DNA from: Chloroflexi bacterium HGW-Chloroflexi-8
GTDB lineage: Bacteria; Chloroflexota; Anaerolineae; Anaerolineales; Anaerolineaceae
Length of the DNA stretch: 34,417 bases
Direction: 5' to 3'
Assembly (NCBI GenBank): GCA_002841995.1
Contig: PHBS01000020.1
Coordinates: 1 to 34,417, forward strand
A model generated the notes under the pieces. The model was not told where the DNA came from and ran no database searches. It saw only the letters and a list, made by a program, of their open reading frames with translations. This document shows, piece after piece, positions 1 through 34,417 of this stretch; the first letter of the stretch is position 1, and every line of letters begins with the position of its first letter. Position numbers and translations under genes: made by a program.

Positions 1-12
1 CTCCCGCGTTCT

Positions 13-351
13 ATGAAAGGATACGAAATCTATTCATGGCAGGAAGACGATCAATGGGTTTTTAAATTGATCACTGGAACGAATCGACAAAAATCTATTG
101 ATGAAATCATGTCCGATTCAGAGCCAATCCAAGAAGATTCCTTGGTAAATATCAAAATTATCGGAGTAGATAGCTTGAAAAAAACCCTGGAAAGGGTTCC
201 GAAAGATGAGTCTGTATTTTGGTTGACAGCAGATAAAATGGAAACCGCAGCAAGTCAAACCAATCCTTTCGGGTTTCCTTCGGATATCATGATTAAAGAT
301 CTCCAGCTTTTTTGTGAAAAAATAGGTGTGGATCTGATTGTAAGCAAATAA
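13..351 (+). CDS. Small uncharacterised protein, possibly 5'-incomplete
   Basis: 112 residues; I do not recognise a named family. The protein opens MKGYEIYSWQEDDQWVF, which has the feel of a compact soluble domain, and is acidic and Trp-rich near the N-terminus. It has no signal peptide or membrane segment. The ATG is only 12 bases from the window edge, and those bases (CTCCCGCGTTCT) contain no clear ribosome binding site and stay open in frame, so the true start could lie outside the window. From memory only, similar short proteins beginning MKGYE.YSW occur as conserved hypotheticals in Chloroflexota genomes. The next gene on this strand starts 140 bases later with its own ribosome binding site, so the two are probably separate. 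Confidence 0.6.
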   Translation: MKGYEIYSWQEDDQWVFKLITGTNRQKSIDEIMSDSEPIQEDSLVNIKIIGVDSLKKTLERVPKDESVFWLTADKMETAASQTNPFGFPSDIMIKDLQLFCEKIGVDLIVSK

Positions 352-490
352 AAGTGGATTTCGTAAAATTGCAACCCATGCGAATAATTTATAAGGGTTG
401 TATTAATATCGTTCATACTCTGTATAATTAATCAAAGAGTTCCAATTAAAAATAAGAATCCTTGGTGTACTGTTTATACATGGAGGATTT

Positions 491-1813
491 ATGAACAAGT
501 TTAATGATCCTCATTCAGCAATTCGTTCTTTAATGCTATTGGTTGTTTTTCTTTTCTCTGGTTGCCAGTCCAGTTCAATGCAAGTCTCCCCGGTATCTTC
601 AACGATTGTTCCGGACTTAACGATAGCGATTGAAAACACGAGAACCGCCACCCTGGTCCCGACTCAGACCCTATCTCCTTCACCAATGGTCACCGAAACA
701 CTTGAACCGCCTTTACCAACCGCCTTCTACTCAGGTCCATTCAAAATGATCGTTACGATCAAAGAAATTCTCTCCGGCCATTTAGAGGGACTAGTTTCAA
801 CATCGGATGATCGTATTTGGCTGGTTACCAATCAGGACGTAGGTAAAATCGAAGGAACAACCCTCACGGTTTATCTTAAAGAATATAAAGGTAAATTTGC
901 CGGGATTGATTCAAATAGCCGTGTTTGGATCGTCAACAATGACTTTAGTCAAATTTCTGCCTGGGATGGTAAAACCTGGACAAGTTATGATGGTGCGGCA
1001 GGTTGGACATCACTCACGGATGAATCTTATCCATATGTCTTTGGAGGCCAGAGCGACATGCTTGGTCGTGTCTGGTTTGCTACTTCTAAAGATGTACGTG
1101 TTTTTGACGGTGGCTCTTGGACAGTTTTTAATATGCAGGAGTTGGGTATGGCACCCCCAACTTATGAAGATCTGCAGACAAGACTGTCAATCAATATCTT
1201 CCAAAGCGGGACTGTATGGGTGACCGAATGCGATTGGGGCGGTCCAGGTCCCTTTGGTGGGCGAGGTGTTCGATGGTTTGAAAATGGAATTTGGCTTGGG
1301 ACATCATCACCGGTTGCCTCAGGGTGTGCCACAGCAATCGCCGAAGATTCCATGGGAAATATCTGGGTCGGTTTAGATAGTAATCTTTGGAGATACGAAC
1401 CTGCTTCGGATCAATGGCAGGAATTCAGTCCTCCCGAATCACCTGTGTCTGATATGCGTTTTGGATTTTTCGATTCCTTGGCGATCGATTCAACTGACTC
1501 ACTTTGGGCAACTTTAGTTCTTTGCGGTGGTGCAAGTTGTTTTGGTAAAAGTGTACTCTATCGCTTCAAAGATAACATTTGGACACAGGTCGGTGCAGCG
1601 AGCGATTATGATTCTGGCTTTTTGGGTCCTTTCTTTGACAAAAATGGTAACACCTGGATGAATTGGACTGGTGGAATCTATCAAATTGAAAGAGATGTAC
1701 CCCAGCTGATTTCGCCATTGGCTCCCAGATTTGCAGTTCAAGACCAAAAAGGGAAATTATGGCTGGTAGCAGATTATGAAGGCCAAGACATGCTTTGGTT
1801 GTTGGAAGAATGA
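491..1813 (+). CDS. Secreted beta-propeller lipoprotein
   Basis: 440 residues. The N-terminus has a positively charged start, a hydrophobic stretch at about residues 14-22 and a lipobox LFSGC with Cys25 as the lipidation site, so the mature protein should be anchored outside the membrane. A Ser/Thr/Pro-rich linker follows (about 26-75). After that come at least seven repeats of the pattern Asp-x-x-Gly-x-(Ile/Val)-Trp-(Val/Phe), for example DSNSRVWIV, DMLGRVWFA, DSMGNIWVG, DKNGNTWMN and DQKGKLWLV. This is the signature of the two-component-regulator or ligand-binding propeller type (streptogramin-lyase-like fold). No kinase or output domain is attached, so a role in sensing or binding is inference. 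The start follows a good TGGAGGATTT ribosome binding site. Confidence 0.8.
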   Translation: MNKFNDPHSAIRSLMLLVVFLFSGCQSSSMQVSPVSSTIVPDLTIAIENTRTATLVPTQTLSPSPMVTETLEPPLPTAFYSGPFKMIVTIKEILSGHLEGLVSTSDDRIWLVTNQDVGKIEGTTLTVYLKEYKGKFAGIDSNSRVWIVNNDFSQISAWDGKTWTSYDGAAGWTSLTDESYPYVFGGQSDMLGRVWFATSKDVRVFDGGSWTVFNMQELGMAPPTYEDLQTRLSINIFQSGTVWVTECDWGGPGPFGGRGVRWFENGIWLGTSSPVASGCATAIAEDSMGNIWVGLDSNLWRYEPASDQWQEFSPPESPVSDMRFGFFDSLAIDSTDSLWATLVLCGGASCFGKSVLYRFKDNIWTQVGAASDYDSGFLGPFFDKNGNTWMNWTGGIYQIERDVPQLISPLAPRFAVQDQKGKLWLVADYEGQDMLWLLEE

Positions 1814-2378
1814 ACAAAAGTTTGGGTAAAAGTCGATATGTAGATGAATGCTACCTGATCATCTTCGTAATCATGAATATTGCCGATTAATCTGGAAATT
1901 CACCAGACACATAAGCTTGAACGTAAGTAATCAGAACAACGGTGAAAAACCATCGTTATTCTATCTTTTCTGCCGATTTTTCCGCACCAAAAAGCATTGA
2001 CGCTACCACTTTCAAATTCCGATTCCTTACGAATGAACTCAACCCATTTACGAATTCCTTCCTTTAATATTGGATTAATTAGTTCAAATAAGTAGTGTAT
2101 TTTGTTAGCCTCGTTAAGGTTTTTTGTAAACTAATCCAAAATCTTAATGTCTTCATCATATTGTCAATGTCAAACAGACCATTAATAAAATGGGACAAAA
2201 CTATGAAAAGCAATCCAATTTTTGCAAGAATTTCTTTAATTTGAAATGCATAATAACTAACGTTGATTGCTTATCTATACTATCTTAAATTTCTTGAATT
2301 TAAAATCTCCAATAGCTACTATTTATAAAATCAAAAATTCCGTGATTGTGTTTATCTCATAAATCTTGGGAGAATTCA
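1814..2378. other. Intergenic stretch with a possible gene remnant
   Basis: No intact gene is visible. The minus strand between about 1905 and 2230 has protein-like reading in two frames interrupted by stops; one ends in a stretch reading ASMLFGAEKSAEKIE, a stop, then RWFFTVVLITYVQAY. It may be a decayed open reading frame, but I cannot name a family. No terminator or strong promoter was found. Confidence 0.3.
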
Positions 2379-2933
2379 ATGAATCCAATTTTCTTAATTT
2401 TGGGTGCCCCGGCTGTCGGGAAAAGTACGACCAGCCGGGCATTAGCAGCTCATTTTTCAAAGAGTATCCATATTCCTGTTGACAACATCCGCGATATGGT
2501 CGTTTCCGGAATCGAATTGCCCGGGACAGTGAAGAATGAAGCTCTGGTGGAACAAGTAGCCCTGGCTCGAAAAAGCGTTTGTCAAATAGCTCTCAATTAT
2601 CATGAAGCTGGTTTTGTTGTCGTGATCGATGATTTTTTTCATGCTGATCACCTGGCGGATTACGATCCACTGATCAAACACCCTTTTACTTACAAAATTT
2701 TGTTGCATCCTGGTCAAAAAATCGCCCACGAGCGGAACCTTGCGCGTTCTGGTACGAGTCCTGCCAGAGATTACATCGATGAGGGGATCCGGATCGTATA
2801 TGACCAGTTACAAAATGAAGTCCCGAAATTGTCTCGGGAAGGATGGATCATTATCGATACAACCTCTTTGAGTATCGGAGAAACCGTCACAAGGATTATT
2901 AATAAAACAATTACAGAGCGTATTAATAATTAA
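2379..2933 (+). CDS. P-loop ATP-dependent kinase (zeta toxin / AAA-like)
   Basis: 184 residues. The Walker A motif GAPAVGKST sits at residues 9-17, right after the first beta strand, and a hydrophobic strand ending in two aspartates (VVVIDDFF) serves as the Walker B equivalent. Family knowledge places such stand-alone proteins among small-molecule or nucleotide kinases of the zeta-toxin/chloramphenicol-phosphotransferase type; the substrate cannot be read from the sequence. I chose the ATG at 2379 because it follows GGGAGAATTCA. An in-frame TTG at 2346 would add 11 residues that do not look like part of the fold. No antitoxin gene is adjacent, which argues against a toxin-antitoxin role. Confidence 0.75.
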   Translation: MNPIFLILGAPAVGKSTTSRALAAHFSKSIHIPVDNIRDMVVSGIELPGTVKNEALVEQVALARKSVCQIALNYHEAGFVVVIDDFFHADHLADYDPLIKHPFTYKILLHPGQKIAHERNLARSGTSPARDYIDEGIRIVYDQLQNEVPKLSREGWIIIDTTSLSIGETVTRIINKTITERINN

Positions 2934-3163
2934 TGGTTGAAAATGGTTCATAAATTGGAGTTTATTAAATCTTAATCTATTAAAAAACCTGTCAAGGGAC
3001 GAAATTAAATCTTTTTTCTTGTGGATGGCAGGTGTGTCACTCCTGTCACAATAAACTATGAAGAATTATGACAAAAGTCCTAATACAATAAGAATATTTT
3101 CAGCCTCGGAATCAAAACAGACCATTCAAAGGATAAAAATATTTAGGGTTTTAAGCTTCTAAG

Positions 3164-3541
3164 TTACTCTGTCGTATGAATTTCGAGGATTGTATTCTTT
3201 TTACCCTGCAATCCTGATGACAAAGAAAACATTTTTTTCATCAAACCATACTTTTTATCGAGCAAACGATCAACTTTTTTGTCTGTTTCCGGATCCACAA
3301 CTTCTTTTGCTGTCGCTGGTACCCAATCCCCAAGAAGACTACCATCCATTTTGCAAACTGCAATATTCACCTTTCCATTGTTTCGAATGCGTTTCACTTT
3401 CCCGGAATTTGCCAATGTTCGCACAAAAATTGTGTTTCCTTCTTGCACAAACCATACAGGTGTACGTACATTGATCCCGCTTTTACGAAGCGTCTCAAGG
3501 TTCAAATATTTTTGTTGGTTAAATTGTTCAAAATTCTTCAT
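3164..3541 (-). CDS. PPOX-class F420/flavin-dependent oxidoreductase
   Basis: 125 residues with the split beta-barrel pattern of the pyridoxamine-5'-phosphate-oxidase-like superfamily: LRKSGINVRTPVWFVQEG, then FVRTLANSGKVKRIRNN, a typical cofactor-phosphate-binding stretch, then LLGDWVPATAKEV. This resembles the Rv2061-type group of probable F420-dependent reductases (family knowledge, not a search). The length is normal for the family. The ATG follows GATGAGGAATAAAT. It lies 52 bases downstream of the FAD oxidoreductase on the same strand and is probably the last gene of that transcription unit, making a second redox enzyme in the same pathway plausible. Whether F420, FMN or another flavin is used cannot be decided here. 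Confidence 0.8.
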   Translation of the reverse strand: MKNFEQFNQQKYLNLETLRKSGINVRTPVWFVQEGNTIFVRTLANSGKVKRIRNNGKVNIAVCKMDGSLLGDWVPATAKEVVDPETDKKVDRLLDKKYGLMKKMFSLSSGLQGKKNTILEIHTTE

Positions 3542-3593
3542 ATTTATTCCTCATCTTTATCTTTATAGTTTTATTAATTGAATTTTTGAAATT

Positions 3594-5090
3594 TCATACA
3601 GATGGTGTGTATTTTTGCCGAATACCTATTTTCTTAAGCACCATATCAGCTACACGCAGACCACCTAAAGATACCGCAGCAGTAGATTGACCAGGAAATA
3701 TGGAATCACCGACCAGCCAAAAATTGGAAGCTATGCGAGGACCGATCGCTCGAAATAGGCTCGTCTGTGGAAAACCTCCCACCCAACCTCGCTCTCGTAG
3801 CGTGTACCGTTGAAAAGTAACAGGTGTACCTGACATGATCATATTTGCTGATTCACGTAATCCGGGTAGCGCGATTTCTGCCGCAGAAAGAGTTTTTACA
3901 GCCAGCTCCTCTTTACGGGCTTCATACGCCACCCGATCATGCTCATATAGATTCCACCACTCGCTTAATTTTGTGTGTGTACTGATGGTTAATGCGCGAT
4001 GTCCCACTGGAGCCCTGCCAGGATCCCAGGATGGGCTGAGCGATGCGAAAACACTGTTTCCTTCTCCAAATGGTCGGCGCACGATAATCTGATGATGGAG
4101 AGGAAAATCAGGCTGAAGATTGCAATCTTTCAGACCTACATAAACCATGAATGCACCCCAACCATCCGAGAGTTCAGACTGAATGCGAGAAAACTTGCCT
4201 TTTAATTCCTTATCAACCAACGCCGCTGCATTCCAGGGACTCAAATTACCAATAACAACATCCGCTTCAAATGAACCACCCTGTTTTGATTCAACAAGCA
4301 TCCTGTTTTTGGTTATGGTGGAAATGTGTGTAACTTCCTGGCGATAGAACACTTGCCCACCATTGCTGCGAATCGAATCGACCAGCGTTTCAGCAATCGC
4401 ACCCATCCCACCCATGAGATGAACAACACCTCTCCTTGGAAGATCCAGAGCTGCCGCTCCGTAAAAAGCATTGGCATACTCACTGGTTACCTGCGCTGAA
4501 ATAAGTAATTGAGCATCTACAAATAATCGCAAATTATCCGAAGCGTTTTGTAAATGAGAAGAAACTTTTCGAAAGCTATCTCTTAAAACTAAAAAATTAT
4601 GATCTGAAAGAAGCCAGGGAATTCCGATTTCCGAAATCCTTGCAAAATCAGCAATGGACTGTGGAGGCCAAGGAGGCAGCTTTAAGGCTAATTTCCAGAG
4701 AGAATTTGCTGTTTGGTTCTGCCATTTATAAAATGCCGAACTGTGGGGTCCTAATTCTTTATGATCTTCTCCCCTTTGGGAGTCATCCGTCCACCGATTG
4801 ATTTGGGTGCCGTCAGGAAGATGAACAACTATAGCCATATTTGATTTTTGAATCGGCCAGGAAGTGATACCTGCTGCCTGTGAAACCAAATCCATCGGTC
4901 CACCAGGATAGAAACCAGCTGCAAGCGTGGCACCAGAATCAAATCGATATCCCTGATGAAAAAATGTGCCTGCACATCCCCCAGGATAGACCTGAGACTC
5001 AAGAACAGTCACATCCAAACCAGCACGTGCCAACACAGCAGCAGTCGTCAACCCACCAATCCCAGCACCAATTACAATCACTCGCGTCAA
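3594..5090 (-). CDS. CrtI/phytoene-desaturase-like FAD oxidoreductase
   Basis: 498 residues. The N-terminal dinucleotide-binding motif VIVIGAGIGGLTTA (Gly8, Gly10, Gly13) is followed by an Glu at the end of the second strand (VLES) and by YPGGCAGTF. The C-terminal FAD-binding motif reads FWLVGDSIFPGQSTAAVSLGG. This order is that of carotenoid desaturases, carotene isomerases and retinol saturases. The exact substrate is unknown, and no phytoene synthase is nearby, so a carotenoid role is only one option. The start is TTG at 5090, supported by GGAG seven bases upstream. It follows the Rieske remnant by about 34 bases and belongs to the minus-strand operon headed by the MFS gene. Length and both cofactor motifs look intact. 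Confidence 0.85.
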   Translation of the reverse strand: MTRVIVIGAGIGGLTTAAVLARAGLDVTVLESQVYPGGCAGTFFHQGYRFDSGATLAAGFYPGGPMDLVSQAAGITSWPIQKSNMAIVVHLPDGTQINRWTDDSQRGEDHKELGPHSSAFYKWQNQTANSLWKLALKLPPWPPQSIADFARISEIGIPWLLSDHNFLVLRDSFRKVSSHLQNASDNLRLFVDAQLLISAQVTSEYANAFYGAAALDLPRRGVVHLMGGMGAIAETLVDSIRSNGGQVFYRQEVTHISTITKNRMLVESKQGGSFEADVVIGNLSPWNAAALVDKELKGKFSRIQSELSDGWGAFMVYVGLKDCNLQPDFPLHHQIIVRRPFGEGNSVFASLSPSWDPGRAPVGHRALTISTHTKLSEWWNLYEHDRVAYEARKEELAVKTLSAAEIALPGLRESANMIMSGTPVTFQRYTLRERGWVGGFPQTSLFRAIGPRIASNFWLVGDSIFPGQSTAAVSLGGLRVADMVLKKIGIRQKYTPSV

Positions 5091-5124
5091 GAGGTTACTC
5101 CATTTTCAGGTTCACAAAGTTGAC

Positions 5125-5342
5125 TTAAAAGGAATAACCTTGGAATGGGTAGGTTGAATAATCAGACAGAATCTGTCCAACATTGAGCGCAACACCCAAG
5201 TGAGGATAACGTTCCTAGCGGCGAAAATTTTTCCAAAAGCGTTACGCCAAAAAACCAGTATCTCACACAGACGGGTAACCCCAACAGGACGAGATTTAAC
5301 TTCATTGGATTCAAAAACAACGTACCATTGGTTTGTAATCAT
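5125..5342 (-). pseudogene. Remnant of a Rieske [2Fe-2S] oxygenase, N-terminal part
   Basis: The ATG at 5342-5340 overlaps the stop of the SRPBCC gene in an ATGA junction. The first frame reads MITNQWYVVFESNEVKS, then PVGVTRL, LVFWRNAFGK and AARN, which is the classic opening of Rieske ring-hydroxylating oxygenases. A frameshift after AARN moves the continuation to another frame, which reads YPHLGVALNVGQILSD and then YPFQGYSF before a TAA at 5127-5125. In functional proteins these two segments are CPHRG-like and CPFHG-like. Here both cluster cysteines have become Tyr and the second His has become Gln. The whole catalytic domain is missing. It is therefore non-functional, although the operon structure around it is preserved. 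Confidence 0.85.
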
Positions 5343-5776
5343 TGCAGTAATCTTTTTGTTTTCCATGCTCGAAAAGCAAATAAAAGAGGAAGACCAGCTC
5401 TCATTCCGATCCCAATCAACCACCAAAGCGGATTTGATGACAAACATAAAGTGATTTCATCTTTTACCTCAGTTGTTTTGTCGTTTACAACAATAAAACT
5501 GTGTCTATGGATCCATTCCTTAAATGGACCTTTTATCTGTCTATCTGTAAAGCCACTTAAAGACACATCCTCGATACGCGCCAACCAGTGAATAGGAATC
5601 GGTCCAAGCTTTAATGTGAAATCCATCTCGTCGCCTTCGGATAAAATATCCGGAACATTATGAAGACTAACCACCATAGGAGGCGGTGTTATGGCGGGCA
5701 TACTGGTAGAACGGCTGTGAAATTCAGCAACCTGCGTGAGTGCGGAATGAACCCTAAACTTATGTCGATAGATCAA
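5339..5776 (-). CDS. SRPBCC-family (START-like) protein
   Basis: 145 residues. The N-terminus HKFRVHSALTQVAEFHSRST is typical of polyketide-cyclase/dehydrase-like SRPBCC proteins, followed by hydrophobic strands (DEMDFTLKLG, WLARIEDV) and GFTDRQIKGPFKEWIHRHSF. These proteins form a cavity that binds lipids, polyketides or other hydrophobic compounds. The start is TTG: its first bases overlap the TGA stop of the hydrolase in an AATTGA junction, and GGAG lies eight bases upstream. This points to translational coupling. The gene ends in a further ATGA overlap with the Rieske remnant. In context it would handle the hydrophobic substrate of the adjacent oxidoreductases, which is inference. Confidence 0.75.
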   Translation of the reverse strand: MIYRHKFRVHSALTQVAEFHSRSTSMPAITPPPMVVSLHNVPDILSEGDEMDFTLKLGPIPIHWLARIEDVSLSGFTDRQIKGPFKEWIHRHSFIVVNDKTTEVKDEITLCLSSNPLWWLIGIGMRAGLPLLFAFRAWKTKRLLQ

Positions 5777-6525
5777 TTGAGATTCTCCAATAGCGAAATT
5801 GTTGCTGAAACGATCTGGTCTTGCTGGTCTGCACGTGATATCTTTGCCGGATTGTCACCAGACTGATCGCCATACCACCCAAATTGAGCATGATTGCCCC
5901 CGGTAATTGATAGCCAAGTTGTGTCCGCAGGTAGCAATGATCTTGATAAATTAATTTTATCCAGTGTGGCCAATCCATCCAATGTTCCATAGATCGAGAT
6001 TACACTCAATCCAGAATCCGACAAATCATCACTAGAAGCAGGATACGCCGCCCAGAGTACCAGCCCTTGGACTAATTCCTGATTTTTTTTGGCAAAATTG
6101 GCCGCCATCGCACCACCTAAAGAGTGGCCCCCAATACTCCATTGTGTAATTTCTGGATGAGCTGATATGATATCAGTCGCAGCGCCAGGGTTTATTACTG
6201 CCAGATTAAGTGGCATACGAACAATGATCACCAGGAAACCTTGTGATGCAATCTGATGTGCTGCTGGTGCGTAGGATCGGTAATCCACACGGCCACCAGG
6301 GTAAATGATAAATCCCGTCGTTGGTTGAGACCTCACTGGTGAAAATGTAATCCATTTCCCAGGTGTAACATTTACAAAACTATCTGATTGTAAAGAAGTC
6401 AGTGCTTCTGGCATGGGTTGGGATGGCGTTTCGCCCCAGACCACAAACCCCACTGTTACAATCACGATGACGAACACCAACAAAATAGAAAAAAAACGAA
6501 TTTTTTTACGCACGAAAACCCTCAT
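5773..6525 (-). CDS. Membrane-anchored alpha/beta hydrolase
   Basis: 250 residues. A hydrophobic segment at about residues 11-30 should anchor the protein or act as a signal. The nucleophile elbow GHSLGG places Ser135; a likely acid is Asp183 in YGTLDG and the His is His212 in GGNHAQFG. The pattern resembles alpha/beta hydrolases related to dienelactone hydrolase and chlorophyllase-like proteins, acting on esters or lactones. The catalytic triad is complete. The start lies inside the end of the MFS gene (20-base overlap), and the stop overlaps the SRPBCC start, so all three are probably translated from one messenger. Likely location is the outer face of the cytoplasmic membrane. Confidence 0.8.
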   Translation of the reverse strand: MRVFVRKKIRFFSILLVFVIVIVTVGFVVWGETPSQPMPEALTSLQSDSFVNVTPGKWITFSPVRSQPTTGFIIYPGGRVDYRSYAPAAHQIASQGFLVIIVRMPLNLAVINPGAATDIISAHPEITQWSIGGHSLGGAMAANFAKKNQELVQGLVLWAAYPASSDDLSDSGLSVISIYGTLDGLATLDKINLSRSLLPADTTWLSITGGNHAQFGWYGDQSGDNPAKISRADQQDQIVSATISLLENLN

Positions 6526-7771
6526 TTTCCACCGCCAATCGCAAGCGATTACCTGGAATAATTATTTTACGGTAAGCAAAAGTAACTGCCCATGCCATGA
6601 GTAGTGCAGTAAAGATCCCAGGTGCCCATATACCCAATCTTTGAAGCAAGTACCCACCAAGCGAAGGGGCGATAACGCGCGTAATCGCCTCTAGCGATCC
6701 AGCAATCCCTAACATTCCGCCCACCTCTTCCCTGCTCACAGATTTTGTAATAGCACTTTGAATTACGGTGTTTAATACCCCACCGGACAGCGATAATGGG
6801 ATTAAAACCACCAGCAATAATCCAAGCTTTGTGGTAAAAGCCCATGCTAATAATGCACCGGACATAAGCCAAAGCCCAGTGATAATTAGCCAGTTCTCGC
6901 GAAAACGTTTTGTAAGAATTCCAATCAAACCACCCTGAACAATAACCGAAAGCAATCCAACAAAAGCCAATACGTATCCAGTCGTTTGAGAACTCAAACC
7001 GATTGATTGTGCATAAAGAGAAAAAATACTTTGAAAGGTAGCAAAAGCCATACCGTAAAAAAACCGGACATGCAATAATGGGCCAATGATCGGTCTTTGT
7101 AAAGCCTGAAAAAGCGCTTTTCCGGTAAACGGCGTTCGTTTTCGATGAAGTCCGAAATCACGAAGTTCAGCTGTAAGGGATTCTGGCAGAAAGATGAAGA
7201 TCGAAAGCAGATTTAATAAAGAGATTGCTGCAGCAACAAATGCTGGAAGGTTATAACCCCACTGACTCAGCGTTCCCCCTACTGCAGGACCAATAATAAA
7301 TCCCAATCCAAAAGCTGCACCGATTAATCCTAAACTCTTTGCACGATTCTTTTCATCCGTAATATCAGAAATATACGCCTGCGCAACTGTGATATTTCCA
7401 CCTGTCACCCCATCTAAAATTCGACTGAAGAAAAGTACACCAATAATAAAAATATTGGCTGCCTGGGGGGCAAAAATATTCGACAGAAACCGGCCAACCG
7501 GATCTGCGGAAGCCAAAAGCAAAAAACCAAAAAAAGTTCCTGCTACCGAAATCAAAAGGACCGGTCTGCGTCCATAACGATCTGAAAGACGACCCAGTAA
7601 AGGAGCCCCAACCAATTGAGCTGCTGCATAAGACGCCACTAACAATCCGACAATCGCTGGCGTAGCACCATAAGACTCGGCATAGTAAGGAAGCAGCGGT
7701 AATATTAAGCTAAATCCAAGCAAATCAATAAAAACGATTATAAAAATTGTAATTAAGCGCGTATTCTTCAT
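6506..7771 (-). CDS. MFS drug-type efflux transporter (TetA-like)
   Basis: 421 residues with twelve hydrophobic segments expected. The first helix contains the DLLGFSLILPLLPYY signature, and the loop between helices 2 and 3 has the MFS motif A, GRLSDRYGRRP. Both are typical of the tetracycline-resistance/multidrug proton antiporters of the DHA1 group. The substrate is not evident, and similarity to TetA alone does not show tetracycline resistance. It is the first gene of a minus-strand operon with a hydrolase, SRPBCC protein, broken Rieske enzyme, FAD oxidoreductase and PPOX protein, so export of a product of that pathway is a reasonable guess. The ATG is preceded by the weak GAGGGTAACC. Confidence 0.85.
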   Translation of the reverse strand: MKNTRLITIFIIVFIDLLGFSLILPLLPYYAESYGATPAIVGLLVASYAAAQLVGAPLLGRLSDRYGRRPVLLISVAGTFFGFLLLASADPVGRFLSNIFAPQAANIFIIGVLFFSRILDGVTGGNITVAQAYISDITDEKNRAKSLGLIGAAFGLGFIIGPAVGGTLSQWGYNLPAFVAAAISLLNLLSIFIFLPESLTAELRDFGLHRKRTPFTGKALFQALQRPIIGPLLHVRFFYGMAFATFQSIFSLYAQSIGLSSQTTGYVLAFVGLLSVIVQGGLIGILTKRFRENWLIITGLWLMSGALLAWAFTTKLGLLLVVLIPLSLSGGVLNTVIQSAITKSVSREEVGGMLGIAGSLEAITRVIAPSLGGYLLQRLGIWAPGIFTALLMAWAVTFAYRKIIIPGNRLRLAVENEGFRA

Positions 7772-7800
7772 GGTTACCCTCGGTAGTTGACTTATAAACT

Positions 7801-7829
7801 ATTATCATACTGAAATCGTATTAGTTCAA
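7801..7829 (-). promoter_or_regulatory. Candidate sigma70-type promoter of the MFS operon
   Basis: On the minus strand TTGAAC (7829-7824) and GATAAT (7806-7801) are separated by 17 bases, ending 29 bases before the MFS start codon. This is seen directly; activity is inferred. Confidence 0.5.
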
Positions 7830-8130
7830 CTCAATAACCTGCTTGTATTATGTTTTGTACAATGTTTTTGGTAACAATGTGAAATACAGTCAATCTATTC
7901 CGCTTGACCTTATGGGTTCCTAATCATTAATTTCCTATTCCTGATTATTCCAGACATTCGCTGCACCAAGCTTTTGTTTAAGAGCGATGATTTTTGCTGC
8001 ATAAACCCGTTACTGATGTAAACATCCTGCCAGATCAAAATTTTTTTTGATTGATTTTTTTGTTCCAGTTCAAGCGGCTCAAATTAATACCTAACATAAA
8101 TAAAGAAATCCTTCTAATTAAAGGGGCATT
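7830..8130. other. Intergenic stretch between divergent units
   Basis: Apart from the MFS promoter at its left edge, and AAAGGGG before the MarR remnant at its right edge, no gene or convincing regulatory palindrome was found. It is AT-rich, with a run of eight T at about 8041-8048. Confidence 0.4.
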
Positions 8131-8658
8131 ATGAACAGACCAAATCTTATTGATTTATCAAATGAAATCCGAATTTTTTCAGCATTGCTGTTGAAATTCT
8201 TTACCCAGGGAATTGAAGAACGATTAAAAGTAAACAGTGAAAAAATCAATAGCATTCAATATGAAATTTTGCAGATGTTACAATCCGAAACTTTTACAAT
8301 CCGCATACTCAATCAAAGAACAGGAATGGACCCTTCATTACTGGTTCGCTCTATAGACACACTCGAATAAAAAGGCCTGGTAAAGCGCGGAAGAGATCCA
8401 AAAGACCGTCGGCGCAACCCACTTCTTATCACTCATAAGGGGTCGGATTTACTGAATCTGGTTGTTGCAATTTCAGAGAAAGATTTGAGTTTTCAAGCTA
8501 TACAAACCATCGGCATTGAATCTGCTATAGAAGTCCGTGAATAACTGTCAAATTTGACCCGACAATTCCCCGAAGGGAAAATTGTTTCCAATTTGATGGA
8601 TCACCTACCATCTACGAGCAGTAAAAATGAAACAAGCGAAGATGGAAATTATGTTTAG
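8131..8658 (+). pseudogene. MarR-family transcriptional regulator with two stop codons
   Basis: Read straight through, the frame gives 175 codons of a winged-helix MarR protein: NSIQYEILQMLQSETFTIR, then NQRTGMDPSLLVRSIDTLE, and after a TAA at 8368-8370 the wing, KGLVKRGRDPKDRRRNPLL, followed by ITHKGSDLL. A second in-frame TAA lies at 8542-8544 and the natural end is the TAG at 8656-8658. The first stop falls at the start of the wing, so the 79-residue product would lack half of the DNA-binding domain. There is no frameshift. The gene heads the decayed ABC-transporter operon and probably once controlled it. TAA is used as a normal stop elsewhere in the window, so recoding is unlikely. Confidence 0.85.
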
Positions 8659-8697
8659 AAGAGAAATCGTCCACAGTTTCAAGATTAGTGGATTTTA

Positions 8698-8969
8698 ATG
8701 AATTCAAAAAAAGAAAATGCTGTTGAAGTAATTGATTTGGTTAAGCTTTACCCGGGAGTACGTGCTGTCGATGGGATTTCTTTCCAGGTTTACAAGGGAG
8801 AAATTTTTAGAATGTTATGCCCAAACGGAGCGAAAAAAAAGAAGGGCTTATCAGCAAGGTTGTCAATAACCTGGATGGATCGGGAGTGCAGTATAGTAAT
8901 TTGCATTCTGAACAACCCACTTTGGAAGATGTGTTTTTAAGAATTACCGGGAAAGAAATGTGGGATTAG
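8698..8969 (+). pseudogene. ABC transporter ATP-binding protein, internal deletion
   Basis: The first 45 codons are a normal DrrA-type ATPase N-terminus: VEVIDLVKLYPGVRAVDGIS, then GEIFRMLCPNGA, the start of the Walker A loop with Gly changed to Cys. A run of eight A (8833-8840) marks the junction. In another frame the text resumes as KVVNNLDGSGVQYSNLHSE, PTLEDVFLRITGKEMWD and stop, which is the conserved C-terminus of the same family. Roughly 200 residues holding the rest of Walker A, the signature motif and Walker B are gone. The product cannot bind or hydrolyse ATP. The spacing to the permease remnant (10 bases, AGGAGG ribosome site) shows the original operon. Confidence 0.9.
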
Positions 8970-8979
8970 GAGGTTCGTA

Positions 8980-9296
8980 ATGCATGCTTTTTGGAAGTTA
9001 GCGATCTATCAAACAAAGCTATATATACGCGAACCGATGAATGTATTTTTTTACATTACTTTTTGGTCCGGTGCTGTTACTTTTAATTGGATTTATATTT
9101 GGAAATGAACCACAAGCGCTATTTGGTGGTTATGGACAAATGGATATCTCAACATCCGCAATTGCTGCAATTGTGATTGGGATTGGGATTGTGGTTGGGA
9201 GAAAGCTTTGGCGAACATTTTCTGGAAATGGCTGTGTTAAGTGGCATTCTCCTGGTTGGTGTGGTGATTATTGCGTTGACTTTCCGTTGGGAGTAG
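8980..9296 (+). pseudogene. ABC-2 type permease, frameshifted and internally deleted
   Basis: The ATG at 8980 follows AGGAGG. The first frame reads MHAFWKLAIYQTKLYIREP and then MNVFF. Near a T-run (about 9044-9050) the frame shifts to LLFGPVLLLLIGFIFGNEP, the first membrane segment of ABC-2 permeases, and on to MDISTSAIAAIVIG. It then jumps to a third frame reading HFLEMAVLSGILLVGVVIIA and LTFRWE before a TAG, the usual C-terminus of these permeases. Most of the roughly 240-residue membrane domain is deleted. With the ATPase and MarR remnants it forms one decayed export operon. Confidence 0.88.
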
Positions 9297-9573
9297 GACA
9301 ACCTTTTGACCTTGTGACCCCACAAAATCAAAGTGCAAAATAATTTTATTGTCTTTTGTGACCCACAACATTCCTGTTCTCCCCCAAATATGTCAAACAA
9401 CCATAGAACCCAATTGGATTTTCTTTACCTGCAAGAAGGCGATACGCCATTTGAAAAACCTATCCTGGGAATGTGTTGCCTTCAAAGAGATTTTTGAAAA
9501 GATTTTTTCGTTCGGTACTTCACTCTCTTTCCGTATCGGATTGCACAACACAGGTGTATTTAATTCAGATTTC

Positions 9574-10278
9574 TCAAAGGTTTTCTGGACCATTTCTTTT
9601 TTTCATGCGTAAAGCAATAATTCTCTTTCGAATTAGTGGGATTCTCAGAAACATTAGAAGTGATAAGAGACTTCCCATCAATAAAGGTCTGATGATATCT
9701 CCACTCATCGTAGTTAAAGACCCCTTGATTGCCCAGGCATAATGCAAAATCACCAAACCACCAACCAAATAAACGAATTTATGAAGTCGCTTCCAATTCT
9801 TTCCAAGTCTTTTCATCCAAAACTTAAAGGATGTAATCGAGAGTATCAATAAAATCAACCCGGCAAATGCACCAACGAAAATAAAAGGTTTTTCAGCGGT
9901 CAGGCGAATGATTTCTTTGAAATCCAGGCCATAATCAATGCCAGCAAACGTGACAAAATGCAGGGCAAAATAGAGAAATGAATACAACCCGAGCGCACGA
10001 CGATGTTTCCCTGGCTGTTTCCAACCCGTGACCGTTATGAACGGCGTGATTGAAAGCGTAACCAACAGGAGATTTAAGGCAGCCCGGCCTAAAAATTGTT
10101 CAACAAATTGAATTGGATTGACCGTAAGCTGGTCGGAAAAATAAAGAAAAACCAATTCTGCCAAAGGGTATAACCCAAGAACATGAATGCCAATACGGAG
10201 CCAATTTACCTTTGGCCTCACACGTATGCCATTATTTGATTTTAAATTCGACCCGACTGCAAAATTCGAATTCATCAT
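9574..10278 (-). CDS. msrQ: MsrQ, haem-binding subunit of methionine-sulfoxide reductase
   Basis: 234 residues. The sequence NPIQFVEQFLGRAALNLLLV opens the first core helix, followed by LSITPFITVTGW, HRRALGLYSFLYFALHFVTF with candidate haem-ligand histidines, and WKRLHKFVYLVGGLVILHYA with two further histidines. About five to six membrane segments are visible. This is the ferric-reductase-like MsrQ/YedZ family, which passes electrons from the quinone pool or a flavin reductase to the molybdenum enzyme MsrP to repair oxidised methionines outside the membrane. Its ATG overlaps the stop of msrP (TAATG), the usual gene pairing. The partner is broken here. An N-terminal extension of about 20 residues precedes the conserved part. 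Confidence 0.88.
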   Translation of the reverse strand: MMNSNFAVGSNLKSNNGIRVRPKVNWLRIGIHVLGLYPLAELVFLYFSDQLTVNPIQFVEQFLGRAALNLLLVTLSITPFITVTGWKQPGKHRRALGLYSFLYFALHFVTFAGIDYGLDFKEIIRLTAEKPFIFVGAFAGLILLILSITSFKFWMKRLGKNWKRLHKFVYLVGGLVILHYAWAIKGSLTTMSGDIIRPLLMGSLLSLLMFLRIPLIRKRIIALRMKKRNGPENL

Positions 10279-10871
10279 TAATAGTTTACCTTTAAATCCA
10301 TACCTTCGTATAAATATGCTACCTGATCACTATAGCCATTGAATATTAATGTATCGCGTCGCCCTAATTCACCAATTCTTCGTTCAGATCGTTGACTCCA
10401 GCGCGGATGCTGCACTTCTGGATTTACATTCGCTTAAAACCCGTATTCATTAGGAGCAATTGTACTCCACATGGTTGCTGGTTGTTCACTGGTCAGTTCA
10501 ATTTTAATAATTGCCTTGATTGATTTAAACCCATATTTCCATGGCACGACCAAACGAATTCCTCCACCATTTTGGGGTGGGAATTCGCCACCATACAGGC
10601 CGGTTGCCAATTTGGTCAAATCATTCATCGCTTCATCAATACGAAGACCTTCCTGGTAAGGCCAAGGATATAAAGGTTGCTTTTGCCCAGGCATTTCAGT
10701 CGGGTCGTATATGGTTTCAAATCGGACGTATTTTGCATCTGAAGTTGGTTCAACATCTGCAAGCAATTTTGCCAAAGGAAAGCCCATCCAGGGGATCACC
10801 ATACTCCAGGTTTCTACGCAGCTTTGAATTGGGAATTTATCAGAATTGTCTTGGGTTTTTGAGATTTCCAC
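10278..10871 (-). pseudogene. msrP: msrP remnant: 5'-truncated with an internal stop
   Basis: The conserved C-terminal two thirds of the periplasmic molybdoenzyme MsrP/YedY are readable in one frame: [20 protein letters not shown] (its Cys is the expected molybdenum ligand), [37 protein letters not shown] and APNEYGF. A TAA at 10436-10434 replaces the following Tyr codon, after which the same frame continues [19 protein letters not shown] and GMDLKVNY to a TAA at 10280-10278. Upstream, the Tat signal and N-terminal domain are absent, and an in-frame stop lies shortly before the GTG at 10871. Truncation plus nonsense mutation make it non-functional. Confidence 0.87.
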
Positions 10872-11416
10872 TGAATTTATTCTAAAGGTTTGTAGTTATT
10901 CTTTGAATCATGTCGATGACAAGGTTTTCAACTTATGGTCACTGTATAAATGCTAAAACCATCATCCCACAAAAGAAATAAAAGGTTTTCGTGTAAATAT
11001 CAGATGAAGAAGAAAAAAGTTCGGAAGCCACTTTCTGGTAAAGTGAGGTGGTTATTGTTTACACCATAATTTTTATAACAAATATGGTTTCTAAAAATTA
11101 TAGATATTCGAGATATATTATCAAGGACATAGATAGCTTATTTCGTATAAGATGGTAATGTAAGGTTTTCTGTGAGAAGAAGAAAACTAAACATTATTAG
11201 GGATTAAAATTCAATCCCTGTTTTAGCACGAGTGGTGTCGTCTGTTGATTCCTCTCATTTGAATTCTCACAAAACAATATGATCTGCAACATCTATCGGA
11301 ACAGATGTGTCATTCAATGAAACTTTTATGAATTAAACAATGACACCCAATTGAGAAAATTCGAACCTTTTGTTCGAAACGTCATAAATAGCACAAACTA
11401 ATCAAAGGAAATTAAA
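10872..11416. other. Intergenic stretch
   Basis: The missing 5' part of msrP could not be found here in any minus-strand frame. The only clear structure is the inverted repeat at 11360-11378. The rest is AT-rich without a recognisable gene. Confidence 0.4.
11360..11378. promoter_or_regulatory. Perfect inverted repeat before the repeat lipoprotein
   Basis: TTCGAAC - CTTTT - GTTCGAA, a perfect 7-bp stem with a 5-base loop, ends 38 bases upstream of the lipoprotein start. Its position fits an operator near the promoter. It has no T-run, so a terminator is less likely. Confidence 0.4.
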
Positions 11417-12280
11417 TTGAAAATTCACAGTAAAAAAATTATCAAAATACTTGGGTTTGCCTTAATTCTTACGATGACCATACTCACGAGTTGTAACACC
11501 AGTACACCGGTAACTGCCTGTCATGCAACTGGTGATTCCGAGATTCCATACGAAGAAATTTCCATCGACAGTACAAATGTCAAAGAACATCTTGGACACC
11601 CAAATGACATCTACCCGGTACCTGTAGGTGGCTGTCCAACCAATTTATTGGTTGTCGAAAATGATAAGATCACGATTTGCCATAGTACCGGAAACGAAAC
11701 TAATCCTTATAACGAGATCACAATTAGCATTAATGGCTTAAATGGTCATGGTGACCATGTAGGCGATATCATCCCCGCTCCAGAAGGCGGCTGCCCAACC
11801 AGTCCTCTTGTTGTTGTGGAGAACACGATCATGATATGCCATGCTACTGACAATGAAACTTCTCCATATGAAGAAATCAAAGTAAATACAAATGGACTGG
11901 ATGGCCATGTCACACATGAAAGCGATATTATCCCCGCACCAGTTGGTGGTTGCCCGTCAAGTCCTTTAGTCATTATCGATGGTAAGATAACGATCTGTCA
12001 TATTACCAGCAGTGAAACGAATCCTTATAATGAGATTACCGTAAGTGTTAACGGATTAAATGGACATGTTTCACACGAAGGTGATATTATCCCCGCACCG
12101 GATGATGGTTGCCCGAATAGTCCTGTGAAAACTATCGATGACAAAATCACGATCTGTCATGCTACCAGCAGTAAGAAAAATCCTTACAACGAGATCACAA
12201 TAAGTGTTAATGGATTGAATGGGCACAGCAAACATGCAGGCGATATCATTCCCGCACCAGTAGGTGGATGCCCAAATTAA
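11417..12280 (+). CDS. Lipoprotein of five 53-residue Cys/His repeats
   Basis: 287 residues. The signal peptide spans residues 1-25, with a lipobox LTSC and Cys26 as the lipidated residue. The rest is five tandem repeats with an exact 53-residue period (Cys35, Cys88, Cys141, Cys194, Cys247). Each repeat has the form (I/A)CH(A/S/I)T, NPYNEI, NGLNGH, H, GDIIPAP, GGCP. It therefore holds two Cys and three His at fixed spacing, a possible metal site or disulfide. Modules like this are known to me from surface proteins of several phyla, with no assigned function. The start is TTG after AAAGGA. There are no catalytic domains, no sortase signal and no obvious partner gene. Surface exposure and metal binding are inference. 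Confidence 0.8.
   Translation: MKIHSKKIIKILGFALILTMTILTSCNTSTPVTACHATGDSEIPYEEISIDSTNVKEHLGHPNDIYPVPVGGCPTNLLVVENDKITICHSTGNETNPYNEITISINGLNGHGDHVGDIIPAPEGGCPTSPLVVVENTIMICHATDNETSPYEEIKVNTNGLDGHVTHESDIIPAPVGGCPSSPLVIIDGKITICHITSSETNPYNEITVSVNGLNGHVSHEGDIIPAPDDGCPNSPVKTIDDKITICHATSSKKNPYNEITISVNGLNGHSKHAGDIIPAPVGGCPN
11519..12277 (+). repeat. Five tandem 159-bp coding repeats
   Basis: Repeat units start at 11519, 11678, 11837, 11996 and 12155 (one per 53 codons). Units 2, 4 and 5 are closest to each other; unit 1 is the most diverged. No unit is out of frame, so protein-level selection has kept the period. Confidence 0.9.
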
Positions 12281-12662
12281 TAAATGTTTGCGACCCGGCT
12301 ATCGTTAAAATAAAATTCTATTTAATGTATTGAAAAAAATAATCGTAAAAACCCATCCAAAATATGTAGACCATCAATTGGGATGTTATGGATGGGTTTT
12401 GCTTGCATTTCGTAAACTGATAAAGAATGGGGTTTTCAAAAATTAAGAAATAAAGATGATTCCAAACATTGACGTAAATGCTTTGAGAACAAAAATATTC
12501 ACAGCAACAACCGGGAGTAAAAATAGGCGGGGAAAATAGCCTAAAGCACGACATTATGAACGATCACCATTTGATAGGTCACGTGAGGTGCTACCTTTAC
12601 GATTCATTAGCCGGGATAATTTTAAACGACATAAGAACCGAAAAAAAGAAAAGCATAACCAA
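12281..12662. other. Intergenic stretch downstream of the repeat lipoprotein
   Basis: It contains the candidate hairpin at 12347-12400 and no supported gene; short open frames on the minus strand lack ribosome binding sites and any recognisable sequence. Confidence 0.4.
12347..12400 (+). terminator. Candidate terminator after the repeat lipoprotein
   Basis: AAAACCCATCC and GGATGGGTTTT form an 11-bp perfect stem with a 31-base loop, ending in TTTT. The loop is long for an intrinsic terminator, which lowers confidence. It starts 67 bases after the stop codon. Confidence 0.45.
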
Positions 12663-13170
12663 TTAAGACATCTGACAAATAAACTGCATTTTTTCGGAAT
12701 CAGTGAATTGATAGCGTAATATACCGGCGTGTCGATCTGCCCTTTGATCTGAAATCTCAAGAGTGATCAATATTTCAAAATGTGCGGAAAAACGGGGGAT
12801 ATATTCCAACCAAAATTCACCTGATGGAAAATCGCCTTGCAAACAATATCCTGCCAAAGGCTCAAGTTTAGTAAAAATAATCGATGTTGATAAATCGCCC
12901 CAACCTGAAAACATCAACAAAAGCAGTGGAGAGTAGTAATACCGGAATCTGATAGGCTGATGCGTAAAATGATATTAGGATTCACCCAGAACGTGCAAAT
13001 TGTAGCAAATCTATGGAAAAAAAACGCAATTCCAATGCAAATACGCGCTGCGATGAAAACTGAACTTGGGCAAATAAACCCATTTGTAAGTATTCCAGAC
13101 CTTCCCGAAATCCAGGTGTGGTTGGCAGAAGACAGGTTATCGACCTCTTTTTCGGTGTACCCATTCATGT
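12663..13170 (-). pseudogene. Possible degraded reading frame of unknown family
   Basis: One minus-strand frame reads protein-like over about 500 bases. It contains LDFGKVWNTYKWVYLPKFSF, RFRYYYSPLLLLMFSGWGD, LAGYCLQGDFPSGEFWLEYI and FEILITLEISDQRADRHAG. It is broken by in-frame stops at 13137-13139 (TAA), 13011-13013 (TAG) and 12975-12977 (TAA). The last 85 codons (12920-12663) are open. I recognise no family and see no ribosome binding site, so this may be either a remnant or chance. The remaining bases to 13424 hold only the superoxide dismutase leader. Confidence 0.25.
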
Positions 13171-13424
13171 ATTGAGCCATAATCTGAACAGCAGTGATTG
13201 GCACAAGACCACGCTAATGCTGACTCAAGTTAATTTTTTTACCGATTCTTTCTTCAAAAGCTGTTAATCAACCAGACGATCAGGAAAAAAAATTCTGAAG
13301 AATCTGGAATAATTGCCGACCTCCGCTTTCAGAGAATATTTTTTTCCCCTTTATATATAGCTCACCAACTAAAGAAAACAAACTACAATATATATTGTCA
13401 ATTACTTACTAAAAGGAGACCGAT

Positions 13425-14069
13425 ATGAAAAAGATAGACTCAAGTAATTTGTCACCCGAGCCACAAGCACCACTACCTCACGTTTTACCCCCGCTTCCAT
13501 TTGCTGAAAATGCATTGGAACCAGTTATCTCATCCAAAACGATCAGTTTTCACTATGGGAAACATCACAAAGGCTATGTAGACAACCTGAATAAATTCAT
13601 TTCAGGGACAGAATATTCAGAAATGTCATTGGAAGAGATCATCAAGAACACTGCAAAAAAGCCAGAAAAAACAGCAATCTTCAACAATGCTGCCCAGACC
13701 TGGAACCATTCATTCTACTGGAAAAGTTTGACTCCAAAGGGTGGAGGAGAACCCCCTGCAACTCTCAAAAAACATATGGAATCCTCCTTTGGAAGTATCG
13801 ACGCATGTAAAAAAGAACTTGCAAGTGCAGCACTTTCTCAGTTCGGGAGCGGTTGGGCCTGGCTTGTCTTAGACGGAGACACCCTGAAAGTGATAAAGAC
13901 CGGTAATGCAGATAATCCTTTGACAATAGGAATGAAACCATTACTCACGATTGATGTCTGGGAGCATGCTTACTATCTGGATTATCAGAATCTTCGTGCC
14001 AATTATGTAAATGAAGTACTCGAAAAGCTAATCAATTGGGAATTTGCGCACCATAATTCCAGTAAATAA
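13425..14069 (+). CDS. sodB: Superoxide dismutase, Fe type
   Basis: 214 residues. Metal ligands by alignment are His43 (FHYGKHH), His95 ([11 protein letters not shown]), Asp177 and His181 (DVWEHAYY). The Gln91 in AAQTWNH, rather than the Gly of manganese enzymes, points to the iron form. It converts superoxide to peroxide and oxygen in the cytoplasm. The conserved domain begins at about residue 20 ([13 protein letters not shown]), and the preceding Pro-rich extension is longer than usual without being a signal peptide. The start is the ATG after AAAAGGAGACCGAT; no alternative start within the extension is as good. It appears monocistronic. Confidence 0.92.
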
Positions 14070-14607
14070 CGAATATTTTAGAGAAACCTAACTTTTAGTC
14101 CCAAGCAAATTCATACTTTATCAGTTTACAGGCAATGGTAAGTTGCAACAAACCACAATTCGAAATTATACGAAAAGGTGGCAAATTCAGAATTGTTAAA
14201 AATAAAGAAATAATGATTGGCTGTGTAGAAAATATTGATATGTGAATGCACCAGCTCAATCAGTTCTTCCGAATTGAGGAAGGTTGCGCCGAAATTATTC
14301 TGTATGGTTTTCATGCGAAGAGTAAAGCTGTTTTTGCTATTAATAATCCTGTCGGATTGGAACACAACATCAGTAAAATTGTAGTATTCCTATAAAACTT
14401 TTTACTAAATAATCTCCACCCAAACCTCGTGATGGTGTTTTTTACTCTATTAAAGACAGTGCTGAAGGAGATGCAGAAGAGTTCCCAGGAACAACATTAG
14501 AATTGAGATTTGAGTGAACTTGATCATAAAAACTCTCGTCTTTATGGACAAGCGTTTTTATCTTAATAACCCGATTATGTTACACTGACCCAAAAGGAGA
14601 GAAAACA
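14070..14607. other. Intergenic stretch with short protein-like fragments
   Basis: No intact gene. A plus-strand frame from 14413 to 14517 reads PPKPRDGVFYSIKDSAEGD then EEFPGTTLELRFE and stop, without a start or ribosome site, like the tail of a lost gene. An earlier frame (about 14135-14394) is interrupted by a TGA. Neither can be assigned to a family. Confidence 0.3.
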
Positions 14608-14949
14608 ATGATGATCGATTGGAATGAATATCATAAACAAGTACTCGAAGGTATTGTCGAAATTGGCCGCAATAGTCCGGAAATTGTTCGAGGATATCGA
14701 ATGATTGGTGAAGCCGCTAAAAAAACAAACCTTCTGGATGCTAAAACACGTGAACTAATCGCCCTTGCAGTGGCAGTATCTGTACAATGCGATGGTTGTA
14801 TTGTTGTTCACACCGATGCAGCACTCAAGAACGGTGCAACTGAGGAAGAAATTATCGAAGCGCTTGGGGTAGCAATTCAAGTTAAGACTGGATCTGCATT
14901 AATCTATTCGACCCGTGTTCTGGATGCCATGAAAGCCAAATCTGAATAA
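14608..14949 (+). CDS. Carboxymuconolactone-decarboxylase / AhpD-like protein
   Basis: 113 residues, all helical in prediction by eye. The motif QCDGCIVVH gives Cys61, Cys64 and His68, the CxxC-x3-H arrangement of AhpD-type peroxidase partners and many CMD-family proteins. It is followed by the typical GATEEEIIEALGVAIQV. Members with this motif act as thiol-dependent peroxidase or disulfide components; true decarboxylases lack the two Cys, so the redox role is favoured. Two adjacent ATG codons follow AAAGGAGAGAAAACA; either could start. It converges with the TetR gene, 89 bases away, and no partner peroxiredoxin is adjacent. Confidence 0.88.
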   Translation: MMIDWNEYHKQVLEGIVEIGRNSPEIVRGYRMIGEAAKKTNLLDAKTRELIALAVAVSVQCDGCIVVHTDAALKNGATEEEIIEALGVAIQVKTGSALIYSTRVLDAMKAKSE

Positions 14950-15038
14950 GAACCAAAATCTTAAATGTTTTTAATAAATAAATGCTCATCAAAATTGCAT
15001 CCATATTTGTGAATTAATCCCAATTTCGTTGGGTAATG

Positions 15039-15686
15039 TCAATTTAAGAGCAAACGACCCAACGTTAATTCCAGCCAATTTTCATACTTTTCCAGTGAAT
15101 AGTCTTGATCACGGGTCAATAAAAGAAAGACATCCGGACTGGTAATCGTCCAGACCAGTTCCGCTGCAGACTGGACACTCAATCCTTCACGTAAGCCATG
15201 ATTCTTATCGACTTGTTGGACAAAAACTTTCATATTCTCCATGCGACCTTTGAGGCGATTTTTTAGCAATCCAGCAATTTCATCATCGGATTTGGCAGTG
15301 GATCGCAAAATCTCAAAAACCGGAGCAGCGCGAACGAGAATTTTGGATATATCACGTGAAAACATTTTTATCTGTTGAGCTGGATCAGTTTCATGTAAAA
15401 CTGCTTGCGGACCAGGCCGATCCACAAGTTTAATTTGAAGTTCATCTCCCCCAACCGCAATATCCAATATATGTGATAGTATGTTGCGTTTGTTCTGGAA
15501 GATTGCGTATACCGTCTCTGTTGATACGCCAGATGTCTGTGCAATTGACTCGATTGTCGTACCAACATATCCCCTCTCGAAAAATAAACCTCGTGCTGAC
15601 TCTGAAATTTGTTTGCGCGTTTCAAGAGCCATTAATTTGCGCCTGGATGAATCATATTTTCGTTTTGTATAAGTTTTTGGATTCAT
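15039..15686 (-). CDS. TetR-family transcriptional regulator
   Basis: 215 residues. The DNA-binding region (about 22-70) reads RKQISESARGLFFERGYVGT then IAQTSGVSTETVYAIFQNK, the standard TetR helix-turn-helix. The C-terminal ligand domain is variable and gives no ligand. The gene is divergent from the flavin monooxygenase, with 92 bases between the two start codons, and an 11-bp palindrome overlaps the candidate -35 boxes of both. It is therefore probably an autorepressor that also controls the monooxygenase, released by that enzyme's substrate or a related compound (inference). A basic stretch, TKRKYDSSRRK, precedes the domain. Confidence 0.9.
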   Translation of the reverse strand: MNPKTYTKRKYDSSRRKLMALETRKQISESARGLFFERGYVGTTIESIAQTSGVSTETVYAIFQNKRNILSHILDIAVGGDELQIKLVDRPGPQAVLHETDPAQQIKMFSRDISKILVRAAPVFEILRSTAKSDDEIAGLLKNRLKGRMENMKVFVQQVDKNHGLREGLSVQSAAELVWTITSPDVFLLLTRDQDYSLEKYENWLELTLGRLLLN

Positions 15687-15710
15687 AGATTCTTGACTCC
15701 TGTCAATTTG

Positions 15711-15758
15711 ATTATATCATATCTTTATTGATTACAGTAATGATGTATTCAATATGAT
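15711..15758. promoter_or_regulatory. Shared TetR/monooxygenase promoter region with a palindrome
   Basis: The palindrome ATTACAGTAAT lies at 15731-15741. For the TetR gene (minus strand) TATAAT is at 15716-15711 with TTACTG 18 bases upstream at 15740-15735. For the monooxygenase (plus) TATGAT is at 15753-15758 with TTGATT at 15728-15733. The palindrome overlaps both -35 regions, as expected for a repressor site. Confidence 0.45.
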
Positions 15759-15778
15759 TAGTGAAAGGAGCTAAGAAA

Positions 15779-16855
15779 ATGTTTCCGAAACATGACCTTG
15801 AAGAGGTTTTTCACACCATCGTCATTGGAGGTGGGCAAGCCGGCCTGGCTGCCGGATATTTTCTCTCCAAACAAGGAGAGAATTTTGTCATATTGGATCA
15901 AAATGAACGTACCGGAGACTCCTGGCGCAAACGCTGGAAAAGTCTTCGGCTTTTTACGCCAAGTCAATTTGATAGTCTCCCGGGATTATCCTATTCTAAA
16001 ACCATAAATTACCTGCCATCCAAAGATGAGATTGCAGATTATTTGGAAGAATACGCTCGTCATTTTCATCTGCCAATTCGACATTCATCGAAGGTGGAAA
16101 GTCTTCGTTACAATGATGATGATTATGAGATACTAACAGGATCTACGCGTTTTCGTGCCAAAAATGTCATTGTGGCAACAGGACCTTTTCAGACGCCATT
16201 TATCCCAGGTTTTTCTGAACAACTGGATAAAAGAATCATCCAAATGCATTCTGCTTCATATCATGACACAAGCCAATTTCCGGTGAATAAAGTTTTGGTC
16301 GTAGGAGCAGGTAATTCTGGTGCTGAGATTGCTTTAGAACTGGCAAATAATGGAAAAGAAGTTTGGCTGGCCGGTCGGGATGTTGGGCGGGTACCTGCTA
16401 ATTCTCCCCTAGGAAAAGTTTTCAATGGCCATTTGATTTGGTGGATCATGACCCACTTACTAACGGTTGATACACCCATTGGAAAAAAGATTCAGGCGGA
16501 AGGAAACCATCATGGCACACCTTTGGGTCGAGCAACCCGAAATGAAGTCGCTTCATCTGGTGTTAAGCTAAGTCCCAAAGTAGCAGACATCCAAGATGGA
16601 TTTCCAAAATTGGAGGATGGTCAAATTCTGGACGTAGAAGGGGTACTTTGGGCTACCGGCTACCGCCCATATTTTGAGTGGATTAAGCTCCCTATTTTTG
16701 ATGAGAATGAATATCCAATCCATTCACGTGGTGTAGTAAAAGACACACCTGGTTTGTATTTCTTGGGTCTCCTTTTTCAATCCGGATTGAGTTCATCCTT
16801 ACTGGGTGGAGTCGGGAAAGATGCTGCTTATATTACTTCAAAAATTAGCAGATAA
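15779..16855 (+). CDS. Flavin-dependent monooxygenase (CzcO/FMO-like)
   Basis: 358 residues. The FAD motif VIGGGQAGLAAGY is at about residues 15-27 and the NADPH motif VVGAGNSGAEIALE at about 174-187; ATGYRP near residue 291 is the usual late motif of flavin-containing monooxygenases. WRKRWKSLRLFTPSQFDSLP is typical of the CzcO-like group annotated as putative flavoprotein monooxygenases. It would oxidise an organic substrate with NADPH and oxygen. I chose the ATG at 15779 after AAAGGAGCTAAGAA; a GTG at 15761 would include that ribosome site in the coding part. The divergent TetR gene is probably its regulator. Confidence 0.87.
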   Translation: MFPKHDLEEVFHTIVIGGGQAGLAAGYFLSKQGENFVILDQNERTGDSWRKRWKSLRLFTPSQFDSLPGLSYSKTINYLPSKDEIADYLEEYARHFHLPIRHSSKVESLRYNDDDYEILTGSTRFRAKNVIVATGPFQTPFIPGFSEQLDKRIIQMHSASYHDTSQFPVNKVLVVGAGNSGAEIALELANNGKEVWLAGRDVGRVPANSPLGKVFNGHLIWWIMTHLLTVDTPIGKKIQAEGNHHGTPLGRATRNEVASSGVKLSPKVADIQDGFPKLEDGQILDVEGVLWATGYRPYFEWIKLPIFDENEYPIHSRGVVKDTPGLYFLGLLFQSGLSSSLLGGVGKDAAYITSKISR

Positions 16856-17430
16856 TAGATACTCAAAATTGGGTTTGGATCATGGTAAATTTTTGTTCTG
16901 ATAAACCCCATTCTTTAATGTGCTCCAATTTTGAATCCGGTTACTTTGGAAGAAAAAAATTTATTTGAAGCAATAACCTTAAATTAAAATGGTCTGAAAA
17001 AACTAATATTAAATGAGACTGTGAAAATATGAAAAATTATGAACCAGGTTTACATTAGCCAATCAGATTTATAGTCGAAAAAATAAGTTTGTAAATATTA
17101 AGCCAGTTTACGGTTGAAAATATTTCTATTCGGAAAAATCAAAATCAGCCAAGTCTTGCTCGAACTTCCATGTTATAGAAAATGATATTTTACCGATCGA
17201 AAATGCCCAAGCTAACAGGTAAACAAACAGTACTTAATTTTTTTGTGAAAACATGGATAATCCTTTTGTTGGTTGATTGATGCATTGATGAATTGTGCAT
17301 TAGTGTTATCGATGGTTGCAGAAATTAAGGCAATGCTTGTTAAATATTTTAAAGTGAAAGATTATATTTCTTAAAAGATATTCTACAATTTTTGTAAACC
17401 TACTTAACGAACAATATTTCATGCGAGAGA
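16856..17430. other. Intergenic stretch left of the insertion element
   Basis: AT-rich, with no gene, terminator or strong promoter recognised on either strand. Joining it to the sequence right of the insertion element does not restore a reading frame, so the element appears to have landed between genes. Confidence 0.4.
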
Positions 17431-17438
17431 CATTATTT
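17431..17438. repeat. Target site duplication, left copy
   Basis: CATTATTT, identical to 18744-18751. Eight bases is the usual duplication length for IS256-family elements. Confidence 0.8.
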
Positions 17439-18743
17439 GTTGGTGTAACATTCTTTCTGTAAAATGCTGAACCTTAACAAAAGCGGTGAGTCAGAAGTAT
17501 CCTAAAGGTAACCAAACCAAAAAAGGAGACTGAAATGACTCACCAAAATGATTATACCTTTGCAAACGAATTAGTGGAAAAAGGATTAGAGGCTGTACCT
17601 GAAATGATGCGGGTGCTAATCAATCAGGCCATGCAAGTCGAACGGTCAAAGTACTTGCAAGCTGAAGAATATGAGCGAACTGAGGATCGGAAAGGTCACG
17701 CGAATGGGTACAAACCAAAGACTGTTCGGACCCGGATGGGTGAGATCACCTTCGCAGTGCCACAAGTACGGGAGGGTGGCTTTTACCCATCAGCTCTTGA
17801 AAAAGGTTTGAGGAGTGAAAGAGCATTACTGATTACCCTAGCTGAGATGTATGTTCAGGGAGTCTCAACCAGGAAAGTGAAAGCAATTACCGAACAGCTT
17901 TGTGGGGTTGAAATCTCGGCCATGCAAGTCAGTCGGGCAACTGCACAACTGGATGAAGTATTGCAGGAATGGCGAGAACGACCGCTTGGGGAGATTACTT
18001 ATCTCTATGTGGATGCTCGTTATGAGAAAGTTCGCGAAGCTGGGCAGGTCCGGGATGCCGCTGTTTTAGTGGCTTCAGGCATAACACCAGCGGGTGAAAG
18101 GCAGGTTTTAGGGGTGTCCGTGTCATTGAGTGAACACGAAACCCACTGGAAAACGTTTTTGAAAGGGCTGAAGGATCGCGGAATGAATGGTGTGAAATTA
18201 GTGACAAGTGATGATCATTTGGGGTTAGGTGCAGCCAGAAGGGCAGTTTTGGGTAGTGTTCCATGGCAGAGATGCCAATTTCATCTTCAGCAGAATGCTG
18301 GTGCTTATGTGCCCAAACAAGCCATGAGGTATGAGGTGGCTGCGGATATCCGGTCCATGTTCAATGCGCCAGATCGCAAGACCGCAGAGGAGTTCCTTCA
18401 AGCAGCCATCCAGAAATACGCCGTCACAGCACCCAGGTTATCAGCTTGGTTGGAAGAAAATCTTTCTGAGGGGTTTACTGTGTTTGATTTCCCTCTTGAA
18501 CATCGAAGATCCATTCGGACAACCAACAGTCTGGAACGGATCAACAAAGAGATCAAGAGACGAACATGAGTGGTCGGTGTTTTTCCAAACGAGGCTTCAT
18601 GTCTCAGGTTAGTTTCTGCTTTACTGATGGAAACGAGTGAGGAGTGGCAGATCGGAAAGCATTACTGTACTGGCAAGTCATTCGATTATTAAAGAACGAT
18701 GGATATTTCTAACTCGAATTTACAGAAAAAAGGTTGCGTAGTC
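17439..18743 (+). mobile_element. IS256-family insertion sequence, 1305 bp
   Basis: The element is bounded by an 8-bp direct repeat (CATTATTT). Its ends form an imperfect inverted repeat: from either edge the first 27 bases match at 18 positions, including a shared core TTTCTGTAAA at the same distance from both edges (17454-17463, and 18719-18728 on the other strand). It holds one transposase gene of the mutator/IS256 type. The matched distances and the duplication together fix the boundaries. Intact duplications mean the insertion is fairly recent or has not been rearranged. Confidence 0.88.
17535..18692 (+). pseudogene. IS256-family transposase with a TGA stop at codon 345
   Basis: The frame has 385 codons. 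The three catalytic acids expected for the mutator DDE family are present: Asp in YVDARYEKVR, Asp in LVTSDDHLGL and Glu in NSLERINKEIKRRT. HCxH-like WQRCQFHLQQN is also typical. At 18567-18569 a TGA stands where relatives have Arg (RRTRVVGVFPN), and the same frame continues VVGVFPNEASCLRLVSALL to the TAA at 18690-18692. The 344-residue product keeps the catalytic residues but loses the last 40 residues, so activity is doubtful. The start ATG follows AAAAGGAGACTGAA. A CGA-to-TGA change explains the stop. Confidence 0.88.
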
Positions 18744-18751
18744 CATTATTT
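18744..18751. repeat. Target site duplication, right copy
   Basis: CATTATTT, identical to 17431-17438. Confidence 0.8.
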
Positions 18752-19103
18752 TTTTAAGAGTTTATAGAAACAATATCATGTACTAAAGTAAAGTTCAAAG
18801 AGATCTTTCTTTGGGAATAGGCTGGAGTAATCCATCAATCATTAATATGTTAATTACACTCGGTCTTTTTGAATAACGATGGGATCGCATAGATGAGTTC
18901 ATTGGTACTTTCAAATCATATACGATTTAAATCCAAACCATATAATGGGTTTCCAACAAAAATAGTCTGCAATAATCGAATAATCTACACAACAAATCTA
19001 TTTGAAAAGATTACTTACTTTTTCATTAATGGTAGCAAATCGATTCCAGGTTGAATAAAACCGGAAATGCGATTCTTACCATCTATTTTTTTATTGTGCG
19101 ATG
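18752..19103. other. Intergenic stretch right of the insertion element
   Basis: No gene recognised. A short plus-strand phrase, DLSLGIGWSNPSIINMLITL, at about 18802-18861 looks protein-like but has no start signal and ends in a stop within 30 codons. Confidence 0.35.
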
Positions 19104-19697
19104 TTATTTATTTTTTGCTGATAAAGGCAATTTTTTGGTGCGTTCATGTGTTTGAAGACGATGGATTTCCGCCAAAACATCTTCCGGCTTGGTCTCCATT
19201 TCCAGATCTACCAATTCTTTGTTTTTATAATCTATCACTCCTAGCTTTTTCTGAATTGCATCTAACATCTGTAGCACACGTGTTAACTCATGTTCGGTTA
19301 ACAATCCAATATGCAAATCCAGATCAGCACGACTTTCCGTTTCTTCGCTCAATCGATTTTGGCTGATCAGTACAAATGTCGAGAGAAATATTGCTTCCAG
19401 TGAAACAATCATGGTTAATAACCCATATGGGAATGGATCAAAAACTCGAATACCGAATATTCCAGTATTAAGCAGAATCCATATTCCAAACCATGCAATA
19501 TGAATATAAGCAAAAATCATCCGTCCTGAAAAAGAGGTGATAACATCTGCTATCCTGTCCTGGAGTCCTCGTTCTCTCGCTGATTTTGTACGCAAATGAA
19601 TGATGGTACGAATATTCTGCTCGATTATTTTACTCAAGGCCGGGTTGTCTTTTTCCTGCTCTTCATTTTCTTTCTGATTTAGTTGACGCTTTTGCAT
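19104..19697 (-). CDS. DUF1003-family membrane protein
   Basis: 197 residues. The central part has two membrane segments, about MIFAYIHIAWFGIWILLNTG and YGLLTMIVSLEAIFLSTFVL, followed by ISQNRLSEETESRADLDLHI, the hallmark stretch of DUF1003 proteins. A charged N-terminus (QKENEEQEKDN) and a long charged C-terminal tail with helical character (about residues 125-197) should face the cytoplasm. The function of the family is unknown. The ATG is preceded by GGAATGGAAATATT, a moderate ribosome site. It stands alone on this strand. Confidence 0.88.
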   Translation of the reverse strand: MQKRQLNQKENEEQEKDNPALSKIIEQNIRTIIHLRTKSARERGLQDRIADVITSFSGRMIFAYIHIAWFGIWILLNTGIFGIRVFDPFPYGLLTMIVSLEAIFLSTFVLISQNRLSEETESRADLDLHIGLLTEHELTRVLQMLDAIQKKLGVIDYKNKELVDLEMETKPEDVLAEIHRLQTHERTKKLPLSAKNK

Positions 19698-20462
19698 AAT
19701 ATTTCCATTCCTTTTATTACTATTAGTTCGACATTATTTAATATGATACTCACACAACCTAATTTGACAAAATATCATCACAAGAGAAGGATTCAAAGAA
19801 TGGATTGGAAAGCGATTTTCCCGAAAAACGGTCTGACACCAATCCAAATCGATCTCAATCGCCAGGGTGGTTGGGCATTCTTACTCACGCGATTCTAGCT
19901 TACTGCGTTTACTCCTGATGTAAATCTGATTTCTGGCAACCGTTTTTCCATATCCCCTCTTCCTGTTTTATGATCTGACCGGTGAAAACCTGTGAGTTCT
20001 TTTTTATGGCAGATTGGGGTATATTTTTTCAGACCGATGGCAAAATGTAAGTAAATTTTTCAGTGAATTTGCCTCGTTCTATTTTTCGGTGGTAGTTATT
20101 ATCGTTGGAATCTATAGTAATCTGCACATACGTAAGAAAAAATCCGAAAAATTGAAAATCATAATCGTTAATCAAAGAAGGTATTTCTATTTTTGTAGTC
20201 AAGTGATCTAAATAAAGTAATTGAATAAGTTTAGAACGCAAATTTTGGAAATATTGGGGTCGAGAAATCCGAAATTTTTGTTCAAAATTTATTTAATCAC
20301 TTACATAAAAAATATCTGGAATCCCATTCTTCCCAACTAAAGCTATACAATGCATTTCCTGCCTATGAGAATTCTGTAAAATCAAAAACACTGAACATCC
20401 ATTGAGTATTTTCTTAGGTGAATGATGATTCTCGAAATCAAGCATCCTATTCGGAGGAAAAA
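19698..20462. other. Long intergenic stretch with a possible small remnant
   Basis: No supported gene. From 19801 a 32-codon plus-strand frame after AAGGATTCAAAGA reads MDWKAIFPKNGLTPIQIDLN then a stop, and neighbouring frames to about 20048 contain protein-like fragments broken by stops. This could be a decayed gene, but no family is recognisable. Confidence 0.3.
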
Positions 20463-20939
20463 ATGCAAAAAATAGCACCTTGTCTATGGTTCAATAACCA
20501 GGTTGAAGAAGCGGTCCTTCTATATACTTCAATTTTCAAAGACTCAAAAATCTTATCAACGCAAAGACTTGAAAATGCAGGTCCGGATCAAAATGAGCAG
20601 GTTATCACGATGGAATTTGAACTGTTTGGCCAGCAATTTATGGCCTTAAATGGTGGGCCTGCATATCAATTTACTCCTGCAATTTCCCTTTTTGTCAAAT
20701 GTGAATCCCAGGCAGAAGTGGATTTGTATTGGAATCAATTAGCAGAAGGTGGTGTAATTGAGCAATGTGGTTGGCTGCGCGACAAGTTTGGTGTCTCCTG
20801 GCAGATTATTCCCAATATTCTTGGAGAGTTATTAGGAGGTAAAGATCGTGTTAAAGCTGGTAGGGTGATGAATGCCATGCTTCAAATGACAAAGATAGAA
20901 ACAGATCAACTCTTAAAAGCCTATCATCAGGAAGTATAA
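20463..20939 (+). CDS. VOC-family protein, PhnB / 3-demethylubiquinone-methyltransferase-like
   Basis: 158 residues. It begins QKIAPCLWFNNQVEEAVLLY and continues through FELFGQQFMALNGGP, FTPAISLFVKC and GWLRDKFGVSWQIIPN, which is the vicinal-oxygen-chelate group often labelled 3-demethylubiquinone-9 3-methyltransferase (PhnB-like). Despite that label, no methyltransferase fold is present, and the substrate is unknown. I chose the ATG at 20463 after GGAGGAAAAA; an in-frame ATG at 20418 would add 15 unrelated residues. It is followed by a strong intrinsic terminator and seems monocistronic. Two further VOC genes lie in the window at 24819 and 27804. Confidence 0.87.
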   Translation: MQKIAPCLWFNNQVEEAVLLYTSIFKDSKILSTQRLENAGPDQNEQVITMEFELFGQQFMALNGGPAYQFTPAISLFVKCESQAEVDLYWNQLAEGGVIEQCGWLRDKFGVSWQIIPNILGELLGGKDRVKAGRVMNAMLQMTKIETDQLLKAYHQEV

Positions 20940-20971
20940 CAATCAAAGAATAAATGCTTCATTTTCTGCAT

Positions 20972-21018
20972 TGCACCCCACAAAGTCATTGCCCAACTTT
21001 ATGGGGTGCAGTTTTTTT
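20972..21018 (+). terminator. Strong intrinsic terminator after the VOC gene
   Basis: TGCACCCCACAAAG and CTTTATGGGGTGCA pair over 13 of 14 positions around an 11-base loop, followed by a run of seven T (21012-21018). Confidence 0.9.
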
Positions 21019-21080
21019 AATCTTTTAGACTTTGGATGACTAATTAATAAAAAATAATTCCTTCTTATTGAAATCCTATA

Positions 21081-21140
21081 TTGACAAACGATATATCGCG
21101 CTGTAATATATCATTATACGTTATATCATTTTTCGATATA
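21081..21140 (+). promoter_or_regulatory. PadR-gene promoter with repeated TATATC half-sites
   Basis: TTGACA (21081-21086) and TAATAT (21104-21109) are exactly 17 bases apart. The palindrome CGATATATCG (21089-21098) fills the spacer. A further TATATC overlaps the -10 box (21107-21112), and an inverted pair TATATC-N7-GATATA follows at 21122-21140. The layout suggests repression by binding across the promoter, most simply autoregulation by the PadR protein encoded 23 bases downstream. Confidence 0.65.
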
Positions 21141-21162
21141 GTTTTGTTTTAGGGAGCGCAAG

Positions 21163-21492
21163 TTGCCAAAAAAAGACGAATACTCAAAGTATCTTCCCCT
21201 TTCCGAATCAACTTACTATATTCTACTCGCACTGGTGGAACCATTACATGGGTATGGAATCATGCAAAAAGTAGAATCTCTCAGTAATGGAATGGTGAAA
21301 ATCGGTCCCGGAACACTTTATGGTGCATTCACTACTTTGGAAAAAGAAAAGTTAATCACAAAGGTTTCTGAAATAGATCGCAGGAAAACTTATTCACTTA
21401 CATCTAAAGGGAAAACTGTTTTGTCAAGACAAATTGAACGGATTGAAATGATGTTAAATCATGGCGTTCAAGTAAAAAGCTTTTTAGTTTAA
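21163..21492 (+). CDS. PadR-family transcriptional regulator
   Basis: 109 residues. It shows the PadR winged helix: LSESTYYILLALVEPLHGYG, then GMVKIGPGTLYGAFTTLEKE and DRRKTYSLTSKGKTVL. The short C-terminal helix fits subfamily-2 PadR proteins, which act as dimers. The start is TTG after AGGGAGCGCAAG. The DUF2812 gene follows 17 bases later, a pairing seen widely in Gram-positive bacteria in which PadR represses the pair. The promoter upstream contains repeated TATATC half-sites (21089-21140). The inducing signal is unknown. Confidence 0.9.
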   Translation: MPKKDEYSKYLPLSESTYYILLALVEPLHGYGIMQKVESLSNGMVKIGPGTLYGAFTTLEKEKLITKVSEIDRRKTYSLTSKGKTVLSRQIERIEMMLNHGVQVKSFLV

Positions 21493-21509
21493 TTTAGAGA
21501 GAAGTCGAA

Positions 21510-22028
21510 ATGAACGAAAAGATTGAAAAAGTCCGGAAATGGTTCTGGGTATGGGATGATGATAAAGAAGAAGAATGGCTCAGGAAAAAAGCAAATGAAG
21601 GCTGGCAACTATCAAAAATCGGGTTAATCAATAGCTATGAATTTCAACGAAAGGAAACCCGGGATACTATTTATAGAATAGATTATAAAGATGGTTACAA
21701 TCTAAAACTGGATGATTATCTTCAAGTTTTTGAGGATTCAGGATGGGAACATATTGGTGAAATGTCTGGCAGACATTATTTTCGGACACCGATGCGAGGA
21801 GAAGACGAACCTGAGATTTACACAGACAATGAATCAAAAATAACAAAATATAAAAGCATATTGGTCGGATTTTATATTTTCATTCCGTTGTTTCTTTTTC
21901 CAATTAGCTTTCTCCAAAACAGTACAAAATCCATTGGATTCATTATATTCATTATCATCCTTGAGTTATTTTTCATATTTTCGGTTATTAAACTTTCCTT
22001 AAGAATCAGTCGTTTAAAGCGTTTGTAA
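21510..22028 (+). CDS. DUF2812 membrane protein
   Basis: 172 residues. The N-terminal soluble part reads RKWFWVWDDDKEEEWLRKKA, NEGWQLSKIG and later FEDSGWEHIGEMSGRHYFRT, the typical DUF2812 pattern of aromatic and acidic residues. Two hydrophobic segments follow (about 115-132 and 140-162), then a basic tail. The function is unknown. It is co-transcribed with the PadR regulator, with a 17-base gap containing GAGAGAAGTCGAA. It could be a membrane stress sensor or effector of that regulator, which is inference. Confidence 0.85.
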   Translation: MNEKIEKVRKWFWVWDDDKEEEWLRKKANEGWQLSKIGLINSYEFQRKETRDTIYRIDYKDGYNLKLDDYLQVFEDSGWEHIGEMSGRHYFRTPMRGEDEPEIYTDNESKITKYKSILVGFYIFIPLFLFPISFLQNSTKSIGFIIFIIILELFFIFSVIKLSLRISRLKRL

Positions 22029-22336
22029 TACAAAAATTATTTCAACAATCGGTCCCAGTTATTATTTCCCAGATCGATTTTTGAACCTGTTTATAACGTA
22101 AAGCCAGAGTTTTTATCTAAGAAGAATTTTGATCATTAATTTAATAATCAAAATCAAACAATGGTTGTTCCAAAAATAAGAATAATGAGTTAATTTTGAT
22201 ATTTCAAATATTGGATAATTTTTATCTTAATAATCACAATAAAATGTTATAATTTTTTGGGTGCCAATCGAATTCAAAGATTTTTTCCATGTAAGAAAAT
22301 CTTTTTTGTAAACAACTTTTTTCAAGGAGAAATTTC
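22029..22336. other. Intergenic stretch before heme oxygenase
   Basis: Contains the near-palindrome at 22127-22153 and a TATAAT at 22248-22253 that could be the heme-oxygenase -10 box, though no good -35 box lies 16-18 bases upstream of it. Confidence 0.4.
22127..22153. promoter_or_regulatory. 27-bp near-perfect palindrome
   Basis: TTTTGATCATTAA - T - TTAATAATCAAAA matches at 12 of 13 positions around a single central base. This fits a dimeric protein-binding site better than an RNA hairpin, since the loop would be one base. It lies 99 bases after the DUF2812 stop and 184 before heme oxygenase, so either gene could be its target. Confidence 0.45.
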
Positions 22337-22969
22337 ATGCTCAATCCCCCCTTATCCTTACAACTGCGGGAAGGTACGCAGGATTCACATCGAACCGCAG
22401 AAAGCACACCATTTATCCGAGTATTTTTTTCCGGAAAACTTTCAATATCACAATATCGTAATTTTCTACTCCAGCTTTTTCATATTTATTCAGCAATGGA
22501 AGAGAATCCAGAAGTGCTATATAACGATCCCGAATTACAAAAAATATATTTTCCTGAGTTATTCCGGTCTTTACGCCTTTCCAAAGATCTAAATTTATTC
22601 TTCGGAAAGGAGGATTGGAAATCAATTCCGATTCTGCAGACAACCCAAGAGTATGTAGATAGAATTCGATTCCTTAATAATCAAAAGAACTATGCACTCG
22701 TGGCGCATCATTACACGCGCTATTTGGGAGATCTCTCCGGAGGACAGGCTATGAAAAAGATTGTATTAAAAATGTTCCCGGAGGAATATCACACAGGAAT
22801 TTCATTTTATGAATTCCCGGAAATTTCAAATTTTGACGATTTTAAAAACGAGTATCGGTCCCGACTTGATTCTTTATCCATTGATGTTGCAGTAGGGCAA
22901 TCTATGATTCAGGAAGCAAGGCTTGCTTTTCAATTTAATACAAAAATCACGGGAAGTTTATTAGAATAA
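22337..22969 (+). CDS. Heme oxygenase (biliverdin-producing)
   Basis: 210 residues, the normal length. The N-terminal LREGTQDSHRTAE supplies the proximal haem ligand His18, and YTRYLGDLSGGQAMKK (Gly-rich distal helix at about 127-141) completes the active site. The enzyme opens haem to biliverdin, iron and CO using electrons from a reductase or ferredoxin. It is cytoplasmic. The ATG follows AAGGAGAAATTTC. No phytochrome, biliverdin reductase or haem importer is in the window, so either iron recycling or chromophore supply is possible. The gene appears to stand alone. Confidence 0.92.
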   Translation: MLNPPLSLQLREGTQDSHRTAESTPFIRVFFSGKLSISQYRNFLLQLFHIYSAMEENPEVLYNDPELQKIYFPELFRSLRLSKDLNLFFGKEDWKSIPILQTTQEYVDRIRFLNNQKNYALVAHHYTRYLGDLSGGQAMKKIVLKMFPEEYHTGISFYEFPEISNFDDFKNEYRSRLDSLSIDVAVGQSMIQEARLAFQFNTKITGSLLE

Positions 22970-23101
22970 TGGAATAAATCAACAAAAATTCATAAGAAGC
23001 GATGATATTATTATCCCTGGCTTTTTTTTTAACGGGCAAAATTTATCCACACAAAAGTCCAAAAGAAAATTACTTGAAATTATTTTCTTAATCAGGATAA
23101 A

Positions 23102-23129
23102 TTGACAACCCATGAGGGAAGCTTATAAT
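23102..23129 (+). promoter_or_regulatory. Consensus sigma70 promoter for the channel-like gene
   Basis: TTGACA (23102-23107) and TATAAT (23124-23129), both perfect, are separated by 16 bases and lie 65 bases before the start codon. Confidence 0.75.
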
Positions 23130-23193
23130 TTTTTTATGTATCAAATGATATTAATGCAAATTCAAGTATCGGGGATATGATGGTTCGCGAAGC

Positions 23194-23886
23194 ATGAAAG
23201 TAAAAAAGTTTTCTTCACGCGTAAAAACTGTGCTTTTTAATTTTCATCCTTCAGCATTTCTGTTAATCACGCAATTGCTTCTTTTGATACTTTATGCAAT
23301 CTTCGATGGGGTTCATACTGGAAGAGCATTAATTAGTGCAGTTGGTTTAATTGTTTTGGTTCTGGTTGTCTGGGTTGTCGACCGCAGCCCCGGGTTTACA
23401 ATCATTGCCTTGTTGCTCGGCATTCCCGGTTTTGTTCTTGCAATATTATCTGCAGTATATTTAAATACGGTTTTAATCGTTTGGTCATCAATTATTGAAG
23501 CCTTACTTTACTTTTATGCAGCTGGTAGTCTGATTGCATATATGATGGAAGATAATCAGGTGACGGAAGACGAGTTATTTGCTGCAGGATCTACTTTCAC
23601 ACTACTTGCATGGGGATTTGCTTATATATATTTTATTTGTCAGACCATTTTACCCGGCAGCTTCGTAAATGGTTCCGGTGCAACACAGACTTATACGTTT
23701 CTCGAATTACTTTTCCTTAGTTTTACAAATTTATCAGCAACCGGTCTTAGTGACATATTACCCGGATCTTCAGTTGCCAGAGCAGTGATCATGCTTGAAC
23801 AATTTGTGGGCATTGGGTACGTGGCAGTTGTCGTTTCAAGATTAATCGGTTTGACTGTCACCCGATATAAACAGCGGCATGAATAA
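23194..23886 (+). CDS. K+-channel-like membrane protein with an altered pore motif
   Basis: 230 residues with about six hydrophobic segments. The last two flank a re-entrant loop typical of the ion-channel (Ion_trans_2) pore: FLELLFLSFTNLSATGLSDI, then LPGSSVARAVIMLEQFVGIG. In potassium channels the filter reads TTGYGD or TVGYGD. Here residues 182-187 read ATGLSD, so Tyr is Leu and the second Gly is Ser. Ion selectivity is therefore uncertain. The ATG lacks a strong ribosome site but the upstream promoter is perfect. A loop, MMEDNQVTEDEL, joins segments 4 and 5. It could be a channel or a channel-derived protein of another function. Confidence 0.75.
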   Translation: MKVKKFSSRVKTVLFNFHPSAFLLITQLLLLILYAIFDGVHTGRALISAVGLIVLVLVVWVVDRSPGFTIIALLLGIPGFVLAILSAVYLNTVLIVWSSIIEALLYFYAAGSLIAYMMEDNQVTEDELFAAGSTFTLLAWGFAYIYFICQTILPGSFVNGSGATQTYTFLELLFLSFTNLSATGLSDILPGSSVARAVIMLEQFVGIGYVAVVVSRLIGLTVTRYKQRHE

Positions 23887-24099
23887 TCCAAATTTCCGCT
23901 GTAAGTAATTCAGAAGAATTGGTTTTCCTGATCTTGGAAGTCCTAATCAGAAAAGCAGATTGATAAAAATATCAAAACACATCCAAATCATTTATGAGGT
24001 TAATAAATTATTTCTAATAAGAAATTTATTTTATGGCAAATTAACCCTCTTTATCAAAAAAATTGAATTAATTTATTGGCGCAAAATTGGAGTGAATTT

Positions 24100-24678
24100 A
24101 TGGAATTTGAACCTGAAACCAAAAAAAATTATGAATGGAAAATTAGTGTGACAATTTTTAGTAATCGAACAATATTATCTCAATTAGCGATTGGGATTGG
24201 AATACCGTTTGGAATATTGATTGTCATGTTAATCATAGGAAGAGATCCCGACAATCTCATTTATACAGGTTATGCTTTTATATTACTCGCAGCTCTTTTT
24301 ATTTTTACTTACATCATCATTTTAATGATGTACCGAGGAAAATATGAAGTCGGTTTTGCTTTAACAGATCAAGGAGTACATTGCTTTACCTTACCAGAAC
24401 AGGCAAGGAAAAATAAAAAAATCAATGGTTTAACGTTTGTACTGGGTGTTTTGTCCAGAAAACCTGCCGTAATTGGTGCAGGAATGATTGCAGAAACAAA
24501 ACAGTCTGTCTTTGTTAATTGGAAAGATATCCGCAAAATAAATTATCACAACAAGCAGAACACGATACTTCTCAAGGGGAGTCCGACTCAAACGATTGCG
24601 GTTTTTTGCTACCCAGACAATTTCCAAAAAGTAAAAGAAATAATCGAAGCAAAAACTCAATCTGAAATTAATATTTGA
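24100..24678 (+). CDS. Membrane protein with a PH-like C-terminal domain
   Basis: 192 residues. Two hydrophobic segments (about residues 30-46 and 58-80) are followed by a soluble domain rich in beta strands: KYEVGFALTDQGVHCFTL, FVNWKDIRKINYHNKQNTIL and KGSPTQTIAVFC, ending in a helix, FQKVKEIIEAK. This is the layout of small bacterial PH-like membrane proteins of unknown function. The start is the ATG at 24100 after GGAGTGAATTT; an in-frame TTG at 24076 would place this ribosome site inside the gene. No operon partner is evident. Confidence 0.7.
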   Translation: MEFEPETKKNYEWKISVTIFSNRTILSQLAIGIGIPFGILIVMLIIGRDPDNLIYTGYAFILLAALFIFTYIIILMMYRGKYEVGFALTDQGVHCFTLPEQARKNKKINGLTFVLGVLSRKPAVIGAGMIAETKQSVFVNWKDIRKINYHNKQNTILLKGSPTQTIAVFCYPDNFQKVKEIIEAKTQSEINI

Positions 24679-24746
24679 TTTATTCAGTCATTACATCCAA
24701 CTCGATTGAAAGATGTACGTTTAATTAAAAAAATCTTATGCAGTCA

Positions 24747-24776
24747 TTGGAACTGCTCCTCTTTCCTTTATATAAT
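24747..24776 (+). promoter_or_regulatory. Candidate promoter for the second VOC gene
   Basis: TTGGAA (24747-24752) and TATAAT (24771-24776) with an 18-base spacer, 43 bases before the start codon. Confidence 0.45.
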
Positions 24777-24818
24777 TCTGAAAACTAAAATACTATGCGG
24801 ATTAGGTAAGGAAATGAA

Positions 24819-25226
24819 ATGTCCACGAAAATATTTGTTAATTTGCCAGTTGAAGATCTTTCGAGATCTGTTGAGTTCTTCACCAAATTAGGATTTTCAT
24901 TTAATCCTCAATTTACAGATGAGAATGCCACCAGCATGGTGATTGGCGAAGACATATTTGTAATGTTACTTGTCAAAAAATTTTTTCAAACATTCACACC
25001 TAAATCCATTTCTGATGCTTTTAGTAGTACAGAAGTGATCAAATCCCTTTCCGTCGATAGCAGACAGAAAGTTGATGAACTTTTAGATATTGCTTTTTCT
25101 GCAGGTGCAAAACCATCCAGTGAGACTCAGGATTTTGGATGGATGTACAGTCGAGGATTTGAAGATTTGGACGGACATCTGTGGGAATTCGCATATATGG
25201 ATATTAACGCCTTTCCTCAAATTTAA
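24819..25226 (+). CDS. VOC-family protein, glyoxalase-like
   Basis: 135 residues. MSTKIFVNLPVEDLSRSVEF followed by FFTKLGFSFNPQFTDENATS and the C-terminal DLDGHLWEFAYMDI match the glyoxalase/bleomycin-resistance fold of the lactoylglutathione-lyase-like group that carries a long internal insertion (LVKKFFQTFTPK). Metal-ligand candidates are the C-terminal His and Glu of GHLWEF. The substrate is unknown; similar proteins are often annotated as extradiol dioxygenases or lyases without proof. The ATG follows AAGGAAATGAA. Its own promoter lies upstream. Confidence 0.85.
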   Translation: MSTKIFVNLPVEDLSRSVEFFTKLGFSFNPQFTDENATSMVIGEDIFVMLLVKKFFQTFTPKSISDAFSSTEVIKSLSVDSRQKVDELLDIAFSAGAKPSSETQDFGWMYSRGFEDLDGHLWEFAYMDINAFPQI

Positions 25227-25391
25227 TATTCGTTTTTAAGTTGACTCACGCAATTCTAACGGAGGATTAGATTTGCATTTCGTCATTTGAAAATTATTCA
25301 AAAAAATGAAAAATGGTATAGCAAACCAGTTGAAAGGCTTTGTATAACAAGTAAATAGGGATTGGTCAAACCATCGCAAGGAGGTGGTGCT

Positions 25392-26750
25392 ATGAACGAC
25401 CAACCATTTATTTCGGAGCCTGAATTTTCAAAATTGAAACAAACACTTTTGCAAAGGGAAGCTAAACTTTCGATTATCAGCAGCGTTCAATTGGGGCTTT
25501 CATCACAACTTGAAGTACAGGAAATTTATAATTTAGTCGGCGATAAGATTCGGGAAATATTTGATGCCCAGGTCGTCATGATATCTACATACTACCCGGA
25601 ATCGAATACGGTCGAACATCGCTATGCCATTGAAAAAGGACAGCGCATATTTGCACCCGGACATCTTCCACCCGGTGGATTTCGATCGCAGATTATTCAA
25701 ACAAAAAAACCACTTCTCGTTTCAACGAACGTCGCAGAAGAAGCTGCCCGACGAAATCAACCAACCTTGCCTAATACGGTGACACCGAAGACGTGGATGG
25801 GTGTACCCATGTTTGTGGGCGACCAGGTTACCGGAGTATTAAGTCTGCAAGATATAGAAAAGGAAAATGCGTTTGGGGAGTCTGAATTAAGATTCTTACA
25901 AACTCTTGCTGCTTCAATGAGTGTCGCGCTGGAAAATGCAAGGTTATGGGAAAAAGAGAATTTATATCGTAAAGCCCTGGAACGCGAATTTGAAATTGGG
26001 CGGGAGATTCAAGCAGGATTTTTACCCACAACAATTCCTCAGCCCAAGAATTGGGAAATTGCTGGGACCCTTAAGCCTGCCCGGGAAGTTGCAGGAGATT
26101 TTTTTGACGTATTTGAATTGCCAAATGATACGATTGGATTGGTTGTTGCGGATGTTTGTGATAAAGGTCTTGGTGCAGCATTATTTATGACATTATTCCG
26201 AAGTTTACTCAGGGCAGTGTCAAACATAGATTTTTATGCCCGCGTCAGATCTGAAGAAATTATTTCAACTGAAAATAGAATTAAAAATGCCATTTCCTTA
26301 ACTAATAATTACATTTTTGAAACGCATGGGGATACAAGCATGTTTGCTACAGTCTTCCTCGGGATTCTTGATGTAAAAACCGGCGAATTAACATTTGTAA
26401 ATGGGGGACATGTTCCTCCAATGGTCATTGCAAATAAGAAACTAAAACATGTTTTAAGACCAACTGGACCTGCAGTAGGAGCAATGCCAGATATTGATTA
26501 TTCTATTCAAAAAATCAATTTATCATTAGGGGAAGTTTTATTCATTTTTACAGATGGAATCACTGATTCGATCAACCTTTCCGGGAAGACATTTGACGAA
26601 AAAGTTGTAATTCCGATATTTTGCGAAGAAAATAGTCTGTCTGAAAATCTGGATCAAATTCAAAGAATGTTGGTGGAGTTTTCTGCCGGGGAAAAACAAT
26701 TTGACGATATAACCATGTTGGCAATTCGTCATAGTAATTGCTTTGAATGA
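25392..26750 (+). CDS. GAF-domain SpoIIE/RsbU-type serine phosphatase
   Basis: 452 residues. A GAF sensor domain covers about residues 25-185 (EIFDAQVVMISTYYPESNTV to LRFLQTLAASMSVALENARL). A short helical linker, EREFEIGREIQAGFLP, leads into the PP2C-like phosphatase (about 215-450). Metal-site motifs are GDFFDVF, VADVCDKGLGAALFM, FTDGITDS and FDDITMLAI, all intact. Such proteins dephosphorylate anti-sigma-factor antagonists in partner-switching systems in response to a small ligand or redox state. No STAS or anti-sigma gene is adjacent, so the partner lies elsewhere. The ATG at 25392 follows AAGGAGGTGGTGCT; a TTG at 25362 is in frame but less likely. Confidence 0.9.
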   Translation: MNDQPFISEPEFSKLKQTLLQREAKLSIISSVQLGLSSQLEVQEIYNLVGDKIREIFDAQVVMISTYYPESNTVEHRYAIEKGQRIFAPGHLPPGGFRSQIIQTKKPLLVSTNVAEEAARRNQPTLPNTVTPKTWMGVPMFVGDQVTGVLSLQDIEKENAFGESELRFLQTLAASMSVALENARLWEKENLYRKALEREFEIGREIQAGFLPTTIPQPKNWEIAGTLKPAREVAGDFFDVFELPNDTIGLVVADVCDKGLGAALFMTLFRSLLRAVSNIDFYARVRSEEIISTENRIKNAISLTNNYIFETHGDTSMFATVFLGILDVKTGELTFVNGGHVPPMVIANKKLKHVLRPTGPAVGAMPDIDYSIQKINLSLGEVLFIFTDGITDSINLSGKTFDEKVVIPIFCEENSLSENLDQIQRMLVEFSAGEKQFDDITMLAIRHSNCFE

Positions 26751-27530
26751 ACTCAACTCAGGAGAAATAAACTTTCAGACTCATTGCTGTATAAAAACAA
26801 AAAAAATATCGATGTATTAATATCAAAAGCTTATCCAACCAAAAAACAAAGGGGCAAAGATCTAATCTTTCAAAGCCTCCTAATCCTCTTTTTTATTTCA
26901 AATAGGCAGTCTTTTATCCAAAATGTGATCAGGATAGGTTTGAAGATATTGAAAAAAAGTTAGTTATTTTGATTAAATGCTATTCAGTGGGGTTTTTCAA
27001 CAGATTTTTTTTGAGAAAACAAGTACTGAAAGAATAAAGAATAATGCGTGAAATCAATTGATTAAGGAAACCCTTACCCTTTTGAAAGATGGTCTATTTG
27101 TTTATACAAAATATTATAAATTTGTTTTTGGCTAGATAAAATCAAAATCAATCAAAGTATTAACGAAATGGAAATAATATTACATCAGCATTGCTACCTG
27201 AAATGAACAGAAAATACTAGGTACTGTTTTTTTCGTACAACATATTTTTTTTAAAACTTTTTTGATAATTTTTTTATATTTAAACGTAATTAATCAATCT
27301 TGTTGCAAGGAGAAATTTCCTTTACAGTTTTTTGCATTGAAACTTTTGGAAAATATTCTTATGGTATTTGACCATTTGCTATTTATTAGGGTTTGATATT
27401 TAGGCAAAATTTAATCGTAATTATGGAAACATTGTTTTACATATTTTTAAGTCCCGTATGAATTTATTGGCCGTAGATGACAATTTTTATCGATCAATCA
27501 GTAAGTTGATACGAAAGGATATTGATTAGA
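26751..27530. other. Long AT-rich intergenic stretch
   Basis: No gene recognised on either strand over 780 bases. A weak hairpin AAAGAT-CTA-ATCTTT (26857-26871), with a T-rich stretch about 18 bases further on, may end transcription of the phosphatase gene. The rest is poly-A/T-rich and could carry a small RNA, but nothing supports one. Confidence 0.4.
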
Positions 27531-27758
27531 ATGAAACCCGGAAAAAACGATATAAAAAAAGATAAAGAAGAGAGTTGGCCAAAAGGACTCTCGAATCCAG
27601 CCCGGCGGGCATTATCCGGAGAAGGCATTACTGAACTTCATCAATTACAAAATTATAAGCTTTCTGAAATCAAAAAATTACATGGTTTGGGTCCTAAAGG
27701 AATCAGAATCCTGAGCGAAGCACTAGAAAAAATAAACCTGACTTTTAAAAGTGAATAA
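27531..27758 (+). CDS. Helix-hairpin-helix DNA-binding protein
   Basis: 75 residues. After a Lys-rich start (KPGKNDIKKDKEE) the protein reads LSNPARRALSGEGITELHQL, then LSEIKKLHGLGPKGIRILSE. This is two helix-hairpin-helix elements resembling the C-terminal domain of the RNA polymerase alpha subunit. Such small proteins bind DNA non-specifically or act as accessory regulators; the role here is unknown. I chose the ATG at 27531, 11 bases after AAAGGA, over a TTG at 27522 that is only two bases from it. The VOC-SRPBCC fusion follows 45 bases later and may be co-transcribed. Confidence 0.8.
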   Translation: MKPGKNDIKKDKEESWPKGLSNPARRALSGEGITELHQLQNYKLSEIKKLHGLGPKGIRILSEALEKINLTFKSE

Positions 27759-27803
27759 GTAACGAGTTGTCCTCCATCCAATAGAAATTAAAAGGAGTAG
27801 AAG

Positions 27804-28679
27804 ATGGCACAAATAATCCCGTACCTCAAATTTAATGGCAATTGTGAAGAAGCAATGACATTTTATAAAGAGAGCCTGGATGCCGAGTTAGAATTACAGA
27901 AAGTAGAAGGCTCGCCTGTCGCTAGTCAAATGCCTCCAGAAGCAGGAAAGAGAATCCTGCATTCCATGTTAACTAAAAACAGTATGGTCTTAATGGCATC
28001 CGACATGATTTTTGCAGGCAATTTGGTACCCGGAAATGTGATTACGCTTACATTAAATTGTGACAGTTCTGAAGAGATCAACCAGTATTTCCAGAAACTT
28101 TCGGATGGTGGGGAAATTCTCTATCCGCTAAAAGTTGAATTTTGGGGAGCGACCCACGGGCAAGTAAAAGATAAATACGGTTTTATCTGGATGTTAAACC
28201 ACAACAAAAAATCGCTGATAGCAGAACCAGGTTTGCACTCGATTATTGATGTATGGGAATTTGACGCCCCAATTGAATTGGTATTTAGCACAATGACAAA
28301 TCCCGTTTATATCAAAGATTGGTGGGGTCCAAGACGATTTTCGACTCAGGTTGATCAAATGAATGTGGTTCCAGGTGGTTCCTGGCGATTTATTCAAAGA
28401 GATACGGATAACAACACCTATGCATTTCATGGTGTCTACCACGACGTTACGCCACCCACTCAACTCGTATACACATTTGAATTTGAAGGTATGCCGGGAC
28501 ATGTGCTGATGGAAACAATTAAATTTGCCGGTGAAAATAATAAGACAAAGGTGACCAGTACTTCTGTTTTCCAATCCGTGGCAGACCGCGATGGTATGTT
28601 TAAATCCGGAGCAGAGGAAGGCTCCACGGAATCTCAGGATCGGTTAGTTGTTCTCTTATCCAAACTTAAATCAATGTAA
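27804..28679 (+). CDS. Fusion of a PhnB-like VOC domain and an AHSA1-like SRPBCC domain
   Basis: 291 residues, about the sum of two families. Residues 1-135 form a complete PhnB-like VOC domain: AQIIPYLKFNGNCEEAMTFY at the start and GQVKDKYGFIWMLNHNKKS at its end. Residues 140-291 form a complete AHSA1-type SRPBCC domain: VWEFDAPIELVFSTMTNPVY, IKDWWGPRRFST, VPGGSWRFIQRD and a closing RLVVLLSKL. There is no stop or ribosome site between them, so this is one polypeptide. Both domains bind small hydrophobic or oxidisable ligands; the joint substrate is unknown. The ATG follows AAAGGAGTAGAAG. Confidence 0.87.
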   Translation: MAQIIPYLKFNGNCEEAMTFYKESLDAELELQKVEGSPVASQMPPEAGKRILHSMLTKNSMVLMASDMIFAGNLVPGNVITLTLNCDSSEEINQYFQKLSDGGEILYPLKVEFWGATHGQVKDKYGFIWMLNHNKKSLIAEPGLHSIIDVWEFDAPIELVFSTMTNPVYIKDWWGPRRFSTQVDQMNVVPGGSWRFIQRDTDNNTYAFHGVYHDVTPPTQLVYTFEFEGMPGHVLMETIKFAGENNKTKVTSTSVFQSVADRDGMFKSGAEEGSTESQDRLVVLLSKLKSM

Positions 28680-28773
28680 GTAATAAAAAAAATCTTTTAA
28701 GGGTAACAATATTCCGGGAAAATGTCGTAGTTGTATTTAGCAGCAACGGAAAAGGAAGAAAGGAAATCAAGTT

Positions 28774-29583
28774 TTGAAACCTATTTTAAGATTATTGGCA
28801 ATATTTCCACACCCGGATGATGAATCTCTCGGGCTTGGGGGCACACTTGCTAAATACAGCGCTGAAGGAGTAGAAACTACTCTGATTTGTGCAACACGGG
28901 GTGAACGCGGCTGGACTGGTCCTCCGGAAAAGAACCCAGGTCTGGAAGGTTTGGGGAAAATCAGAGAAGCAGAGCTAAAATGTGCTGTCGCGCATCTTGG
29001 ACTCAAAGAAACAATTTTCCTGGATTATATTGATGGTGATGTGGATAAGGCAAATCCAGAAGAGATTATTTCAAAAATCACACATCAAATACGTAGAATT
29101 CAGCCGCATGTGGTGATTACATTTCCGTTAGATGGTAATTATGGACATCCGGATCACATAGCTATTTCGCAATTTACAAGTGCTGCTTTGGTGTATTCTG
29201 CGGACCCAGGTTTTGTTGACCCCTTCGACCTATCTCCATATCGAGTGCCGAAATACTATCATATGGTCGATTCAAAAAAAATGGTGGATGCTCTGCAAAA
29301 GATGATTGGTGGACTGAATATGGAGGTTGATGGTGTGATACGCAATCATTTCGGTTGGGAAGAATGGGCAATTACCACCAGGATTAATACAGGAGAATAT
29401 TTTAACACCCTTTGGAACGCAATACTTTGTCATCAATCGCAGTTAGCCGGGTTTGAAGGTTTCCTTGAATTGCCAGCGGAAAAACACAAAATTCTTTTTA
29501 GTGAAGGCACATTTATTCGAATTTACAGCTTTGTCAATGGGGGAAGAAAAATTGAAACAGACCTATTTGAAGGATTAAGGTAG
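28774..29583 (+). CDS. PIG-L/LmbE-family deacetylase
   Basis: 269 residues. The zinc-binding motif FPHPDDES is at residues 11-18 (His13, Asp16) and the third ligand is in GHPDH (125-128), both typical of LmbE-like N-acetylglucosaminyl deacetylases. Members deacetylate N-acetylglucosamine conjugates, for example in mycothiol or bacillithiol formation or GPI-type glycolipids. The conserved TRGERGW after the second strand is also present. The substrate cannot be assigned. The start is TTG after AAGGAAATCAAGTT, a slightly long spacing. It lies 94 bases after the fusion gene, and no thiol-biosynthesis partner is adjacent. Confidence 0.88.
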   Translation: MKPILRLLAIFPHPDDESLGLGGTLAKYSAEGVETTLICATRGERGWTGPPEKNPGLEGLGKIREAELKCAVAHLGLKETIFLDYIDGDVDKANPEEIISKITHQIRRIQPHVVITFPLDGNYGHPDHIAISQFTSAALVYSADPGFVDPFDLSPYRVPKYYHMVDSKKMVDALQKMIGGLNMEVDGVIRNHFGWEEWAITTRINTGEYFNTLWNAILCHQSQLAGFEGFLELPAEKHKILFSEGTFIRIYSFVNGGRKIETDLFEGLR

Positions 29584-29805
29584 AGTCAGGAAAATTTTAT
29601 TGATCAAAAAAGATCTATCATTTTTTAATTTTTTTTATCCGTAAACTGGGGATTCAAAACTCTGAAACTCTTTTTACGTTCGTTTTTAAATAAATAGAAT
29701 TTAGTTATTTTTCTAACCTAAAATTATTTAATCAACCACAAGATTTTCAAATCCAATCCTAAATAGCTATATAATTGAATATGGTTATAGGGATCAAAAG
29801 AAACC

Positions 29806-30315
29806 ATGGCAATCCTGAGAGCGATAAAATCAGATATTACTACACTCAAAGTGGATGCAATTGTCAATGCAGCCAATGAGTCTCTATTAGGTGGTGGTGG
29901 TGTAGATGGTGCAATTCATCGTGCAGCCGGACCTGAATTGTTACGGGCTTGTCGTCCTTTAGGAGGTTGTAAAACAGGAGAAGCCAAGATCACACCGGGA
30001 TTTAATTTGCCAGCTAAATATGTAATTCATACTGTAGGACCTGTGTGGCACGGTGGAAGTTTTGATGAAGCAGAACTATTAGCTTCCTGTTACCGTAGAT
30101 CACTGGAAATTGCACAGGAGAATATGGTATCTTCAATCGCTTTTCCATCTATTAGCACTGGTGTCTATGGTTACCCTATTCGTTTGGCCGCTCAAATCGC
30201 AGTTGATACTGTCCGATATTTTCCCGCGTATTCACAATCAATAGCTGAAATTATATTCTGTTGTTATTCGGAATATGATCTTCGTGTTTACAATATGCAG
30301 CTTGAATCGAAATAG
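29806..30315 (+). CDS. Macrodomain protein (ADP-ribose deacylase type)
   Basis: 169 residues, a single macrodomain. The MacroD-type motifs are complete: [20 protein letters not shown] (with the catalytic-region NAAN at 21-24), then [11 protein letters not shown], and the phosphate loop [10 protein letters not shown] (115-124). Such enzymes hydrolyse O-acetyl-ADP-ribose and remove ADP-ribose from acidic residues. The protein is cytoplasmic. The start codon follows GGGATCAAAAGAAACC, a weak ribosome site; TATAAT at 29770-29775 may be the -10 box. No sirtuin or ADP-ribosyltransferase is nearby. Confidence 0.9.
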
Positions 30316-30390
30316 CGTTTATTAGCCAACACATTTTTAAAAAGAAACTTTTTTGTTTTTCAATGATCCTGACTTTATATGGAGGAAAAA

Positions 30391-30912
30391 ATGGCCCATC
30401 CTTTAATTACTCAATTGCGTTTTACGCGTAGTGAATTCCATAGATCTGTAAAAAATGTAAGTGTTAAGGATGGCAAAACTCGAATTTTGCCAATGAATTG
30501 CCTTGGCTGGAATGTCGGACATCTCGCCTGGCAAGAGCAGCGATATTTTCTCTTTTTTCGACTGGGAAACTATTTATATCCAGAAATACAAGCAGAATTT
30601 GCTTTTGGTTCTCCTGCCAGTACGCCTTCTATTAAAGAAATGCTTGAAAAATGGACGAAAATCACCGAAGAAATTGATCCTTGGTTAGATACATTAACAA
30701 CAGCGATTCTTTCAAAACAAATTATTATTGATGGTAAAGAGTCTTCCAAAACTTATGGAAATCTTATTCAAAGAACAATTTACCATTATTGGTACCATCT
30801 CGGTGAGAATATGGCAATTCGCCAACAATTAGGACATAAAGATTTGCCAATCTTCGTCGGTAATATTGATTCCAATGCCCCATACATTCCAGAAAGTTCA
30901 ACAAGTCTTTGA
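30391..30912 (+). CDS. DinB-superfamily protein
   Basis: 173 residues, predicted four-helix bundle. Metal-ligand candidates are the His of NCLGWNVGHLAWQEQRYF in helix 2 and two His in RTIYHYWYHLGENMAIRQQL in helix 4, the usual three-His DinB/YfiT arrangement. Family members are metal-dependent thiol-S-transferases or stress-induced proteins of unknown activity. I chose the ATG at 30391 after GGAGGAAAAA; an ATG at 30379 would contain the ribosome site. The gene ends 31 bases before a strong bidirectional terminator. Confidence 0.82.
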   Translation: MAHPLITQLRFTRSEFHRSVKNVSVKDGKTRILPMNCLGWNVGHLAWQEQRYFLFFRLGNYLYPEIQAEFAFGSPASTPSIKEMLEKWTKITEEIDPWLDTLTTAILSKQIIIDGKESSKTYGNLIQRTIYHYWYHLGENMAIRQQLGHKDLPIFVGNIDSNAPYIPESSTSL

Positions 30913-30943
30913 ATCCTTAAATCAAATAACCGTGCAATCAATA

Positions 30944-30985
30944 AAAACAGGTATTGACCAAATTTTCAAGGTCAATACCTGTTTT
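30944..30985. terminator. Bidirectional intrinsic terminator
   Basis: AAAACAGGTATTGACC and GGTCAATACCTGTTTT form a perfect 16-bp stem with a 10-base loop. The A-run and T-run at the two ends serve both strands: the DinB-like gene (plus) and the 74-residue gene (minus) converge on it. Confidence 0.92.
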
Positions 30986-31002
30986 ACGTCGGTTATTCTG
31001 AC

Positions 31003-31227
31003 TTATTGAACTTTTTTATTGATTTCATCCAGTACAGATTGAACTTTTTCTTTTGTCAATCCTAGTTGAGCTGCCTGCGGCATTGCAAGTAACATGGTTA
31101 GTGTCATTCCTTTTGCCATTGCAATCATTGGATTTGCTGCCAATCCCGGAACATATTGTTCCAGAATTTTTTTCGCTTGTGGGTCATCCAATAAAGTGCC
31201 CAATGTCGTATCCAGTGTAAATTTCAT
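31003..31227 (-). CDS. Small conserved protein of unknown function
   Basis: 74 residues, all helical by eye: FTLDTTLGTLLDDPQAKKIL, then PGLAANPMIAMAKGMTLTML, then LGLTKEKVQSVLDEINKKV. There is no signal or membrane segment. From memory, similar short modules occur at the C-termini of some carbohydrate-active enzymes; I cannot verify this. The ATG follows AGGAGGAAAAT, a very strong ribosome site, so a real gene is likely. It is downstream of the two-membrane-segment protein on the same strand (104 bases) and ends at the shared terminator. Confidence 0.75.
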   Translation of the reverse strand: MKFTLDTTLGTLLDDPQAKKILEQYVPGLAANPMIAMAKGMTLTMLLAMPQAAQLGLTKEKVQSVLDEINKKVQ

Positions 31228-31290
31228 ATTTTCCTCCTGAGACTAAAACAATATCTTAAATATACATTCTGTAAATTTATTATAACAAAC

Positions 31291-31307
31291 AAGCATCTCA
31301 AATGCTT
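31291..31307 (-). terminator. Weak hairpin between two minus-strand genes
   Basis: AAGCAT-CTCAA-ATGCTT, a 6-bp stem; on the minus strand it is followed by GTTTGTT. It could attenuate transcription from the gene ending at 31332. Confidence 0.3.
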
Positions 31308-31331
31308 ATACATTCCAGAAACAGGCCATTA

Positions 31332-32258
31332 TTAATTTTCGGGCTCGTTAGAATCTTTTTTTACTTCAACTTTGTTGTCTTCCATTTCTACTTTTGCTGC
31401 TGCCATGGTTGTTGCGGTTCCATGGAATAATTCCAAACCCTGACTCAATATCACTACCTGAACCGCTAATAGCCAAAGGAAAAACAACGTCAAAATGGTA
31501 ACAGTGATATTAAGAACAGTGGGCAAATTATTTTTCATGCTGGTTAGCATAGTCTGCAAATTATCCATCGATGATTTAGATTCGCCAATCATAGATTTGT
31601 ATTCGCCCAGGCTTTTAGAAATCAATGATACACTCTCGGACATTGTCGATAAATTTGTTTGAATTGCATCCAAATTATTATCTGCTTTGTCTAAATTTGT
31701 AGACATATCATTAAATGTTTGGGGAAGATTTACTAAATTCTTAGCCAAATCTCCTAAAGATTCAGCTAACGGCTTTTCAGGAATCACAGGTTTTTCGGGT
31801 TGTACAAACATCATAGCCAGTAACGGATTCGTACTGGCAAGCATTTGAAAATTCTCAAATGATTTCATGGATGCTTCTAATACTTTCGCAGCTTCCTGGG
31901 CAGCTTTCAAAGAAGTAGTAGCATCCTCCATGGTTTGCGGAAGCGTATCGCCCATGACCGAATTAAGTTGGGTAAAAACAGGTTTGGTATCCTGCACCGT
32001 TAATGCTGTCGTTTCCAACATCGTAGAAAGAGCATCCACACTCGTTACTGTTGCACCCAGAGCTTCGCCGGTGATATCCATCACATCTTTACTGGTCGTA
32101 ATGCTATTATCCAAAGTCGCAATTGTGGAACTTAATGAACTTGTGATTTGTGGTTTAAATACCCAAATCGTAACCAGGCCAGCCAGACTCAGGATCAAAC
32201 CTAATACCCCTGCTATCATAACCAAAATTCCTAACAGACGTCGAATTGCTTTCATCAT
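31332..32258 (-). CDS. Two-membrane-segment protein with a long helical external domain
   Basis: 308 residues; no named family recognised. A first membrane segment (about 9-34) is followed by about 215 residues rich in Ser, Thr, Leu and Asn with spaced hydrophobic positions, consistent with long coiled-coil helices (for example MSTNLDKADNNLDAIQTNLS and MSESVSLISKSLGEYKSM), interrupted by a Pro-rich stretch (QPEKPVIPEKPL). A second membrane segment (about 252-275) leads to a charged tail (EMEDNKVEVKKDSNEPEN). The layout recalls chemoreceptor-like or MCE-associated proteins but lacks their motifs. Two ATG codons follow GAGGAGGG. A 12-bp inverted repeat lies 86 bases upstream. Confidence 0.75.
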   Translation of the reverse strand: MMKAIRRLLGILVMIAGVLGLILSLAGLVTIWVFKPQITSSLSSTIATLDNSITTSKDVMDITGEALGATVTSVDALSTMLETTALTVQDTKPVFTQLNSVMGDTLPQTMEDATTSLKAAQEAAKVLEASMKSFENFQMLASTNPLLAMMFVQPEKPVIPEKPLAESLGDLAKNLVNLPQTFNDMSTNLDKADNNLDAIQTNLSTMSESVSLISKSLGEYKSMIGESKSSMDNLQTMLTSMKNNLPTVLNITVTILTLFFLWLLAVQVVILSQGLELFHGTATTMAAAKVEMEDNKVEVKKDSNEPEN

Positions 32259-32343
32259 CCCTCCTCAAATTTACTTTTCATTCCATTAAGAATATTATAT
32301 AACTTTGGCTGCGCTTTGCAGCAAAATATAACGGTACTGTTGT

Positions 32344-32374
32344 AATCAATATTGGCACCATACCAATATTGATT
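32344..32374. promoter_or_regulatory. Perfect 12-bp inverted repeat
   Basis: AATCAATATTGG - CACCATA - CCAATATTGATT between the SDR stop and the two-segment membrane protein on the minus strand. There is no T-run on either side, so it may be an operator or a factor-dependent terminator rather than an intrinsic one. Confidence 0.5.
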
Positions 32375-32429
32375 AGTTAACAATATCAATTGAATCTTAC
32401 CAATTTGAACTCAATTCATTGGGATCTGC

Positions 32430-33305
32430 TTATAAATTTGACAACCGACTACTTTCGTTCCAAAGCTTTTGCCAGGTTTCGCGATTGTATGAATGTTTAT
32501 TGGATTTCACCTGGTGATTGGTTTCATCCCAATATCCACCCGAAATATCCTCCACAGCAGGATCCGCAGCCAGAAAGCAATAAGTTTGTGCCTGTTTTTC
32601 CGGTGTGATCGACATTTTTCGTTTAATATTATAAATTTTCTTCAACCATGTCGGTAAATGCGTCAATCTTTCATCTGGAATCGCCACATTCGTGACGCGA
32701 ATGCAATTCACTGTGATTCCAGTTCCTTTAAGTCGATCAGCAAGATCATAAGTGAACATAACTTGAGCAAGTTTTGAATGGTAATAAGCATGTTGGACAC
32801 TAAACTTACGTTCGCCATTAAGATTGTCAAATTCAATGTCCAGATTGGGATACATGACCAAACCCTTCGAAGCCACGTTGATAATTCGGCTGGGAGCGCT
32901 GCTTTTCATTAAATCTAAAAGGAGATGCGTCATCAGGAAAACGCCAATATGATTCGTAGCAAAAATCGTCTCCACACGATCCTCCGTCAATACAGGTGTT
33001 TTAAGATTTTGATCAAAATTTGCGGCATTATGAATTAAGACATCAAGTCTGGAGTGGGTAGATAAGAATTCAGCTACCCCTTCGCGAATCGATTGCTGAG
33101 AAGCCAGATCCATTTGCAATAATTCGACATTCGCATTTGCAGAAATATTTTGAATATCTTCCACAGCCTTTTTACCCCGTTCCTGTGAGCGACAGGCGAT
33201 TACTACTTTTGCACCCATTTCTGCCAATTGAATTGCAGCAGCTTTTCCAATCCCGGAATTTCCACCAGTAATTAAAACTGTTTTATTTTCAAGGTTATAT
33301 TTCAT
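32430..33305 (-). CDS. Short-chain dehydrogenase/reductase (retinol-dehydrogenase-like)
   Basis: 291 residues. The cofactor motif TGGNSGIG is at residues 13-20, and VIACRSQERGKKA after the second strand has the Arg that favours NADP(H). The Asn motif reads NAAN, and the catalytic residues are Ser146 (NVAS), Tyr174 and Lys178 (YYHSK). The overall pattern matches the retinol-dehydrogenase/WW-domain-oxidoreductase-like SDRs. The substrate is unknown. I chose the ATG at 33305 after AAAGGAGACGTTA; a further in-frame start at 33335 would add ten residues containing that site. It is divergent from the XRE gene. Confidence 0.9.
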   Translation of the reverse strand: MKYNLENKTVLITGGNSGIGKAAAIQLAEMGAKVVIACRSQERGKKAVEDIQNISANANVELLQMDLASQQSIREGVAEFLSTHSRLDVLIHNAANFDQNLKTPVLTEDRVETIFATNHIGVFLMTHLLLDLMKSSAPSRIINVASKGLVMYPNLDIEFDNLNGERKFSVQHAYYHSKLAQVMFTYDLADRLKGTGITVNCIRVTNVAIPDERLTHLPTWLKKIYNIKRKMSITPEKQAQTYCFLAADPAVEDISGGYWDETNHQVKSNKHSYNRETWQKLWNESSRLSNL

Positions 33306-33378
33306 TAACGTCTCCTTTACCGATACCTCGGTCATGACGATGTGTTCCCCAATCAGATTGTTTACGAATCCATTTATT

Positions 33379-33408
33379 AATATATCAATATTCGCCTGAT
33401 TATTTCAA
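33379..33408 (-). promoter_or_regulatory. Candidate promoter for the SDR gene
   Basis: On the minus strand TTGAAA (33408-33403) and TATATT (33384-33379) are separated by 18 bases, about 73 bases before the start codon. Confidence 0.45.
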
Positions 33409-33506
33409 ATGATTTCTTGTGCTTATTTGGATTCAGAGTATACAAAGTGAATTTCTCTCGGAAAAAATCGCCTTTTCAACCATCCTTCAAGTTTGAATCT
33501 TAAAAA

Positions 33507-33568
33507 ATGTAAAGCCTACTTGACATGTAAAGGTTACTTTACTATAATATGTACAGTTACCTTTACAT
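33507..33568 (+). promoter_or_regulatory. Consensus promoter with an operator array before the XRE gene
   Basis: TTGACA (33520-33525) and TATAAT (33543-33548) are both perfect with a 17-base spacer. The spacer holds the palindrome GTAAAG-N4-CTTTAC (33527-33542). The longer half-site ATGTAAAGGTTAC (33525-33537) recurs directly at 33507-33519 (ATGTAAAGCCTAC) and inverted at 33556-33568 (GTTACCTTTACAT, 12 of 13). A strong promoter embedded in three related half-sites indicates tight repression, most simply by the XRE protein itself. Confidence 0.75.
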
Positions 33569-33578
33569 TGGAGGATTT

Positions 33579-33797
33579 ATGAAGAATAACCTGGAAGCAT
33601 TACGGTCAAAACATGGATTGACTCAACAGGAGTTGGCTGACCGAGTAGAGGTTTCGCGGCAAACCATCATTTCGTTAGAAGGTGGCCGCTACAATCCCTC
33701 TATTCTGCTGGCATATCGTCTGGCACGATTATTTCAAATAACTATCGAAGAAATTTTTATTTATTCACCGGAGGAAAATGAAAATGAAAAACAGTAA
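33579..33797 (+). CDS. XRE/Cro-type regulator (YozG-like)
   Basis: 72 residues, essentially one helix-turn-helix domain: LRSKHGLTQQELADRVEVSR, then QTIISLEGGRYNPSILLAYR, and LARLFQITIEEIF. This is the small YozG-like group of stand-alone XRE regulators, often encoded with a membrane protein. The ATG follows TGGAGGATTT. An in-frame ATG at 33549 lies within the promoter and operator and is rejected as a start. The membrane-protein gene begins inside its last codons (14-base overlap), so the two are translationally linked. The upstream operator suggests autoregulation. Confidence 0.92.
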   Translation: MKNNLEALRSKHGLTQQELADRVEVSRQTIISLEGGRYNPSILLAYRLARLFQITIEEIFIYSPEENENEKQ

Positions 33798-34248
33798 AAA
33801 ATGGGTTGAAAAACGATTGAAATTTGGCTGGATAGCGATAATTTTAGGTGTAATTGTCAGTACTTATGGCGTTGTTAGTGAATTGATAATTTTTGGTGTC
33901 CCATTTGATTTTCGATTCATTACTGGTTTAGGAATTTTGTTAATTGGTGTTGGTATCGGAATCGTCGTTCGATATCGAGCAGCAGCAAAAGATGAGACAG
34001 CTGCAAAAAGAATTACCAATGAAGAACAAGATGAACGAACGGCAATGATTCGGGCAAAAGCAGGGAATCGAGCCTATTGGGTTTCTACAGTGCTGATTTA
34101 CACCGGATTAATGTGGGTGTCATTCATATCTAACGGATCACTCCCACCCATGAACGAGGATATTTTGTGGTACTATTTCGCCTTTGCAACCGTTTTGCCT
34201 TTTGCGGTTTATTTGTATAACATCATACATGATGAAAGATCTTCATAA
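33784..34248 (+). CDS. DUF2178-like membrane protein paired with the XRE regulator
   Basis: 154 residues. Four hydrophobic segments (about 14-33, 42-62, 96-113 and 124-144) surround a conserved cytoplasmic loop reading ITNEEQDERTAMIRAKAGNR, the DERT motif found in DUF2178-type proteins encoded next to small XRE regulators. The function is unknown. Of two ATG codons I prefer the one at 33784, nine bases after GGAGG; the ATG at 33778 is only three bases from it. The start lies within the XRE gene, a sign of translational coupling. Confidence 0.8.
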   Translation: MKNSKKWVEKRLKFGWIAIILGVIVSTYGVVSELIIFGVPFDFRFITGLGILLIGVGIGIVVRYRAAAKDETAAKRITNEEQDERTAMIRAKAGNRAYWVSTVLIYTGLMWVSFISNGSLPPMNEDILWYYFAFATVLPFAVYLYNIIHDERSS

Positions 34249-34270
34249 AATTGATTTTCATTAGAAACGT

Positions 34271-34312
34271 GCTAGCATGGGATTTCATAATAAGGAGAAA
34301 TCCCATGCTAGC
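34271..34312 (+). promoter_or_regulatory. 16-bp hairpin enclosing the SnoaL-like start codon
   Basis: GCTAGCATGGGATTTC (34271-34286) and GAAATCCCATGCTAGC (34297-34312) are perfect reverse complements around a 10-base loop, ATAATAAGGA. The Shine-Dalgarno AAGGAG straddles the loop and the 3' arm, and the ATG start (34305-34307) is paired inside the stem. In RNA this would block initiation unless opened. There is no T-run, which argues against a plain terminator. Confidence 0.7.
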
Positions 34313-34417
34313 TTTAATTACAAAATTCAACCTGGCTTTTAATCGTCACGATATCGACGCGATGATGGAAATGATGACTGAAGACTGTGTATTTGAAAAT
34401 ACATATCCCCCACCAGA
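34305..34417 (+). CDS. SnoaL/NTF2-like protein, 5' part only
   Basis: The window ends after 37 codons. The visible part reads MLALITKFNLAFNRHDIDAM and then MTEDCVFENTYPPP, the first helix and strand typical of SnoaL-like (nuclear transport factor 2 fold) proteins of the polyketide-cyclase or ketosteroid-isomerase type. The Asp/Cys/Phe pattern after the first helix fits the family, but the function is open. AAGGAG lies eight bases before the ATG, but both are inside a perfect hairpin, so translation is probably controlled. Confidence 0.75.
   Translation, partial: MLALITKFNLAFNRHDIDAMMEMMTEDCVFENTYPPP

Follow-up and report, generated by a model that had tools for sequence, protein, structure and literature searches.

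The start of a small enzyme-like gene at a contig end of Chloroflexi bacterium HGW-Chloroflexi-8 is covered by a real and perfect hairpin. As the stem was found in none of the examined relatives and stems of this kind are common in the genome, a role as a local boundary element is the most likely one, and a novel type of regulator is less so. More specifically, and more tentatively, it may form the boundary between two transcription units, serving as a weak terminator and as a lock on translation in read-through RNA, with the downstream SnoaL_2 gene being expressed from an internal start. The features of the window, by which the whole analysed stretch of 34,417 nucleotides is meant, that matter for this reading are the following:

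33520..33568, plus strand: promoter TTGACA-N17-TATAAT of the HTH/membrane-protein pair (12/12 match), with TGTAAAG/CTTTACA-like repeats
33579..33797, plus strand: HTH_3 regulator gene, 72 aa (Pfam HTH_3, E 1.2e-13)
33778..34248, plus strand: gene of a putative membrane protein, 156 aa (without a match in Pfam, and taken for a membrane protein on visual inspection)
34251..34256, plus strand: TTGATT, candidate -35 element for a SnoaL promoter (pattern match), which would place a transcript start at about 34285
34271..34286, plus strand: 5' arm of the perfect hairpin (sequence and hairpin scan), carrying an extended -10-like element, TGCTAGCAT (34270-34278)
34287..34296, plus strand: 10-nt loop with most of the Shine-Dalgarno sequence inside (sequence and fold)
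34292..34297, plus strand: Shine-Dalgarno sequence AAGGAG, 7 nt 5' of the ATG (sequence)
34297..34312, plus strand: 3' arm with the SnoaL ATG inside (sequence and fold)
34305..34417, plus strand: 5'-terminal 113 bases of the SnoaL_2 gene (Pfam SnoaL_2, E 1e-22), the rest of which lies on contig C169 up to L006:337
34313..34327, plus strand: weak T-rich tail, TTTAATTACAAAATT (U score 2.90, terminator score -2.3, which is just below 0)

The two arms, GCTAGCATGGGATTTC (34271-34286) and GAAATCCCATGCTAGC (34297-34312), are exact reverse complements that pair at all 16 positions, and they enclose the loop ATAATAAGGA of 10 nt (34287-34296). The SnoaL ATG (34305-34307) lies within the 3' arm, while five of the six bases of AAGGAG are in the loop and its final G is the base that closes the stem. 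A preliminary description of this DNA had reported just this arrangement, a perfect 16-bp hairpin over the ATG with AAGGAG at the loop edge, and pairs and coordinates are confirmed. It had also held the stem to be unlikely by chance, which was borne out by both controls: The region 34240-34340 folds with -29.4 kcal/mol, as opposed to -14.66 kcal/mol (sd 3.04) in 200 shuffles (z -4.85), with a predicted -26.9 kcal/mol for the stem by itself, and chance pairing is excluded for a 16-bp stem because the longest arm never exceeded 12 in 20 Markov sequences with the dinucleotide make-up of the window.

The host genome assembly has 3.95 Mb in 256 contigs, and the window is the end of contig C248, which cuts the SnoaL frame. 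An exact overlap of 99 bases inside the SnoaL gene (34319-34417, identical to C169:1-99) links it to another contig of the same genome, on which the frame stays open until its stop, giving 116 aa in total once the two are joined. This contig-end overlap adjoins the hairpin and resembles the remnant of an assembly-graph fork; a third copy of the 99 bases was not found in the genome. The N-terminus of the SnoaL protein, MLALITKFNLAFNRHD (34305-34350), is without the MSPxRMSKxE-like start of many homologs.

In predicted folds of RNAs with 5' ends at 34180, 34249 and 34266, the AUG has an unpaired probability of 0.00, and by this modelling an occlusion of the AUG in RNA with both arms is well supported. 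The Shine-Dalgarno sequence is predicted to be mostly unpaired in the loop when both arms are present. Without a complete 5' arm the computed occlusion is partially relieved. With 5' ends at 34279 or 34285, the first two AUG bases are unpaired with probabilities of 0.98/1.00 and 0.86/0.87, respectively, and for 5' ends between 34279 and 34285 these two bases are 0.80-1.00 unpaired and the third is paired. If transcription begins at 34285, GGA within the Shine-Dalgarno sequence is predicted to be largely paired (unpaired 0.05-0.26) and so is the G of the AUG (0.01), in a fold that is weaker.

A shorter transcript of this kind may arise from the pattern TTGATT-N16-TAGCAT, which was picked after the hairpin had been seen and which matches at four of six positions in the -35 element and at 8/12 in all, with a TG one base before the -10 element. 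A comparable site occurs in 132 of 23,594 random 60-mers and in 8 of the 678 60-mers that precede ORFs. The region 29500-34417 has 20 promoter-like sites, which is no excess over shuffles (17.3 +/- 4.1). We infer an internal promoter, read-through and termination, and the tentatively preferred reading would then work as follows: Read-through RNA from the HTH/membrane-protein operon would carry both arms, and the stem would weakly promote termination of this read-through. In RNA that passes the stem, the AUG would be buried and the Shine-Dalgarno sequence confined to a tight loop, so that little SnoaL protein would be made. SnoaL would be produced from its own transcript, the start of which would lie within the 5' arm or adjacent to it, at about 34285, with TGCTAGCAT as candidate extended -10 element, and a transcript of this type could not form the full stem. 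The preliminary description had mentioned termination of the upstream pair as an alternative and an untranscribed 5' arm as a finding that would speak against sequestration; the two, each a putative property of the site, fit better in combination than singly.

Judged by gene order, the HTH/membrane-protein pair is a conserved operon, as a same-direction HTH match adjoins the membrane-protein homolog in 21 of 23 loci, with many of the membrane-protein homologs being just 24-35% identical. At least two TGTAAAG/CTTTACA-type motifs are present upstream of 18 of the 21 HTH homologs with enough sequence, and a full TGTAAAG-N4-CTTTACA upstream of 13 of the 21 (manual count); these repeats are likely an autorepressor operator. 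Together with the 12/12 match of the promoter, the conserved motifs imply that the SnoaL gene lies downstream of a strong promoter that is probably repressed by its own product and is directed towards it.

The hairpin begins 22 nt 3' of the membrane-protein stop (34248), and this stable stem behind a gene end (-26.9 kcal/mol) is a feature of intrinsic terminators that is also seen at many other gene ends in the genome and the family. Unlike intrinsic terminators, it has a weak T tail and a score just below 0 in a d'Aubenton-type scheme, and it overlaps with the start of the next gene. By terminator score on the better strand it ranks 26th among 44 hairpins of the genome, and it is not among the hits of a terminator pattern scan, which allowed loops of at most 8 while the loop here has 10 nt. 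In the family, a perfect hairpin (arm of at least 9) follows within 60 nt of the stop of the homologous operon in 13 of 22 loci with enough sequence, including four of the six closest operon homologs and being absent in the other two. This is not far above the 23/63 at other ORF ends in those loci, a control set that includes operon genes; random 100-mers there gave 46/1,380. SnoaL and membrane-protein matches are both present in four other family genomes, three of which (G003, G004, G007) have the two genes on the same contig at a distance of 50-62 kb and the fourth (G005) on different contigs. Among the genomes with both matches, the two genes are thus neighbours here alone, and the hairpin therefore goes with this junction.

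Perfect hairpins are also frequent elsewhere in the genome. A census with mechanical, uncurated ORFs covered 1.71 of the 3.95 Mb in 122 stretches, namely the window, 6 kb of C169 and the initial part, no longer than 20 kb, of 120 contigs. It counted 96 perfect hairpins with an arm of at least 12 and a loop of 3-20, 16 of them with an arm of at least 16 and the longest with 21 bp. Hairpins mark gene ends in this genome, since perfect ones with an arm of at least 9 were found at 94 of 692 ORF ends in the sample versus 45 of 3,540 random 100-mers. Within the first 899,107 bases (0.89 Mb without the 8,869 N), 44 hairpins have an arm of at least 13 and a loop of at most 30. Of these, mechanical ORFs assign 36 to intergenic positions, four to stops that they touch, three to the inside of ORFs and one to an ORF start that it touches; the hairpin studied here was scored as intergenic because the SnoaL gene is cut by the contig end. 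A second perfect hairpin with 16-bp arms and a 10-nt loop lies inside the window at 30944-30985. It is flanked by A and T between convergent genes, scores 17.1 as minus-strand and -6.1 as plus-strand terminator, and is likely a terminator.

Hairpins over start codons are few in comparison. A filter for an SD-like motif together with a start codon in the 3' half, followed by at least 60 codons or an open contig end, was passed by three of the 96 hairpins, namely the one described here and those of L246 and L258, which both have TTG starts and frames that are not recognised. The hairpin at the SnoaL start is alone among the 96 in having AAGGAG and an ATG that opens a recognised gene. That the genome has a recurring class of hairpins at start codons was considered and is not supported by these three cases.

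Whether the stem belongs to the SnoaL gene as such can be judged from its homologs. Protein searches with SnoaL gave matches in 26 of 147 family genomes and in 68 of an even draw of 396 class genomes, the source genome being included in both counts and loci being taken from the best 30 of the latter, and a search of genome contigs contributed the best 80 of 152 relatives. With one DNA match added, these sets comprise 137 loci, or 131 distinct ones after removal of six duplicates. A perfect stem of at least 8 bp with a loop of 3-20, searched between -100 and +40 relative to the aligned first residue, lies over the aligned SnoaL start in none of the 131 distinct homologous loci, among which a few homologs (e.g. 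L023, L025 and L178) have long N-terminal extensions, so that their true starts may fall outside the span. Such a stem is present somewhere in the tested span in seven of the 131 loci, all seven having one at -97 to -68, and L180 has an extra 8-bp stem at -61 to -38 that only just reaches the start region under test. It follows that the hairpin is not a conserved switch of the SnoaL family. As the closest SnoaL homolog is about 63% identical, with some loci being distant (about 31-40%), this excludes conservation and not a species-private function. The earlier interpretation is supported in part, but the regulation that it proposed, through temperature, protein or antisense RNA, is unsupported by these loci, none of which keeps the stem, and relatives that keep the gene and not the stem, which the same description had named as evidence against its proposal, are exactly what was found.

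In its exact form, the core palindrome (12-bp arms, loop 4-16) is present in one of the 147 family genomes, which is the source genome itself, and a search with 34240-34417 in 61 genomes yielded, besides the source genome, a match in G060 alone, which begins at query base 87 and thus within the gene, beyond the hairpin. Apart from its own partner, the arm has no match in the genome with fewer than two mismatches and three with two. A repeat or mobile element of the REP or MITE type was dropped as an explanation in view of the lack of a close arm copy and of the core palindrome in all 146 other family genomes. A plasmid search with 33549-34417 returned 26 records, and the 20 listed matches cover the HTH gene alone (query at most 1-244) and end short of the hairpin. 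Rfam gave no match at the gathering score in 33300-34417; three matches below the threshold, two of them to microRNA models and one to a model of a CRISPR repeat, were taken as chance (best E 0.18).

Among the alternatives to a boundary hairpin, one is that the palindrome acts as DNA and binds a dimeric repressor at a SnoaL promoter with a central CATAAT as -10 element, RNA folding being a by-product. TAGAAA-N18-CATAAT scores 9/12, its -10 element (34286-34291) being at the centre of the hairpin, and the same genome has a start-codon palindrome at L195:3016-3059 (arms of 16, loop of 12, minus-strand TATAAT) on an AbiEi-type gene. AbiEi proteins repress through inverted repeats in promoters, as described in parts of PMC3985639 and PMC7319586, and according to such a part of PMC3985639, the perfect portion of the operator has 11 bp (23 bp with four mismatches), which is exceeded by the perfect 16-bp arms found here. 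The arm has no second close copy, and the TGTAAAG-N4-CTTTACA of the neighbouring HTH gene is absent from the hairpin. A start near 34298 would also leave the Shine-Dalgarno sequence untranscribed and the AUG mostly paired (unpaired 0.16-0.21, third base 0.01), all of which makes an operator fairly unlikely, yet a serious rival. Proteins of the SnoaL family are not known to bind DNA. At the L195 locus, TATAAT is found on the minus strand in the loops of two perfect palindromes: The one at L195:3016-3059 lies on the start of the AbiEi-type gene, the mRNA of which is possibly near-leaderless, and failed the SD filter, and the one at L195:2298-2340 precedes an ATPase_2/DUF234 gene.

A serious rival of similarly low probability is that the palindrome is young and functionless, having arisen for example by templated repair of a quasi-palindrome. 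Its restriction to one of 147 family genomes, the lack of a perfect stem at the 131 homologous starts, and an N-terminus that departs from the MSPxRMSKxE-like form of many homologs would agree with a recent origin, but 16 of 16 pairs with a Shine-Dalgarno sequence in the loop are hard to keep unselected unless the origin is very recent, and perfect stems on SD-bearing starts are few (3/96, one of them on a recognised gene).

An RNA switch regulated in trans, with the stem of a two-armed mRNA being opened by temperature, by a protein or by an antisense RNA, would fit the coverage of the AUG by the stem and the enclosure of the Shine-Dalgarno sequence in the loop, but it is rather improbable in view of the 131 homologous loci without a perfect stem over the start and of the Rfam result for 33300-34417. 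Furthermore, for an RNA thermometer, a stem of -26.9 kcal/mol with neither bulges nor mismatches would be very stable. A translation from the in-frame TTG at 34251, two bases past the upstream stop, with ribosomes crossing the hairpin and the ATG being internal, is highly improbable: The frame is open from there through the hairpin, but by eye no Shine-Dalgarno sequence is seen before the TTG, and the 18 added residues are unlike the N-termini of homologs. An assembly artefact near the contig break is very improbable: The contig does end 105 bases past the stem and C169 overlaps by 99 bases, but the overlap yields an unbroken SnoaL frame and similar hairpins occur in many contigs.

The preferred reading, a boundary hairpin with an internal start, has a known counterpart in phage T4. 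In gene e, and also in soc, 49 and I-TevI, a stem sequesters the Shine-Dalgarno sequence and/or the AUG in transcripts that are initiated upstream, and late promoters lie in the region that encodes the 5' strand, so that late RNA lacks the 5' part of the structure and is translated, as passages of PMC3014915 describe. Like in gene e, the SnoaL AUG is buried in a predicted stem in long transcripts, whereas the case here concerns a bacterial gene with a putative promoter of weak pattern, and the stem is found in none of the examined relatives, which are at most about 63% identical. The AbiEi-type promoter inverted repeats are another comparison, as a long palindrome over promoter and start is known from the same genome (L195).

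A protection from read-through is also known from the transposase starts of IS10 and Tn5, where transcripts from outside fold and hide the start. Unlike in these elements, no transposase was recognised among the ORFs read on either side of the hairpin. In its most far-reaching form, one palindrome of 42 bases would at the same time be the terminator of the upstream operon, a translational lock on read-through RNA and, within its 5' arm, the promoter of the next gene, and thus represent the gene e arrangement in a chromosomal bacterial gene, but that all three functions coincide here is unlikely.

The general weight of the finding is small, as it concerns one site, absent from the examined relatives, in an uncultured bacterium. 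If the boundary reading is true, a hairpin that hides a start codon is not necessarily a riboswitch, and it is the transcription start site that decides. For the organism, such a hairpin would then be a compact means of keeping neighbouring genes independent in a crowded genome.
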